A stretch of 64,000 nucleotides of DNA from Candidatus Kryptoniota bacterium (GCA_036567965.1 DATCTN010000019.1:1-64000); one strand, 5' to 3'. Positions 1-64,000 are shown, numbered from the stretch's first letter. Numbers and translations: made by a program. The notes: generated from the letters alone by a model not told the origin.

Positions 1-479
1 TCTTTATTGTTCACTTTCTTTTGTCCCGAAGGGATCCCTTCGGGACTCACCCAAAAGTCCCGCTCTTTGGGATCCCGTTCATCGTATGGTTGTTTCTGAA
101 CGGGAAAAGTGAACCGAAAGTCCGCCTTCTGCGGATGCGCCGCATGTAAAATAATCGGAGGCGCAAAAAGGGTGCCCGCGAAAATGGTCCCGACTAACGT
201 CGGGATCGTCCCGTGCTCAGCTATATGCGATTTTTTGAATAGCTTTCCAAGTCCTGCCCCTGACAAAAAATCGCTTCAAGCAGACGTAGAGTCGAGAAGA
301 AGCTCCTCCTACCCGACGGGACTCCATTTTCGCAAAGGGCACATTTGAGGTTGAAATTAAGGCAGTATGCAAGAACCAATCGAAAAATTGAACGAACATG
401 GTTTCGGGCAAAACGTGCGATCAGTTTTACCTTTTTACCTTTAACTTTTCACGTCCGGTTAATATATTTTTCGACTTGA
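1..479. repeat. Intergenic region with GTCCCGA-type inverted repeats
   Basis: No convincing gene is present. The stretch contains a perfect 24-bp palindrome at 23-46 (arms GTCCCGAAGGGA / TCCCTTCGGGAC), a 7-bp stem CCCGTTC/GAACGGG at 74-80 and 98-104, and a 7-bp stem TCCCGAC-taac-GTCGGGA at 188-205. The same TCCCGAA/TTCGGGA word recurs in the gap after the alanine dehydrogenase gene. This looks like a cluster of REP-like palindromes rather than a terminator, because no T-tract follows the stems. A TATATTTT box at 463-470 could be a degenerate Bacteroidota -7 element, but it lies very close to the next start codon. Confidence 0.6.
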
Positions 480-1811
480 ATGCAGAATAATCACCCGAAG
501 AAAATGGGCCGCACTCGCAAACGCACCTCATCTGCAAACGCCAACGCCCAACAGGATCATTTCACCGAACCTTTCTGCCGGAAATTATCCAGCGGAATCA
601 CTGTCGTCGGTGAAGAGATCTCAACGGTCGAAAGCGTTGCGCTCGGCGTGTGGGTCAACCTAGGATCACGTGACGAGAAGACAAACGAGAACGGGCTGAC
701 ACATCTGATCGAGCACATGGTCTTCAAGGGTACGAAAAACTTCACGGCAAACGAAATTGTCGGAGCCATTGAGAATCGCGGCGGCTATATAAACGCTTTT
801 ACCACGAAGGAGTTTTCGTGCTACTACGCGAAAGTTTTCAAAGAAGATCTCGAAGAGAGTATAAGAGTTCTCTCTGACCTCGTGTTGTATCCGAGATTTG
901 AAAAAGAAGACCTTCGGAACGAACGGAAAGTGGTCTTGTCGGAGCTGCAGGAAGCGTTGGACGATCCGGAAGATTGGGGAATGGATTTTATCGAGGAGAA
1001 GATTTTCGCGGGCAATCCGCTTTCGCTGCCGATTATCGGGAAACCGACAGGACTTCGCTCTTACGACATCGACGACCTTCACGAATTCCATTCCAGAAAA
1101 TTTACCGCCGACAGGCTTGTGATAAGTATCGCCGGAAATTTCAACCGGCATACTCTCATCGAAATGATAACCAGATATTTTTCATCGCTACCCAGGTCGT
1201 CGAGAATTTTCATCAGGAAAAAACCTGTCGACAACGGCTCGACTGATTATACAGTACACCGCGGATATGGCAGGCAGGCGCATATACTTCTGGGCGCGCG
1301 CGGTCCCGGGCTCAACGATCCTGATCGGTTTTCCGCCTCTATGGCCGGCATCATTCTTGGAGACGGTTCAAGCTCCAGATTGTACAAGAGCGTTAGAGAA
1401 AAAGAAGGGCTTGCGTACTCTATTTACTCGTATGGATCGGCGTACGCGGACTCCGGAATGGCAGGAATCTACGCGTGCACTTCGACGGGAGATGTGTCGC
1501 GGGCCGAAGACAGAATTCTCAAAACAATTTCCGGGTTTGTCATTAACGGTCCCACAGACGAAGAGGTAAAGCGATCCAGGGCGCAGATGAAAGCAGGAAT
1601 CGTTTTCGCCCTCGAGAATCTGTGGGATAGAGCCTCACTTTTTGCCAGAGACGCACTTTACTATAAGGGAAGGTCCGATGTGTCCGAGTCTCTTGAATCG
1701 ATAGGGAAAACTACGGGCGCAGAAATCGCGGTCGCCGCAAGGAAATACCTCGCGGCCGACAAAATCACCAGCGTTAAGATCCTTCCTCATAAAAAGGAGA
1801 AAACTAAATGA
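480..1811 (+). CDS. M16 family zinc metallopeptidase (insulinase / processing peptidase-like)
   Basis: The 443-residue product has the inverted zinc motif HLIEH at residues 75-79 and a third zinc-ligand glutamate at about 155 in SELQE, which is the spacing of M16 peptidases. The length fits the single-chain bacterial M16B type related to mitochondrial processing peptidase (YmxG-like), with an active N-terminal half and an inactive C-terminal half. No signal peptide is obvious; the first 25 residues are polar and basic. The start at 480 has no Shine-Dalgarno, and the in-frame ATG at 504 is a possible alternative. The stop overlaps the start of the alanine dehydrogenase gene by ATGA, so the two are probably translated together. 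The peptide substrate cannot be deduced. Confidence 0.93.
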   Translation: MQNNHPKKMGRTRKRTSSANANAQQDHFTEPFCRKLSSGITVVGEEISTVESVALGVWVNLGSRDEKTNENGLTHLIEHMVFKGTKNFTANEIVGAIENRGGYINAFTTKEFSCYYAKVFKEDLEESIRVLSDLVLYPRFEKEDLRNERKVVLSELQEALDDPEDWGMDFIEEKIFAGNPLSLPIIGKPTGLRSYDIDDLHEFHSRKFTADRLVISIAGNFNRHTLIEMITRYFSSLPRSSRIFIRKKPVDNGSTDYTVHRGYGRQAHILLGARGPGLNDPDRFSASMAGIILGDGSSSRLYKSVREKEGLAYSIYSYGSAYADSGMAGIYACTSTGDVSRAEDRILKTISGFVINGPTDEEVKRSRAQMKAGIVFALENLWDRASLFARDALYYKGRSDVSESLESIGKTTGAEIAVAARKYLAADKITSVKILPHKKEKTK

Positions 1812-2923
1812 TAGTCGGATTGCTGAAGGAAATTAAATCAAATGAGAACCGGGTCGCGTTGCTTCCGGCAGGTGTCGAGTTGCTCGCGGCGCATGGAAAC
1901 AAGATAATTGTCGAAAAGAACGCGGGCCTTGCCAGCGGATTCCCGGACGAAATGTATAAGAGAGCGGGCGCGAAGATCATATCGACCGCGGCTGAAGTCT
2001 ATGAATCTGCAGACATGATTATGAAGGTGAAAGAGCCGATAAAATCCGAGTATAAACTCATCAGAAAAGGACAGATTGTCTTTACGTATTTCCATTTTGC
2101 CGCCAGCAAGGAACTGACTGAAGCGATGATGAAATCGAACGGGATCTGCATCGCCTACGAGACCGTGCAGAAGTCAGACTATTCGCTTCCGCTCCTCATA
2201 CCGATGAGCGAGGTGGCTGGAAGAATGGCTCCGCAAGAGGGCGCGAAGTATATCGAAAAGCCGATGGGCGGCAGAGGTGTCCTGCTCGGCGGAGTGCCGG
2301 GAGTAGAGCCGGCCGACGTGATTGTCCTCGGCGGCGGTGTAGTCGGACAGAACGCAGCGAGGATCGCTGCCGGGTTCGGAGCAAGAGTCACTTTACTCGA
2401 CAGCAACTTGTCCAAGCTGCGGTACCTGGACGATGTCATGCCTAGGAATGTCCAAACGCTCGCATCAAATCCTTACAACATACGAAAGTCCGTATCGCGG
2501 GCTGATGTCGTCATCGGTGCCGTGCTGATACCGGGTGCGAAAGCACCGAAACTCGTGACGAAGGAAATGCTCAAGGATATGAAGGAGGGTTCGGTTATCA
2601 TCGACGTGTCCGTCGACCAGGGCGGATGCATCGAGACGTGTCACCCGACTACTCATGAAAACCCGACTTACGTGGTCGATGGTGTGGTTCATTATTGTGT
2701 CGCGAACATGCCGGGCGCGGTGCCGTTCACTTCCACGATCGCTCTCACGAATGCAACACTCCCTTATTCAATTGAGATTGCGGGAAGCGGCTGGGAGAAA
2801 GCGGTCAGGCAGAATAACGAAATCAAGCTCGGCCTGAACATGGCGCACGGAAAAATTACCTACAAACACGTCGCCGAAGCGTTCGATTTCGATTATACGC
2901 CTGTCGAAGAAATCCTGAGGTGA
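1808..2923 (+). CDS. ald: Alanine dehydrogenase
   Basis: This 371-residue enzyme should catalyse NAD+-dependent oxidative deamination of L-alanine to pyruvate and ammonia, reversibly, in the cytoplasm. The family's key residues fall at the canonical positions: Arg15 (NENRVAL), Lys75 (KVKEP) and His96 (YFHFAAS). The NAD-binding Rossmann loop GGGVVGQNAA follows at about 175, with acidic DSN at the end of the second strand. The length matches the usual 370-375. The ATG at 1808 lies inside the stop of the M16 peptidase gene, which indicates translational coupling; the pairing with a peptidase suggests amino-acid catabolism but is not proof of it. Confidence 0.97.
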   Translation: MIVGLLKEIKSNENRVALLPAGVELLAAHGNKIIVEKNAGLASGFPDEMYKRAGAKIISTAAEVYESADMIMKVKEPIKSEYKLIRKGQIVFTYFHFAASKELTEAMMKSNGICIAYETVQKSDYSLPLLIPMSEVAGRMAPQEGAKYIEKPMGGRGVLLGGVPGVEPADVIVLGGGVVGQNAARIAAGFGARVTLLDSNLSKLRYLDDVMPRNVQTLASNPYNIRKSVSRADVVIGAVLIPGAKAPKLVTKEMLKDMKEGSVIIDVSVDQGGCIETCHPTTHENPTYVVDGVVHYCVANMPGAVPFTSTIALTNATLPYSIEIAGSGWEKAVRQNNEIKLGLNMAHGKITYKHVAEAFDFDYTPVEEILR

Positions 2924-3317
2924 CTCGCGAATCCCGTTAAGTTGGTAGTGACTCATTTCGACATGCTTCGTCATGCTGAACCCTGTCCCGAAGTGTTTCT
3001 GTTCGGGATTGTCCCGCCCTGCGCCTACGCACCAGAGCGCTTCCGCCTACATTTCGTTTCGGCGGACGGATCGGCGCGCAGGTGCGGGATGCCGCCTCAT
3101 TTAAGAATCTATAATGAAGGAGCGGCAGTTCAGCATCTATTTCCAGACCCCGAAATCCGACCCTGGCGGAATCGTCTCCGACGGACCAGCCTGCACTGGA
3201 GTGCTCCTATCCAGTGTTCGGGGTGACAGGAATGATTCAAAACGAGTCATCGCCGTTAAGTTGCGGCACATGAAATATTTTTTTAGTTTGTTTTTGTAAA
3301 TAGATGGGTCAAAATAA
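2924..3317. repeat. Intergenic region with REP-like inverted repeats
   Basis: About 394 bp with no credible gene. It contains a TCCCGAA/TTCGGGA stem at 2986-3008 like those before 480. It also has a split inverted pair, CATGCTGAAC near 2972-2981 against GTTCAGCATC at 3127-3136, and the words CCCCGAA near 3148 and TTCGGGG near 3217. The word CCGTTAAGTTG occurs at both ends (near 2934 and 3254). These nested inverted and direct repeats look like a decayed palindromic element. An AT-rich stretch just before nuoG (3270-3317) may hold its promoter, but no clear -33/-7 pair is visible. Confidence 0.5.
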
Positions 3318-4991
3318 ATGGCTAAAGTAACGATAGAAGGCAAAACTGTCGAGGTAGAGAACGGCACGACCGTAATTCGTGCCGCGGCTCAGGCAGGCAT
3401 CGAGGTGCCGCATTTTTGCTGGCATCCGGGACTGTCTGTTGCAGGTAACTGCAGAATGTGTCTCGTAGAAATCGAGAAGATGCCCAAGCTCGCGATCGCG
3501 TGCGCGACACAGGTGGCAGACGGCATGGTGGTACACGTGAATTCCGAAAAGGCGGTCGAGGCGAGAAAGGCGATTCTCGAATTCATTCTCATCAATCATC
3601 CCCTCGATTGCCCGATCTGCGACGAGGCAGGTGAATGCAATCTCCAGGATTACACTTACAGTCACGGACCGGGTCAAAGCAAATTCACCGAATCCAAGAA
3701 TAAGAAACCAAAACGGGTACCTCTTGGACCGAACGTGGTCTACGATGCCGAGCGATGTATACTCTGCTCGCGCTGTATCAGGTTCATGGATGAAATTGCG
3801 AAAGAGCCGACGCTGACATTTGTCGAGCGGGGAGACAGAGTGTATATCGATACTTTCCCCGGCAAAGATCTCGACAATCCCTATTCGATGAATGTTATCG
3901 ACCTCTGTCCCGTAGGTGCGCTTACGAATCGCGACTACAGGTTCAAGGCGAGAGTGTGGGAGACTTCGTCCACAGAAGGGATCTGTCCCGGCTGCGCACG
4001 CGGCTGCAATATAAACATCTGGGTAAGGAACAATGAAATACTTCGCCTCACGCCGCGCTTCAATCCCGATGTGAACAATTACTGGATGTGCGACAGCGGC
4101 AGGCTTACTTCCTTCAGAGACGTCAATTCCGTTGAGCGGATCAATTCTCCTCTCGTGCGAAAGGACGGAACCCTGCAGGAAGTCGGATGGGACGAGGCGA
4201 TCGCGCATGCCGCCGAACTCATCAAGCCTTTTCCCAAAGATGAGATCGCGGTTTTCGGCTCCGCCTATGCATCGGTGGAGGATAATTATGTCCTCCAGAA
4301 GTTTGCCAGACAGGTTCTAAACACTCAGAATATCGATTTTATCAGACATGAAGATGGCACAGACGATACGATGTTGATCCGTGCGGATAAGACGCCAAAT
4401 ACGTTCGGCGCTCGTGAAGCCGGTGTAGTCTCGGGAAAAGGTATCGACTCCAGGAAAATATTCGAACTGATTTCTTCAGGGAAGATCAAGGCTCTATATA
4501 TCATGGACGATGACATAGCGGTGTCGAAGGAGATCGAAGATTTGCTCGCTCGGCTGGATCTGCTCATTGTGAACCACTGGACTCTCAACAAAACCACGCG
4601 GCTTGCCGATGTCGTCTTCCCGAGCGCGACGTTCGCGGAAAAGCACGGCACGTTCGTGAATTTCCTCGGACGCGTTCAGCTCTTCAAGCCCGCGGTATCC
4701 ACGCTCGAGCAGGAACGAGTGCCTGGACGGTATAATATGAGCAGGTTGGACAAATTCGGCAGCCCGTTCGACAAGTGGAACATGGGCGCACGCCGAAATG
4801 TCAGGTCCTCGTGGGAGATCGTGTCCGCGATCGGCAGCCTTCTCGGCGGAAAGATGAGATACCAATCCGCACAGAAGGTCTTCGACGAGATCGCGCAGAC
4901 AATCCCTGCCTTCAAAGGAATGTCTTACCAAAAGCTCGGCGACCGCGGTGCGCTCCTGAAGAAGTCCAAAGAAGAAGCGTTCGTACAATGA
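3318..4991 (+). CDS. nuoG: NADH-quinone oxidoreductase subunit G
   Basis: This is the iron-sulfur subunit of the complex I peripheral arm. An N-terminal [2Fe-2S] ferredoxin domain has Cys34, 45, 48 and 62. A His94-Cys98-Cys101-Cys107 site fits the His-ligated [4Fe-4S] cluster, and CILCSRC plus DLCPVGA the next cluster. CPGCARGC with a distant Cys is the N7-type site that only some NuoG proteins keep. The rest resembles a shortened molybdopterin-oxidoreductase-like domain. At 557 residues it is shorter than many NuoG proteins (about 700-900). The stop overlaps the nuoH start by ATGA. The neighbouring nuoE and nuoF genes of classical operons are absent here. Confidence 0.93.
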   Translation: MAKVTIEGKTVEVENGTTVIRAAAQAGIEVPHFCWHPGLSVAGNCRMCLVEIEKMPKLAIACATQVADGMVVHVNSEKAVEARKAILEFILINHPLDCPICDEAGECNLQDYTYSHGPGQSKFTESKNKKPKRVPLGPNVVYDAERCILCSRCIRFMDEIAKEPTLTFVERGDRVYIDTFPGKDLDNPYSMNVIDLCPVGALTNRDYRFKARVWETSSTEGICPGCARGCNINIWVRNNEILRLTPRFNPDVNNYWMCDSGRLTSFRDVNSVERINSPLVRKDGTLQEVGWDEAIAHAAELIKPFPKDEIAVFGSAYASVEDNYVLQKFARQVLNTQNIDFIRHEDGTDDTMLIRADKTPNTFGAREAGVVSGKGIDSRKIFELISSGKIKALYIMDDDIAVSKEIEDLLARLDLLIVNHWTLNKTTRLADVVFPSATFAEKHGTFVNFLGRVQLFKPAVSTLEQERVPGRYNMSRLDKFGSPFDKWNMGARRNVRSSWEIVSAIGSLLGGKMRYQSAQKVFDEIAQTIPAFKGMSYQKLGDRGALLKKSKEEAFVQ

Positions 4992-6007
4992 TGACTGTGG
5001 TAGTTGCTCTGATAAAGATTATTGTTCTCTTATTGGTAGTACTTGGAGCCGTTGCTTATCTCGTCCTGCTCGAAAGGAAAGTGAGCGCGTATATGCAGGA
5101 CAGGATCGGCCCCAATCGGGTAGGTCCTAAAGGATTATTCCAGCCGTTTGCGGATATTCTGAAACTCGTTCTCAAAGAGCTGATCGTGCCGGCGAAAGCG
5201 AACAAGTTCATCCACGCACTCGCACCGGTGATCTCGATAACGGTCGCGCTTGCGGCGCTGGCCGTAATACCATTAGGCAATTACATCGTGGTTGCCGGTC
5301 AGCAGATAAAACTGATGATCGCGGATGTGAATGTCGGAATATTGTATATCCTCGCGATGTCCTCGCTAGGCGTTTACGGAGTTACTCTCAGCGGGTGGGC
5401 GTCGAACAACAAGTATTCTTTGCTCGGAGGATTGCGATCGTCTGCGCAAATGATAAGCTACGAACTTTCTCTCGGACTCAGCATCATCGGCGTGCTCATG
5501 ATCGACGGAACTCTCCGACTCGATAAGATAGTCGAAGCGCAAGTCGGCTGGCATTGGAATATCTTCTATCAGCCGGTCGGATTTCTTGTTTTCGTTACTG
5601 CTGCGTTCGCTGAAACGAACCGCCTCCCGTTCGATTTGCCTGAAGCGGAGCCGGAACTCGTCGGCGGCTACCACACAGAGTACAGCGGCATGCGATGGGG
5701 CCTGTTCTTCCTTTCCGAATACACAAACATGATTGTCTCGAGCGCCCTGATGGCAACGCTCTATTTCGGTGGATGGTCCCTGCCTTACGTCAACTACCCG
5801 GCAATGTCGCCGAACGTTGCTGCACTCGTCCAGGTCGCAACCATAATCGCGAAGACCGGAATTTTTATTTTCATTTACATGTGGGTGCGCTGGACGCTGC
5901 CGCGCTTCAGGTACGACCAGCTGATGAACGTCGGATGGAAGATCATGCTGCCGCTGGCTTTCCTGAACCTGATTGGAACGGGCGCGGTCATGCTGGCGGT
6001 TAAGTAA
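4988..6007 (+). CDS. nuoH: NADH-quinone oxidoreductase subunit H
   Basis: This hydrophobic 339-residue membrane subunit of complex I helps form the quinone-binding site. The start at 4988 gives a product beginning MMTVVVALI and matches the family length of about 330-350. The longer open frame upstream is only the other frame of nuoG. Hallmarks are LERKVSAYMQDRIGPNRVG near the N-terminus and ETNRLPFDLPEAEPELVGGY, followed by YSGMRWGLFFLSEY. About eight membrane segments are visible. It overlaps nuoG by ATGA and is followed by nuoI after 13 nt. Confidence 0.96.
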   Translation: MMTVVVALIKIIVLLLVVLGAVAYLVLLERKVSAYMQDRIGPNRVGPKGLFQPFADILKLVLKELIVPAKANKFIHALAPVISITVALAALAVIPLGNYIVVAGQQIKLMIADVNVGILYILAMSSLGVYGVTLSGWASNNKYSLLGGLRSSAQMISYELSLGLSIIGVLMIDGTLRLDKIVEAQVGWHWNIFYQPVGFLVFVTAAFAETNRLPFDLPEAEPELVGGYHTEYSGMRWGLFFLSEYTNMIVSSALMATLYFGGWSLPYVNYPAMSPNVAALVQVATIIAKTGIFIFIYMWVRWTLPRFRYDQLMNVGWKIMLPLAFLNLIGTGAVMLAVK

Positions 6008-6020
6008 TAAGAGGCAGTTG

Positions 6021-6545
6021 ATGGATAACAACGGAAACGATCAAAAGGATGGAAGAGATAAATTGAAACCCAAGATGACATTCTGGGAGAAACTCTACTT
6101 TCCCGAAATACTCCACGGAATGTCGATCACTATGAGAGCATTCTTCAGACCGAAGTTCACGAGGCAATATCCGGAAGAGCGCTGGGTTCCGCCGCCTGTT
6201 TTCAGGGGACGCCCGGTCCTCGTGATGGAAGATGAAACCGGTATCGAGAGATGCGTAGCATGCGGACTGTGTGCGCGTGTTTGTCCGTCCCTTGCGATAG
6301 AAGTTCAAGCGGCTGAAACTGAACTCGACAAGGAAAGATATCCTGAACGGTTCGAGATAAATATGCTAAGGTGCATATTCTGCGGCTTCTGCGAAGAGGT
6401 ATGTCCGGAAGAAGCGATAATTATGAGCAAGGATTTTGAACTGACATTCACCAATCCGAAAGACGCGGTGTATGGACTCGACAAGCTTCTGATGCCGGCG
6501 TCCCAATTGAAAGACAGACTTGAGTTTCTAAAACAGTATCGCTGA
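6021..6545 (+). CDS. nuoI: NADH-quinone oxidoreductase subunit I
   Basis: The 174-residue product has two [4Fe-4S] ferredoxin motifs, CVACGLCARVCP and CIFCGFCEEVCP, expected to hold clusters N6a and N6b that pass electrons towards the quinone site. The ATG at 6021 is preferred because GAGG lies at 6011-6014 and the segment upstream is inside nuoH. The N-terminal 20 residues are unusually polar. It is third in the nuoGHI run. No nuoJ-N follows; a secreted amylase gene begins 4 nt after the stop, so the remaining complex I genes must lie elsewhere. Confidence 0.96.
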   Translation: MDNNGNDQKDGRDKLKPKMTFWEKLYFPEILHGMSITMRAFFRPKFTRQYPEERWVPPPVFRGRPVLVMEDETGIERCVACGLCARVCPSLAIEVQAAETELDKERYPERFEINMLRCIFCGFCEEVCPEEAIIMSKDFELTFTNPKDAVYGLDKLLMPASQLKDRLEFLKQYR

Positions 6546-6549
6546 GCAA

Positions 6550-8391
6550 ATGAATTTTATTCGATTGTCGAGGGCTGGCTGTTACGCGTCGCTGGCCCTA
6601 TTTTTTTGTTTACATGTCACCGCTGCTGGTGCGATGGAGAAGGAATTGGGACAGACATTCCGGTTGAACCTTACCGAAGGCTGGACATTCAAACCTGATC
6701 CGAATAATTCGGGCATAAAAGAAAATTGGATGGCCGGGTCGGGTAATGACGGAAGTTGGCAGAAGTATGAGCTGCCCGACTATTGGACGAGGCATTTGAT
6801 CCGTCATGAGGAACCGGGTACGAGATGGTTCACAAATAATTTCACTCTCTCGGATCTCGGGGAAAGTCTCTTGCTCTATGTTTCGGGAATTGATAATGAT
6901 GCAACCTTTTTCCTGAACGGAAAAGAGATCGGAAAGTCGTCGGGCTATTCGGAAGACGTCTCGTTCGAGGTGGGAAAATATGCGGCCGTTGGGAATAACA
7001 GACTCGCCGTAAGACTTAATCGCACTGTCGGAACGGAGAAGATTTACGGGCCGATTTCTCTCGTCCAAAAATCAAGCCTCCCCGCTGTCACCCGACAAAA
7101 AATATCTCTTGAACACGCCAGGAAAAGCGCGAAGTGGGTTGAAGATGCTGTCATATATGAGTTGTACTCGCGGTCATTTTCAAAAGATGAGAGTTTCAAG
7201 TCCGTAATAAAGGCAATTCCAGAATTGAAGAAAATGGGCGTGACGGTAATCTGGTTAATGCCGATCAACCCGATCGGGAAACTCCATCGGAAGGGATCGT
7301 TCGGAAGTCCATATTCAATTCAGGATTATTACAAAATCAACCCGGAGTATGGAACACTCGACGATCTCGAGTCTCTTGTCAAAGCTGTTCATGAATCCGG
7401 ATTGCATATTATCATCGACCTCGTGATCAATCATACCGCCTGGGACAACCCTCTCATCAGGGAACATCCTGACTGGTACAAACACGACAGTTCAGGAAAT
7501 ATTATCGCGCCCAATCCGGATTGGACGGACGTGGCGCAACTTGATTATTCAAAGCCTGCCCTGCGGCAGTACATGATCGACATGATGAAATACTGGGTGC
7601 GCGACGTCGGTATCGACGGATTCAGATGCGACGTGGCAGAAATGGTCCCCCTTGATTTCTGGAATGAAGCGCGCGCCGGGCTCGACAGCATAAAACCGGT
7701 GATGATGCTCGCGGAGGGTTCGCGGCCCGCAATGCACCTGAAAGCATTCGACCTCACCTATGCATGGAATATATACGATGTTCTTGGAAAGATTTTCGAG
7801 GGAACGACGCGAGCGACCGCAATCGACAGCGTGCTCGATAGGGAAGCCCGCGAATTTCCTTCGGGTTCGCTTCGACTCAGGTTCAACACGAACCACGACA
7901 AGAATGCGTTCGACGCTCCCTCAATAGAGAGGTATGGACCTGCCGGCGACAGTATGACTGCTGCTTTGATCGCGACTTTGCCGGGAGTGCCGCTCGTTTA
8001 CAACGGTGACGAAGTCGGAAATCCGGAACGTCTCTCGTTATTCGAGCAGGTTCCTATCGACTGGACAGTGAAGAACCGCTTCAGCGAGTTCTATAAAGAA
8101 ATACTCGAGATCCGTCGGACACACGACGCGCTACTTTCGGGGGAATATCATTCTCTTGCGACTAGCGATCCGCGGGACGTGTTTGCATTCGAGAGAAGAA
8201 CCGGAAACAGCACAGTGGTTTGCGTTTTCAATTTTTCAAAGCAGCCTCTGGAGAATTTCGAAGTCGATATCGAAGATGCGTCTTCGCCTGTCATGATCGA
8301 CGCGTTGAGCGGAAACCGGATCCACTTAACGGATCATAAGCTGGCATTAACGCTCAAGGCTCGCGGGTTTGCGATATTGTCGGCACCATAA
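6550..8391 (+). CDS. Secreted GH13 alpha-amylase family glycoside hydrolase
   Basis: A signal peptide of about 28 residues (ending TAAGA) is followed by a beta-sandwich resembling a galactose-binding or GH2 sugar-binding fold (about 35-175), then a GH13 barrel. The conserved GH13 regions are DLVINH, GFRCD with nucleophile Asp361, acid/base Glu389 in LAEG, and NTNHD with Asp450. A C-terminal beta domain follows. It should hydrolyse or transfer alpha-glucans or maltodextrins outside the cytoplasm. The gene starts 4 nt after nuoI, an odd operon partner, and a YjbQ gene follows 23 nt later. The exact specificity cannot be read from sequence. Confidence 0.92.
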
Positions 8392-8414
8392 CGGATCCAG
8401 TAGAAAGGACAAAC

Positions 8415-8828
8415 ATGAAATCACACACCGATTATTTGTGGTTCAACACGAAGAACCGTAAAGAGCTTGTCAACATAACTGGTGATATCGAAAAGAACGT
8501 CAAGGCAAGCGGAGTGCAGGAGGGGCTTTGTCTCGTAAGCGCCATGCATATTACGAGCGGGATCTGGGTGAACGACGAGGAGGGGGGTCTCAAACAGGAC
8601 CTGATGGAATTGCTCGAGGTTCTTGCGCCATTCAAGCCGGAATATCGACATCACAGAACAGGTGAGGACAATGCAGACGCTCATCTGAAGAGAACACTAA
8701 TTCACCACCAGGCGGTTTTACCGATCACCAAAGGCAAACTCGATCTCGGTCCGTGGGAACAGGTATTCTACGCGGAGTTTGACGGCCAGAGAAGGAAAAG
8801 AGTAGTAATAAAAATCATCGGTGAATAG
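8415..8828 (+). CDS. yjbQ: YjbQ / UPF0047 family protein
   Basis: The 137-residue product shows the UPF0047 signature: [17 protein letters not shown], then [42 protein letters not shown]. The conserved histidines probably bind a metal. Family members show weak thiamine-phosphate synthase activity, but the true physiological role is uncertain. GAAAGGA lies about 7 nt before the ATG. The gene ends 4 nt before the convergent ZIP transporter gene. Confidence 0.92.
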
Positions 8829-8832
8829 GGGT

Positions 8833-9555
8833 TCAGCCCTTCGCGACTTGGATTACCGCGTACAGGATAGAGATTCCCAGAAGAGTCATTACCGTCGTGA
8901 GAACCTTCGGGTGGGCGTGGTAGCTTTCGGGAAGGAGCTCACTCGCGCCGATATAAATAAAAAATCCGCAGAAGATCGCAAGCACGTTCCCAAGCATGTT
9001 TTCCGGAAGCGTGAAAAATCGCGTGAGGAGAATTCCCAGTACGGGCGCAAGGGCGTCGGTGAGGAGCCAGAGAGATGCTTTCTTCCTGTTGCCGTTATCC
9101 TTGAGAATCAGGCTTACCGTATTTATTCCGTCTGAAAAATCGTGAGTCAACACAGCTGCTGTCACTATTGCACCGACGGCTGCTGATACCTGGAACGCGA
9201 AACCTATCACGGTCCCATCCAGGAACGAATGCATCGATAAGCTTGCCGCGCCAAGTGTGCCACGATGCTGAAGTACCCCATGCTCCTCGTCAGCTTTCGA
9301 AAGCAGTATCACGGCGCGATCCAGGACAAGATACATAATGAATCCCACCCCGATCATAATGGAAGTCGTTGCGGCCTTTGTTCCGCTGATCTCCAGACTG
9401 ATCGCTTCCGGAAGAAGGTCGAAAAATGCTACGCCTATTACAGCGCCCGCACTGAAGCCAAGGATCAGATGGAGCTTGTCCCTGTACTTGAGGGCGAAAA
9501 GTCCTCCGAACAGCGTCGATATAAATGTTGCAATCCCGATTATTGCAACGGTCAT
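8833..9555 (-). CDS. ZIP family divalent metal transporter
   Basis: This 240-residue membrane protein has about eight hydrophobic segments. The two metal-binding helices carry HSFLDG and HDFSDG, corresponding to the HNxxDG/HExPEG motifs of ZIP transporters; it should import zinc or iron/manganese. A short His/Asp/Glu-containing loop (SKADEEHG) lies between helices 3 and 4. It is divergent from the Nramp gene across a 208-bp gap, so the two metal importers may share regulation. Confidence 0.9.
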   Translation of the reverse strand: MTVAIIGIATFISTLFGGLFALKYRDKLHLILGFSAGAVIGVAFFDLLPEAISLEISGTKAATTSIMIGVGFIMYLVLDRAVILLSKADEEHGVLQHRGTLGAASLSMHSFLDGTVIGFAFQVSAAVGAIVTAAVLTHDFSDGINTVSLILKDNGNRKKASLWLLTDALAPVLGILLTRFFTLPENMLGNVLAIFCGFFIYIGASELLPESYHAHPKVLTTVMTLLGISILYAVIQVAKG

Positions 9556-9763
9556 ATTGTAATCTCCTTGGCTTCATTAGAATTTATCGATGATGGAACA
9601 ATGTATCAAATGGAGGTTTTTGTGCCGAAATCTGTCTGCTTCGACAAACTATCTCGGGTTCAATTTGGAAAGACAGAATTCACCCGCACCCGGTGGAATT
9701 GTTCTCACCTGACCTTAAATTCAATTGAGTGGAATACCAAATGAAATTGAACCAAGATCAATA
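9556..9763. promoter_or_regulatory. Divergent promoter region of two metal transporters
   Basis: This gap separates the ZIP gene (minus) and the Nramp gene (plus) and must hold both promoters. It contains a perfect 10-bp inverted repeat, GGTTCAATTT at 9657-9666 and AAATTGAACC at 9744-9753, with arms 77 bp apart. The second arm lies just before the Nramp start. It could be a pair of operator half-sites or a long-range stem in the leader. I see no classical Fur or MntR box. Confidence 0.35.
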
Positions 9764-11074
9764 ATGTCGGCGTTGAAGAACTCAATCGTCTCGTCGATTA
9801 CGCGGACTGATGTACGGACCAGAGTCTCGGCAGACGCCGCACTTTCAGGTGAATCGCGAGCTGGATTTTTCAAAAAACTGATCCCTTTCCTCGGGCCCGC
9901 GTTTATAGCAAGCGTCGCTTATGTCGATCCGGGAAATTTCGCGACAAATATACAGGGCGGCTCGGAATTCGGCTATACTCTGTTGTGGGTGATCCTTCTG
10001 AGCAACATCATGGCAATGGTCATCCAATCGCTATCGGCAAAGCTCGGCATCGCATCGGGAAACAATCTTGCGGAACACTGCCGAAATGAATTCAGCCGGC
10101 CGGTTGTTTATATGATGTGGGCACTCATGGAGATTGTCGCCATGGCAACCGATCTCGCGGAATTCCTCGGGGCAGCGGTGGGGTTTAATCTTCTGTTCGG
10201 ATTTCCCCTCATTATCGGGGGATTGCTTACCGCGCTCTGCACATTCCTCATCCTCGGTCTTGAGAGATACGGGTTCAGACCGCTCGAGATAGCGATCACC
10301 GCCATGGTAAGCGTTATCGCCGTGAGCTATCTCCTCGAAACGATTCTCGATAGGCCCGAATTTGGAACGATACTCTATCACAGTGTCGTCCCCCAGTTCA
10401 ACGGAAGCGAGAGCGTGCTCCTCGCGACAGGCATCCTCGGAGCGACAGTTATGCCTCACGCGATCTTCCTTCATTCCGCGCTGACCCAGCAGAGGATCAT
10501 TGTGAAAGATCCGGGTAAGCTCCGCAAGCTCTTCCGATTTGAAATCCTGGACGTTACCATAGCAATGGGGATCGCGAGTCTCGTCAACATGGCTATGCTG
10601 GTCATGGCCGCTGCGACTTTTCACAAGCACGGGCTCACAAACGTAGCGACCCTTCAGGAAGCTCATGTCACACTTCAGCCGCTTCTCGGCAAGGCCGCCG
10701 GCTGGATATTTGCTGTCTCACTCCTCGCTTCCGGATTATCTTCTTCCACAGTCGGGACAAGTGCTGGACAGATAATGATGCAGGGGTTTCTTCATAAGCG
10801 CATACCGGTGTGGTTGAGGCGGTCGGTCACAATTATCCCGTCGATTGTCGTCATTGCAATTGGACTCGACCCGACAAGGACGTTGGTCGTCAGCCAGGTT
10901 GTCCTGAGTTTCGGATTGCCGTTTGCAATTTTTCCGCTTATAATTTTTACGAACAGCAGCAGGATCATGGGAGTGCTTGTAAACCGGAAGTTGACTTCGA
11001 TCGTCATATGCGTGTTCGCGGCACTAATAGTTGCGCTGAATTTGTTCTTAATCTATAAGGTGTTCATTGGTTAG
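9764..11074 (+). CDS. mntH: Nramp family divalent metal transporter
   Basis: The 436-residue protein has about eleven membrane helices and imports Mn2+/Fe2+ with protons in this family. The metal-site motifs are present: DPGN in helix 1 (Asp55-Asn58) and MPH in helix 6 (Met230). The ATG at 9764 is chosen over a TTG 39 nt upstream because the added residues do not resemble the family. No strong Shine-Dalgarno is visible. The last codons overlap the start of the universal stress protein gene by 8 nt. Confidence 0.92.
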   Translation: MSALKNSIVSSITRTDVRTRVSADAALSGESRAGFFKKLIPFLGPAFIASVAYVDPGNFATNIQGGSEFGYTLLWVILLSNIMAMVIQSLSAKLGIASGNNLAEHCRNEFSRPVVYMMWALMEIVAMATDLAEFLGAAVGFNLLFGFPLIIGGLLTALCTFLILGLERYGFRPLEIAITAMVSVIAVSYLLETILDRPEFGTILYHSVVPQFNGSESVLLATGILGATVMPHAIFLHSALTQQRIIVKDPGKLRKLFRFEILDVTIAMGIASLVNMAMLVMAAATFHKHGLTNVATLQEAHVTLQPLLGKAAGWIFAVSLLASGLSSSTVGTSAGQIMMQGFLHKRIPVWLRRSVTIIPSIVVIAIGLDPTRTLVVSQVVLSFGLPFAIFPLIIFTNSSRIMGVLVNRKLTSIVICVFAALIVALNLFLIYKVFIG

Positions 11075-11981
11075 ATCGCCGATCAAAAACCTCCTCGTGC
11101 CCCTTGACGGTTCTTCGCTTGCAGAATCTGTCCTCCAGCTGGTTGCGCAGCTCGCAAGGAAGATCACTGCAACTGTCACGCTGATTCACGTCATCGAAAA
11201 AGATGCGCCAGAAACGATTCACGGCGACATCCACTTGACGCGCGCGGATCAGGCCGAGAAGTATTTGAAATCTTTATCGACATCAGATCTCCTGTCGGGA
11301 ATCGATGTGCGCTGCCATCTCCATGAGGCTGGAGTGCGTGATGTTTCACAAAGTATCTCAGATCACGCGGAAGAGTTGAATCAGGACCTTGTAATCATGT
11401 GCACTCATGGAAGTACAGGCCTGAGAGGGATTCTCTTCGGCTCAATCGCGCAGCAGGTGATTTCGTTTGGGAGCACGCCTGTCATGTTAGTCAAGCCTCC
11501 GCGCAAGTTCACGCCGCAGATTTATTCGTTCGAAAACTTCCTTGTTCCTCTTGATGGCAATCCTGACCACGAGCAGTCGTTGAGCTACGCGGCTGTGTTG
11601 GCGGGACAATGCGGAGCAACTGTACATCTTCTAATTGCGATCCCGCAGTTCGGCACCATGTCCGGCGAAGTAACGCCGGCAAACAGGCTGCTGCCGGGCA
11701 CGACTTCAAGAATGATGGACATGATTGTACCGGATGCCGAAGAGTATTTGAAACAACTCAAGGGCAAGATCGAGTCTGACGGCACCAGAGTTTCGACGCT
11801 TACATCGAGACGGGAACCTTCTGCCGCAATAAATGAAGGAGTGAAACGAGTCAAGGCGGATCTTGTCATACTCGCGACTCACGGAAAGAAGGGCGCCGGA
11901 GCATTTTGGAACGGAAGCATCACTCCGAAGGTGAGCAAGTCGAGCAAAATTCCTCTTCTCCTCGTCCCGGTGAAGGAATGA
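11067..11981 (+). CDS. Tandem universal stress protein (UspA-like, two domains)
   Basis: Two Usp alpha/beta domains lie in tandem, about residues 6-145 and 157-304, each opening with a NLLVPLDG- or NFLVPLDG-like strand. Domain 1 has the nucleotide-loop signature THGSTGLRGILFGS and domain 2 THGKKGAGAFWNGS, so at least domain 1 may bind ATP. The start is a TTG with AAGG 6 nt before it, overlapping the Nramp stop by 8 nt. Coupling to a metal importer suggests a stress or regulatory role in metal uptake, which is inference. Confidence 0.9.
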   Translation: MVRSPIKNLLVPLDGSSLAESVLQLVAQLARKITATVTLIHVIEKDAPETIHGDIHLTRADQAEKYLKSLSTSDLLSGIDVRCHLHEAGVRDVSQSISDHAEELNQDLVIMCTHGSTGLRGILFGSIAQQVISFGSTPVMLVKPPRKFTPQIYSFENFLVPLDGNPDHEQSLSYAAVLAGQCGATVHLLIAIPQFGTMSGEVTPANRLLPGTTSRMMDMIVPDAEEYLKQLKGKIESDGTRVSTLTSRREPSAAINEGVKRVKADLVILATHGKKGAGAFWNGSITPKVSKSSKIPLLLVPVKE

Positions 11982-12161
11982 TGCATTCACACGGAGCTAC
12001 CTTGCGAAGGTAGCCAAGCTTCTACCTGGCAACCTTCGCAAGGTTTCGACGCAGCCGTCAAATTGAGCCAGCACCGCCGCCTCACCTTTCATTGATTTTC
12101 AGCATGTGCGTTGATATATTAAACACGATTTCATTCTACATTCAAACTCCGGAGGATTTTT
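11982..12161 (+). promoter_or_regulatory. Paired mirror-image hairpins and secD leader
   Basis: Two perfect hairpins stand 16 bp apart: GCTACCTT-gcg-AAGGTAGC at 11996-12014 and AACCTT-cgc-AAGGTT at 12031-12045. Their 13-bp cores are exact reverse complements of each other, so each can fold alone or pair with the other. No T-tract follows, so a simple intrinsic terminator is doubtful. The secD Shine-Dalgarno GGAGG is at 12151-12155. Confidence 0.5.
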
Positions 12162-14075
12162 TTGCGCAAGAATCGCTTTAAGATTTTTCTTATCATAGCC
12201 GCTATTGCCCTTGCGCTCTATTATCTCTACCCGACTTATCAGAGCGCGACATACCAGAAAAGACTTACTCAACTTGCGGGACAACAGAAATTCGAAGATT
12301 ATCTGAATTCCCATCCACTCCCGTCGATGCCTGACAGCCTCAAGCAGACATATATAGATAGTCTGCAACAGACTTTCATCGGTGACAGTATCAGATACTA
12401 CGACGAGAACGCCACGAGCATTGTCGACGCAAAATTGAAACGCGTCAAGCTTGGTCTCGACCTGCAGGGCGGAATGCACATCGTGCTGGAAGTGAACGTC
12501 TTGAAAATGCTGAGCGACATGGCGAAGGACAAGGACCAGACCTTCGACCAAATAATGCAGCAGGTTGCAGCTCAGGCGAAACAGTCCGACGTGTCCCCTC
12601 TTGATCTGATGCGACAGCAGTTCGACCAGAGAGGGATCAGGTTGAGTAGGTACTACGGTGACATTCGCGACGACAACAGCAGGGTGATGTCTTACCTTTC
12701 AGACCAGACTAAGACTGCAGTCGACCGGGCGATGGAAATCGTCAGAAACCGCGTCGATCAATACGGTGTCTCGGAGCCGTCAATACAAAAGCAGGGGAGC
12801 ACCAGGTTTATCGTTGAGCTTCCGGGCGTGAGCAACGAGGACGAGGTCCGGCAGCTTCTCCAGGGCACGGCTCTTCTTGAGTTCAAGCTTCTGAAACCCG
12901 AGGACGTCGTGGTTAAGGTGTTCCAGTCCGTGGACAACATACTTGCGGGAAAAGTGGATTCACTTTCCGCCGGATCGGATTCCACATCGACTGATTCGAC
13001 CAGCTCTCCCGAGCAATTCGCACGGAAACATCCTTTCTTCGCGATTGTCCAGTCTGTTCGGCAGTCCGGCGATTGGTATGTTTCCGAGAACGACAGAGAT
13101 AAGCTGGACCGCATCATGAAGCGTGAGGACGTGCAGCGCGTGGTGCCCAGCGACTTCCAGCTCCTCTTCAGCGCGAAGCCGATGATTATGAACAAAGGTG
13201 TGAAGTATTACGAGCTCTTTGTAGTTAAGAAAGATCCCGAGCTTACAGGCGGAGTCGTTACCAACGCCAGGGCCACAATCTCTCCCTCAACAAGCTCACC
13301 GATCGTAGAGATGACCATGAGTTCCGATGGCGCACGCGACTGGGGACGCATCACCGGAGCAAATATCGGAAAAAGAATTGCGATTGATCTCGACAACGCC
13401 GTCTATTCCGCACCCGTCGTCAGGAATAAAATTCCCAACGGAAGTTCCGAGATCGAAGGCATGGCAAACATGGACGAGGCGAACCTTCTCGCAATCGTCC
13501 TGAGGGCAGGTGCGCTTCCCGCGCCTGTGGACATCGTCGAGCAAAGAAGTGTCGGACCGTCTCTCGGTGAAGACTCGATCAAGAACGGCGTGACGTCAGG
13601 AGCGATCGGTCTCACAATCATCGTGCTCTTCATGCTGTTCTATTACAGAACGGGTGGAGTTGCGGCCGATTTCGCGCTGATCCTGAATATCCTGTTCATC
13701 CTCGGAGTACTGGCGGCCTTCCACGCGACTTTGACGCTACCAGGTATCGCAGGTATGATTCTCACATTCGCCGTGGCCGTCGATGCGAACGTTCTCATAT
13801 ATGAACGTATCCGCGAGGAAACGGCTACGGGCAAAACGCTCAGGGCAGCAATCGACCAGGGCTACGCGAAGGCGTTTACGGCAATCTTCGACTCTAACAT
13901 AGTCTCGCTTCTGACCGGCGCGATTCTCTATCAGTTTGGAACAGGGCCGGTTCAAGGATTTGCTCTCACACTCATGATCGGAATCGTGGCGAGCTTGTTC
14001 AGTGCAATAGTTATTACACGCGTCGTCTTCGACATCATGATGCAAAGAGGCGCGACACACATAAACTTCGGATGA
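12162..14075 (+). CDS. secD: Protein translocase subunit SecD
   Basis: This 637-residue inner-membrane protein uses the proton motive force to help pull proteins through SecYEG. It has one N-terminal helix (about 5-24), the family motif LGLDLQGGMH at about 93, a large periplasmic P1 region and a C-terminal block of five to six helices containing AVAVDANVLIYERIREE. A Ser/Thr-rich insert near 270-285 is lineage-specific. The start is TTG, six bases after a perfect GGAGG. secF follows after 57 nt. Confidence 0.96.
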   Translation: MRKNRFKIFLIIAAIALALYYLYPTYQSATYQKRLTQLAGQQKFEDYLNSHPLPSMPDSLKQTYIDSLQQTFIGDSIRYYDENATSIVDAKLKRVKLGLDLQGGMHIVLEVNVLKMLSDMAKDKDQTFDQIMQQVAAQAKQSDVSPLDLMRQQFDQRGIRLSRYYGDIRDDNSRVMSYLSDQTKTAVDRAMEIVRNRVDQYGVSEPSIQKQGSTRFIVELPGVSNEDEVRQLLQGTALLEFKLLKPEDVVVKVFQSVDNILAGKVDSLSAGSDSTSTDSTSSPEQFARKHPFFAIVQSVRQSGDWYVSENDRDKLDRIMKREDVQRVVPSDFQLLFSAKPMIMNKGVKYYELFVVKKDPELTGGVVTNARATISPSTSSPIVEMTMSSDGARDWGRITGANIGKRIAIDLDNAVYSAPVVRNKIPNGSSEIEGMANMDEANLLAIVLRAGALPAPVDIVEQRSVGPSLGEDSIKNGVTSGAIGLTIIVLFMLFYYRTGGVAADFALILNILFILGVLAAFHATLTLPGIAGMILTFAVAVDANVLIYERIREETATGKTLRAAIDQGYAKAFTAIFDSNIVSLLTGAILYQFGTGPVQGFALTLMIGIVASLFSAIVITRVVFDIMMQRGATHINFG

Positions 14076-14132
14076 TTCTGAATTCTTTGATGTGTATTTG
14101 GAATTGACGATTAACAATTTGAAAGACTGAAA

Positions 14133-15119
14133 ATGCGTTTCTTCCCAAGGACAAGTGTAGACTTCATCGGCAGGCGCCACATCTGGTACGTAGTATCTGC
14201 CACGCTCATTCTCCTCGGACTTATCACTATCGCATTCCGTGGACTGAACTATGGCATCGATTTCAAAGGAGGGACCGAGCTTACGCTGCAGTTCACTCCG
14301 GTTGCCAACGTGGGGACCGTGCGCGTGTCTCTCGACAGGATCGGATACGGCGATGCTGAAATAAAGACATTCGGTGCGGAGAACCAGCTTCTGATAAGAA
14401 TAAAAGCCGAAGACCAGGGCGTCGTCACAAGCGACAAGATAATCGGTCAGCTGAACAAAGATCTTCCGGGCACGAAGATCCAGCTTCTCCAGGAAAACAA
14501 GATTGGTCCGAAGATCGGTCAGGAGCTGCGCCAGGACGCTGCGATGGCGATATTTTACAGCCTCCTTGCGATTCTCATCTATGTCTCGCTCAGATTCCAG
14601 TTCATCTACGCTGTGGGATCCGTTGTCGCGCTGTTCCATGATGTTCTTATCACGCTGGGCGCGGTGGCAATTTTCGGATGGCTCGTGCCGTGGCTCGATC
14701 TCGAGATTAATCAGACCATGGTCGCCGCATTCCTGACACTTGTCGCCTATTCGATGAACGATACCGTCGTCATCTTCGACAGGATTAGAGAGAATCTTAA
14801 GCTATATAAGACTGAGAATTTGATCAGGGTAATGAACCGCAGCATCAACGATACGCTGAGCCGCACTATCATCACCTCCGGCACTGCTTTCGCTGTCCTC
14901 CTCGTCCTCCTGATATTCGGTGGAGAGGTGACGCGCGGGTTCGCGTTCTCAATGTTGATCGGAGTTGTGACCGGTACTTACTCATCGATCTACGTCGCCT
15001 CCGCGCTCGTCGTGGATTACAATGTTTACATAAGGAAGGTCGACCTAAGGGTGCCATCGACCCAGTCACCAGTCCTGGAAATCGAGAGACCATATGAAGT
15101 TGCAGCGAAAAGAGCTTAG
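14133..15119 (+). CDS. secF: Protein translocase subunit SecF
   Basis: The 328-residue partner of SecD has the motif GIDFKGGTEL after its first helix, a shorter periplasmic domain and a C-terminal helix bundle with AYSMNDTVVIFDRIREN. It forms the SecDF complex that drives late steps of export. The gene overlaps the following STAS-domain gene by 26 nt. Confidence 0.96.
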   Translation: MRFFPRTSVDFIGRRHIWYVVSATLILLGLITIAFRGLNYGIDFKGGTELTLQFTPVANVGTVRVSLDRIGYGDAEIKTFGAENQLLIRIKAEDQGVVTSDKIIGQLNKDLPGTKIQLLQENKIGPKIGQELRQDAAMAIFYSLLAILIYVSLRFQFIYAVGSVVALFHDVLITLGAVAIFGWLVPWLDLEINQTMVAAFLTLVAYSMNDTVVIFDRIRENLKLYKTENLIRVMNRSINDTLSRTIITSGTAFAVLLVLLIFGGEVTRGFAFSMLIGVVTGTYSSIYVASALVVDYNVYIRKVDLRVPSTQSPVLEIERPYEVAAKRA

Positions 15120-15435
15120 CGGCGGAATAGCCCTCCTGGAAATCGAAGGAAACATCCTGGGCGGGCCGGATGCAATGAGTCTGAACGATGAGGTTCACAA
15201 GCTCATTGAGGGCGGGACCAGGAAATTTGTCCTGAACATGAAATCTGTGGAGCATATAAACAGCAGCGGACTCGGCATACTGATCGCCAGCCTGAATGCT
15301 GTGCGCCAAGTCGGCGGTGACCTGAAGATTGCAAATGCGAGTCTGAAGGTGCTGGATCTTTTGAACATCACCAAACTCACGCAGATTTTTGAGCCATACA
15401 AATCTGTGGACGAAGCGGTGAAAAACCTCGCTTGA
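15094..15435 (+). CDS. STAS-domain protein (anti-sigma factor antagonist-like)
   Basis: The 113-residue single STAS domain resembles SpoIIAA/RsbV. The loop that carries the phosphoserine reads HINSSGLGI, with Ser57 the likely acceptor; the usual preceding Asp is Asn. Such proteins switch anti-sigma kinases or membrane partners by phosphorylation. No anti-sigma kinase or sigma gene is adjacent. The start codon lies inside secF, 26 nt before its end, so translation is probably coupled. The gene closes the unit before a strong terminator. Confidence 0.88.
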   Translation: MKLQRKELSGGIALLEIEGNILGGPDAMSLNDEVHKLIEGGTRKFVLNMKSVEHINSSGLGILIASLNAVRQVGGDLKIANASLKVLDLLNITKLTQIFEPYKSVDEAVKNLA

Positions 15436-15453
15436 TTATCTGAAACTGAGTGC

Positions 15454-15484
15454 GCCCGCGGCCCCCGGCACGCGGGCTTTTTTT
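15454..15484 (+). terminator. Intrinsic terminator after secD-secF-STAS
   Basis: A 7-bp GC-only stem GCCCGCG/CGCGGGC (15454-15460 and 15471-15477) with a 10-nt loop is followed by seven T. It lies 18 nt after the STAS stop and rules out the longer upstream GTG start for purA, which would sit over this element. Confidence 0.9.
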
Positions 15485-15530
15485 GTGCAAGGGCTCTGGA
15501 ATATCTCTTAAGGCAAATTTGGAGAATGCA

Positions 15531-16805
15531 ATGTCCGTTAAAGTCATTGTGGGTGCCCAGTGGGGCGACGAAGGCAAGGGGAAAATCGTTGACCTCCTCA
15601 GTGAAAATGTCGATATCGTCGCGAGATATCAGGGAGGCGCCAACGCGGGACATACCGTGGTGGTGGACGGCAAGACATACGTTCTCCATCTTATTCCGTC
15701 CGGGATCCTCCACCGGAAAGTAGTGTGCGTCATCGGAAACGGCGTTGTCCTCGATCCACAAGCTTTCCTTGACGAAGTGTCGCTTCTCAAATCGCACGGG
15801 ATAGATGTTACCGGCCGTCTTTTTATTTCTCACAACGCGCACCTCATCATGCCTTATCATAAACTCATCGATTCACTCAAGGAGCAAGGTGCATCGAAGA
15901 TCGGCACCACGGGACGCGGAATTGGACCGGCCTACATCGACAAGTTCGCAAGAACCGGGATTAAATTGGTCGATCTGCTTCACCGAGACACCCTCGTGAA
16001 AAAAATCCGGGCAAATATCGACGACAAGAACCAGATACTCAGCATGATCTATCACTCGTCTGAACTCAATGTCGAAGAGATTGTCGACATGTACCTCCAT
16101 TACGACACGCTTCTTGACCAATACATAAAGGACACTGCGTTGTATCTCAACCAGGAACTGAAATCAGGTAAGCGCGTTCTAGCGGAAGGCGCGCAGGGTG
16201 CGATGCTCGACGTCGATTTTGGAACGTACCCTTATGTGACCTCTTCGAATCCCACAAGCGGAGGCGCGTGTACCGGCCTCGGGATACCGCCTACAGCTGT
16301 AGATTCTGTGATCGGCGTCGCGAAAGCATATACGACAAGGGTGGGGAACGGTCCTTTCCCGACTGAGCAGGACAACGCGATCGGGGAAATGCTGAGGAAG
16401 ACGGGCGGTGAGTACGGAGCTACGACAGGCCGTCCGAGGAGGTGTGGATGGCTCGATCTCTTCAGCTTGAGATATTCCGTAATGGTGAACGGCATCGAGA
16501 ACATCGCGCTCACCAAACTGGACGTACTCGATGACCTCGACGAGATAAAAGTCTGCGTCGGGTACAACTACAACAAAAAGCCGCTCAAGTCATTCCCGCT
16601 CGATCTTTGCACGATCGAAGACATCGAACCCGACTACAAATCATTACCCGGTTGGAAATCGAAAATTTCTGGTGCGAAGAAAATGCAGGACCTGCCGAAG
16701 AATTGCCGCTCTTACATCGAATTCATCGAGAGTTACCTGGAGATCCCGGCCGGTCTCATTTCAGTGGGAGCAACGCGCGACCAGACTATCGTCGGCGCGG
16801 CGTAA
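15531..16805 (+). CDS. purA: Adenylosuccinate synthetase
   Basis: This 424-residue enzyme joins IMP and aspartate using GTP, the first committed step from IMP to AMP. The N-terminal GAQWGDEGKGK motif has catalytic Asp13, and NAGHTV supplies His41. TSSNPTSGGACTG and the GTP/IMP-binding segment TTGRPRRCGWLD follow. The ATG at 15531, with GGAG seven bases before it, gives the canonical N-terminus. The 3' end overlaps the convergent methyltransferase gene by 20 bp. Confidence 0.97.
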   Translation: MSVKVIVGAQWGDEGKGKIVDLLSENVDIVARYQGGANAGHTVVVDGKTYVLHLIPSGILHRKVVCVIGNGVVLDPQAFLDEVSLLKSHGIDVTGRLFISHNAHLIMPYHKLIDSLKEQGASKIGTTGRGIGPAYIDKFARTGIKLVDLLHRDTLVKKIRANIDDKNQILSMIYHSSELNVEEIVDMYLHYDTLLDQYIKDTALYLNQELKSGKRVLAEGAQGAMLDVDFGTYPYVTSSNPTSGGACTGLGIPPTAVDSVIGVAKAYTTRVGNGPFPTEQDNAIGEMLRKTGGEYGATTGRPRRCGWLDLFSLRYSVMVNGIENIALTKLDVLDDLDEIKVCVGYNYNKKPLKSFPLDLCTIEDIEPDYKSLPGWKSKISGAKKMQDLPKNCRSYIEFIESYLEIPAGLISVGATRDQTIVGAA

Positions 16806-17442
16806 GCCTGCAGATCCTCACCCCGGTCTTAACGTCATCCAGAGTCACATCTATCTCTTCTAATTCGATCTCAAAGTGTTTCTCTGCCATTTCAAAGAAC
16901 CTGTCCGCCGTCGTCCTGTGCGGATCAGCGATCAACGCGAACTCCTTCGTATGAGTGACAAGGAACTGTAACACCGGATCGATATTCCGTTTCTCGTATA
17001 ATACATCGGCTGCAGCCACAACGTCGAACATCCCAATCGCCGGTGGTATTCTCCAATCGAGCAACTCGTATCTGACTCCTCCGCTCTTGCTGCAGTTCCG
17101 TGCTACGTTTCTCTCGGCAAATTCCAGAGCAGAAGACTCATAGTCTGTGCAGGCTACGGAAGGAAAACTCTCTGCAGCTGCAAGTGAAACTAGTCCCAGC
17201 CCAGATCCGAGTTCGATGAATGAGTCCGCAGTGATTTTATTCCGGAGAATGTATTCGGCGAGTGCGATGGAGGAAGCCCACAGTTGAGCCCAGTACGGAA
17301 GTCTCTCGTCCTCAAGAAATTGTTCCGGCGTGATTTTGTCGAGCAGCGAGTCGATTTCCGCAACACGCTCGATGGAGTAATGTCTTCCCGCGACGTTAAT
17401 CGGGACGATCTCAGTTTTGAACGATCCGTGTCGATCAGTCAA
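16786..17442 (-). CDS. Class I SAM-dependent methyltransferase (Methyltransf_16-like)
   Basis: The 218-residue Rossmann-fold protein has the SAM motif ELGSGLGLVSLAAA (about 77-90), then CTDYESSALEFAERNVARN, LLDWR and ADVLYE. The order and the LPYWAQLWASSIALAEY segment before the SAM loop resemble the METTL21/Methyltransf_16 protein methyltransferases. The substrate is unknown. It is last in the minus-strand run ppiD - barrel - methyltransferase, and its start overlaps the barrel gene's stop by ATGA. Confidence 0.85.
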   Translation of the reverse strand: MTDRHGSFKTEIVPINVAGRHYSIERVAEIDSLLDKITPEQFLEDERLPYWAQLWASSIALAEYILRNKITADSFIELGSGLGLVSLAAAESFPSVACTDYESSALEFAERNVARNCSKSGGVRYELLDWRIPPAIGMFDVVAAADVLYEKRNIDPVLQFLVTHTKEFALIADPHRTTADRFFEMAEKHFEIELEEIDVTLDDVKTGVRICRLTPRRR

Positions 17443-18176
17443 GGCTCAAAGAAAACACCCAGAGTGAAATCTGTCCCGTCGACATTCACTTTGGAATATA
17501 GCGTTCCAGGTAAAGACACGCGGACACCGTCGTAGACCGTGTATGAAGAATTGAAAGTTGAAACTGTATTGAGTTCCGGCGATCTGAACTTAAGTTCACT
17601 TCTTACGCCGAAGTGGTCAGCGAACATAAATGAAACACCGGCTAGAACCTGAATCCCGGCCGCTGTGGCGTACGGTGTTACGGCCTCGGCATTTCCCACT
17701 GCCAGAACTCTCCGCCCAAGATAAACCGCGGGGCCGCCTCCGAGGTATATGCTCCATGCATCACCCACAACAGGGATCCTGAAATAGCCGTTGACCTCCA
17801 CTGCGTAGATCGTGAATCCATCGTTTACCGGCACACCTAAATAATTTCCCGCCTTGTCATACCCGTAGATCGTCGAAGTTGTCTTGTTGAGATGAAGCGG
17901 TTGAAGGACGATTCCGATGGAGTTGGAGCGGTTCAGGGACATTCTGAGGTCCAGTCCCTCTGAAAGAAAAAGTCCAAGCCCGTAATATGTTTCACTGATC
18001 GTCGGATCAGCATCGCGGGAGGCAGGATAAAGACGTGCGGAAGTGACAAGATCCCCAAAGATCCCGACTTGTACCGGGCCCTCGTATAGATCGGAATGAA
18101 TCTGACCGTATGCCGACCCGAGGCAAATCGGACCGAGCGATAAAATTAGTATGAGCTCACTTGAAAAGCTTCGCAC
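17439..18176 (-). CDS. Predicted outer-membrane beta-barrel protein
   Basis: A signal peptide ending near SAYGQ is followed by about 220 residues of alternating hydrophobic strands with glycine-rich turns, typical of a small outer-membrane barrel of the OmpW/porin_fam-like kind. No specific family is recognised. The start is GTG, overlapping ppiD by 20 nt; there is no in-frame ATG before the mature part. Its place behind the periplasmic chaperone PpiD fits a role in the envelope. Confidence 0.7.
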   Translation of the reverse strand: MRSFSSELILILSLGPICLGSAYGQIHSDLYEGPVQVGIFGDLVTSARLYPASRDADPTISETYYGLGLFLSEGLDLRMSLNRSNSIGIVLQPLHLNKTTSTIYGYDKAGNYLGVPVNDGFTIYAVEVNGYFRIPVVGDAWSIYLGGGPAVYLGRRVLAVGNAEAVTPYATAAGIQVLAGVSFMFADHFGVRSELKFRSPELNTVSTFNSSYTVYDGVRVSLPGTLYSKVNVDGTDFTLGVFFEP

Positions 18177-20274
18177 GGTTATCTTCTATGGAAGCGGTCT
18201 CTTTCAAGTTAGTCAGCCAGTCGTTCACGATTCGGGATTTTTCCTGCTGCATCAGCTGCTGCATCAGGGTCACTCGCTGAATTCTGTACGTGGCCGAATC
18301 GAACGGCACTTTGCTCAGAAGCTGAATGAGGTAGACTCCTCCGGTACCGTTTATCGCCTTTGAGATCTCCCCGACTTTTAATCTTTCCGCTTCCGCCACG
18401 AAGCTGAAATCTCTCCCAACACCGGGAACGAAACCAGTTGGCCCAAATTGACCGGTAGATGCGTAACGGAGTCTCGAATCATACTGCAGCAATCTGTTCA
18501 GACTATCGCCGGCCGTCAACTTTTGCCTTAGTTGGTTCGCGTAATCCTGGGTCTTGCTGAATTGCTTCTCACGCCGAACCTGATTCTTGATCTGGACGCT
18601 CACCTGCTCGAACGGAGTTACGCCTGCATCTTTGACATCGCTGATCATGAATACGCTCAGTCCCTGGCTCAGCGGCATCGCGTCGCTGACGTCGCCAAGC
18701 CTTCCACTGAACGCCCACTTGACCAGGTCTTCATTGCTCCCGACTCCAGGGACGAATGTGCCCTTTGAAAAAGATGGGGTCTGGTTCACTCGCAGGTTCA
18801 TCGTGTTCGCTGCCTTATCGAATCCATCCTGTTTCACGATGTAGATGAAATCTTCGGCGTGCTGTTTCAACGCGTCCTTGGTTTGCTGCGAAACCTTGAT
18901 GCTCATTTTTAGATCGGCTATCTTCAGCTCTCGCGAGTCTTTTCCCAGGACCTTGATGATGTGAAGTCCGAACTGCGTTCGTACCGGACCAACTATCTGG
19001 CCGACACTTCCTTTGAAGGCCGCGTCTTCAAAAGGCTTGACCATCATTCCTTTGCCGAACCAGCCGATGTCTCCACCCTTTTGAGCAGATCCGGGATCTT
19101 GAGAATATTGTTTCGCGAGTTCTGCGAAATCTCCGCCGCTCCTCGCTTGCTTGATGATTCCCTGAGCTTGCTTGTAAGTCGCCATCGAGTCCGGTCCCGG
19201 GATCAAGTGTAATAGAATGTGAGCGGCGTGAACGTACTCGTTCTTTCCGGTTTGTTCGTCGATCACCTTGATGAGATGGTATCCGTCGGTCGCAAGAATC
19301 GGACCGTCGATTGCGCCAGGCTTGTCAGAAAAGGCCTTCTCCTCGAGGGCCGGGTCTATCTGCCCGTGGCTTACAAATTTATCATCGTAAGGATTCTCTG
19401 AATACTCTTTCACCAGCTCGAGGAAATCGGTCTTGGAATTGGCAAGCGCCGCGACTCGCTTCATCTCCGACTCAACCTCGGCCGAGTCGCCTGAAGAGGC
19501 CTGAACCGGAATCGTGACATACTTGAGACGACGCGTAGGCTGCGTCCTGTAATCCTCCTGGTGCGCTGAATAATAATCCCTCATCTCTGACTCGCTGACT
19601 TGAATGGATGAGTCAGGGATCAGGAGAGCCGGCGGAAATTGTATAAAACCGGCATCATACTTTACGGTTTGTTGGGCAAACTGAGTCCTCAGCTCGCTTT
19701 CGGGAATTCTAACAGCGGCGAACAATCTGCTCGTAAGTTTCTCCTGCAGTCTTTGTTCACGCAGGTAGTCCTGTACACTCTTCCAGAATTGAATTACTTC
19801 CGGCCTGTTATCTGAAAGAGCAGCCTGCAATATCCGCATGTCCAGATGACCGGTGGAGTCTTCGAAATTTTTCTTAATGACATCCGGCAGCGACTCAGGA
19901 TCGTTCCTTACCCAATTGACGAGCTCCTGGTCGGTGACTGTTATGTTTAATTGCTCTGCCGCCTTCTTGATGAGAATCTGATTCACCAGCCCGTCCCACA
20001 CCTGGTCACGGATTTGTGCCGTGGTCTGGTCGTCGGGATCCTGTTTGGTGCTGTTCTTATAATTATCGAGTGCACTCTGGTACAGTTTGTCGAAATCCTG
20101 GTATGTAATTTCCTGACCATTGACCTTACCCACGTTGTTCGCCTGAAACTGTCCACTACCGCGGCGCCCGGCCAGGTCCATGCCCCAATCAAATATGATC
20201 ATAGCGATGAAGAGTATCGCAAGTCCTATCAGGATCGCGGGCATGTTCTCCCGCATTTTCGTCATTATCGGCAT
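18157..20274 (-). CDS. ppiD: Peptidyl-prolyl isomerase, PpiD/SurA type
   Basis: The 705-residue protein has a short cytoplasmic tail, one membrane anchor (about 12-32), a SurA_N-like chaperone domain (about 45-190), two parvulin-like segments (about 240-340 and 343-445) and a long C-terminal SurA-like part. The second parvulin segment (HAAHILLHL...FAELAKQYSQDPGSAQKGGDIGWF) is the better conserved and probably active. It should help fold exported proteins in the periplasm. A 13-bp palindrome AGGAAA-t-TTTCCT sits just before the start and includes the ribosome-binding purines. Confidence 0.93.
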   Translation of the reverse strand: MPIMTKMRENMPAILIGLAILFIAMIIFDWGMDLAGRRGSGQFQANNVGKVNGQEITYQDFDKLYQSALDNYKNSTKQDPDDQTTAQIRDQVWDGLVNQILIKKAAEQLNITVTDQELVNWVRNDPESLPDVIKKNFEDSTGHLDMRILQAALSDNRPEVIQFWKSVQDYLREQRLQEKLTSRLFAAVRIPESELRTQFAQQTVKYDAGFIQFPPALLIPDSSIQVSESEMRDYYSAHQEDYRTQPTRRLKYVTIPVQASSGDSAEVESEMKRVAALANSKTDFLELVKEYSENPYDDKFVSHGQIDPALEEKAFSDKPGAIDGPILATDGYHLIKVIDEQTGKNEYVHAAHILLHLIPGPDSMATYKQAQGIIKQARSGGDFAELAKQYSQDPGSAQKGGDIGWFGKGMMVKPFEDAAFKGSVGQIVGPVRTQFGLHIIKVLGKDSRELKIADLKMSIKVSQQTKDALKQHAEDFIYIVKQDGFDKAANTMNLRVNQTPSFSKGTFVPGVGSNEDLVKWAFSGRLGDVSDAMPLSQGLSVFMISDVKDAGVTPFEQVSVQIKNQVRREKQFSKTQDYANQLRQKLTAGDSLNRLLQYDSRLRYASTGQFGPTGFVPGVGRDFSFVAEAERLKVGEISKAINGTGGVYLIQLLSKVPFDSATYRIQRVTLMQQLMQQEKSRIVNDWLTNLKETASIEDNRAKLFK

Positions 20275-20631
20275 TTTAGGAAATTTTCCTCTCGCACAAA
20301 GTTTAAAACTCTTGATAAACGTAGAAACAGCCGGAACTTTCTAGCTATTTCCTTCCGGCCATTCACTTAAGCGAAAAAATATAACCGTGATGCGCCTGAA
20401 AATCAATTTACTTGATTCGACCTGTGTTGCACGACTGAGGCCCGATTGGGAACCACGAATCTACCTGAATGTGCGAAAGACGAGAGGGATGGTTGTGTTG
20501 ATCGACAAATCTGATTCCGCCGGCTTGCGCAAGTTGCGCCACTGTCGCGCCTCAATCGCTGTCTTTGACTTTCCGTCTCGATCATCTATCTTATGTTTCG
20601 AAATGGATTTATCGCTAAGGAGAAGGAAGGG
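20275..20631. promoter_or_regulatory. Divergent intergenic region, ppiD / SDR
   Basis: About 357 bp with no credible gene. It must carry the ppiD promoter (minus) and the SDR promoter (plus). A 7-bp inverted repeat GCCGGAA/TTCCGGC lies at 20330-20336 and 20353-20359. TATGTTTC near 20592 is a one-mismatch match to the Bacteroidota -7 box, but the candidate TTTG upstream is too far (24 bp) for confidence. AAGGAG at 20617-20622 is the SDR ribosome-binding site. Confidence 0.4.
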
Positions 20632-21468
20632 ATGAAACAGGAATTTCGGTTCAAGCCGACGGAGTGGGCGATCATTCTGGGAGCATCAAGCGGATTCGGC
20701 GGAGCAACTGCCGTTGAGCTTGCAAGGCATGGGATGAATATTTTTGGAGTCCACCTGGACCGTGCCGGAACCATGCCTGCTGTGCAGCAGATTATCAAGG
20801 ACATCAAGCATGCCGGAAGTCAGGCCGTTTTCTTTAACATAAATGCAGCCGACCCAATAAAGCAAGATGAGGTCCTGGACGAAATAGCGGAACAGTTCTC
20901 CAAGGATTCGAGTTCGACCGTGAGAGTATTGCTTCATTCGCTTGCATTCGGAACGCTGAAGCAGTTTATCGGCAAGAACCAAGAGGAAATCGTAAGCAAG
21001 GCTCAGATGGAAATGACGCTCGACGTGATGGCACACAGTCTTGTTTACTGGACTCAGGGAATGATGATGCGCGGGCTCATCAAAAAGGGCGGAAGAATAT
21101 TCGCGATGACAAGCTCGGGCGGACACACGGCGATTCCTTTCTACGGTGCGGTATCCGCAGCGAAAGCATGTCTCGAATCCCACATCAGGCAGCTCGCCGT
21201 GGAGCTGGGACCGATGGGAATCACTGCGAACGCTATAATGGCAGGTGTTACGGACACGCCGGCGCTCAGGAAGATACCCGGGAACACCGAAATGCTGCAC
21301 GTCGCCCGTTCGAAAAATCCCGGCGGCAGACTCACTACTCCTGAGGATGTAGCCAAGGCGATCGTGTTGCTTTGCGATGAGAATGCCCACTGGATTTCGG
21401 GTAACGTTGTCGGAGTCGACGGCGGCGAGGATATTGTGAGCTACGTCGGCCAAAAAGGGGGATCCTGA
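20632..21468 (+). CDS. Short-chain dehydrogenase, enoyl-ACP reductase-like
   Basis: The 278-residue SDR has the cofactor loop LGASSGFGGATAVELARHG near residue 17 and the enoyl-reductase catalytic spacing Tyr-x6-Lys in FYGAVSAAKA, as in FabI, rather than the classical Tyr-x3-Lys. The FabI tyrosine ten residues earlier is replaced by Ser in MTSSGGH, so it is a FabI relative or hybrid. A role in fatty-acid or polyketide reduction is likely; an acyl-CoA dehydrogenase gene follows. The ATG at 20632 is set by AAGGAG nine bases upstream; an earlier ATG lacks a site. Confidence 0.82.
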   Translation: MKQEFRFKPTEWAIILGASSGFGGATAVELARHGMNIFGVHLDRAGTMPAVQQIIKDIKHAGSQAVFFNINAADPIKQDEVLDEIAEQFSKDSSSTVRVLLHSLAFGTLKQFIGKNQEEIVSKAQMEMTLDVMAHSLVYWTQGMMMRGLIKKGGRIFAMTSSGGHTAIPFYGAVSAAKACLESHIRQLAVELGPMGITANAIMAGVTDTPALRKIPGNTEMLHVARSKNPGGRLTTPEDVAKAIVLLCDENAHWISGNVVGVDGGEDIVSYVGQKGGS

Positions 21469-21529
21469 TCGTCTAAGGGTTTTTGTTTAATTGGACAGGG
21501 ACTGTAACCAATTTGTCTTGGGAGGCTGA

Positions 21530-22672
21530 ATGACTGATTTTGAATTTACCGACGAACAGAAAATGCTCAGGGAAACCGTCCGTGATTTCGTGAACTCGGA
21601 GCTCCGACCGCGGGCGCAGGAGATCGATCGTGAAGAACGAATACCCGACGATATTATCAATAGACTTCGTGAGCTCGGATTCCTGGGAGTCGCGTTCCCG
21701 CCCGAATACGGCGGCAGCGGATTCGGAGAGGTGGGTTACTGTCTCATGCAGGAAGAAATCGCCCATGCGTGCATGTCGACCGCGACTTTCATCGGCGCTC
21801 ACGAATCCATCGGCTCGAACGCGATCTTCATCGGAGGAAGCGAGGCGCTGAAGAAAAAATATCTCGTTCCTCTTGCAGAAGGTAAAATGATCGGCGCGTT
21901 TGCGCTTACCGAAGTCCTTGCGGGATCTGACTCGTTCAATCTCCGCACGCGGGCCGAATTCGACGGCAAGGAATGGATTCTCAATGGCGAGAAAATGTGG
22001 ATCACCAACGGTTCGATAGCGGATGTGGTCGCGCTTTTCGCGCGGACCGAGCGCGGCATAACCGGCTTTGTTGTCGAGACCAAATGGAAAGGGTACCAGG
22101 CTGGCCCGCCTGAAAAGAAGATGGGGATAAGAGGAAGCGCAACCGCTCCCATAAGCCTGGAAAATGTCCATGTTCCCCCTGAGAACATAATCGGTCAGGA
22201 CGGTCGGGGATTCCTCGTCGCGATGAAGACGCTCGATGCCGGCCGACTCGGACTTGGCGCCGCCTGCACAGGGGCAGCGAAGGAGCTGCTCGAATTGTCC
22301 ACGAAGTACGCAAAAGAAAGGAAACAGTTTGATTCGGCGATCGCCAACTTTGAAGCTATCCAGTGGATGCTCGCAGACATGGCAACAAGAATCTATTGCA
22401 TGGAATCTATAGTCTACCGGACCGCCGCCGCCTACGAAGCGGGGAAGTCGATCTCACGCCAGTCTGCCATAGTCAAATTGTTCTGCTCCGAATCGCTCGA
22501 CTTCGTTGCTGACTGCGCGGTTCAGATTCACGGCGGGATGGGATACTCACGTGAGATGCCTATAGAAAGATTCTATCGCGACTCACGAATCAACAGGATC
22601 TTTGAAGGAACAAATGAAATCCAGCGCCTGGTAATCGCGAAAGACGTGATCAAGAAAAACGGGATGGCTTAA
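21530..22672 (+). CDS. Acyl-CoA dehydrogenase
   Basis: The 380-residue FAD enzyme should introduce the alpha-beta double bond of acyl-CoA, passing electrons to ETF. FALTEVLAGSD and MWITNGSIADV are the FAD/substrate motifs, and the catalytic base is Glu359 in the C-terminal FEGTNEIQ, as in short-chain and butyryl-CoA dehydrogenases. YSREMPIERFYRDSRI precedes it. GGGAGG lies seven bases before the ATG. The chain-length preference cannot be read. Confidence 0.95.
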   Translation: MTDFEFTDEQKMLRETVRDFVNSELRPRAQEIDREERIPDDIINRLRELGFLGVAFPPEYGGSGFGEVGYCLMQEEIAHACMSTATFIGAHESIGSNAIFIGGSEALKKKYLVPLAEGKMIGAFALTEVLAGSDSFNLRTRAEFDGKEWILNGEKMWITNGSIADVVALFARTERGITGFVVETKWKGYQAGPPEKKMGIRGSATAPISLENVHVPPENIIGQDGRGFLVAMKTLDAGRLGLGAACTGAAKELLELSTKYAKERKQFDSAIANFEAIQWMLADMATRIYCMESIVYRTAAAYEAGKSISRQSAIVKLFCSESLDFVADCAVQIHGGMGYSREMPIERFYRDSRINRIFEGTNEIQRLVIAKDVIKKNGMA

Positions 22673-22739
22673 TCGTTAGACACAATGAGATTAAGTTGCA
22701 GAAGTTGATCGATAATCAGGACATAGATAGAATGCCTCA

Positions 22740-22767
22740 CCGAGTCTTTTTGTCTTTGGAGACTCGG
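22740..22767 (+). terminator. Hairpin after acyl-CoA dehydrogenase
   Basis: A perfect 8-bp stem CCGAGTCT/AGACTCGG with a 12-nt T-rich loop lies 67 nt after the stop. No T-tract follows the second arm, so it may be a weak or Rho-assisted terminator. The remaining 60 bp to the next start show nothing clear. Confidence 0.5.
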
Positions 22768-22826
22768 GTTGACCGCGGCTGCCCTGAGCTTGCAGTGACT
22801 GACAAAAGATTTCATTAACTCCAATC

Positions 22827-24227
22827 ATGAAGACAACCAGACTTTTCATCACCGGATTGTTCCTTGTTATCGCAGTTCTCTTGCCGAATGCCCATTCGCA
22901 ACCCGTTCACGTTAATTTTGATTACGCAGTATTTCGCTATGATTCAACCATGGATTACCTCGAGTTGTATTACAGTTTCAACGCGAGCGAACTCCATTTT
23001 CAAGAACGTGACTCGACGTTTCGCGACACTCTTGTCTATTTCGTCAACTTTGTGCCGCAAATGAGAGACAGCTCCGGGTTCACAAAGGGATGGAGGGTGC
23101 CGGTCGTTGTCCGGGACACATCCCAGGTTGCACTGGCGCGTGATCTTGTAAGCCAGGCCGGGGCCATAATCCCCACGGGAAGGTATTTCATGCGGGTGCA
23201 GGTAACGGACGTCAGTGACTTGTCAATCGTCGACAGTGTGACCCAGGAAATTGAAGCGGGCAAATTTCCGTCTCATAAACTCGCAACGAGCGACATTGAA
23301 CTTTGCTCCACGATCTCGCCATCAGAACCCGGCGCCAGTGATATTTTTTACAAGAATACATATCACGTGATCCCGAATCCCATCTGCATGTACGGTGCAG
23401 GCATGCCGATAATTTTTTACTATGTTGAGGTCTATAACATCGAGGAGGGGATCGGCGACAGCATCTTTACGGTATCATACCAGCTTCGTGACAGCTTCGG
23501 AGAAGTGCACAGATCTTCCACCAAGAACAGGCGGAAGTTCGGATCGTCGAGTGTTGAAGTGGGGACGATAAACGCATCAAATTTGAAAACGGGGAGCTAT
23601 TCCCTCATCTTCACCGTAAGCGATTCGGGTGCGAACACTTCGGCCACATCTACCAAACGACTTTTCGTGTACAATCCTTCTCTCGGTTCTCCGCTCGAAC
23701 AGTCTTCCGGTGCGGCCGCTTCGCCGCTTGTGTCAAGTGTCTTCAGTTCGATGGGCGAAGAACAGATCGACAAGGAATTCGAAGAGGCATACTATTTGTC
23801 GACAAGCACCGAGCGAGATCAATATCAGAAGCTGAGTGGGACCGAAGCAAAGAGGAGATTCATTTTCGAGTTCTGGAACAAACGAAACACAAATCCTGTG
23901 TCACCTGTGGACGATTCGCGGCGTCAGTATCTCGAGCGCGTCGCATACGCTGATGACCACTTCGGCGCCGGGAGCCATGAAGGGTGGCACACCGACCGCG
24001 GCAGAGTATATATAATGTACGGACCACCTGACCAGGTCGATAGACATCCCAACGAGATGGACTCCAAGCCTTACGAGATCTGGTATTACAATTCCCTGGA
24101 GGGAGGCGTGACTTTCGATTTTGTGGACCGCAACGGCTTCGGCGATTTCGTTCTCGTGAACTCGACCGCTCGAAATGAAATCAGGGATGACAACTGGCAG
24201 CAGTACCTCACCACTGGCGGGAGATAG
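22827..24227 (+). CDS. GWxTD domain-containing exported protein
   Basis: After a signal peptide (cleavage near SQP, residue 25), the 466-residue protein has an N-terminal beta-sandwich region and a C-terminal GWxTD domain, with the diagnostic EGWHTDRGRVYIMYGPPDQV at about 391-410. The domain is named for this motif and is common in Ignavibacteria, Acidobacteria and relatives; its biochemical function is unknown. No Shine-Dalgarno precedes the ATG. The gene converges on the DUF1573 gene with a 33-bp gap. Confidence 0.9.
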   Translation: MKTTRLFITGLFLVIAVLLPNAHSQPVHVNFDYAVFRYDSTMDYLELYYSFNASELHFQERDSTFRDTLVYFVNFVPQMRDSSGFTKGWRVPVVVRDTSQVALARDLVSQAGAIIPTGRYFMRVQVTDVSDLSIVDSVTQEIEAGKFPSHKLATSDIELCSTISPSEPGASDIFYKNTYHVIPNPICMYGAGMPIIFYYVEVYNIEEGIGDSIFTVSYQLRDSFGEVHRSSTKNRRKFGSSSVEVGTINASNLKTGSYSLIFTVSDSGANTSATSTKRLFVYNPSLGSPLEQSSGAAASPLVSSVFSSMGEEQIDKEFEEAYYLSTSTERDQYQKLSGTEAKRRFIFEFWNKRNTNPVSPVDDSRRQYLERVAYADDHFGAGSHEGWHTDRGRVYIMYGPPDQVDRHPNEMDSKPYEIWYYNSLEGGVTFDFVDRNGFGDFVLVNSTARNEIRDDNWQQYLTTGGR

Positions 24228-24260
24228 AGCCCCGAGCACCCGCGAAAAACTTCGTCCGAA

Positions 24261-24941
24261 TTACCGTATCACCGCGTAGTATCTTAAGACAAGGACCGGT
24301 TGAAGTTCACTCGTTGTCTTAACCTGCACGATCCCCGAAAGCGCTTCAGCCTTTTCCCCGCGAACGAACAACTTCAAATCAACATTTTCACCCGGAACGA
24401 CCACCCTACGGTCGAAACTTGAAGTGATTTCATTTCTGTCAGGTTCGACGCTGAGGATTTCCATGCTGCCGGAAGATGTGTTTGTCAGCGTGACGAAGGC
24501 GCTGTCTGTCTCGCCGACTTTGGCGTTCGGGAATAATATGAAGTTGGGAGTCGCCTGCAATGCGTATGATATGTGGGCATGAAGTTCAAGTGTCAACATG
24601 TGGTTCGACGGGTCGTCGCTGACTACGTAGATATTCTTTGTTACGTCACCGATGTATCCCGTCGGGTTGAAGTCGACTTTGATGCTTGTCTTCTGCCCCG
24701 GCGCGAGAACACTGTCGGACAAGAGTGCGGCCGTGCATCCACAACTTGTTCTCACCTGGGAAATGTGAACGGGTTTGTCGCCGTCATTCTTGAGCCGGAA
24801 AAACACTTCGACCGATTTGCCCGTATTATACACACTCCCGGCATCTATCACCCCTGAGCCCACGGCTATCAGCTTCGGTTGACTCAACGATATCTGGGCA
24901 GCAGCAGCAACTATGAATACAATTATCATTAGTCGGTGCAT
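24261..24941 (-). CDS. DUF1573 domain-containing exported protein
   Basis: The signal peptide ends near ISLSQ, residue 20. An Ig-like DUF1573 domain follows, with the typical VRTSCGCTAALL and PGQKTSIKVDFNPTGYIGDVTKNIYVVSDDP motifs, then a second Ig-like domain (about 125-226). The 226-residue length is usual for two-domain members. The CGC cysteines may bind metal or form a disulfide. The function is unknown; this family is abundant in Bacteroidota. Confidence 0.9.
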   Translation of the reverse strand: MHRLMIIVFIVAAAAQISLSQPKLIAVGSGVIDAGSVYNTGKSVEVFFRLKNDGDKPVHISQVRTSCGCTAALLSDSVLAPGQKTSIKVDFNPTGYIGDVTKNIYVVSDDPSNHMLTLELHAHISYALQATPNFILFPNAKVGETDSAFVTLTNTSSGSMEILSVEPDRNEITSSFDRRVVVPGENVDLKLFVRGEKAEALSGIVQVKTTSELQPVLVLRYYAVIR

Positions 24942-25109
24942 TTTATTTTTGTCCTCTCATTTGCAGAGTCTTTGCTCGACACCTGAAAGCTTTCAATCGG
25001 TGCCGACCCCGGCAAGGGGTCTCGTTTGAATTTAATCTTCGGACGACCATCAAACAAAAAGTCAGGAACTATTGATGATTTCGAAAGGGTTAGCTACCAT
25101 GAGGACAAG

Positions 25110-26180
25110 ATGACCAATCTAAAATTGCCGGGAAGGAGTTCCGGATTCAACCCGAAGAACAGGTTCGAGGAAATTGAACTCATTCCCAGCGATGATGACA
25201 ACAGGTTTTTCCCGGACGAGGACAAATTTGAGCGGAAGGTTGAAACTCAATTCTTTTCTGACACATCGAAAAGCGCTTTGGCAAAAAACGACAGCCCGGA
25301 TATCGGGTTTACGTACAGCCTCAATCCCTACCGCGGATGTGAACACGGATGTATCTATTGCTACGCGCGTCCGTCCCACGAATTCCTGGGGTTCTCTTCC
25401 GGACTTGATTTCGAGACCAAGATAATGATCAAGCAGGACGCTCCCGATTTGCTGAGAGAAACGTTCCTGAAGAAAAGTTGGGAGCCGCAAGTGGTGGCCC
25501 TTTCGGGAAACACCGATTGTTATCAGCCGGTGGAGAGGAAACTGAAGATCACTCGCAAATGCCTGGAAGTTTTTCTTGAGTTCAGGAATCCCGTCGGGAT
25601 AGTGACCAAGAACTTCCTGGTAACACGCGACCTGGACATTCTCTCGGAGCTGGCGAAGTTAAACCTTGTCAGCGTCACCATGTCGATAACGAGTCTGAAC
25701 CAGGAATTGACCCGGAAAATGGAGCCGCGCACTTCATCGCCCGCGAAGAAGCTTGAGGCAATCGAGATGCTGAGGAACGTATCCGTTCCGGTCGGCGTGC
25801 TCGTTGCTCCGGTCATTCCCGGCCTGACCGATGAAGAGATCCCGTCAATTCTGCGCGAAACATCCGCCCGCGGTGCGACGACCGCGAGCATGCAGATGGT
25901 GAGACTCCCGTATGCGGTGAAGGATCTTTTCGTCGATTGGATAAGGCGGGAATTTCCTGACCGTGAAAAGAGAATTCTCGAAAGGATAAAGCAAGTGCGC
26001 CACGGTAAGCTGAATAGTCCCGAGTTCGGAAAGCGGATGTCAGGTGAAGGCGAAACCGCGAAAGCGATACACCAGTTGTTCCACGCGTCGTCCAGGAAGC
26101 ATGGATTTGCCGATGATCAACCTGAACTCTCTATTGACAAGTTCCGCAGGCCCGAGGGAAAACAAACGGAGATGTTTTGA
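25110..26180 (+). CDS. PA0069-family radical SAM protein (SplB-like)
   Basis: The 356-residue protein binds a [4Fe-4S] cluster through CEHGCIYC (Cys77, Cys81, Cys84). Around it lies the family signature NPYRGCEHGCIYCYARPSHE, followed by DFETKI and SGNTDCYQPVE. These proteins resemble spore photoproduct lyase and the Rv2578c/PA0069 group, with no proven reaction. The ATG at 25110 is preferred because GAGG lies five bases upstream; a TTG at 25026 would add 28 poorly conserved residues. Confidence 0.88.
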   Translation: MTNLKLPGRSSGFNPKNRFEEIELIPSDDDNRFFPDEDKFERKVETQFFSDTSKSALAKNDSPDIGFTYSLNPYRGCEHGCIYCYARPSHEFLGFSSGLDFETKIMIKQDAPDLLRETFLKKSWEPQVVALSGNTDCYQPVERKLKITRKCLEVFLEFRNPVGIVTKNFLVTRDLDILSELAKLNLVSVTMSITSLNQELTRKMEPRTSSPAKKLEAIEMLRNVSVPVGVLVAPVIPGLTDEEIPSILRETSARGATTASMQMVRLPYAVKDLFVDWIRREFPDREKRILERIKQVRHGKLNSPEFGKRMSGEGETAKAIHQLFHASSRKHGFADDQPELSIDKFRRPEGKQTEMF

Positions 26181-26471
26181 AAATTGAGAGGCCGGAGACA
26201 ATCTAGTCCCGGATTGATACGGACTGAAGGAATCAACCTGTGATTGTCGGGGGAAAATTCTCCTTCGGCACCCTGCAATCCTCCGAGGTATATCGGGAAG
26301 CACCTTCTGACTTTTGAAACTCTTCCGATTTTTCCTGAGATCGTTCGCTCGTCGTTGAAGGTCTATCTTGGCTGAGGACTTCCATGGGTGGTATCTGCCA
26401 AATGCTCGTTATGTTTTTTCTTGTTGATGGAAGAATTATAATTACCGTAGAAGGCAAAGGGCGGCATTATC
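26181..26471. other. Intergenic gap before lipoprotein gene
   Basis: About 291 bp with no convincing gene on either strand, no terminator with a T-tract and no clear promoter. An AT-rich segment near 26410-26450 may hold the promoter of the following gene. Confidence 0.4.
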
Positions 26472-27680
26472 GTGAAGATGACTCGAAACTTCATCTTTCT
26501 GAGGGCGAGCATCGTAATTTCGATGCTGATTGCATTTCTTGCTTCCTGTAAACAAAATCCTGAAGCTCCTTCGTCATCCACAGGCTCCTATCTCAATGAG
26601 TCCAATTACCGCGCGGTGATACTTAAGCTAACAGGATACAATGTGGTACGCATTACCCACGAGTCCGGAGAATATGTCAGAAGTTCGATCGTTACTCGAA
26701 TCTCCGTGGGCTTGAAGGACTCTACCAGTTTCAGAGAATTATCGTCGGTTCCCTGTGAATATGATTCCAGTACCCTGACTTATCGGGCTCGCTTCGATTT
26801 CACGGTAGCCCTGGACTCAACAAGAATTCAGGCGCCACTGACGATCCGTTACTACACCAGAGGTTCAACGCCCGTCGACGTAGATACGACCGTCGATTTG
26901 ATAACTTATCCCTGCAAAACTGACTGTGTCATTCTGGATAATTCCCAGCTTCCATCATATCTCACTTTTCAGGATGCGGCACGATACGGCTCGAAATTGT
27001 TTTTCCATCCTTACGGACCTGAAGGACTTTACGTGTTCGATCTGGATAATAAGACCCTCGCCGATTTGCTTGACTACGGTGGCGGAGACCACATTGCGGC
27101 AGACTCGACAGCTGTCTATTGCGATATCGGTCACGACCACATTTATAGATACAATTTGTCCACTGGACTGGTAAGCGACACGCCGATTTCGATTTATCCC
27201 CAGGAGATTGCCGGGCTATCGATTTTTAACAACTATCTCTTCGTGCTGGTCCGGCAGCAGAGTGGTGAGCTCACACTCAACAAGTACACACTGGGTGGAA
27301 CGCCGATCGACTCGTTGCCGTTTTCGAGGAGTGTCTACTTCATGACGATCTGCGACAGCATCGTTTATTCCATAGACTCCAACGACCCGTCTGCAGATCA
27401 GATTAGCTGCTTCGACCTGAGGACGAAATCCTTTCTCCCAAATCTTCTTTCTCCCGCCCGGTTCAGCGGGGGGATAAAAGTATTTAGCGACACGTTGTAT
27501 TATTGCGACTACTGGAAGAATTATATCGGTGCAGTTGCCTTATCTGATCTGATCCGTGCCTCTTGGCCGAGACGAGACCAAAGTCGTCCGGGTCGACGCG
27601 TGGCGCCAGCATGTCAGCGGGAAATCGTCCACGGTGCGGGTGATCTCCTGAGATCTGAATTTGCACGAGGGAAGAACTAA
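26472..27680 (+). CDS. Predicted lipoprotein with beta-propeller-like repeats, possible C-terminal frameshift
   Basis: The N-terminus is a lipoprotein signal with lipobox FLASC and lipidated Cys26. The body has beta-rich repeats (YVFDLDNKTL, HIYRYNLSTG, QISCFDLRTK), which suggest a propeller built of YVTN- or Kelch-like blades; no named family is recognised. The last 40 residues after DLIR turn Arg/Pro-rich. Skipping one base after 27557 gives PLGRDETKVVRVDAWRQHV and a stop at 27651, which reads like a natural end. So either the sequence has a 1-nt error or the gene is frameshifted. The start is GTG, eight bases after AAAGGGCGG. Confidence 0.6.
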   Translation: MKMTRNFIFLRASIVISMLIAFLASCKQNPEAPSSSTGSYLNESNYRAVILKLTGYNVVRITHESGEYVRSSIVTRISVGLKDSTSFRELSSVPCEYDSSTLTYRARFDFTVALDSTRIQAPLTIRYYTRGSTPVDVDTTVDLITYPCKTDCVILDNSQLPSYLTFQDAARYGSKLFFHPYGPEGLYVFDLDNKTLADLLDYGGGDHIAADSTAVYCDIGHDHIYRYNLSTGLVSDTPISIYPQEIAGLSIFNNYLFVLVRQQSGELTLNKYTLGGTPIDSLPFSRSVYFMTICDSIVYSIDSNDPSADQISCFDLRTKSFLPNLLSPARFSGGIKVFSDTLYYCDYWKNYIGAVALSDLIRASWPRRDQSRPGRRVAPACQREIVHGAGDLLRSEFARGKN

Positions 27681-27855
27681 GGCGCGAATAGCCCGAATCA
27701 TTCTGCGAGGATGTCTCACTCGCTAGATGGCACCATCTTTGGTGTCTGGTAATTCCCCTTCCTGTTTCTGAATTATTCCGTTTGTTTTTTACAGCAGTGA
27801 TTCAAAAATTGTCTTCAGCTTGCAAACCACCAGTTCAATACAGGAGAGGATATCA

Positions 27856-29166
27856 ATGTTTTCCATCAGAGATTCTCTTTTAACACGGACTTCAATACTT
27901 GTTCTGTTCTCGATGCTAACTGTTGCGTCGGCTCAGACGGTCGATCACTCGAAACTCAAAGCGGAACTGAAAGATGTTCTCCGGGAAATCGATACGGCCT
28001 ATACGAGACTCCAACCTCAAGTCATCATGCCCGCGGAGGGATATCTTAAATATGACTACTTGATTCCCGCCGGATTCTACAAGCAGATGTGGGACTGGGA
28101 CGGATTTTTTATCGGCAATCATCTCATGAATCAGAAAAAGGAAAATGCCAAATATCTCAGGTGGTGGGTGTTGAATTTCGTCAACTCGATCGATTCAAAC
28201 GGCTACGTATCGGGATGCATAAACACAAAAGGTCCGAGACCGATTTTCGGGAAGTTCGCCATGAAACCATTCCTCTCCCAGGGCGCTTACCTTGTCGCGA
28301 AGAGGTCCGGAGATTTTTCGTGGTTGGTCCCGATTTATGACAACCTGAAGAAAGTGATCGCATACAGAGAAGCGACCGAGCTTGATCCGAAATACAATCT
28401 CTTCTTCTGGGACATCGGGGTACAGTCCGGCGCGGATAATAACCCGGCGGTAGGAAATGACGAGAAGGACCGTGACCAGGTAATGGGCTGCGACATAAAC
28501 ACATTTCAACTTCGAGAATACGAGGCTATGGCAGGAATCGCGAAGAAGCTCGGCCACAAAACCGACGTTAGCTACTTTGAAGGGAAAGCGGAGACGCTGA
28601 GGAACTCGATCATCAAGTATCTCTGGTTTCCGGGCGACACGTCGTTCTTCAACGTCAGGCGCGACAGCGGCAAACCAATAAAACGAGTGAGCTATTCTAA
28701 CTTCGTACCTTTGATCGAGAAGATCCTTCCGATGAATGAAGGCAGGGAAATGATTCGGAGGTATTTGTTAAATAAAGATGAGTTGCTGGCACCATATGGG
28801 TTCAGGTGTCTCTCGAAAAAGGATCCGGAATATAATAATGAGATCATGATTGATCCGTATTCCAACTGGCAGGGGCCAATCTGGATCAATGCGAACTATC
28901 TCGATATGATCGCGCTGATGAATTATAGGTTTACCGAAGAGCCGAAATTGGTCGCCGTGGAATTGGCAAAAATGGTTCTTGCCGACATCAGGACATGCGG
29001 ATCGATGCACGAGTGCTACAATGCGGATACGGGCGCGCCCCTCGCGCCCACAGCCGAGGAATCACCGAACCACATCTTCACCGGCTTTGTCGGTTGGAAT
29101 CTTCTGGTCCAGGATATACTCCAGGGAGCAATCGCGGGAAAGTGGATGACGTTCGACGTGAGATAG
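27856..29166 (+). CDS. Exported GH63/GH37-like glycoside hydrolase
   Basis: A signal peptide of about 26 residues (ending VASA) is followed by an (alpha/alpha)6-barrel enzyme resembling trehalase, MGH1-like glucosidases and mannosylglycerate hydrolase. Motifs include WDWDGFFIG, SGADNN with candidate acid Asp194, SNWQGPIWINANY (the trehalase-like QWDxPxGW equivalent) and MHECYNADTG with candidate base Glu386. It should release glucose or mannose from small glycosides in the periplasm or outside. The ATG at 27856 is chosen because AGGAG is nine bases upstream. The substrate is uncertain. Confidence 0.83.
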   Translation: MFSIRDSLLTRTSILVLFSMLTVASAQTVDHSKLKAELKDVLREIDTAYTRLQPQVIMPAEGYLKYDYLIPAGFYKQMWDWDGFFIGNHLMNQKKENAKYLRWWVLNFVNSIDSNGYVSGCINTKGPRPIFGKFAMKPFLSQGAYLVAKRSGDFSWLVPIYDNLKKVIAYREATELDPKYNLFFWDIGVQSGADNNPAVGNDEKDRDQVMGCDINTFQLREYEAMAGIAKKLGHKTDVSYFEGKAETLRNSIIKYLWFPGDTSFFNVRRDSGKPIKRVSYSNFVPLIEKILPMNEGREMIRRYLLNKDELLAPYGFRCLSKKDPEYNNEIMIDPYSNWQGPIWINANYLDMIALMNYRFTEEPKLVAVELAKMVLADIRTCGSMHECYNADTGAPLAPTAEESPNHIFTGFVGWNLLVQDILQGAIAGKWMTFDVR

Positions 29167-29525
29167 CCTGCCACGACCCGCGGCAAGACTCCTATATGTG
29201 ATCTCAATCAAAAGTACAGGCCGGGCATTACATCTCCCTGATCCAGGATTACCGTTAAAATCCTCCTTTTGGCCCCGCTCGCCCCACTTCTACATCCTTT
29301 AGGAACCTGCCGCGCGGCAGCCCGAATTTGATAAAGCCATTGCCCCATTTCCCACGGAACTCACCTCCACCAAAGAATGTTAGCACCTAAGTAAAACTAG
29401 TGTTGGCAGCTTCTTACCATCGTTGAGCGTTAACTCGTTTGCCGGCTGTGATTGATTTCTGCCGTTCCCGGAAAATTTAATACGGGATTCAGAACGTCAC
29501 CCGATTTTCCTGCTTTTAGTTTTGG
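29167..29525. other. Intergenic region after GH63-like gene
   Basis: No gene is supported in these 359 bp. There is a perfect 14-bp palindrome CTGCCGCGCGGCAG at 29307-29320, with no T-tract after it. Base composition is mixed and the segment looks non-coding. Confidence 0.4.
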
Positions 29526-29993
29526 TTGAATCGCAGACTCATTTCTCTGATTCATACAAGGAGCATACAGGAGGACCTGAAGAGATTGCAAGTTGATTAC
29601 CATGATGGCCGGATCCGGATTGCCGGTCTTTTTATCCTCGCGCTAGCTCTCCTTCTCAGTTGTCAGTCATTTCAATTGTGCCGCTTGGCAGCCGCCCCCA
29701 ATTGTGACGGCGCGCGGCACGGAAGAGATTTCGCACGCGACATTCAACACCCCGCAAGACCTTTGGGAGTACGACCCACCAGTCGCCGGGACGCTGACGC
29801 TCCCTTCTACGATTTCGCCATCGGAAGTGTAACTCTCACGAGAGTCAAGAGAGAAAATTTTGTAGATTTTACAAATTTCATTTCGTCATCCCATCGAACT
29901 TATTACTCACCCGATTCAACCGGAACATTCATCACCACATATTCTTGCCCCTCAGCAATCGAAACCCGTCTCTCATTCGTCCGACTGATCTGA
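29526..29993 (+). pseudogene. Degenerate ORF with lipoprotein-like signal
   Basis: The frame opens with a hydrophobic stretch and lipobox-like LLLSCQ (about residues 35-46), then turns Arg/Pro-rich. The +1 frame over 29690-29838 instead reads PPPIVTARGTEEISHATFN and continues through LWEYDPPVAGTL to a stop, which looks more protein-like. This suggests a short lipoprotein gene broken by a frameshift, or chance. No Shine-Dalgarno or family match supports an intact gene. Confidence 0.3.
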
Positions 29994-30091
29994 TCATTTA
30001 ATTCCACCATTTTCGGATTTACGCGGGTCAACGCGGCGATCCGCATTTTTCTTTATCCAAATTAAAATTCAAATCGCCAGGAAGGAACTTA

Positions 30092-33000
30092 ATGAAATTT
30101 ATGAACCTCATACGGAATCAACTGTTGCTTCTGCTCATTCCTGCAGCGGCGGCATTTTCCCAATCACTAATTGATACCCTAGACTCACCACTTGACGGAC
30201 AGGTGAACGCGGTGATTGTCAACGGCACAAAGATTTATATGGGCGGGAGCTTTACAAAGATCGGATATTCCACCGGGCCAGGAGCTTTGCTCGACACTGC
30301 CACAGCCTTACCTGACCGGACGTTTCCGAAGTTCGATCCTATGGAGGGGCTCGGCACATACCTCTTCACGTCCGCTCCGGACGGATCAGGTGGATGGTAT
30401 GTCGGCGGACAGTTCAAGTACATCAACGGTGTGCTGAGGAAATATCTCGCGCACATCCGTGCGGATCACACATTGGATCCGTGGGATCCCGAACCGAACA
30501 GCTTCGTCAAAGCGATATGTGTCACCGGAAGCCGGGTCTACATCGGCGGAGTGTTTGATTCGGTAGCGGGTCAGCAACGAGGTTATGCGGCTGCGTTCAA
30601 CAAATCAGACGGATCATTGCTTCCGTGGAACCCGCAGGCTGATAATGTAGTGACCGCATTGCAGGAAATGGGACAATACGTTTACATCGGGGGCTACTTT
30701 TATAGTTTGCACAGCCAGACTCACCTGGCAATAGGTTCGGTCGATACCGTTAATGGAAATCCGACGAACTGGTCTTTCTACAATACGGTTCCGTCTTTCT
30801 CGGGATACATATCGAGCTTTATTTACACCGGCGGCTACCTCTATGCGGCGGGGCTGTTCTCCATGATCGACAGCGTAAACCGACTCGACCTCGTGAAATT
30901 TGACCAGGCGGGAAATGTGGTGATGAATTGGAATCCCGGCGCGACTCTGAGCGGCGGCGGGGATTACGCGACAGTACTTGCAGTCTCAGGCAGCAACGTC
31001 TTCGTGGGCGGTTCCTTCACATCAATCGGCGGAAGATCTGTTACAAACCTCGCGGCCATCGACACCGGGACCGGACTCGCCTCGGCCTGGAGTCCGAATC
31101 CCAACAACAATGTCGCCTCACTGGCCGTCTGCGGATCAAAGCTGTATGTCGGCGGACCATTCACGTCGATCGGCGGAAGAAGCATAAGCTACCTGGCAGC
31201 GATAGACACGTCGACAGGGAACGCTACGACATGGGATGCCAAGTTGGACAATTATCCATGGACCATCCTTCCAAGCGTTGGATCGATATTCGCCGGAGGA
31301 TACATGCAGTCGGCAGGTTCAACCACCCGGAAGGGGCTGGCCTGTATCGACTTCGCAACCGGGCGTCTGACATCGTGGAACCCGAACGCGACCGGCGGAC
31401 AGGTTCATGCGATCGTCATCGCTAGTGATAAGTTGATCGCCGGCGGTGAGTTTACAAATGTCGGCGCGAGTAATCTTTCCATACCGTACTTAGCGGCGTT
31501 TGATACAACGAGTGGAAATCCGATCCAGAGTCCGACGTGGCAGGGAAGAGCGGGAGGAATCGTCAGATCTCTCCTCGTTATGGGAAACAGGCTGTATGTC
31601 GGAGGAGATTTCTTCTCACTCGACTTGAACAGTCGCAGTTATCTCGGAGCAATTGACAAAACAACCGGCATCCTCAACCCGTGGCATCCGACTCTGGATA
31701 ATGGCGGAGTATGGTCCATGGCGTCCTCAGGTACGAAGGTCTTTGTCAGCGGCTTCTTTTCTAACATTAACGGAACAGCTCGAGGGTACGCGGCTGCATT
31801 CGACACCACGAATGATCTCCTCACTTCGTGGGATCCGGAACCCGATAATTTCTGTTACGCGCTTGCAACGTTGGGAAACAAAGTCTATCTCGGAGGACAG
31901 TTGTTCAGCGTCGATGGTAACTCGTCTGTAAAGAGCCTTGCAGCGGTCGACACCTCTTCGGGCGCGCTTTTCCCGGGGTTCAATTCAAATTTCGCACTCG
32001 CCCTGAGCGTTTATGCAATCGCTGCGATTGACACGGACCTGATTATCGGTGGACAGATGTCCAGCTCATACAGCCCGAATCGTTCCGCGCTTGCGTACCT
32101 GAACCCTAACACGGGATCTGTCGAGGGGTTCAATTCACACATGAACGAAGACATAGGTACCGCGACGGTCTACTCGCTCGCACTCGGGAACCACACTCTC
32201 GTGGTTGGTGGACAATTTCTAAATGCCAACTATTTTCCTCAGGCAAATCTCTTAGCCTATTTGGACAGTTCTATCGTGGTCGGTCCGAAGCTGAAAATTG
32301 TACCTGACACTATTTCATTCGGATACGTCTTGGACGGCCAGCACAAAGACACCACCGTCACACTGGAAAACATTGGATCTGCAGATTTGAATATTACCAG
32401 CGTGACTTCGACCAGTCCCGAGTTCTCAATCACGCCGACGAGCGTCACGATTCCCGCAGGCGGATCAGTTTCAGACTCCATAAAGCTGACAGCATCCGGA
32501 ACGACACATGTCGTCGCACTTTTGCTTTATTCAAGCAACTGCCCGACTAATCCGGACACTGTATGGGTGGATGCGAGACCTGAGTCGCCGCTGCCGGTGG
32601 AGGTGACTTCCTTTTCAGCTTCGACTGGAGAGGGACAGGTCGTGATTAGCTGGAAAACGCAGTCGGAAGTCGACATCGCGGGTTTCAATATAATGAGACT
32701 CGACCCGGGCGCGGCATCTTTCAAGTTGATATCAGGATACACAAGTAACGATAGATTGAAAGGACTCGGGACAAGTCCGACCGGCCGGTCGTACCAGTAC
32801 AGCGACACGAAGGTCGCGTCGGGCGGGAAATATGAATATAAGCTCCTGAGCGTGTCAACCGACGGAAGCGTAAACAACCTCAACACTATTAGTGTCATCG
32901 TGGATGTCCCCAAGGAATACGCGCTGTACCAGAATTATCCTAACCCGTTCAACCCGTCTACGAACGTCAGATTCGATTTGAAGGAAACTTCTTCAGTGAA

Positions 33001-33190
33001 ATTGATCGTCTTCAATTCTATCGGGCAACAGGTCTCCGAATACGATCTGGGTCAACTGGAGGGAGGAAGATACGCCCGCGAGATTGACATGAGCCGATAC
33101 GCGAGCGGCGTGTACTATTTCAAGATAGATGCTTCCGGCACCGACGGGCAGCACTTCACTTCAATTAAAAAAATGGTTCTTATGAAGTAA
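30092..33190 (+). CDS. Large T9SS-exported repeat protein (propeller-like YVGGxF repeats)
   Basis: This 1,032-residue protein has a signal peptide (ending AAFSQ), then about 12 repeats of roughly 55 residues built on vYvGGxFtsigG...LAAiDtxTG...WnP, which suggests a delta-60-type propeller or solenoid. An HYDIN/DUF1573-like Ig domain (about 731-830), a fibronectin-like domain (LPVEVTSFSAS, about 832-935) and a type A T9SS sorting domain (YALYQNYPNPFNPST, from about 943) follow. It is expected to be exported across the outer membrane and anchored or released. AGGAAGGAA precedes the ATG. Confidence 0.88.
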   Translation: MKFMNLIRNQLLLLLIPAAAAFSQSLIDTLDSPLDGQVNAVIVNGTKIYMGGSFTKIGYSTGPGALLDTATALPDRTFPKFDPMEGLGTYLFTSAPDGSGGWYVGGQFKYINGVLRKYLAHIRADHTLDPWDPEPNSFVKAICVTGSRVYIGGVFDSVAGQQRGYAAAFNKSDGSLLPWNPQADNVVTALQEMGQYVYIGGYFYSLHSQTHLAIGSVDTVNGNPTNWSFYNTVPSFSGYISSFIYTGGYLYAAGLFSMIDSVNRLDLVKFDQAGNVVMNWNPGATLSGGGDYATVLAVSGSNVFVGGSFTSIGGRSVTNLAAIDTGTGLASAWSPNPNNNVASLAVCGSKLYVGGPFTSIGGRSISYLAAIDTSTGNATTWDAKLDNYPWTILPSVGSIFAGGYMQSAGSTTRKGLACIDFATGRLTSWNPNATGGQVHAIVIASDKLIAGGEFTNVGASNLSIPYLAAFDTTSGNPIQSPTWQGRAGGIVRSLLVMGNRLYVGGDFFSLDLNSRSYLGAIDKTTGILNPWHPTLDNGGVWSMASSGTKVFVSGFFSNINGTARGYAAAFDTTNDLLTSWDPEPDNFCYALATLGNKVYLGGQLFSVDGNSSVKSLAAVDTSSGALFPGFNSNFALALSVYAIAAIDTDLIIGGQMSSSYSPNRSALAYLNPNTGSVEGFNSHMNEDIGTATVYSLALGNHTLVVGGQFLNANYFPQANLLAYLDSSIVVGPKLKIVPDTISFGYVLDGQHKDTTVTLENIGSADLNITSVTSTSPEFSITPTSVTIPAGGSVSDSIKLTASGTTHVVALLLYSSNCPTNPDTVWVDARPESPLPVEVTSFSASTGEGQVVISWKTQSEVDIAGFNIMRLDPGAASFKLISGYTSNDRLKGLGTSPTGRSYQYSDTKVASGGKYEYKLLSVSTDGSVNNLNTISVIVDVPKEYALYQNYPNPFNPSTNVRFDLKETSSVKLIVFNSIGQQVSEYDLGQLEGGRYAREIDMSRYASGVYYFKIDASGTDGQHFTSIKKMVLMK

Positions 33191-33257
33191 AGAGAACCTG
33201 CGGGACTCGCGCGCTACAAATAGACATGGCGACGAGATGAACAGCAAGGAGAAAGAA

Positions 33258-35582
33258 ATGTTTAGCACAATATTCGGCGTGAAGTGTCTCAGAATTCTCG
33301 TCTTGTCCCTGGCGACGATGGCGATAAGTGGTGGCTCGGCGCTCGGTCAGGGACAACAGGCGGTCACATTTATTGTTCCCATTTCGGGCGGATTCAATGG
33401 CACGAGCATAACGACTGTGACTGGCGCGAGCAATCCATCGCCAGAATATCCGTTCGGAAATAATCCAATAACAGAGACCGGCAACGGGTTTTTGGTCAAC
33501 ATCGGGTATAGGGGATGGAGCAGCCAAAGCTGGGTTGATATTCCGAACGGTTGGACTGTCGCCCATTTTGCCCCGAAGGTGACATACATGACTCAAGACA
33601 CCATGGCGGCCACAACAGGAATTATCATCCAGTTTACGAACGGAAAAGTGATCCTGATAAAATTCGGTGTTGCCGAAGGAGGAAAGGACTCGGTGTATGT
33701 CGGAGAAATCGGCACGTCCGGATCGGTCGGTTGGGACGACATAAAAGGAGACGCGATTTATTCACTCTCGAACCAGGGATTGTTTGTGAACAGGGATAAT
33801 ACGCTACAGACCTGGGAATTGGACAGCACGGGATTGAGCGGCGCTCAGATTTACGGTTTCGCTTTGGATCGGACACAAAACGTATTCGCGGCGACAGACC
33901 ACGGACTCTTTACTCAGTCTCCGAATTCAAACACATGGAGTAAGGTCACGTCGTTCACGGGATCGTCGAGCCTATATCAGATTTTCATCGACAGGAAGAA
34001 TCGATTTCTCGTGGCGGGAAACGGCGGCGGATTATGGCTGAGCACGGATAACGGATCAACATGGTCAGAAGATACATCAGGCATCGGAAGCGAATGGCCG
34101 AGCCTCATGAGCGACGATGCGTACGGAAACCTTTACACTGTCACTGATAATCCGTTCACATCGGTTTTCCATCTTTACAAATCAAGCGGCGGAAGCGGAT
34201 CGTGGCAGAATATAGACGGACCGATACGGAGCATTTCCGTTCGCGGCTTTGGCATAAACAGTTTGTGGGGTGACAGTGCACTCTTGGCCGCCACTAACTT
34301 TGGAATTTTCATAAGCACGGACCAGGGATCCACCTGGGCCGTCGACAACGAAGGCATACCCGCCTCAAACATTTACGGAATGGGAATGACGGCATCAGGG
34401 ACGATACTCCTAAGCAGCGATCTTGGAATTTTCAAGAACACTCCTCCCACCACCTCGTGGACGAAGTCATACCCGCAAAATGGTTTTCAGGGTCAGCTGA
34501 GAATTTTTACGGACGGCGCTGGAAATCTGTTCACGCTTGACCCCGGCCTCGGACAAAATCCGCTGGGAGCGATACCGATTGTTAAAAGCACAGACAATGG
34601 AAGCACGTGGGTACCTGACACCACTGGCCTATCCGCCGTGGGCGGCACGGTCTTCTACGTGGATGAAACAGGTGCGGAACATTACTGCAACTCGTTATAC
34701 GGTTCGATCCATTATTCGCAAATCTGGTCGAAGCCTTCCGCCGGGGTGTGGGCGCTGGACACGGCTGGCCTCCCGAATCTGAATTATAGTTACTTCTCGT
34801 CGATGACTTCCGATCATCATGGATACCTCTATGCGAGCGGGTATTTCGGCGGGGAAAAGGTTGCCCGTCGACCTATCGGAGGCGGGACATGGACCGTCGA
34901 CACAAACGGTCTGGGAAGCGCAATCACGAGTTTCTATAATATGGTCCCCGGCACGAACGGTGAAGTGGTCGGTTACAACGGCGGGATCTTGATGCGGCGG
35001 TCGGCAGGGACATGGACAAAAGTTCCTGTCCCCTCACAACTTTTCTTTCCATCAATTAATTCCGTATCCGTCGACAATACTGGAGCCATATTTGCTTCGT
35101 TCATCGATTTCAATGACAACGGACTTGGAGTATTCTACACGACGGACAACGGCACAACATGGATAAGCGTCGGGCTCGACAGCATCAATGTCAATTCGTT
35201 AGTCTCATTCGGTGATTCCACTTATGCACTCACCCGCACGTCAGGAGCTTATTATGTAAGTAAGACACCTGTGACTGCAGTAAAGACTCAGACATTGCAG
35301 CCTGCCACCTTTTCGCTCTCTCAGAATTATCCCAACCCGTTCAATCCGTCAACAGCAATCAGCTATCAGCTGCCAGTCGTCAGCCGCGTGACTTTGAGGA
35401 TATATGACGTACTGGGACGGGAAGTGGCCAAACTCATAGATGGGATTCAAACTTCCGGCAAACACTCAGTTACCTTCGATGCGTCACGTTATGCAAGCGG
35501 TGTCTATTTCTACAAGCTTGAAGCGACGGGCAATGACGGGAAGAAATTCATATCGACGAAGAAACTGATGCTCATAAAATAG
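33258..35582 (+). CDS. T9SS-exported Asp-box (BNR) propeller protein, paralogue 1
   Basis: The 774-residue product has a signal peptide ending SALGQ, a unique N-terminal domain (about 35-150), propeller repeats with Asp boxes such as STDNGSTW and STDQGSTW, and a T9SS type A domain from about 685 (LSQNYPNPFNPST). The start at 33258 is chosen because AAGGAG lies six bases before it; an ATG at 33237 sits upstream of that site. It is the first of three tandem paralogues with the same layout. Asp-box propellers occur in sialidases and in adhesive or polymer-binding proteins; no catalytic residues are visible. Confidence 0.85.
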   Translation: MFSTIFGVKCLRILVLSLATMAISGGSALGQGQQAVTFIVPISGGFNGTSITTVTGASNPSPEYPFGNNPITETGNGFLVNIGYRGWSSQSWVDIPNGWTVAHFAPKVTYMTQDTMAATTGIIIQFTNGKVILIKFGVAEGGKDSVYVGEIGTSGSVGWDDIKGDAIYSLSNQGLFVNRDNTLQTWELDSTGLSGAQIYGFALDRTQNVFAATDHGLFTQSPNSNTWSKVTSFTGSSSLYQIFIDRKNRFLVAGNGGGLWLSTDNGSTWSEDTSGIGSEWPSLMSDDAYGNLYTVTDNPFTSVFHLYKSSGGSGSWQNIDGPIRSISVRGFGINSLWGDSALLAATNFGIFISTDQGSTWAVDNEGIPASNIYGMGMTASGTILLSSDLGIFKNTPPTTSWTKSYPQNGFQGQLRIFTDGAGNLFTLDPGLGQNPLGAIPIVKSTDNGSTWVPDTTGLSAVGGTVFYVDETGAEHYCNSLYGSIHYSQIWSKPSAGVWALDTAGLPNLNYSYFSSMTSDHHGYLYASGYFGGEKVARRPIGGGTWTVDTNGLGSAITSFYNMVPGTNGEVVGYNGGILMRRSAGTWTKVPVPSQLFFPSINSVSVDNTGAIFASFIDFNDNGLGVFYTTDNGTTWISVGLDSINVNSLVSFGDSTYALTRTSGAYYVSKTPVTAVKTQTLQPATFSLSQNYPNPFNPSTAISYQLPVVSRVTLRIYDVLGREVAKLIDGIQTSGKHSVTFDASRYASGVYFYKLEATGNDGKKFISTKKLMLIK

Positions 35583-35756
35583 CACAGCTGATCATGACAT
35601 TGAGCCGTTCAGAAGTGACTCTGCGCAAAGAATGCCGGATATCCGGGCGATGAGCGGGGTAGGTTTATGCCTGCATCCTCATCGCGCTCTGGCGCTCAAC
35701 ACGTGAGACCACAAGTTGCTAACGCCGCATACTCATCGTAACCGAAGAGGAAAAAC
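35583..35756. other. Spacer with inverted repeat between T9SS paralogues
   Basis: An 8-bp perfect inverted repeat GCGATGAG/CTCATCGC (35647-35654 and 35678-35685) spans a 23-nt loop. It may act as a weak terminator or processing site between paralogues 1 and 2. GAAGAGG at the end serves as ribosome-binding site for the next gene. Confidence 0.4.
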
Positions 35757-38021
35757 ATGAAAAAAGTTCTAGTCGCAACGTTCGCTCTTCTTCTCCCGCT
35801 GTCATCAAGCTATGTCGCACTTGCACAGGATGAAACACCGGCGGGAGATCAGGTCATAGACGAAACGATCATTCACGACCAGCCTTATCAGTCCCAACCC
35901 GGCTTTTTCTTGAGAGTAACCACCACAGCGAAAGGGGTCCGAATATACTATCAGGACAGCTCCGGCAATTGGAAATTGTCAAGATGGGCACAGGAATCTT
36001 ACGACTTTCCCCCGAAGGGGCAGGAAATAAAAGATGCAAGACACAAGTCCGGCGACCAGTATAAGAATGAACTGTTGATCATGCTGACCGACGGCTCAGT
36101 GTATGCCATGGTGCTCCCCGGCGGAAGACTTATCTCGAAGGGCAAGTTAGATCCCAACGCTGGGCTTCCGCGCAAGATCGGAGGAGACGCAATTTACGCC
36201 ATCACCTCAGGCGGCGTTTACGTGAACAGGGACTCGACAACCAATTTATGGAGCATCGACACTGCCGGATTAGGAAGCGTGTTCCTCAATGACATCGCGC
36301 TCGATACACTCCTCAATGCTTTCCTCGCAACTTCGAATGGCCTGTTCAAGCAGGCGCCTGACTCGACTGGTTGGAGGATGGTGAGCGGCGTTAGCGGCGG
36401 TGTAAACGCAATCTTCGTTGACCGCATAGACAGAATCTATGCGTCTACTTACTCGGGAGTCTACTACAGCACCGACGACGGCAACACGTGGAATTCGCTT
36501 GGCACGGGATTGATAAATTATAACGTAAACAAATTCGGCGATGATATCTTCAGGAACATTTACGCCATCGATGGAGCCGGAGTTTTTAGGTCCGATAGCG
36601 GAACAACATCTTGGGTGAGAATTGATACTCCGATAACTGGAAAGATCCTTGACCCGATTAATTCGTACAGCTCACCATTCAATAGCATCAATGGCGACTC
36701 CGATTTGTATCTCGCGACGAATTACGGCTGTTTCATGAGCACAGACCGCGGTACATCGTGGTCGGAAGCAAATGAAGGGATCAGTGCGGAAAATCTTTTC
36801 GGGTTCGCGCAATCTTCTGATCGCAATTTTGTTTCGACAAGCCTCGGCCTGTATTACGAAGAGAAAAATGATACGGTATGGACGAAAGTCTTTCCCTCAA
36901 ATGGATACGAGACCGGCACGGCGATTTATGCAGACTTGAATGGGAATCTTTACACTCAAGGCCCTCTTCTGGATAATTCCGTTTATGGAAGTCTGCCGAC
37001 AAATTGGAAAAGCACGGATGATGGTACGACCTGGTTTCCGGACACTGCCGGTCTGACAGCGATCGGCACTGGGCAGGTTCCCAAATATTTCGCCGATGAG
37101 AACGGGGTCCAGCATTATATGTTCTCCGGTTCCGCCGCGGACTGTTACGTGAAATCATCCGGTTCTCCGTGGCTGCCTGATACGACCGGATGGGGAATCC
37201 TACCGCAGAATTATCCCAATGTTTTCGGAGTTGACGGCGAGGGAAATCTGTACGCGGCGATTACAAACACGGTAACCTACACAGGCTTACTTCTCCGTCG
37301 TCCGCTTTCCGGAGGGACATGGGTTCTCGACACCGCAGGATTGAACGGTGCGATAATCTACAGCATAACTCCTGACAAGGCCGGAAATCTATACGCCGGC
37401 ACTTGGGGGAGCGGGATCTATAAGAAGACTGGAACTACATGGTCCTCCATTTCTTTGCCTAACGGTCTCGGCGGCAACTCGGCGTTCGTAACCGCGGAGG
37501 ACAAGTCCGGCGCTCTATTTGCCGGCTTTGCCACACAGGGAGCTAATTTTAATTACGTGTGGCACGGAGTCTATTTCACGACAGACGGTGGCTCATCCTG
37601 GACCAGTGTCGGACTTGACAGCATTGCGGTAATAGCACTCGTGCCTTCGGGAGATTCGATCTACGCGGTAACGTACTATGACGGTTTGTATACCTTGGCA
37701 AGAACCGGCGCACTCGGCGTGAAACAAATGTCAAACGCGCCGAGTTCTTTCGCGTTATTCCAGAACTATCCGAACCCGTTCAATCCGACGACCTCGATAA
37801 GCTACCGACTTCAAGTCGTCAGTCGCGTGACTTTGAAGATATATGATGTCCTTGGAAGAGAAGTAGCCACCCTAGTGGACGGACTTCAAATTTCCGGTGA
37901 GCATTCGATTACTTTCAATGCGTCGCGATATGCGAGCGGAGTTTATTTCTACAAACTCGAAGCGACAGGTAATGATGGGAAGAAATTCATTTCGACGAAG
38001 AAGCTAATGTTGGTCAAATAA
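35757..38021 (+). CDS. T9SS-exported Asp-box (BNR) propeller protein, paralogue 2
   Basis: The 754-residue product has a signal peptide ending VALAQ, an N-terminal domain unlike that of paralogue 1 (about 25-150), then shared blades containing STDDGNTW, STDRGTSW, STDDGTTW and TTDGGSSW. The T9SS tail begins near 665 (LFQNYPNPFNPTT) and is nearly identical to paralogue 1 in its last 60 residues. Only 14 nt separate it from paralogue 3, so they are probably co-transcribed. The ligand is unknown. Confidence 0.85.
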   Translation: MKKVLVATFALLLPLSSSYVALAQDETPAGDQVIDETIIHDQPYQSQPGFFLRVTTTAKGVRIYYQDSSGNWKLSRWAQESYDFPPKGQEIKDARHKSGDQYKNELLIMLTDGSVYAMVLPGGRLISKGKLDPNAGLPRKIGGDAIYAITSGGVYVNRDSTTNLWSIDTAGLGSVFLNDIALDTLLNAFLATSNGLFKQAPDSTGWRMVSGVSGGVNAIFVDRIDRIYASTYSGVYYSTDDGNTWNSLGTGLINYNVNKFGDDIFRNIYAIDGAGVFRSDSGTTSWVRIDTPITGKILDPINSYSSPFNSINGDSDLYLATNYGCFMSTDRGTSWSEANEGISAENLFGFAQSSDRNFVSTSLGLYYEEKNDTVWTKVFPSNGYETGTAIYADLNGNLYTQGPLLDNSVYGSLPTNWKSTDDGTTWFPDTAGLTAIGTGQVPKYFADENGVQHYMFSGSAADCYVKSSGSPWLPDTTGWGILPQNYPNVFGVDGEGNLYAAITNTVTYTGLLLRRPLSGGTWVLDTAGLNGAIIYSITPDKAGNLYAGTWGSGIYKKTGTTWSSISLPNGLGGNSAFVTAEDKSGALFAGFATQGANFNYVWHGVYFTTDGGSSWTSVGLDSIAVIALVPSGDSIYAVTYYDGLYTLARTGALGVKQMSNAPSSFALFQNYPNPFNPTTSISYRLQVVSRVTLKIYDVLGREVATLVDGLQISGEHSITFNASRYASGVYFYKLEATGNDGKKFISTKKLMLVK

Positions 38022-38035
38022 CGGAAGGGGAATCT

Positions 38036-40327
38036 ATGATGTTCAACTTAAGAAGCACCTGTACCAGTTTACTGGGATCATCTGTTATTTTTTTGTTTTC
38101 CCTAAATACCGTATTCGGGCAATCTTCTCCTGTTGGGGGAAACCTCTACAGCGACCCAATTACTGGTTCGGATGGGAACTATCTCTCAACATCTAATGGG
38201 GTCTTTCAGGGCGTCTACACTCCCCCTGCCGGTGTATATTACTCTCCGTTATATAGACCACCATATGGAACACACATCGTTAACATTTTGCTCTCGTACC
38301 GGGGACTTAGTGACATAGTACATGTTCTATTGGACAACGGGACGGATGCAGAACTTTTCCTTTCGCAGACAAAGGATCATAAGAATGGCGAACCCCTCAT
38401 GAAAGTCGATTCCTCGAGAAGAGTCCCCACGCCCGAAGACTCTACGGGATGGAAAAAACTCAAGGGCGACGCCCTTTATGCACTCGGTACGCCATGGTCT
38501 TCATCTTCTCCGATACTATATGTTTCAAGAGACAGTGTAGAAACCTGGCAGGTTGACACGAGCGGCATCAACGGTGCTAAGATACAAGACATCAATCTCG
38601 ACACTCTGCAATATGTTTATGCCGCAACTGACAACGGTCTCTTCATTCAGAATCCGGATTCCAATGTCTGGCATAGAGCTACGTTTTTCACTCAAGCGAC
38701 AAATCTCTATTCCGTCTTTATCGACAGGAAAGATCGCATTCTCGTCAGCGGAAACGGCGGCGGCTTGTACATCAGCACCGATAATGGAGCATCATGGAAC
38801 AGCGACGCTTCCGGGGTCGGTTCAAATCAAGTCCTTTTGATAGCAGACGACGCTTACAACAATCTCTACATATCTGCGGGCACATCGATTTTCAGTTTTG
38901 GAGCACACATCTACAAATCAATGGGGGGCACTTCTTCCTGGGTGGAAATCGATTCGTCTATTACTCGAATTGTAAGTAGTGCCAGTTTCCAAAACATGCA
39001 AATCAATTCGCTGTCCGGCGATAGCATCCTTGTCGCAGGAACTTCGTTCGGAGTGTTCGTGAGCACCGATCAAGGAACAACCTGGGCGATGAACAACAAC
39101 GGAATCAAAGCTGAAAACTTCTCCGGCATGGTGAAAACGGGTTCCGGAAAAATCCTCATGAGTTCCGCACTTGGAATATTCTCAAATACTCCTCCCGACA
39201 CGGTGTGGGACAAAACTTATCCACAGAACGGCTTTGAAGGTCAACTTCCTCTTGTCAAAGACGGCCTCGGAAACATATACACGCTCGATCCGGAAATCTT
39301 TCTTCATTCCGGCAACGGTGCCATCGCGATCGTGAAGAGCACGGATGCAGGATCCACTTGGTCCCCTGACACACTCGGTCTTTCAGCTGTAAATGGTGGT
39401 TTGTTTTATGTTGATGAAACCGGCGCGCAACATTACGGCGGAGGTCACCAATTCTTCGGCACCAACCCGGATTTGTGGACCAAACCAGTTAGCGGCTCGT
39501 GGACTATCGACACGACAGGTTTTCCCACGCAGAGCACCAACTATGTCGCGTGTATGACTTCTGACCGTAACGGCTTTCTTTATATCAGTGGAAACCTCTC
39601 CGGCAAGAAGGTCATGAGAAGACCCGTTGGCGGGGGCACTTGGGCGGCAGATACGTCCGGTGTTCCTTCGTCCGTGCCTTCGTTCGTACAGATGGTACCC
39701 GGAACAAATGGAGATGTATTTGCTGTCGGCGGTCCCTCCGGTTCGGGAATAATGCGTCGATCGGGCGGAACCTGGTCAACACTGTCTCTCCCTTCTTCAC
39801 CCACGCCTGCATACGTCACCGCACTCTCAGTTGACAACTCCGGTGTGCTCTTTGCAGGATTTGCAGATGCCAACTATATGGGACTCGGAGTCTATTTCTC
39901 AACTGACAACGGAACTTCGTGGTCATACGACGGACTGGACAGTGTCATAGCTACTTCACTTCTATCGTTCGGCGATTCGACATACGCCCTCACGGACGGC
40001 GAAGGCGCGTTCTACCTCGGAAAGAGTCCCGCCACGAAAGTGACAGGCAAATCGACAGCGCCGAGTTCGTTTGCGCTTTACCAGAATTATCCCAACCCGT
40101 TCAATCCCACGACGGTGATAAGCTACCGACTTCCAGTCGGTAGTCACGTGACGTTGAAGGTGTACGATGTGTTAGGGAGAGAAGTCGCTACTCTTGTCGA
40201 TGGTCTTCAAAATCAGGGTAAACATGAAGTCACATTTGAAGGATCGCGTTTTGCGAGTGGCGTGTATTTCTACCGCCTCTCCGCCGAAGGACAGGTAAGA
40301 GTATCGAAAATGCTGCTATTGAAGTGA
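38036..40327 (+). CDS. T9SS-exported Asp-box (BNR) propeller protein, paralogue 3
   Basis: The 763-residue product has a signal peptide ending TVFGQ, an N-terminal domain again different in sequence, blades with STDNGASW, STDQGTTW, STDAGSTW and STDNGTSW, and a T9SS tail from about 679 (LYQNYPNPFNPTT). Its final 25 residues diverge from the other two, ending RVSKMLLLK. A 9-bp perfect hairpin lies inside the tail coding sequence at 40123-40143. GGAAGGGG precedes the start. Confidence 0.85.
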   Translation: MMFNLRSTCTSLLGSSVIFLFSLNTVFGQSSPVGGNLYSDPITGSDGNYLSTSNGVFQGVYTPPAGVYYSPLYRPPYGTHIVNILLSYRGLSDIVHVLLDNGTDAELFLSQTKDHKNGEPLMKVDSSRRVPTPEDSTGWKKLKGDALYALGTPWSSSSPILYVSRDSVETWQVDTSGINGAKIQDINLDTLQYVYAATDNGLFIQNPDSNVWHRATFFTQATNLYSVFIDRKDRILVSGNGGGLYISTDNGASWNSDASGVGSNQVLLIADDAYNNLYISAGTSIFSFGAHIYKSMGGTSSWVEIDSSITRIVSSASFQNMQINSLSGDSILVAGTSFGVFVSTDQGTTWAMNNNGIKAENFSGMVKTGSGKILMSSALGIFSNTPPDTVWDKTYPQNGFEGQLPLVKDGLGNIYTLDPEIFLHSGNGAIAIVKSTDAGSTWSPDTLGLSAVNGGLFYVDETGAQHYGGGHQFFGTNPDLWTKPVSGSWTIDTTGFPTQSTNYVACMTSDRNGFLYISGNLSGKKVMRRPVGGGTWAADTSGVPSSVPSFVQMVPGTNGDVFAVGGPSGSGIMRRSGGTWSTLSLPSSPTPAYVTALSVDNSGVLFAGFADANYMGLGVYFSTDNGTSWSYDGLDSVIATSLLSFGDSTYALTDGEGAFYLGKSPATKVTGKSTAPSSFALYQNYPNPFNPTTVISYRLPVGSHVTLKVYDVLGREVATLVDGLQNQGKHEVTFEGSRFASGVYFYRLSAEGQVRVSKMLLLK
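40123..40143 (+). repeat. Coding-sequence hairpin in T9SS tail
   Basis: CTACCGACT and AGTCGGTAG form a perfect 9-bp stem with a 3-nt loop within the sorting-domain coding region of paralogue 3. The matching place in paralogues 1 and 2 has imperfect versions. It could be chance codon use, a recombination scar or an mRNA structure. Confidence 0.45.
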
Positions 40328-40405
40328 ACTGGGTCCTGCTATGATTGTGGCAAATCGTGTCCCTGAAGGTCCAACTTGAACCTCCGCACTAGCACTGTCT
40401 GACAG

Positions 40406-41839
40406 ATGGAATCCGTAACTGTAGGCGATCTGAAAAAAGTAATAGCGCTAAGAGACCTGCCGGACGAACATCTGCGCTGGATCCTTGATCATACGGAATA
40501 TTGCGAATATGCGGATGGAGACCTGATTGCAAAATACGGTGACGAAGCCGATGTCATGTGGATAACGCTGGAAGGCAAAGTTGTTTTTTACATGTATGTA
40601 AACGGGCGTCAGGTCTATTATTTCACATTCGAAAACAATAATCTCTCGGGTGGCGTGGGCGGTTTACTCCCGTACTCAAGAATGAAGACTTCTCCTGGAT
40701 ACTCCTACGCGTCAGGAGACGTAAAAGTTCTCAAACTGAATAAAAAATATTTTCACGACCTGGAGACTCTTAACCCTGATTTCATTCAGCGTCTCATCGG
40801 TTACATGACGGAGAGAGCCAGAGTATTTGCCACCACTCAGCTTCAGTACGAAAAAGTAAATGCCCTCGGTAACCTCGCCGCGGGTATAGCACATGAACTC
40901 AACAACCCGGCCGCCGCTATCAGCCAGATTTCAGATGAGCTTGAAAAGAGATTGGACCGCAATTACGAGCTTACGAGGGAATTGCTCGGCAGCGGAGTCG
41001 AACCGGGACAAATTAAATCCATCCACTCACTTGTCGAAAAAAGAGAAGCTTCGCTCGACAACAAGAACAAACTTACTACTCTCGAGTTGATGGAAAACGA
41101 AGACGAGCTTGCCGACTGGCTGGAGCAGAGCGGTTTCAGAGATAGAGAAGCCGCGGAGACTTTTTCGGAATCTGGATTTTCTGCATCTGAGTTACAGAAC
41201 ATTCTAAACGACTTGGGCCGGGATGCGTTCGTCCTTGTTATCCCGTGGCTCGAGAATCTCCTGAGCTCGTATAGAATTGTCAAGGATCTCAAAGCAGCTT
41301 CCAATCGCATTTCTAAGTTGGTCGGATCAATAAAGAGCCACGTGAATATGGACAGAACGAGTGACCTGCAACCGACCAATATTCACAAGGACATCGATGA
41401 CACGCTCACACTCCTGGGGTTCAAACTCCGTAAGAAGAATATTTATGTCAAGAAGAAGTTCTCTGAAGGAATGCCAGCCGTCCCCGCCTACGTCGGTGAG
41501 TTGAACCAGGTCTGGACTAACCTCATCGACAATGCCATCTTCGCGATGGGGAATGACGGCGAGCTCTCAATTGAGACGACACACGATAACAAAGAAGTCA
41601 CCGTCAGAATTACTGATAACGGTTCTGGAATCCCCAAGGAGATCATCTCCCGGATTTTTGATCCGTTCTTCACGACAAAGAAAGTCGGTGAGGGAACAGG
41701 AATCGGCCTGGATATAGTAAGCAGGGTCGTGAAGCGTCATAACGGCAGAATAGAGGTCAAGTCTGAGCCGGGCAAAACAGAGTTTGCAGTTCACATCCCG
41801 ATCGAACACAAAGTGGAACCAAATCAGGAGGAAGGATGA
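40406..41839 (+). CDS. Sensor histidine kinase with cyclic nucleotide-binding-like domain
   Basis: The 477-residue soluble protein has a cNMP-binding (CRP-like) domain at about 11-130, then a kinase core: H-box [11 protein letters not shown] with phosphoacceptor His163, N-box [11 protein letters not shown]1 DNGSGIP, F-box DPFFTTK and G2 GTGIGL. Between the two dimerisation helices lies an insert of roughly 110 helical residues (about 180-290), well beyond a standard HisKA. No membrane segment is visible, so the signal should be intracellular. The stop overlaps the next gene by ATGA; that receiver fusion is its likely partner. Confidence 0.93.
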
Positions 41840-43497
41840 AACTTCCTTATATCATTATTATTGACGACGATGTACAAGTGCTGCATGCAATACAGCGGGA
41901 CATCCGGAATGAATACCGGGATGAATACCGAATTGCGGCGACGGAATCGGCAATCGAAGCTCTGGAACTGATCAAAGATTTGAGGCTGAAAAATGATACG
42001 GTGGCGTTATTTATTTGTGACCAACGGATGCCTGAAATGGACGGGGTGACTTTTCTAGAGAAGGCGAACGAGATTTTCCCCGCCGCAAAAAAAATCCTCC
42101 TCACCGCGTATTCGGACATTGAAGCAGCGATAAAGGCAATCAACAATGTGAAACTGGATTATTACTTACTGAAGCCCTGGCATCCTCCGGAAGAAAAACT
42201 CTTCCCGGTTACAAATGACCTGCTTGACGAATGGCAAGCGCTCTATAAACCAGACCCGGACGCAACACGAATCGTTGGTTTCCAGTGGTCTCCTAAGACT
42301 CATCGTCTGAAGGAATTTCTTTCCGGAAATCTGGTTCCCTACATCTGGATGGACATTGAAAACGATCCGGAAGCTGAAAGGTACCTGGCAAGTGCGAATG
42401 TCACCAGATCAAACCTTCCGTTGGTGGTACTTAAAGATAGTTCTTTCATGATTGATCCTTCACTGCCTGATCTTGCTGCTAAAGTGGGGCTCCAGCAAAA
42501 GGCAACCAAAGATATGTATGACGTACTCATCATTGGTGCAGGGCCAGCCGGGCTTGCCGCATCCGTATATGGTTCTTGCGAAGGACTCAAAACGCTTCTC
42601 ATTGAAAAGAGTAACCCGGGTGGACAGGCGAGCAGCAGTACTCGCATTGAGAATTACCTCGGTTTCCCAACCGGTCTTTCGGGAGCCGAACTCACGAGGA
42701 GAGCAATCACACAAACTCTTCGTTTTGGAACAGAGATTCTTACTCCCACAGAGGTGAAGAATATTACCTTGCAGGATGGATACAAGATCACAAAGCTGGT
42801 TGACGGCTCAGAAGTCCATAGTAAAACGATCGTGATCGCTACCGGTGTGGCTTATAGAAAGCTCGAAATCCCGGGACTGGAAAATTTCGCCGGTGCAGGT
42901 GTCTATTATGGTGCAGCCTCGGTTGAAGCTCACGCATGCCGCGGTGAAACGGTATACATCGTGGGCGGTGGGAATTCGGCTTGCCAGGCAGCTATGTACC
43001 TGAGCAGGTTTGCAAAGGAAGTGAACATCGTGATCAGGCGTGCCGCACTCTCAGAGACGGCCGCGAACTATCTTGTGGAAAATATCAGACTGACATCCAA
43101 CATAAGAATAGTTGCCGATACAGATGTAATCGGTTGTTCCGGCTCAACCTTCCTGGAAAACATCACGCTCAAAAATGCTACGACTGGTGAAGAGATGACC
43201 GTGCCGGCAAAAGCGCTGTTTGTTTACATCGGCGCAAAGCCCAGCACAGAATGGCTGGGCAGTCTTGTGCTGAAAGACGCTAAAGGTTTCATAATCTGCG
43301 GAGGCGATTTGTTGAAGGACAAGTCGTTTGATAAGTTCTGGAAACTAAAAAGAGATCCGTTCATGCCGGAAACAAGCGTACCGGGAATTTTCGCGTCGGG
43401 TGATGTACGAGTTGGAGCAACTCCAGGCATTTCTGCTGCTGTCGGAGAAGGGTCTATGGCTATCCGGTTCGTACGTAAATACTTGCAGGAAGTGTAA
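41836..43497 (+). CDS. Receiver - glutaredoxin-like - thioredoxin reductase-like fusion, redox cysteines absent
   Basis: Domain order over 553 residues: a receiver (1-130) with Asp62 in CDQRMPEMDG, Thr90 and Lys113; a glutaredoxin-like region (about 143-225) where the expected CPxC reads SPKT; and a thioredoxin reductase-like flavoprotein (about 230-553) with GAGPAG at 234-239 (FAD) and GGGNSA at 377-382 (NAD(P)H). The CATC disulfide of thioredoxin reductase is replaced by GAAS at 359-362. So FAD and NAD(P)H binding look intact but thiol transfer does not. NCBI-style names for relatives, 'fused response regulator/thioredoxin-disulfide reductase', may mislead. It is coupled to the upstream kinase by ATGA. 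Confidence 0.92.
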   Translation: MKLPYIIIIDDDVQVLHAIQRDIRNEYRDEYRIAATESAIEALELIKDLRLKNDTVALFICDQRMPEMDGVTFLEKANEIFPAAKKILLTAYSDIEAAIKAINNVKLDYYLLKPWHPPEEKLFPVTNDLLDEWQALYKPDPDATRIVGFQWSPKTHRLKEFLSGNLVPYIWMDIENDPEAERYLASANVTRSNLPLVVLKDSSFMIDPSLPDLAAKVGLQQKATKDMYDVLIIGAGPAGLAASVYGSCEGLKTLLIEKSNPGGQASSSTRIENYLGFPTGLSGAELTRRAITQTLRFGTEILTPTEVKNITLQDGYKITKLVDGSEVHSKTIVIATGVAYRKLEIPGLENFAGAGVYYGAASVEAHACRGETVYIVGGGNSACQAAMYLSRFAKEVNIVIRRAALSETAANYLVENIRLTSNIRIVADTDVIGCSGSTFLENITLKNATTGEEMTVPAKALFVYIGAKPSTEWLGSLVLKDAKGFIICGGDLLKDKSFDKFWKLKRDPFMPETSVPGIFASGDVRVGATPGISAAVGEGSMAIRFVRKYLQEV

Positions 43498-43526
43498 ATG
43501 CGCGGAGGCGTTTTCTCAAACCATAT

Positions 43527-43555
43527 GTGACCGTCACTTTTAATGTGACGATCAC
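43527..43555 (+). terminator. Hairpin after receiver-TrxR gene
   Basis: GTGA-c-CGTCAC, a 7-nt loop TTTTAAT, then GTGACG-a-TCAC make a 10-bp stem with one internal mismatch, 30 nt after the stop. Pyrimidine-rich sequence follows but no clean T-tract, so termination is probable, not certain. Confidence 0.55.
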
Positions 43556-43577
43556 CTTCCGTTACCTTTTCCTATCC

Positions 43578-43609
43578 TTTGATTTTCCTTCCAACAACAT
43601 TTATATTTG
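43578..43609 (+). promoter_or_regulatory. Bacteroidota-type promoter before divIVA
   Basis: TTTG at 43578-43581 and TATATTTG at 43602-43609, 20 bp apart, match the Bacteroidota -33 TTTG and -7 TAnnTTTG consensus exactly. The start codon lies 28 bp further on. It fits a new transcription unit (divIVA, PNP and onward) after the hairpin. Confidence 0.6.
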
Positions 43610-43637
43610 TCCCTTAGACAACGAATTAGCCGCAGAA

Positions 43638-44192
43638 ATGAGACTTACTCCTCTTCAAATTCGAAAACAGGAATTCTCAAAAAAGGTCCGTGGACTGGAT
43701 CCTGAAGAAGTTGAGGCATTCCTGACGACTGCCGCGACAGATTTCGAGGAGCTTCTGAAAGAAAACATGGAGCTTCGCGCACAAAAGTCGGCGCTTATAG
43801 AGGAACTTCAGAATTACAAGAAACTCGAAGATTCCTTCCGCTCTCTCGTAACCCAGGCTGAGAAGGCGGCGAACGAGTCGACCGAAGCTCTGCGCAAAAC
43901 AGGAAAGATTGTCCAGCACGAAGCGGAAGTGAGAGCCCAGCAACTCCTGAACGAAGCGTCCGCAGAATTGACGCGTGCAAAATCCCGGCTGGCGGATGTG
44001 AAGAACCTTCGCGAGACGATTGTCAAGACCATCAGAACAATCCTCACCGCCCAGCTCGACATGCTTAGCTCGCTCGAGAGTGAGCTCCTCAAACAAGAAC
44101 CTCCATCGGATGTGCTCGACATAAAATCGATTATCGAATCTATTGAACAATCCCCCAAAGCTTCTCCGCAGGAACCAGACCAGCATGAGTGA
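43638..44192 (+). CDS. DivIVA domain-containing protein
   Basis: The 184-residue product begins with the DivIVA/GpsB membrane-binding motif [19 protein letters not shown], then DPEEVEAFL, followed by about 120 residues of coiled coil and an acidic, Gln/Pro-rich tail. The ATG at 43638 gives this canonical N-terminus; the frame upstream reads through the promoter. DivIVA proteins mark curved membrane or organise the division site. The stop overlaps the PNP start by 8 nt. Confidence 0.88.
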
Positions 44193-45006
44193 GCTGCGTA
44201 CCAAAATTCAGGAGTCGGTCGATTTCATCAAAACGAAATCAAAACACGAACCGACTGTAGCAATCATTCTGGGCACTGGGCTCGGCGGCTTAGCGGCTGA
44301 GATCCGGAAGCAGACAATTATTGATTACGGAGACATACCTCACTTCCCGCTGTCGACAGTGGAATCGCATCACGGCAAGTTGATTCTAGGTAAGCTGGGA
44401 GGAAAAAATATTGTCGCGATGCAGGGCCGGTTCCATTTTTACGAAGGTTACACGATGGAACAGATTACGCTACCGGTAAGAGTGATGAGATTTCTCGGTG
44501 CGAGGACGCTTCTCGTCTCGAATGCCGCCGGAGGATTGAATCCGAATTTTCGCCGCGGCGATCTGATGATCATCGTCGACCACATAAACCTTCTCGGCCA
44601 GAATCCCCTGATTGGTCCGAATGACGATAAGATGGGCCCGCGCTTTCCTGACATGAGCGAGCCTTATTCAAAAAGCCTGATCAAGACTGCTATTGTTGCT
44701 GCCCTCGATCTGAAGATCAGGGTCGAACGGGGTGTCTTTGCTTCAATGACGGGTCCGAGTCTGGAGACGCGTGCCGAGTACCGGTTCCTTCGGATGATCG
44801 GCGCTGACGCGGTCGGGATGTCGACAGTACCGGAAGTGATCGTCGCAGTTCACATGGGGATGAAGGTCTGCGGCTTCTCAGTAATCACCGACGAATGTTT
44901 CCCTGATTCGCTCGCGCCGGCCGATGTGAATGAGATCATCCGGGTAGCTAAAGAAACGGAACCCCGGCTGACGAAACTCATGAAAACAGTCGTCGAGAGA
45001 CTTTAA
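44185..45006 (+). CDS. Purine nucleoside phosphorylase (trimeric type)
   Basis: The 273-residue enzyme should cleave inosine and guanosine with phosphate to free base and ribose 1-phosphate. Family motifs are GTGLGGL, ESHHGKL (phosphate-site His), [20 protein letters not shown], and [14 protein letters not shown] with the base-binding Glu. The length matches trimeric PNP, about 274-290. The start at 44185 lies inside the divIVA end. It should serve purine salvage. Confidence 0.94.
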
Positions 45007-45020
45007 GTGGAAAGTTTTGA

Positions 45021-45272
45021 ATGGAACCAATCGGAAACGGTCTGCAGGGCTTCGGCAGGACTCTCATCGTCGTCGGAGGGGCGATATTGCTTATCGGCCT
45101 CCTCCTTATCGTCGCAGAGAGAATTAATTTTCCGTTTTTAGGAAAGCTTCCGGGTGACATTCTTATAAAACGGAAAAACTTCCAGCTATACTTTCCCATC
45201 GTGACGAGCATCGTTTTAAGTTTGATTTTATCTATTATCATGTACATTATTTCGTACTTTTCAAAAAGGTAA
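45021..45272 (+). CDS. DUF2905 small membrane protein
   Basis: The 83-residue protein has two membrane helices (about 15-33 and 58-79) and the DUF2905 motif GRTLIVVGG...GKLPGDI between them. The function is unknown. GGAAAG lies six bases before the ATG. It sits 14 nt after PNP and 6 nt before ileS. Confidence 0.88.
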   Translation: MEPIGNGLQGFGRTLIVVGGAILLIGLLLIVAERINFPFLGKLPGDILIKRKNFQLYFPIVTSIVLSLILSIIMYIISYFSKR

Positions 45273-45278
45273 ACTGAA

Positions 45279-48200
45279 TTGAGCAAGAAAGATCGTGTCG
45301 TCAAATTCAAGGAGATTACCGACAAGATTAAGTATTCGGACCTGGACCATGAGGTGCTTGAATTCTGGAAAGAGAACAGAATTTTTGAAAAAAGTGTAAG
45401 CGAGAGATCGGGCAGACCGAATTTTACATTTTATGAAGGTCCTCCCACGGCAAACGGGAAACCTGGCATTCACCACGTACTCGCCAGGACACTGAAAGAT
45501 CTGGTTTGCAGGTATAAGACGATGCGGGGCTACCAGGTCCACCGGAAAGCGGGCTGGGATACACACGGCCTTCCTGTTGAAATTGAAGTCGAGAAAAAAC
45601 TGGGGATAAAACACAAAGACGAGATCGTCGAATTTGGGATCGAGAAGTTCAACGCCCTCTGTAAGAAATCTGTCTTCGAGTACAAGGACGAGTGGGAAGA
45701 GATGACCGAGCGCATCGGATACTGGGTCGATCTTCAGGATGCCTATATCACGTGCGAGAATTACTACATTGAGTCGGTGTGGTGGGCGCTGAAGAGATTC
45801 TTCGACGCGGGTTTCATCTATAAAGGTTATAAAAGCCAACCGTATTGCCCGAGATGCGAGACTTCTCTTTCATCTCACGAGGTCGCGCTCGGATATGAAG
45901 ACACCAGGGACACAACCATCTTCATTAAATTGAAAGTCAAAGGCGAGGAGAATACTTTCTTTCTCGTGTGGACGACGACTCCATGGACGCTTCCGTCGAA
46001 CGTTGCGATCGCTGTGAACAAGAGCGAGGACTACGTCAAGGTCGAGAACAAGGGACAATATCTTATTCTCGCCAAAGCGAGACTCGGCATCCTGGATGGT
46101 GAATACGCAATCGTTTCGGAATTCAAAGGAAGCGAACTCCTCAACCGGGATTACGAGCGACTTTTCGATTACGCCCCCGTTACAAAACGTGGCTTCTATG
46201 CGACCCACGGCGATTTCGTGACGATGGAAGACGGTACAGGCATCGTTCACATCGCGCCGGCATTCGGCGAAGACGACTATCAAACCGGCCGGGCCTACGA
46301 TTTACCCTTTCTTCAGCTCGTCGACAAGAGCGGGAACATGACTCCGGAAGTGAAGGATTTTGCGGGGAAGTTCGTGAAAGAGGCGGATCCGGAAATCATT
46401 GAAAATCTTAAACACCGGGGCCTGCTGTACAAAAAGGAAACGATCGTCCACAGCTATCCGCACTGCTGGCGCTGCAAGACCCCCCTCCTGTATTACGCGC
46501 GTGCATCATGGTACATCGCCACCACCAGATACGCGCCGAGGATGGTCGAACTTAACAAACAGATCAACTGGGTTCCGCCGGAGGTGGGAACCGGGAGATT
46601 TGGGAACTGGCTGGAAGAGAACAAGGACTGGGCACTTTCTCGCGACAGATTCTGGGGAACCCCGCTGAATATTTGGGTTTGCCAGGATCAAAAGTGCGGC
46701 CACACGGTGTCCGTCGGAAGTTTCGAGGAGCTGAGGAAGAAAGGCAAGAATGTTCCTGCAGACCTCGATCTGCATAAACCGTTTGTCGATGCTGTCATCC
46801 TGAAATGTGAAAAATGCGGCGGCGAAATGAAGAGAACGCCTGAGCTCATCGACGTTTGGTTCGATTCCGGTTCGATGCCCTTCGCACAGTATCATTATCC
46901 GTTTGAGAAGAGAGACTGGTTCGAGAGCCGATTCCCCGCGGATTTCATTTCCGAAGGGATCGATCAGACGCGCGGCTGGTTCTATTCGATGCATGCCATC
47001 GGCACTTTTCTCTTCGACAGCCCGGCGTATAAAAATGTCATCAGTCATGAGCTCGTGCTCGACAAGGACGGACAGAAAATGTCGAAGTCAAAAGGGAACG
47101 CGGTTGATCCTTTCAAGGTCGTATCCGACTTCGGCGCTGATGCCGTCCGATGGTACCTTGTAGCTTCGAGCCCGCCTTATAAACCGAAACTATTTGATGA
47201 GAGCGGACTGCTTGAAGTACAGAGGAAGTTCTTCAGCACGCTCCTCAACACATACGCGTTCTTCACTCTATATGCCAACATCGATGGGTTTGATTATTCC
47301 GAGCCGCGCATCCCGGTGAACGAACGGCTCGAGATCGATCGGTGGATCATCTCGGTGTTGAATTCATTGTCCGCCGATTACGCGAAATGGATGGATGCAT
47401 ACGACGTGACGCGCGCCGCGAGAGCAGTCAGCGATTTCACGATCGATCAACTCTCGAACTGGTACGTCCGCAGAAGCAGGCGGAGATTTTGGAAGGGCGA
47501 AATGGCGAAGGATAAGCTGTCCGCTTACCAGACCCTATACGAATGCCTCATTACTGTTGTAAAGCTTATGTCGCCATTCGCCCCTTTCCTTTCCGAAGAA
47601 CTCTACCGGAACCTGAATGGTGTGACCAAACTCGAATCCCATCCGTCGGTTCATCTCTCTCCTTATCCTGACTTGAAGAAGAACGAGATCGATCCGAAAC
47701 TGGAAGAGAAAATGGCTCTCGCCGAAGAAATAGTTTATCTCGCCCGCGCGATGCGCGCGAAGTCAGGCCTCAGGGTACGCCAGCCGCTGCGACGCATAAT
47801 TATCCCGGTGTCCTCGCCTCATATGCGTGAAACTATTTCTCAGGTTGAAAACGTTATACTCGACGAACTCAACGTCAAATCCATTTTGTATGTCGATGAC
47901 GATTCGGAATTCGTTAGCAAGGGGGCGAAACCGAATTTTAAATCCATCGGCCCCAAATTCGGCAAAGACGTGAAGAGTGTTGCTGAATTGATTAAGTCAA
48001 TGTCCACAAATGAAATCAGGGCGTTGGAGAAAGAAGGGTTCGCTGATCTGAAGACCGAGAGTCCGAATGGATCCCTTCGGGATAAAGCTTTTCGCGTCGT
48101 CCGCGACGATGTTGAAATATTTAGCCAGGAGCTCAAAGGCTGGCTCGTCGAATCGGACGGCAATCTGACTGTCGCACTCGATACAGAACTCAGCGGCGAT

Positions 48201-48494
48201 CTGATCATGGAAGGAATCGCCAGGGAATTTGTGAATCGTATTCAAAATATGAGGAAAGAGGCCGGGTTTGAGGTGACAGACAGGATTTCTGTCAGTATCG
48301 ACTGTCCTCCGGAACTATTTAATGCTGTGACGGGAATGTCCGATTATATAAGATCGGAAACACTCGCGTTGGAACTGTCGACCGGCTACAGGGCAGGCGA
48401 GTACTCTCAGGATGTTGAAATAGAAGATCATAAGTTTAAAATTTCAGTTAGTAGGGCAAGCAACCGGAGAATTGACTCCGGGAAAGGAGTCTGA
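45279..48494 (+). CDS. ileS: Isoleucyl-tRNA synthetase (type 2)
   Basis: The 1,071-residue class I synthetase charges tRNA-Ile. The HIGH motif appears as GIHH in PTANGKPGIHHVLAR (residues 63-66), and KMSKS is at 600-604. The HIGH variant and the length of over 1,000 residues mark the type 2 (eukaryote-like) form, whose members are often insensitive to mupirocin. The editing domain and a long C-terminal region are present. The start is TTG with AAAGG nine bases upstream. DUF2905 precedes and a DksA-like gene follows by 2 nt. Confidence 0.96.
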   Translation: MSKKDRVVKFKEITDKIKYSDLDHEVLEFWKENRIFEKSVSERSGRPNFTFYEGPPTANGKPGIHHVLARTLKDLVCRYKTMRGYQVHRKAGWDTHGLPVEIEVEKKLGIKHKDEIVEFGIEKFNALCKKSVFEYKDEWEEMTERIGYWVDLQDAYITCENYYIESVWWALKRFFDAGFIYKGYKSQPYCPRCETSLSSHEVALGYEDTRDTTIFIKLKVKGEENTFFLVWTTTPWTLPSNVAIAVNKSEDYVKVENKGQYLILAKARLGILDGEYAIVSEFKGSELLNRDYERLFDYAPVTKRGFYATHGDFVTMEDGTGIVHIAPAFGEDDYQTGRAYDLPFLQLVDKSGNMTPEVKDFAGKFVKEADPEIIENLKHRGLLYKKETIVHSYPHCWRCKTPLLYYARASWYIATTRYAPRMVELNKQINWVPPEVGTGRFGNWLEENKDWALSRDRFWGTPLNIWVCQDQKCGHTVSVGSFEELRKKGKNVPADLDLHKPFVDAVILKCEKCGGEMKRTPELIDVWFDSGSMPFAQYHYPFEKRDWFESRFPADFISEGIDQTRGWFYSMHAIGTFLFDSPAYKNVISHELVLDKDGQKMSKSKGNAVDPFKVVSDFGADAVRWYLVASSPPYKPKLFDESGLLEVQRKFFSTLLNTYAFFTLYANIDGFDYSEPRIPVNERLEIDRWIISVLNSLSADYAKWMDAYDVTRAARAVSDFTIDQLSNWYVRRSRRRFWKGEMAKDKLSAYQTLYECLITVVKLMSPFAPFLSEELYRNLNGVTKLESHPSVHLSPYPDLKKNEIDPKLEEKMALAEEIVYLARAMRAKSGLRVRQPLRRIIIPVSSPHMRETISQVENVILDELNVKSILYVDDDSEFVSKGAKPNFKSIGPKFGKDVKSVAELIKSMSTNEIRALEKEGFADLKTESPNGSLRDKAFRVVRDDVEIFSQELKGWLVESDGNLTVALDTELSGDLIMEGIAREFVNRIQNMRKEAGFEVTDRISVSIDCPPELFNAVTGMSDYIRSETLALELSTGYRAGEYSQDVEIEDHKFKISVSRASNRRIDSGKGV

Positions 48495-48496
48495 AC

Positions 48497-49009
48497 ATGG
48501 CTAAGAAAAAGGTTGTGAAGGCAACTAAGGCTGCGAAAGCGAAGGGAATAAAGAAGGCGGTTGCGTCTGAGAAAAAAAGGGGAACACATCCTCCAAAGGC
48601 CGTCGCAAAAGTTGCCCAGAAGAAATTGCCTCCGAAGAAGGGATTCAATAAGAGCGAGCTCGAACATTTCCGGGGAATTATTTTGGAGAAGCGGAAGCAA
48701 ATCCTGGAGGAGATTGAGCTCATGAACGAGACTCTCAATGACAACTCCGGAGGGGATTACTTCGAGGAAAACTCACCGTATTCTCTCCATATGGAGCAGG
48801 GCACGGACACAATGGAAAAGGAGAAGAATTATCTTCTTGCCGCAAGGCAGAGAAAATTCCTCGAGTATCTCGATGACGCAATCAAACGGATCGACAGGCG
48901 AGTATACGGATTCTGCCAGGACTGCGGGAAGCTGATAGACAAGGCACGACTCGAGGCGGTTCCTCACGCTCAGCTCTGTATCTCGTGCAAGTTAAAGAGA
49001 GGACAATGA
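48497..49009 (+). CDS. DksA/TraR-type zinc-finger protein with Lys-rich N-terminus
   Basis: The C-terminal zinc finger has Cys140, Cys143, Cys161 and Cys164 (CQDC...CISC) after a coiled-coil region with NDNSGGDYFEEN, as in TraR/DksA/YocK proteins that bind RNA polymerase. The first 50 residues are Lys/Ala-rich with KAxK-type repeats, resembling a histone H1-like tail. AAAGGAG lies seven bases before the ATG, 2 nt after the ileS stop. It may regulate transcription; DksA acidic tip residues are not obvious. Confidence 0.88.
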   Translation: MAKKKVVKATKAAKAKGIKKAVASEKKRGTHPPKAVAKVAQKKLPPKKGFNKSELEHFRGIILEKRKQILEEIELMNETLNDNSGGDYFEENSPYSLHMEQGTDTMEKEKNYLLAARQRKFLEYLDDAIKRIDRRVYGFCQDCGKLIDKARLEAVPHAQLCISCKLKRGQ

Positions 49010-49010
49010 A

Positions 49011-49655
49011 TTGAAAGTTCTATATGTAACACTCTCCGTGGTAGCAGCAGACCAGGTAACAAAACTAATCGTGAGAGGGCTGCAAATCCCATTTCTTGGA
49101 ATCAATCTTCCCGGGATGCCGCTTTATGCAAGCAAAGAGGTCATAGGAGACTTCCTCAGATTGACTTACATCGAGAATCCAGGGATGGCATTCGGCATAG
49201 ATTTCGGATGGAAATCTTTCTTCGCGGTGTTTTCAATCGTGGCAAGCATTGCGATCCTCCTTTATCTATATAAAGTGAGACAGGAAAACCGCGTGGTAAG
49301 GTTCTCACTTGCTCTGATACTCGGTGGTGCGATAGGAAATCTGATCGACCGGGTATTTTATGGACCGCTTTTCGAAGGCACATCGCTATTCCACGGTCGT
49401 GTAGTGGATTTCATTGACTTCGATTTTTTTAATGTGAGTCTGTTCGGTTATAATTTTTCTCGGTTCCCGGTTTTTAATCTGGCCGACGCCGCGGTAACAA
49501 TCGGCGTCGTAATGCTCCTAATATTTCACAGGCGGGCCGCCGTCGAATCTGAAATCCAGGTGGCTCCCGCTGAAGATGCTGGACAAGCAAATTCTGCGGC
49601 AACTTCGGGATCGGTAGGTCAGGGAAGTGAACCCACAAGCGCTTCGAAGGGTTGA
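49011..49655 (+). CDS. lspA: Lipoprotein signal peptidase
   Basis: This aspartic peptidase of the inner membrane cleaves signal peptides from prolipoproteins. It has four membrane helices and the catalytic aspartates Asp113 in GNLIDR and Asp159 in NLADA. It is 214 residues long, against about 160-180 in many bacteria, because of a low-complexity Ala/Ser/Gly tail after about 175 and a longer loop after helix 1. The start is TTG with AGAGAGGA eight bases upstream, 1 nt after the DksA-like stop. The rluD-like gene starts within its tail. Confidence 0.93.
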   Translation: MKVLYVTLSVVAADQVTKLIVRGLQIPFLGINLPGMPLYASKEVIGDFLRLTYIENPGMAFGIDFGWKSFFAVFSIVASIAILLYLYKVRQENRVVRFSLALILGGAIGNLIDRVFYGPLFEGTSLFHGRVVDFIDFDFFNVSLFGYNFSRFPVFNLADAAVTIGVVMLLIFHRRAAVESEIQVAPAEDAGQANSAATSGSVGQGSEPTSASKG

Positions 49656-50607
49656 GGTTCTCGTTGCACCCGGACAAAAAAAGAAAGAGCGGATAGATAA
49701 GTTCCTCGCGTCTCAGGTCGAGGGATCGAGCAGGGCGAAGATTCAGAAGTATATCGATGAGCACAGGGTCCTCGTAAACGGCGAACCTGTCCGGGCGAGT
49801 TATAGGATCGCGCCGGGCGACCGGATAATTCTCGACATTCCAACGTCTGCACCTCCCGTCAAAGTCGTCCCGGAAAACATTCCGCTGAATATCGTTTATG
49901 AAGATGACCATCTGATCGTCGTGAACAAGCCCGCAGGAATGGTCACGCATCCGGGACACGGCAACTGGACCGGTACTCTCGCCAATGGACTCCTTTACCA
50001 CTGCAACTCGCTTTCGTCTTTGAACGACGCTTACGTCAGGCCGGGCATCGTCCACCGTCTCGACAAAGACACAAGCGGTCTCATAGTGGCGGCGAAAGAC
50101 GACGCGACTCATTCTTCACTCGCGAGACAGTTTTTCGACAGGACTATCGATAGAGAGTACTGGGCGCTGGTGTGGGGTAAGCTTTCCTCCAGGCATGGCG
50201 TCATCGAGGCGGACATCGGCAGGAGCAAGAGTGACCGGAAGAAATTCGCCATAGTCGACCAGGGAAAATTCGCCGCGACCGAATACGAGATTCTGCATGA
50301 ATTCGAGTTCCTGACACTCGTCCGGTTGAAATTACGGACCGGAAGAACACATCAAATCCGGGTTCACCTGTCTCACATAGGCCATCCGGTTTTTGGCGAT
50401 CCGACATATTCTGGTCGCCGCATTCACTTCATCGAGCCAACACCTCGGTACAGACAGGAGATCTCGCACCTTTTGAAGATCATGACCAGGCAGGCACTCC
50501 ACGCAAAGACCCTTGGCTTTTACCATCCGTCCAACAAATCGAGGATGCATTTTGATTCGGAACTACCTGCCGATTTTACAGCCGTCCTTGATAGGATAAA
50601 ATCCTGA
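49627..50607 (+). CDS. rluD: RluA/RluD-family rRNA pseudouridine synthase
   Basis: The 326-residue enzyme has an S4 RNA-binding domain (about 20-75) and a pseudouridine synthase domain with GIVHRLDKDTSGL, catalytic Asp146, and RTGRTHQIRVHLSHIGHPVFGDPTY. It should isomerise uridines in 23S rRNA helix 69 if it is truly RluD; other RluA members are possible. The start is GTG, overlapping lspA by 29 nt. The lspA-rluD order is common in bacteria. Confidence 0.92.
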   Translation: MNPQALRRVEVLVAPGQKKKERIDKFLASQVEGSSRAKIQKYIDEHRVLVNGEPVRASYRIAPGDRIILDIPTSAPPVKVVPENIPLNIVYEDDHLIVVNKPAGMVTHPGHGNWTGTLANGLLYHCNSLSSLNDAYVRPGIVHRLDKDTSGLIVAAKDDATHSSLARQFFDRTIDREYWALVWGKLSSRHGVIEADIGRSKSDRKKFAIVDQGKFAATEYEILHEFEFLTLVRLKLRTGRTHQIRVHLSHIGHPVFGDPTYSGRRIHFIEPTPRYRQEISHLLKIMTRQALHAKTLGFYHPSNKSRMHFDSELPADFTAVLDRIKS

Positions 50608-50698
50608 GGATTACCAATTTCGCGGGAGAATTATTTCCGGCTCGCCGTTGTTTTCATAATGTCAGAACGTAATTGCTAACAGATTCCGGAGATCAATT

Positions 50699-51097
50699 AT
50701 GGAAAATGATAATCTGAAGGATGATGGAAGGTGGAAGAAAGAACTCACGCCGGAGGAGTACCATGTTACTCGCGAGAAGGGGACGGAGCGTGCTTTCACC
50801 GGGAAGTACTGGGACTTTCACGAGCGCGGGATGTATAAGTGCGTATGCTGCGGCACCGAGTTGTTTGATTCCGATACTAAGTTCAATTCAGGTTCAGGCT
50901 GGCCGAGCTTCTTCCAGCCGGCCTCCGAGGAGGTAGTAGAGGAAGACAGTGACTTGAGTTTCGGAATGAAGAGAACGGAAGTTAAATGCAGAAAGTGTGG
51001 AGCACATCTCGGACATTTGTTTGAAGATGGACCGAAGCCGACGGGACTCCGGTATTGCGTTAATTCAGCTTCGTTAAAATTCTCGGGGAAAAAGTAA
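50699..51097 (+). CDS. msrB: Peptide-methionine (R)-S-oxide reductase
   Basis: The 132-residue enzyme repairs methionine-R-sulfoxide. Zinc ligands are Cys48, Cys51, Cys97 and Cys100. [13 protein letters not shown] is the substrate loop, and the catalytic Cys120 lies in [13 protein letters not shown] lies seven bases before the ATG. It is convergent with galK; a 5-bp palindrome GACCT-g-AGGTC (51104-51114) sits in the 23-bp gap. Confidence 0.96.
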
Positions 51098-51120
51098 TCT
51101 CTCGACCTGAGGTCAGTTCT

Positions 51121-52287
51121 TCAGGAGCGTTCAATACGAGAGCCGCCGCCTGATCCCGCTATGAAGACGCCGCCGTTCTCGTAGCCGTTTTCCCTGTACT
51201 TTCGTGCGATTTCATCCGCCAGCTCTTTTTCGTTTTCGGCATTCACCAAACATATGGCGCTTCCACCGAAGCCCGCCCCAGTCATCCTGGCCCCATACAC
51301 GCCGTCGAGCTGCTCGGAGATTTCCACAAACGCGTCGAGCTCAGGTGAGCTGACTTCATAATTTGTCCTCAAACTCATATGAGATTCGAGCATCAACTTG
51401 CCGACTAATTCGCGGTCGTCGTGCTCCAATGCCGATACTGCTTTAAGCACCCGCTCGTTTTCTGTCACGACATGGAGGGCGCGCTCGTAAAGGAGTGGAT
51501 CCATTTCGGACTGCGCACCCCTCAGGTCGTCGCACGTCACGTCCCGGAGAGTCTGGAATTCTCTACCGCATATCTTCGAAAGCATGGAAGCCGCATCTTG
51601 GGACTGTTGCTTGCGTTTGTTGTACTCAGTCGTGGCAAGCGCTCTCTTCACTCCCGTTGTGCAAACGAGTATCGAGCAATCCTGTGGAATCGGCACATAT
51701 TTGTATTCGAGGGACCTCGTGTCAATAAAGATGGCGTTCCTCTCACGCGCGAATTTGGCTACAAAGGGGTCCATTATGCCGGACTGAACGCCTATGAAGT
51801 CGTTCTCGATCTTTTGCGCGAGTATCGGAACCTCCACGTCCTTAAGCTGTATACTGTATAATCCGGCGACCGCTTCAATGATCGAGACTACAAACGCGGC
51901 CGAGGAGCTGAGGCCGCTTCCGCGCGGGACATTGCTCGAAATCGCGAAGTTTGTTCCACCGATTTGTTTCATTTCGGACAGGAGAGAGCAGGCACCCTTG
52001 ATGTAGTTCACCCAGAAATTAGCGCGTTCAAATTTCCCTGTTACGATGTCGAATGAGGTCTTCTTTCCAAGTTCCTTTGAAAACGCAATTGAAAGTTCAC
52101 CGGTCCTCTTCCCGGCGGCGGTAAACGTGCGCCGATCTATGGCAACCGGCAGGACATACCCGCCGCTGTAATCGGTATGTTCCCCGATGAGGTTTATTCG
52201 ACCTGGAGCGCTCGCTACTATGTCTGGCGATTTGCCGAACTCGAGTTTGTAGGTCTTGACGATATCTCTTTTAATGTTCTCTTCCAC
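51121..52287 (-). CDS. galK: Galactokinase
   Basis: The 388-residue GHMP kinase phosphorylates galactose at C1. It has the galactokinase signature GRINLIGEHTDYSGG, the ATP loop PRGSGLSSSAA and the C-terminal GARMTGAGFGGSA. The GTG at 52287, with CAGG six bases upstream, gives the usual length; a TTG at 52353 would add 22 non-conserved residues. No other Leloir-pathway gene is adjacent. The 281 bp to the next gene show no clear element. Confidence 0.93.
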   Translation of the reverse strand: MEENIKRDIVKTYKLEFGKSPDIVASAPGRINLIGEHTDYSGGYVLPVAIDRRTFTAAGKRTGELSIAFSKELGKKTSFDIVTGKFERANFWVNYIKGACSLLSEMKQIGGTNFAISSNVPRGSGLSSSAAFVVSIIEAVAGLYSIQLKDVEVPILAQKIENDFIGVQSGIMDPFVAKFARERNAIFIDTRSLEYKYVPIPQDCSILVCTTGVKRALATTEYNKRKQQSQDAASMLSKICGREFQTLRDVTCDDLRGAQSEMDPLLYERALHVVTENERVLKAVSALEHDDRELVGKLMLESHMSLRTNYEVSSPELDAFVEISEQLDGVYGARMTGAGFGGSAICLVNAENEKELADEIARKYRENGYENGGVFIAGSGGGSRIERS

Positions 52288-52568
52288 CGGTGCCTGAACA
52301 TTTTGTTCCAGATACCGAAACGACCTGTCTCTAGTTCTAACCCTTCGAATCAACTTGACTCTGCTATCTCAGTTATTAGAGAATGATGGTTTAATTGTTT
52401 CCTTGTTGGAGCCCGAACAGTCCGATCCTCTGCGTACAATATAAGTGGAAACTCAGTCAAAAGAACCTCATAATCTTTCCTCTTATAAATCAAGCTGAGG
52501 AAAAAATGATCGAGGTGCTTCGCTAAATGCTGATTGAAACTAGTTCAAATTCTGAAGGCTGATGACAA

Positions 52569-53753
52569 CTAGGCCTCCGTCTCAACAGCCTCCTGCGGAA
52601 AAATGAGCTCGCCTCTTCTAAATTTAATAATGGCTGCAATATTTCCAAGAGGGCTTATCAATTCAGGCGAGTGAATGTGCCTGACCGCAGCCCCTTGATG
52701 CGCTGCTTCTTCCGTGATATCGTACACAATGTCGTTATCGAATGTCAGCTCTTCTCCGCAACATACGCACGTTTTGCCGTCCGTGTGTGGCATCCCACAT
52801 TTCGGACAAACAAGTCCGGGCTCCGAGAAATCATCGCCTACTATGAGAGTCTGCAGGTTGTAATCGTGGAGCATCTCAACGGTATTGCGTAAACCCTTAA
52901 CCGCTCTACCGTCCTTCTCTATTTCCTCTTCAATCTTACTAACGAGCCTCTTTTCCCTTTCCAGCTCGAATGAAGCCTCGATTGATTTTGTTTTCGAGAG
53001 AACTTCGTTTTCACTTTCATGAATATCAATTTCTGATATGCCGATCAGGTTCTCCTGTAGCTTTCGCGTCAGAAGGCGGGCGAGATGATCCCCGAGTGGT
53101 TTCTTAGCTCCTATAATTAGCTTGTCGAAGTGATTCCTGGAAAAATGTGATCGGACTAGGTCGGCAACACTGGCGACATGAAACCGCGTGTCTTCTTCCT
53201 TTCTCTGCATTAGCCTCTTCTCTCGTTTCATGAATGTCTCGAGCAGAGGCTTCCTCTGGATTCTTTTCCTCGTCGTGAAATCAGTGTGCTCAAGCACCTC
53301 GTCCATATAAATTTCGAAGAGACGCGCGTTCCTCGAATCAATTAGAACAACTCCAAGTCTGCATCTCTCCTCGAGAAGCGCCTGAAGCGGGCGGACGTAA
53401 AAAGTGGAATCGACTATCAGCCTGGATTTTATCGGCACGGGTAAGCGGTATATCTGGTAAAAATGGTCGGCCGAATTGGCGAACACCGCGAGCGACTTGT
53501 GTTTCTTGGCGAGATTTTCAACCAGAAGGAGACTCTGGATCCTTCGGAGATCATCTTCAGCAGCCTCAACGAACCTTCGGTTCAGCTGAAGGTCACTGAT
53601 CTCCTTCCTCGCTGTCTTGATCAAGTCCTTTGCTTCGATCTCCCATTGACCTCTGCTCCGTTCGCTCCAGTCGGTATTCAGGAAAAAAGAGATGGCTACG
53701 CCGTCCCTTACAGCGTAGTTCAACAGCAGGTCAACCTCCTGATGCCTGATCAT
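52569..53753 (-). CDS. baeRF-type (bacterial archaeo-eukaryotic release factor-like) protein
   Basis: The 394-residue protein resembles bacterial eRF1-like families (baeRF family 10 or near): an N-terminal alpha/beta domain, an eRF1 domain 2-like core with VLIDSRNARLFEI (about 136-148), a conserved KLIIGAKKPLGDHL segment, and a third domain with a zinc ribbon (Cys316, Cys319, Cys329, Cys332). A role in ribosome rescue or peptidyl-tRNA cleavage is proposed for such proteins from their similarity to Vms1/ANKZF1. GGGAG precedes the ATG. It is divergent from the receiver-STAS-Ton operon. Confidence 0.75.
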   Translation of the reverse strand: MIRHQEVDLLLNYAVRDGVAISFFLNTDWSERSRGQWEIEAKDLIKTARKEISDLQLNRRFVEAAEDDLRRIQSLLLVENLAKKHKSLAVFANSADHFYQIYRLPVPIKSRLIVDSTFYVRPLQALLEERCRLGVVLIDSRNARLFEIYMDEVLEHTDFTTRKRIQRKPLLETFMKREKRLMQRKEEDTRFHVASVADLVRSHFSRNHFDKLIIGAKKPLGDHLARLLTRKLQENLIGISEIDIHESENEVLSKTKSIEASFELEREKRLVSKIEEEIEKDGRAVKGLRNTVEMLHDYNLQTLIVGDDFSEPGLVCPKCGMPHTDGKTCVCCGEELTFDNDIVYDITEEAAHQGAAVRHIHSPELISPLGNIAAIIKFRRGELIFPQEAVETEA

Positions 53754-54155
53754 GCCTTTCTCCCTTCATCCCTAAATGAAATCTAATTGCGCTGGAACAG
53801 AAAGTCAAACATCTGCGCATACGCCGCCGGATCATATATCGGATGGCTGGAGAAGCTGACGTCGTTTTCTCTGATTCAGCACCGCATTCATACATGCGCC
53901 AAAAGCATTCACGAAAATTCAGTTGGGTTGTGCCTAGCTTGAGTTCGGAATACGACCCGATTTGAAACTCTATTGTCTCCACGTTGATAACTCAATGGGC
54001 TTGCAAAGTTGGTTTTTCCATTGCAATTTGCACGTGGAGCGATTCCAGTTCTGCTGCCTGAGTGTTGATCAAGTTCAGGATTCTGTTCAAAATGCTGGTT
54101 TTCCCGCACTGCTGGCAAAGTCGGAAATGGCACTCTATTTGACGATCAACAGAAT
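53754..54155. promoter_or_regulatory. Divergent intergenic region before the receiver-STAS-Ton operon
   Basis: About 400 bp with no credible gene. It separates the baeRF-like gene (minus) from the receiver gene. An imperfect inverted pair CCACGT/ACGTGG lies near 53978-54037. TGGCAC-n5-TTGAC at 54128-54143 resembles a sigma-54 site but lacks the essential GC and is too near the start. No promoter is assigned with confidence. Confidence 0.35.
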
Positions 54156-54527
54156 GTGCAGGCGCCTCAAGAACCTAGAAATATATTGATTGCGGCTCAA
54201 GACTTAAGAGTGGCGGGCCTAATTCAGCAGTATTTGTTGAAGACCGGATTCGTAGCTCAATGTGAACACAATCTTGACGCTGCACTTGAAAAGGTAGTCG
54301 GCTCCCGCGTCGACCTCCTGATCGTCGATGGGGAGCTGCCCGAAAAGGCGCTTGGAAATTTTGTAGAAGCGGTTGCCAGACTCAGACCTGGAATGCCAAT
54401 GATCGCGGTAGGTTTATCGGATCGCGAAATGCAGAGCAAAACACTTTCAGCCTTTGTTTCGAAGTTTGTGGAAAAGCCTTTCAGCATTTCTGACATATCG
54501 AGCATCATCAAAGAAACTTTAAACTAA
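54156..54527 (+). CDS. Single-domain response regulator receiver
   Basis: The 123-residue receiver domain has phospho-acceptor Asp58 in LLIVDGELP and Lys at the end of strand 5 (FVEKPF). The start of strand 1 (NILIAAQDLR) lacks the usual pair of acidic residues, so metal binding and phosphorylation may be altered. No output domain is present. The start is GTG without a clear Shine-Dalgarno. The STAS gene follows after 12 nt, suggesting a joint switch ahead of the Ton genes. Confidence 0.78.
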   Translation: MQAPQEPRNILIAAQDLRVAGLIQQYLLKTGFVAQCEHNLDAALEKVVGSRVDLLIVDGELPEKALGNFVEAVARLRPGMPMIAVGLSDREMQSKTLSAFVSKFVEKPFSISDISSIIKETLN

Positions 54528-54539
54528 TAAGAGGACAAA

Positions 54540-54896
54540 ATGGCATTAAAGGTATCAAAGCTGGCCGACGGTGAGATCGCGGTCGTCGAACCGAAGGGGG
54601 AACTCATCGGTGGAGATGAAACCGACGAGGTCCGGACGGAGATAGCAAAATTGTCCGCCGAAGGGAACAAGAAACTCGTGATAGATCTGGGCAAGACAAA
54701 TTATCTGAACAGCACCGCGATCGGCGCCCTGATCTGGGCACACACACATTATGCAAAGAACGGCGGCGAGGTAAAGTTGGCTAATCTGAACAAGAACATA
54801 AAGAACATTTTCGTGGTCACTAAACTCACGATGGTGTTTGATGTTCGTGACACTCAAATCGACGCGGTCGCGAGCTTTTCGAAACCGCAGAAATAA
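54540..54896 (+). CDS. STAS-domain protein (anti-sigma factor antagonist-like)
   Basis: The 118-residue STAS domain has the phosphoserine loop YLNSTAIGAL, with Ser in the acceptor place and Asn for the usual Asp. It resembles SpoIIAA-type antagonists and the STAS gene after secF, but with low identity. AGAGGA precedes the ATG. Its position between a receiver and exbB suggests regulation of the motor or of expression; no anti-sigma factor is present locally. Confidence 0.87.
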   Translation: MALKVSKLADGEIAVVEPKGELIGGDETDEVRTEIAKLSAEGNKKLVIDLGKTNYLNSTAIGALIWAHTHYAKNGGEVKLANLNKNIKNIFVVTKLTMVFDVRDTQIDAVASFSKPQK

Positions 54897-54951
54897 GTTT
54901 TCTCTTGAAAACATTAAATAACGAAATCCTTAAAAAGGAGGCTTGATTCAA

Positions 54952-55680
54952 ATGAAACAAGGCTTATTCGCGACAGTCCTTATAATTGTCGCCTTTGCTG
55001 TTGCATGGGTCATCTACACATTCACGCTCCCCGATTACATCCAGAGGGGCGGTCCACTCGTGGTACTGCTGATCATGCTGACGATAATGGTTTTCACATA
55101 CATCTTTGAGCGGATTTTCTCTCTGAGGAAAGCGCAGGGAAAAGGTTCGTTGACAAAATTCCTCAAAGATGTCGAAGATCATCTTAACAACGGCGACATA
55201 AGCTCCGCAATAGATGTCTGCAACAAGCAGCACGGCTCGATGGCAAACGTGATCCGTAGCGGACTCGAGAGGTATCAGGAAGTGCTGAAAGACAGCCACG
55301 TCGAAGCGGAAAAACACATGGCGGAAGTTCAGCGCGCGATCGAAGAAGCGACTATGCTCGAAACTCCGCTTCTTGAAAAGAACCTCATCGTTCTGTCCAC
55401 AATTTCCTCCATTGCTACGATGGTGGGTCTGCTGGGAACGGTTATCGGAATGATCCGGGCGTTCAACGCATTAGCGCACGCTGGTGCGCCCGATGCGATC
55501 CAGCTTTCGATCGGTATTTCCGAGGCTCTCGTTAATACTGCGGGTGGACTGATTGCAGCCATAACAGGAATCGTCGCATACAATTTCTTTGTCAATAAAG
55601 TAGATAGCTTCACATACATGATCGATGAAGCAACAGCGAGTATCATTGCGATTCTTAACGCCCGCAAGTTCGACAAGTAA
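54952..55680 (+). CDS. exbB: ExbB/TolQ/MotA proton channel family protein
   Basis: The 242-residue inner-membrane protein has three helices and the channel signatures STISSIATMVGLLGTVIGM and ALVNTAGGLIAAITGIVAYN. With ExbD it should use the proton gradient to energise TonB. The ATG at 54952 is chosen because AAGGAGG ends ten bases upstream; a TTG at 54943 would be too close to it. Two exbD genes and two tonB genes follow. Confidence 0.93.
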   Translation: MKQGLFATVLIIVAFAVAWVIYTFTLPDYIQRGGPLVVLLIMLTIMVFTYIFERIFSLRKAQGKGSLTKFLKDVEDHLNNGDISSAIDVCNKQHGSMANVIRSGLERYQEVLKDSHVEAEKHMAEVQRAIEEATMLETPLLEKNLIVLSTISSIATMVGLLGTVIGMIRAFNALAHAGAPDAIQLSIGISEALVNTAGGLIAAITGIVAYNFFVNKVDSFTYMIDEATASIIAILNARKFDK

Positions 55681-55701
55681 TCGACTAAGGAGTATACGCA
55701 A

Positions 55702-56217
55702 ATGCCGAGGATAAAAAAGAGACGGCTCGGGATCAAAATTGACATGACGCCGATGGTCGACGTTGCGACATTGTTGGTGCTGTTTTTCATGACGGCGACA
55801 TCCTTCAAGCCGCCGGAAGCAGTAACAATAGCGCTGCCGACGTCGGATAAGGGTCCAAAATTACCCGAGAGCGGAGTCATGACAATTGCCGTGGATAAGG
55901 ATGGTCAGATCTGGATGGGCTTCGACCAACAGCAGATTCGGAAAAATGTTCTTGAACCTCTTTACCCTAACGGTGTAGAGGGAAAGGACGGTAAGCTGAT
56001 CCCTGTATGGCTTGCCGCTGAAGTGCGCGTGCAGGAAAAGGATCTAGCTCAGCTGGTGGTTAATGCCCGAACTCAGAACATAAGATTGATAACCGTGATA
56101 AAGGCGGACAAGGATGCAGACTACGGCCCGGTCATGGATGTAATGAACGATCTCCAGAAAGCTCAGGTGACCAGGTTCAATCTGCAGACTCAGCTCCAGA
56201 GTAAGGGAGGTGCATAA
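55702..56217 (+). CDS. exbD: ExbD/TolR biopolymer transport protein, copy 1
   Basis: The 171-residue protein has one membrane helix with the proton-carrying Asp20 in DMTPMVDVATLL and a periplasmic domain of about 125 residues. That domain is longer than in E. coli ExbD, with an insert near 75-105. AAGGAG precedes the ATG. The stop overlaps the next exbD by TAATG. Confidence 0.92.
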   Translation: MPRIKKRRLGIKIDMTPMVDVATLLVLFFMTATSFKPPEAVTIALPTSDKGPKLPESGVMTIAVDKDGQIWMGFDQQQIRKNVLEPLYPNGVEGKDGKLIPVWLAAEVRVQEKDLAQLVVNARTQNIRLITVIKADKDADYGPVMDVMNDLQKAQVTRFNLQTQLQSKGGA

Positions 56218-56708
56218 TGGCTGATGTGCAAACTGCTGAACCTCGCGGCAGGAAAAAAGGTAAACACAAGAAAAAAAGAAGGATTGCAATTCGCATCGAT
56301 ATGACGCCGATGGTGGATCTGATGTTTGTCCTGTTGACTTTCTATATGGTCACGACAGGTTTCAGCCGGCCGCAAGCGATGGAGATAAACATTCCTCCGG
56401 GAGATAAGAGTGTCGAAGTTCCCGCATCGAACCTGATGACGCTTAGAATTACGCCGACAGGCGGAATCTTCTGGAATATCGGCACTGATCTTCCGAAGAG
56501 AGTCGAATGGAAAGACTTCCGAACTCTGATCGTGAACGGCAACAAAGCAAATCAGCGCCTGATCACCTTAATCAAGGTCGACCGCAAGGCCAAGTATCAG
56601 GACATGATAAATATCATCGATGAGCTGAACGTGGACAACGTCGCTCGTTTCAGCTTGGCACCAATGACCGATGATGACCAGAAGATACTTGCCAAGGTTG
56701 GCGCGTAA
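56217..56708 (+). CDS. exbD: ExbD/TolR biopolymer transport protein, copy 2
   Basis: The 163-residue protein has a basic N-terminal tail (residues 10-22), one helix with Asp34 in DMTPMVDLMFVLL, and a periplasmic domain. It differs clearly from copy 1, so the two may form a heteromeric ExbD pair as in other Bacteroidota. GGGAGG precedes the ATG, which overlaps the stop of copy 1. Confidence 0.92.
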   Translation: MADVQTAEPRGRKKGKHKKKRRIAIRIDMTPMVDLMFVLLTFYMVTTGFSRPQAMEINIPPGDKSVEVPASNLMTLRITPTGGIFWNIGTDLPKRVEWKDFRTLIVNGNKANQRLITLIKVDRKAKYQDMINIIDELNVDNVARFSLAPMTDDDQKILAKVGA

Positions 56709-56730
56709 ATGAAAAGGAGGTTGATCTATA

Positions 56731-57480
56731 ATGGCTGACATTAAAGCTGCGGAAGCCTCGTTAGGACCGACTAGTTATGGCGCACCGCTTCTGAAGAAGC
56801 TGGCACATAAGTACACCGGCTGGGGATTGGCAATAGCGCTAACACTACACGGTCTCGGTATCGGCGCGTACTGGACCGCTGTGGAACTTGGACGCGAAAA
56901 CGAAAACGTCCCCATGGTAAGAGTCTTGAAATACCAGGAACTGGGGCCGCCGCCATCAATCATGAACCAGCAATCACTTCCACAAGTGGCCGTTTCCGCT
57001 CCGATGGCAAAACCGAACGTGGGTATACCGGTACCGGTACCGGACGCCCAGGTCTCGCCAGAACAGACTATCGCCACTCAGCAGGAGCTGAGCAAGATAG
57101 CGGGACCGGTGACGCAGACTGGCGGCAACGGTGACTCTGTCGGCGTGGCGCTGGGCGACTTGAAAGTCGGCGATGATGAGCCACCCCCGGATTTCGTCCC
57201 CGTCGAGAAGGAACCGCAGATCGTAAAACAAATCCTTCCGAAGTATCCTGAGCTTGCACAGAGAGCAGGGATCGAAGGAAGAGTGATAGTGAAGATCTGG
57301 GTCGACAAGGACGGTAAACCCAAACAGGCCGTTGTGTTGAAGAGCGACGCGGAGATTTTCAACGAGCCGGCCAAATCCGCTGCAATGCAGTACCGGTTTA
57401 CTCCCGCGATCATGAACAAAGGACCGGTATCAGTGTGGGTCGTGATACCGTTTACGTTCAAACTCAAACAGAATCAGTAA
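56731..57480 (+). CDS. tonB: TonB family energy transducer, copy 1
   Basis: The 249-residue protein has a cytoplasmic tail of about 30 residues, one helix (about 31-52), a linker without the usual long Pro/Lys repeats, and a TonB C-terminal domain (about 165-249; YPELAQRAGIEGRVIVKIWVD). The linker carries VPVPDAQVSPEQTI (101-114), shared with copy 2. It should carry ExbBD energy to outer-membrane receptors. GGAGG precedes the ATG. Confidence 0.92.
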   Translation: MADIKAAEASLGPTSYGAPLLKKLAHKYTGWGLAIALTLHGLGIGAYWTAVELGRENENVPMVRVLKYQELGPPPSIMNQQSLPQVAVSAPMAKPNVGIPVPVPDAQVSPEQTIATQQELSKIAGPVTQTGGNGDSVGVALGDLKVGDDEPPPDFVPVEKEPQIVKQILPKYPELAQRAGIEGRVIVKIWVDKDGKPKQAVVLKSDAEIFNEPAKSAAMQYRFTPAIMNKGPVSVWVVIPFTFKLKQNQ

Positions 57481-57484
57481 CGCC

Positions 57485-58219
57485 ATGGCAACTGCGATCG
57501 GCATTCAACAGGAGCATTCGGAACTTCGTCACGCGGCGGCGAGGTACGGTGCGATCGGATTGACGATTGCAGTTGCCTTTCATTTCACCGGCATCGGAAG
57601 CTACTGGCTCGTGAAGCAGCTTGTTGGAAGCGATGGCGGATCGATTGTCACTGGTAGCGGAAAACCGGCGGGCTATGAGCCGCCCACGTGGATGGATGTC
57701 AGACCCTTTGGAACGACACAGGGCGTTCAAATTGCGACGACTATAACTCCAGACAGAGGTGTTCCTGTCATAGTACCGGACGCGGACGTTTCGCCGGAAC
57801 AGACTATCATGGATCAAAATGCATTGCGACAGTTGACCGGCACCGGGGCCGGAAGCGGTAATGGAACATCCACAAATACTTCCGGCGAGAACAGCACCAT
57901 CGATAGTGAAAATGTACCGCCTCCCGACACGTTCAGGGCGTTCGAGAAATATCCGGAGTTTATTACAGAAGCGAAGGCGGAGTACCCCGAGATGGCACGC
58001 AGGGTCGGGCTACAGGGAAGGGTGGTTGTGAACATTTGGGTTGATAAGCGCGGCGTTCCAAAGAAAGCCATGGTACTGAAATCCGACGGAGAAATCTTCA
58101 ATCAAGCGGCGATAAATGCCGCGATGCAATGTCGGTTCACTCCGGCCATCATGAACAAGGGGCCGGTGTCTGTGTGGATTAGCATTCCATTTACATTCAG
58201 ACTCAAGCAGAGTCAGTAG
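57485..58219 (+). CDS. tonB: TonB family energy transducer, copy 2
   Basis: The 244-residue paralogue of copy 1 has the same layout: helix at about 22-43, a Gly/Ser/Thr-rich linker, PVIVPDADVSPEQTI (94-108), and a TonB C-terminal domain (about 160-244; YPEMARRVGLQGRVVVNIWVD). The C-terminal domains are closely related, the linkers much less so. It starts 4 nt after copy 1, consistent with a tandem duplication. Confidence 0.92.
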   Translation: MATAIGIQQEHSELRHAAARYGAIGLTIAVAFHFTGIGSYWLVKQLVGSDGGSIVTGSGKPAGYEPPTWMDVRPFGTTQGVQIATTITPDRGVPVIVPDADVSPEQTIMDQNALRQLTGTGAGSGNGTSTNTSGENSTIDSENVPPPDTFRAFEKYPEFITEAKAEYPEMARRVGLQGRVVVNIWVDKRGVPKKAMVLKSDGEIFNQAAINAAMQCRFTPAIMNKGPVSVWISIPFTFRLKQSQ

Positions 58220-58227
58220 CGGGCAAG

Positions 58228-58452
58228 GTGGAAGCCGATCGGGAAAGCCCCTTTCAAACTATCCTGAAGTATGTTTCGTACTTCCTGTCCGCCGTCTTTC
58301 TTTTGGGCGGGCTTTTCGTTATTTTCGGAGCGCTCGTTCCGACTAATGTCCCGAAGCAATTCAGGATTATGCTCGGCATTGTGCTGATTCTATGGGCAAT
58401 CTATCGCTTCGTTGTGACTCAAACCAAATCAAGGCGACGTGAAGAAGATTAG
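58228..58452 (+). CDS. Small two-helix membrane protein of unknown function
   Basis: The 74-residue product has two hydrophobic segments (about 15-35 and 44-62) and a basic/acidic tail KSRRREED. It starts at GTG, 8 nt after tonB copy 2, and overlaps the next gene by 14 nt. No family is recognised; position suggests an accessory part of the Ton/PstS unit. Confidence 0.65.
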   Translation: MEADRESPFQTILKYVSYFLSAVFLLGGLFVIFGALVPTNVPKQFRIMLGIVLILWAIYRFVVTQTKSRRREED

Positions 58453-59401
58453 AGTTCCGGAATTACTGACGCTACTTCTTGCGGTCTTCATTTTTTCTTG
58501 TAACCTCAAGAAACACCCGGACTATTCTCCGACGGAAGGGAACCTTGATGTGTATTGTGCGGAATCAGTCGCACCGTCCGTCACGAAAATAGCTGAAGAC
58601 TTCATGGGATTGTACCAGAAGGCTCACATCGTGGTACACGCGGTGCCGACCAGGACTGCTATCGTGAAGTTGCTGAACAACGAGACAACCCTTGCCGTTT
58701 GTTCAAGACCGTTCAACCAGGGCGAACTTGATGTCATTAAGAAATTTAATATTGAAGTGGACAGCACGAGGGTTGCGCTAGACGGGGTCGCCATAATTGT
58801 GAATCACTCGAACCCGCTCGCGCAGATCAATACTTCCCAGCTCAGGGATATCTTCACCGGAAAGGCGACGCGTTGGAGGAATCTGGACCCAAATCTTTCG
58901 GGCAGGATAATCCCGGCGCTCGAGAGCCCGAACTCCGGAACGGTAGAATTCTTCCAGAGCAGGGTTATGAAGGGAGAGAAATTCTCCGAAGCCTATCCGT
59001 GTTCAAGCATGTCGAACGTATATTCGTTCGTCAGAGATAACAGGTACGCGATCGGTTTCATAAGCGCCGACTGGCTGACGAACGGATCGACCCTTCTCCC
59101 GAGTAAGAAGGATCCACCGAAGGCGCTCGATGTCGCCGAGGTCGACTCCACTGCTATGGGATACATCGATCCTAACGTGTTTGGAGCGTACCACTACCCG
59201 TGGCCTGCAAATATCGGCCGAAAGTACTATCCGCTTACCAGACCGATCATCTTCTATTCAAGAGATTTCAATCTTGGCCTCGCTGCGGGTTTCCTGACGT
59301 ACGCGGCGGGTAATCGCGGCCAGAAAATATTTCTAGATAACGGGCTCGTCCCGATGACGGTTCCCGTCAATTATGTACAACTAAACAACCAACCATTATG
59401 A
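58439..59401 (+). CDS. PstS-like phosphate-binding lipoprotein
   Basis: The 320-residue product has a lipobox FIFSC (Cys21) and a periplasmic binding-protein fold of the PBP-like (PstS) type: RDIFTGKATRW, SPNSGTVEFFQ and YAIGFISADW are typical. It may bind phosphate or another oxyanion, but no pst permease genes are near. In Bacteroidota this protein often follows exbB/exbD/tonB, so a Ton-linked role is possible. GTG start; the stop overlaps the TPR gene by ATGA. Confidence 0.88.
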   Translation: MKKIRVPELLTLLLAVFIFSCNLKKHPDYSPTEGNLDVYCAESVAPSVTKIAEDFMGLYQKAHIVVHAVPTRTAIVKLLNNETTLAVCSRPFNQGELDVIKKFNIEVDSTRVALDGVAIIVNHSNPLAQINTSQLRDIFTGKATRWRNLDPNLSGRIIPALESPNSGTVEFFQSRVMKGEKFSEAYPCSSMSNVYSFVRDNRYAIGFISADWLTNGSTLLPSKKDPPKALDVAEVDSTAMGYIDPNVFGAYHYPWPANIGRKYYPLTRPIIFYSRDFNLGLAAGFLTYAAGNRGQKIFLDNGLVPMTVPVNYVQLNNQPL

Positions 59402-61095
59402 AGAAGATTGCACCGCTACTGATTCTATTATTCATTCTTGTCGTCGTGAAAAGCGCTCCGGCTCAGGACCAGCTAACCATGGGAAGAAACCTGTTGAAGA
59501 GCAAGGATTGCTCAGGTGCACTTCAATATCTTTTGAGAGCTGTTGCCGACGATCCGAGATCCGCGAAAGTAAATATGTACGTAGGTGAGGCATATCTGTG
59601 TCTCGGGAAACTCGACAGCTCGGAATTGTTCCTGCAGAATGCAGTTAAGTATGACGATGAACTTGTGGAAGCATTCGGAGCTCTGGGGCAAACCCTTGCA
59701 CTGGAAAAAAAGAATACCGACGCTATCCAATATTATAAAGTTGCTTCTCAATTAGACCCCAAGAATTCGTCCTATGTGATCTCGCTTGGCAACAATTATC
59801 TCGCCATAGATTCTCTCGACAATGCGATGCAGGCCTTTTACAAGGCAAGGGACATGAACGATAAGAACGCCCGCGCGATCGAAGGAATTGCCGACGTATA
59901 CCGGGAACAGGGGATACTTGACGCGGCGATAGACAACTACAAAGAAGCCCTTACCCTGGATTCACTCAATGTGCCGTTGAGGTTGAAGCTTGCAAACACC
60001 TACATGAAGAACAACGATGGGACGGATGCGTATCAGGAGTTCGTGAACGCTACCCAGATTGAGCCGAACAATGCCGAAGCGCAAAGGCAGGCGGGAGAAA
60101 TTCTCTATATCAACAAGAAATACCGTGAAGCATTCACTTTTCTGGAAAAATATCACCAACTCGTTCCGAACGACGACAAAGCGCTTCTCCATCTTGGGGA
60201 GTCCGCTGTTGAAGGCAAGTTTTATCCCGAGGCAGTCAAGTACTATCAGGAATACCTGAAGAAATACCCCAACTCAGTTGAAGCCAAGAAGAACCTGGCT
60301 GCGGCTTATTTCTTCTGGCAGAAAGCTCCGGACGCATATAACACTTTCAAGTCCATTCCCATTGATTCCATGAGTGTCAAGGATCTTACCAGGTTTGGGA
60401 TCGCTGCTCAGGCCGTAAAAGACACGAATGCTACCATCGATGCCTGGAGCCACGCGGTAAAGCTCGATACTACACAATCCGTTCTTGAGAATCTCCTCGC
60501 AAATACTCTCTTTGCCTCGAAGCGGTACGACCAGGCAATAGTTCATTTCCAGAGACACCTTGCGATGACCCCGGATGATGTCGCAGCGGAATTGAACATG
60601 GGGTTGTGCTACATCGTCGTCAAGGATTATCCCGACGCGATCACGGCACTGCGGAGAGTTGTTTCGATCAAGCCGGACAACTTCGTCGGGACGCACTGGC
60701 TCGCGCTTACATACTCGCTGGTGGATTCGGTGGACGAGGAGACCGAAGTGTATCAGAATGTGATAAAGCTTGCACTCGCGGACACATCGGCGGATCATTC
60801 TTCCGAACTCAACGAGGCTTACAGGCAGATCGGTTTTTCGAAGCTGATGGCGGGGAGCAAATTAACAAAGGACAAACCCGATGAGGCGAAGAAATATTTC
60901 ACCGATGCCCAGCAGGATCTTATGACGGCTCTCAAGTACGATCCAAAGGAGCTGAAGACGCACGCTCTGCTTGCACAGGACTACGCCTTTCTCGGAAAGA
61001 TCGACGATGCATGCAAAGAGATCAAGTTAGTATTGAAGCAAGACCCGAAGAACGATCAGATGATCAAACTTCAAAAAGCACTAAACTGCGAGTAA
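59398..61095 (+). CDS. Exported tetratricopeptide repeat protein
   Basis: The 565-residue protein has a signal peptide (ending SAPAQ) and about 13 to 14 TPR units covering nearly the full mature chain, for example AIQYYKVASQLDPKN and AVKYYQEYLKKYPNS. It should be a periplasmic scaffold. It closes the Ton operon, as is usual for this cluster in Bacteroidota. Confidence 0.92.
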   Translation: MKKIAPLLILLFILVVVKSAPAQDQLTMGRNLLKSKDCSGALQYLLRAVADDPRSAKVNMYVGEAYLCLGKLDSSELFLQNAVKYDDELVEAFGALGQTLALEKKNTDAIQYYKVASQLDPKNSSYVISLGNNYLAIDSLDNAMQAFYKARDMNDKNARAIEGIADVYREQGILDAAIDNYKEALTLDSLNVPLRLKLANTYMKNNDGTDAYQEFVNATQIEPNNAEAQRQAGEILYINKKYREAFTFLEKYHQLVPNDDKALLHLGESAVEGKFYPEAVKYYQEYLKKYPNSVEAKKNLAAAYFFWQKAPDAYNTFKSIPIDSMSVKDLTRFGIAAQAVKDTNATIDAWSHAVKLDTTQSVLENLLANTLFASKRYDQAIVHFQRHLAMTPDDVAAELNMGLCYIVVKDYPDAITALRRVVSIKPDNFVGTHWLALTYSLVDSVDEETEVYQNVIKLALADTSADHSSELNEAYRQIGFSKLMAGSKLTKDKPDEAKKYFTDAQQDLMTALKYDPKELKTHALLAQDYAFLGKIDDACKEIKLVLKQDPKNDQMIKLQKALNCE

Positions 61096-61191
61096 CATAC
61101 TGAAGTGATATCGGCTGAGTAGATTCACTCACGCCTTCATCTCTGTCTAAATAAATTCGAAACCTTAATTGCAAACTAAGGAGAACTAATA

Positions 61192-63330
61192 GTGGAATTA
61201 ACACTGATTCTGTGCATTAGCGTGCTTTCTCTTCTGTTCGCGGTGTATCTTGCGGCGCGGATTATGAAACAGGATCGCGGCACACCGGAGATGCAGAAGA
61301 TCGGTGACGCAATCCGTCAGGGGGCGGAAGCGTTTTTGAAAAGACAATATTCGACTATAGCGATGCTTAGCGTCGTTGTAGCTGCCATCATATTTATCCT
61401 CTACGCTTGGGTGAGGAAACCTATGCCGAACGATCCGGTCGCCCCGGAACGTCTCGCTGCTTACACGGCACTTGCATTTCTTTTCGGAGCTTTGTGTTCG
61501 GGCATCGCGGGATTCATTGGTATGTTTGTTTCGATCCGATCCAATACACGTACAGCTAATGCTGCACTGACTTCTCTCAACCGTGCTCTTCAGATTTCAA
61601 TGCGCGGAGGCGCAGTATCAGGACTATTCGTGGTGGCAATGAGTCTGCTCGGCGTTGGCGGACTTTTCGGAACTCTCAAGGCAATGGGCACTCCGATTGA
61701 GAAGATTCCCTTCATGATCGTCGGATTCGGATTCGGTGCGTCATTCGTTGCGTTGTTCGCCCAACTCGGAGGCGGAATCTACACCAAGGCTGCCGATGTC
61801 GGCGCCGACCTCGTCGGAAAAGTCGAGGCGGGCATACCCGAAGATGATCCGAGAAATCCCGCCGTGATCGCGGACCTAGTCGGCGATAACGTCGGCGACT
61901 GCGCGGGCCGCGGAGCGGACCTGTTCGAGTCGACAGCCGCTGAAAATATCGGCGCTATGATCCTGGGCGTCGCACTGTATACTCTTCCAGTTTTTAACCA
62001 TAGCATCAGTGTCATTATGTTCCCGCTTGTTGTGCGTGCCTTCGGACTAATTGCCTCAATTGTGGGGGTGATGTGCGTACGGACTCGCGAAGATGCAGAT
62101 CCAATGCAGGCGTTAAACCGCGGTTACTACATTACCTCCGCTCTCGCAGCAATCGGATTTTTCATCGGATCAAGGTGGCTTCTGTACACTCCCGGCGCAC
62201 CGAATGCCTGGTTGTATTTTTTCGCCGCGGGTATGGTCGGAATCCTCACAAGCATTGCATTCGTCTACATTACACAGTATTTCACCGAATACAAATACAG
62301 ACCTGTCAAATCGATTGCCGAAGCATCTCAGACGGGCCCGGCGACTAATATCATCACTGGTTTTGCTGTCGGACTCGAGTCGACATGGATGCCTGTCATC
62401 ACGATCTCGATCGCGATTGTCGGTTCTTACTATCTCGGGTTGGCGACAGGCATTCCGAACGCCGGGCTCTTCGGAACGGCTGTAGCCACGATGGGAATGC
62501 TTGGAACCGCGGCATATATACTCGCGATGGATACCTTCGGCCCGATCACTGATAACGCGGGCGGAATCGTCGAGATGAGCGGTCAGCCTGAAAATGTTCG
62601 CAAGAAAACTGACCGGCTTGACGCGATAGGGAATACCACAAAGGCATTGACAAAAGGTTACGCGATCGGTTCCGCCGCTCTCGCAGCATTCCTACTCTTC
62701 TCTGCATATATAGATGATGTTAATGTGCTCCTGAAGGAAAAAGGACTTCCTGCGATGACTTCCGTGAACATTGCAAGGCCGGAGGTGTTCATCGGCGGAC
62801 TCCTCGGTGCGGCGTTGGTGTTCCTGTTCAGCTCGCTCGCGATCAAGGCAGTCGGCAAGGCGGCATATTTCGTCATCAATGATGTGCGCGCCCAATTCAA
62901 AGAAAAACCCGGAATACTCGCAGGCACCGACCAGCCGGATTACGGACGCACGGTCGATATCGTTACTCGCGCTGCGCTCCGCAGCATGGTTGGTCCCGGA
63001 CTCCTTGCCGTCGGAACTCCGATAGCGGTCGGAGTGATTTTCAGGTTGTTCAATGTCGGCGCCGAAGCAGTCGCGGCTCTCCTCATGGTTGGAACGATCG
63101 CCGGGATACTTGTGGCCATACTTTTGAACAATGGCGGTGGCGCGTGGGACAACGCGAAGAAATATATTGAGACCGGTATGTATGGTGGGAAGAGAAGTGA
63201 GACTCATAAAGCGGCAGTCGTCGGCGACACCGTAGGTGATCCGTTCAAAGACACTGCGGGACCTTCACTGCATGTGCTGATAAAACTTCTCGCAACAATT
63301 ACCCTCGTTCTCGCACCGCTGTTCGTATAG
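61192..63330 (+). CDS. hppA: Membrane-bound proton-translocating pyrophosphatase (K+-independent type)
   Basis: The 712-residue pump with about 16 helices couples PPi hydrolysis to H+ transport. Signatures are DVGADLVGKVEAGIPEDDPR, GDNVGDCAGRGADLFES, DTFGPITDNAGG and GDTVGDPFKDTAGPS. Lys484 in GNTTKALTKG marks the K+-independent class, where K+-dependent enzymes have Ala. Start GTG, with AAGGAG eight bases before. It is monocistronic, ended by a strong hairpin. Confidence 0.95.
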   Translation: MELTLILCISVLSLLFAVYLAARIMKQDRGTPEMQKIGDAIRQGAEAFLKRQYSTIAMLSVVVAAIIFILYAWVRKPMPNDPVAPERLAAYTALAFLFGALCSGIAGFIGMFVSIRSNTRTANAALTSLNRALQISMRGGAVSGLFVVAMSLLGVGGLFGTLKAMGTPIEKIPFMIVGFGFGASFVALFAQLGGGIYTKAADVGADLVGKVEAGIPEDDPRNPAVIADLVGDNVGDCAGRGADLFESTAAENIGAMILGVALYTLPVFNHSISVIMFPLVVRAFGLIASIVGVMCVRTREDADPMQALNRGYYITSALAAIGFFIGSRWLLYTPGAPNAWLYFFAAGMVGILTSIAFVYITQYFTEYKYRPVKSIAEASQTGPATNIITGFAVGLESTWMPVITISIAIVGSYYLGLATGIPNAGLFGTAVATMGMLGTAAYILAMDTFGPITDNAGGIVEMSGQPENVRKKTDRLDAIGNTTKALTKGYAIGSAALAAFLLFSAYIDDVNVLLKEKGLPAMTSVNIARPEVFIGGLLGAALVFLFSSLAIKAVGKAAYFVINDVRAQFKEKPGILAGTDQPDYGRTVDIVTRAALRSMVGPGLLAVGTPIAVGVIFRLFNVGAEAVAALLMVGTIAGILVAILLNNGGGAWDNAKKYIETGMYGGKRSETHKAAVVGDTVGDPFKDTAGPSLHVLIKLLATITLVLAPLFV

Positions 63331-63352
63331 CTAATCTCGATACACCTGAGAT

Positions 63353-63389
63353 AAAAGAGGCAATTCGCTCAGAGCGGGTTGCCTCTTTT
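63353..63389 (+). terminator. Intrinsic terminator after hppA
   Basis: A perfect 11-bp stem AAAAGAGGCAA/TTGCCTCTTTT with a 15-nt loop begins 23 nt after the hppA stop and runs into GTTTT. It is symmetrical enough to work on both strands. Confidence 0.9.
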
Positions 63390-63632
63390 GTTTTCCATGA
63401 GAACATGCTACCCACGGCCTCACTGCGAGTTGAATCTTTAATTTGCGTGATCGAAATTTCTTCGTGCCGTGCATGAGCACCAAGCATCCGTTGGATATTG
63501 ATCTCTGTTGAATTGAGACCGTTACTATCACGTTTCGGGGGAGACGTTATTTCAGCGGCGAAACTTAAGGTGCCGTTCCTCGTAGCTAATGGTATGTTTC
63601 TGGGTCGTAAATCAAAAGAGGAGGTCATGGAC
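63390..63632. other. Intergenic region before DUF4097 gene
   Basis: No gene is supported. The promoter of the following gene must lie here, but no clear TTTG/TAnnTTTG pair is visible. AGGAGG at 63619-63624 is the ribosome-binding site. Confidence 0.4.
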
Positions 63633-64000
63633 ATGAAGAAGATTTCTACACTGCCGCTTATTGCGCTCTTAATAATTGCAGGGACTGCTTTTGCAGGGAG
63701 ATATTCCAAGACCGAAACGAGAAATTACAACATCACTTCGGATGGCAAAGTCACTGTCGAGAACGTGAACGGCGACATCTACGTTGAATCGTGGGATAAG
63801 AATCAAGTTTCTCTTCAAATCAAGAAGACTGTGAGAGCTGATGACCAGGATGAAGCGGACGAATATTTTACCAATCTCTCGATTGAAATTGAAAGCGGAA
63901 AAGATTTCCTTGAGGTTCACACACATTATCCTCACGAATGGAACCGCGGATTCTTCGACTGGCTCTTTCATCTCGGAGAGAAATCGGCGGATGTCGAATA
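63633..64000 (+). CDS. DUF4097-type exported protein (N-terminal part, cut by window end)
   Basis: At least 122 residues are visible: a signal peptide ending GTAFAG, then ITSDGKVTVENVNGDIYVESWDKN, the beta-helix-like pattern of the DUF4097 putative adhesin family. The ATG at 63633 is chosen because AGGAGG is eight bases upstream; the ATG at 63627 is too near. No stop codon is reached by 64000. Confidence 0.8.
   Translation, partial: MKKISTLPLIALLIIAGTAFAGRYSKTETRNYNITSDGKVTVENVNGDIYVESWDKNQVSLQIKKTVRADDQDEADEYFTNLSIEIESGKDFLEVHTHYPHEWNRGFFDWLFHLGEKSADVE

Follow-up and report, generated by a model that had tools for sequence, protein, structure and literature searches.

According to the abstract of a 2011 work by Burroughs, Iyer and Aravind, bacterial ZF-UBP domains are reportedly part of a novel cyclic-nucleotide-dependent redox signalling system. 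In the TrxR-like ferredoxin/flavodoxin-NADP reductases, the thioredoxin reductase (TrxR) fold is active without a CxxC motif, and KefF, a flavoprotein with a fold different from that of TrxR, acts on the Kef antiporter KefC. A relative described at the protein level is ATII-TrxR from a Red Sea brine, a cNMP-fused 'thioredoxin reductase' that shares 87% identity with a protein of C. metallidurans. Produced in E. coli BL21, ATII-TrxR reportedly bound FAD, used NADPH as well as NADH and reduced both DTNB and thioredoxin, with a reported Km of 5.2 μM for NADPH and a kcat of 28 s−1 for thioredoxin (PMC6544261). For fusions of a receiver to a TrxR, our search found no direct literature; a review on Deinococcus thiol reductases does not mention them, and the literature searched gave no function for any member of the REC type.

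The kinase and fusion described here constitute a sensor kinase with a switch domain on a flavin enzyme and belong to a large family found in many phyla. These flavoproteins are encoded in hundreds of genomes, often under the label 'FAD-dependent oxidoreductase' or 'thioredoxin-disulfide reductase', yet the family lacks both chemistries implied by the latter label.

Gene pair, neighbourhood and family

In the window, i.e., the whole analysed stretch of 64,000 nucleotides from a Candidatus Kryptoniota bacterium, the two genes occupy 40406-43497 (Table 1), and both ORFs begin and end exactly where a previous sequence-only reading had placed them. The kinase features the H-box histidine and HATPase boxes of histidine kinases; its HisKA match is weak (Pfam, 18.7 bits vs a cut-off of 26.9). 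In the fusion, Asp62, Thr90 and Lys113 are invariant in our alignment A2, which gives the receiver a complete phospho-acceptor set. The positions of these residues and of the FAD and NAD(P)H motifs, all described as intact in the earlier reading, could be verified.

Table 1. Features of the kinase and fusion genes, numbered from the first nucleotide of the window.
Feature	Position	Strand	Basis
Sensor histidine kinase gene, 477 aa	40406-41839	+	ORF and Pfam: CRP-like domain, linker, H-box, HATPase
CRP/cNMP-binding-like domain, residues 34-119	40505-40762	+	PF00027, 25.5 bits; phosphate-binding cassette degenerate
Phospho-acceptor His163 in H-box	40892-40894	+	His in 49/49 kinases
HATPase_c, residues 365-467	41498-41806	+	PF02518, E 5e-26, 91.8 bits; N, G1, F, G2 boxes intact
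ATGA start/stop overlap of kinase and fusion genes, 4 bp	41836-41839	+	Sequence
Fusion gene, 553 aa	41836-43497	+	Receiver, mycoredoxin/Grx-like domain, TrxR-like flavoprotein
Receiver domain, residues 6-118; Asp62 (phospho-acceptor), Thr90, Lys113	41851-42189	+	PF00072, 57.1 bits (cut-off 30.2)
Mycoredoxin/Grx-like Trx-fold domain, residues 148-217, site SPKT	42277-42486	+	TIGR02200, E 3.6e-9
SPKT (152-155) replacing CPxC	42289-42300	+	Ser152 in 116/123 relatives, never Cys
TrxR-like FAD/NAD(P)H domain, residues 225-552	42508-43491	+	PF07992; VIA Z 35.2, rmsd 2.0 to 5mh4
FAD motif GAGPAG, residues 234-239	42535-42552	+	Sequence
GAAS (359-362) replacing CATC	42910-42921	+	No Cys in 123/123 relatives; family motif YYGAA..EA
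NAD(P)H motif GGGNSA, residues 377-382	42964-42981	+	Sequence

The module is preceded by four large secreted proteins encoded in a row (30092-40327), the first two of which have a Por_Secre_tail (Pfam). The last two (35757-38021 and 38036-40327) look like tandem paralogs and have near-identical sorting tails. An inverted repeat, GTGACCGTCAC-TTTTAAT-GTGACGATCAC (43527-43555), begins 30 nt past the fusion stop codon; it had been annotated as a terminator-like element of the minus strand and is also similar to paired GTGA/TCAC operator half-sites. Immediately 3' of the module, a DivIVA-domain protein and a purine nucleoside phosphorylase are encoded on the same strand (43527-45006); their ORFs, as annotated, overlap.

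Of the 296 genomes of the phylum, 40 encode a full-length fusion, and in a species-level genome collection at least 593 places were confirmed, which include other TrxR-like relatives matched by the patterns. Members occur in Bacteroidota, Cyanobacteriota, Chloroflexota, Acidobacteriota, Deinococcota, Actinomycetota, Verrucomicrobiota and Ignavibacteriota, and plasmid-borne fusions with 44-50% identity are present in Nostoc, Deinococcus, Caballeronia, Streptomyces, Tsukamurella and others. In a sister architecture, an N-terminal cNMP domain replaces the receiver on the same TrxR-like protein; such direct cNMP-domain fusions, mentioned in the earlier reading, do exist among the relatives. A short architecture (L122, L172) has neither receiver nor cNMP domain. 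In a tree of the TrxR domains, thiol-less and CxxC-bearing proteins were split by a branch with 100/99 support, for which the program warned of long internal branches. The CxxC side consists of canonical TrxRs together with a pair of Grx-Grx-TrxR proteins in which CPDC and CATC are intact. The latter (L159 and L160, from genomes G042 and G154) feature two CPDC sites in addition to CATC and thus represent a thiol-complete relay in one chain.

The earlier reading had also proposed that kinase and fusion form a conserved module, and a genome survey bore this out: all but one of the 40 genomes of the phylum that encode the fusion (39) also have a window-type kinase, which is absent from the remaining 256 (Fisher p ~5e-48, a value that ignores relatedness). 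The kinase ortholog adjoins the fusion or lies near it in 36 of these 39 genomes, in 33 of them at a distance of 300 bp or less. The sole fusion genome without a matched kinase (G086) contains a HATPase-type ORF directly upstream (L142). Among loci of other species from several phyla, 56 of 80 have a same-strand kinase within 700 bp of the fusion, and in more of them a kinase is nearby in some form. Six genomes with only a receiver-less Grx-TrxR-like protein yielded no window-type kinase at the threshold used. In Caballeronia (L120, 4484-9062), one fusion gene is located between two ATP-binding, kinase-type genes.

Cofactor sites and former thiol sites of the flavoprotein

Pyr_redox_2 matched residues 228-539 of the fusion with 119.8 bits. 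The AlphaFold2 model (mean pLDDT 86.7) was closest to TrxR structures of the flavin-reducing (FR) type, on which it superimposed with an rmsd of 1.8-2.5 (2.0-2.4 for 5mh4 in the FR form and 1f6m with Trx), and it superimposed on the flavin-oxidising form 5mjk_A with an rmsd of 7.7. Further entries were assigned to the flavin-reducing or flavin-oxidising form according to general features of the family. The FR-like conformation of this single-chain model is weak, only suggestive evidence; it would fit NAD(P)H reducing FAD directly, with no need for the rotation of domains on which CxxC chemistry depends. Structures of TrxR-like FNRs were a poorer match to the model (Z 27.9-28.5). Cofactor use in the clade is supported by the FAD and NADPH data reported for ATII-TrxR. 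The profile of the Grx-like domain matched the M. tuberculosis mycoredoxin Mrx1 (2lqo) with an E value of 6.8e-9; its model (pLDDT 91.8) resembles Grx/NrdH-type chains, with 3zit_B as best structural match (VIA Z 12.9, rmsd 1.5 over 77 residues).

Both thiol sites are missing from the fusion, as the sequence-only reading had noted. The replacement of CATC by GAAS was confirmed with the refinement that, relative to true TrxRs, the loop has gained one residue, and SPKT in place of the Grx-like CPxC indeed starts at residue 152. Owing to the extra residue, two registers are open to CATC in the alignment, one on GAAS (359-362) and one on A360..V363, and both are free of cysteine. Alignment of 123 relatives over positions 359 and 362 and the Grx-like site showed that the loss is clade-wide: at residues 356-365, i.e., in the CxxC loop, cysteine occurs in 0 of 123 members. 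The replacement loop itself is conserved (Tyr358 in all 123, Glu364 in 122 and Gly359 in 115), and so is an S-P-x-S-H motif at the former Grx site. With these motifs maintained in 123 relatives, the observation goes far beyond chance. Local decay of a TrxR was hence rejected as an explanation, with both the clade-wide cysteine loss and the conserved replacement motif against it.

Elsewhere in the chain, no cysteine column is invariant among the relatives. Cys368 is the most common (92 of 123, with Phe in 20), followed by position 514 (43), and three orthologs have a single cysteine in their entire chain, at a different position in each. This rules out a dithiol relay within the chain for these three orthologs and makes one improbable family-wide, and we rejected a hidden conserved cysteine pair on the same counts. 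The fusion as the sole TrxR of the cell was rejected as well, because a cysteine-intact CATC-type TrxR is separately encoded in the window's genome and TrxRs over the cut-off were found in 16 of 16 relatives tested.

With moderate confidence, we favour an NAD(P)H flavoprotein that works independently of thiols, is regulated by phosphorylation and would signal to a partner under control of the kinase. Judging from the order of genes and domains, His163 of the kinase would phosphorylate Asp62 of the receiver, and this phosphorylation would alter the state of the attached flavoprotein. In the flavoprotein of the window, NAD(P)H would donate hydride to FAD, and no electrons would be passed on via a CxxC or Grx-type dithiol. 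Its flavin state or conformation might then act on a partner, either through allosteric contact or by delivering electrons to an acceptor other than a disulfide. A UBP-type zinc-finger protein, which in some cases is fused to a Kef-like cation/proton antiporter, probably is this partner in many relatives.

It is conceivable, but unlikely, that the fusion instead works as a catalytically silent scaffold or as an NAD(P)H/FAD sensor, in which the cofactor sets the conformation and the flavin releases no electrons. Such a role would agree with the joint loss of both relay sites in the presence of conserved cofactor motifs and a conserved YYGAA..EA loop, and with the constant tie of the protein to signalling domains, i.e., receiver and kinase or cNMP domain, the short form excepted. 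However, the complete NAD(P)H site has been kept, which suggests turnover, and ATII-TrxR is reported to oxidise NADPH with DTNB or thioredoxin present (PMC6544261).

We consider it quite unlikely that the fusion still is a disulfide reductase, acting via a non-canonical cysteine, e.g., Cys368, or by direct attack on low-molecular-weight disulfides. Retention of Cys368 in most relatives speaks for such an activity, and so do the reported thioredoxin and DTNB activities of ATII-TrxR. The latter bear directly on the clade: Cys206, Cys223 and Cys376 of ATII-TrxR correspond to Cys234, Cys251 and Cys404 of the C. metallidurans CH34 protein (L125), which lacks a CxxC. As its three mappable cysteines match those of L125 at a constant offset of 28, ATII-TrxR belongs to the CxxC-less clade. 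Yet the absence of an invariant cysteine, the exchange of Cys368 for Phe and the single-cysteine orthologs all argue against a disulfide reductase, and a cysteine-mutant control for ATII-TrxR was not found in the passages of PMC6544261 that were searched. With E. coli BL21 as expression host, carry-over of TrxB from the host into the preparation is possible. If the assay is right, members of the clade may be able to reduce thiols without a CxxC; contamination by host TrxB would take this conclusion away. We therefore treat the earlier reading's inference of a function other than thiol reduction as tentative.

Kinase input and candidate partners

The CRP-like nucleotide domain attributed to the kinase stood up only in part. 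Its fold is recognisable, with E. coli CRP as best PDB match (E 5.6e-6), but the PF00027 match lies under the Pfam cut-off (25.5 vs 27.5 bits), and in the alignment with E. coli CRP both the Glu and the Arg of the phosphate-binding cassette are absent. Among 49 kinases, the cassette Glu is present in 11 and Glu together with Arg in none; Bacteroidota-type kinases keep a G-x-LP-[YF]-SR motif in place of the cassette. The cassette residues thus disfavour canonical cyclic-nucleotide sensing by the window kinase, and control of the flavoprotein by cyclic nucleotides through this kinase, as proposed in the earlier reading, was not supported. The domain probably senses something other than a canonically bound cyclic nucleotide. 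Cyclic nucleotides may be made by this organism, because its genome contains three class III cyclase domains. Likewise, TrxR-like proteins of the cNMP type may still bind cyclic nucleotide, since some alphaproteobacterial cNMP-TrxR fusions appear to retain GE..R. A cyclic-nucleotide-gated redox system with the CRP-like domain as cAMP or cGMP sensor would be in line with the CRP fold, the three cyclases and these direct fusions, but with Glu and Arg missing from the window kinase and never found together, and with another motif conserved in the Bacteroidota type, we regard it as very unlikely.

A UBP-type zinc finger (PF02148) was found in 28 of 46 genomes of the phylum with either family type vs 2 of 250 others, and in 24 of the 40 that encode the fusion. 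No PF02148 match is present in the window's own genome, and zf-UBP was rejected as a partner there. In Tsukamurella, Streptomyces, Dyadobacter, Mucilaginibacter and others, the zinc finger is encoded inside the operon. In three genomes (G183, G242, G219), a CPA2-type antiporter with TrkA_N and a C-terminal zf-UBP is located between or beside fusion and kinase, the antiporter-zf-UBP gene fusion sitting within the operon (L135-L137). Neither the zinc finger nor its fusion to an antiporter figures in the earlier reading. Genes of the cNMP type in Rhodococcus and Streptomyces are grouped with trxA and zf-UBP and neighbour chaperone genes, clpB among them. A role in anti-phage defence was discarded, as PADLOC gave no match.

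Some further observations concern these neighbourhoods. CPA2 cation/proton antiporters with TrkA_N were seen in L135, L136, L137, L138, L173 and L174, with a C-terminal zf-UBP according to Pfam in L135, L137 and L138; on the Deinococcus plasmids (L173, L174), the full-length antiporter relatives are distant from the fusion. In Tsukamurella (L121, 9559-10644), a gene for a mycothiol-dependent formaldehyde dehydrogenase follows the zinc finger of the module. Another locus (L140, 2004-2959) contains a small ORF in three near-identical tandem copies that looks GIY-YIG-type.

If the output of the favoured thiol-independent flavoprotein were control of an antiporter or zinc finger, two-component signalling would be linked to flavin state without thiols. 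By analogy to Ser-type glutathione transferases, we may speculate further that the former thiol sites are a ligand reader, in which SPxS and a conserved Pro would hold a low-Mr thiol noncovalently, the flavin would report NAD(P)H and the protein, upon phosphorylation of its receiver, would gate a Kef-type antiporter via the UBP zinc finger. Such an arrangement is very unlikely; if true, it would mean that a thioredoxin reductase has been repurposed for redox-to-ion-flux signalling.

Comparison with known systems

The Grx-like domain of the fusion has the same Trx fold of Grx/Mrx type as mycoredoxins and glutaredoxins; in contrast to these, it is devoid of a CxxC or CxxS cysteine, and its TIGR02200 score is 36.9 vs a cut-off of 89.5. 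With the low-Mr thioredoxin reductase TrxB, the fusion has the fold and the FAD and NAD(P)H motifs in common, whereas it lacks the CxxC, falls into a separate clade and reaches 233.2 bits with TIGR01292 vs an equivalog cut-off of 343.45. The TrxR-like ferredoxin/flavodoxin-NADP reductases are less close to the fusion model than are TrxRs. Grx-Grx-TrxR proteins (L159, L160) show the same order of Grx followed by TrxR, and their Grx domains are homologous to that of the fusion (28% identity, E 7e-12). Unlike the fusion, they contain CPDC and CATC and no receiver; at the Grx site, WCPDC in these proteins compares with WSPKT in the window. ATII-TrxR shares the clade with the window system but has a cNMP domain where the window has receiver and kinase, and thioredoxin reduction is reported within the clade only for this cNMP-type relative.

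Finally, the cassette of TrxR-like protein, kinase and zf-UBP seen in relatives fits the ZF-UBP redox signalling system of 2011, and our survey makes this dormant prediction testable and reveals a conflict with the published ATII-TrxR assay. The window locus agrees with that system in its TrxR-like protein with a kinase or cNMP domain; it differs in that its genome has no zf-UBP and its kinase no cNMP-binding residues. The locus is thus likely a predicted system of the ZF-UBP type minus the zinc finger, and the system as such was likely predicted already in 2011, a point that the earlier reading had missed. What may be new is the cysteine loss across the clade, the degenerate cNMP site of the kinase, the discrepancy with the ATII-TrxR assay and the presence of an antiporter fusion within the operon.
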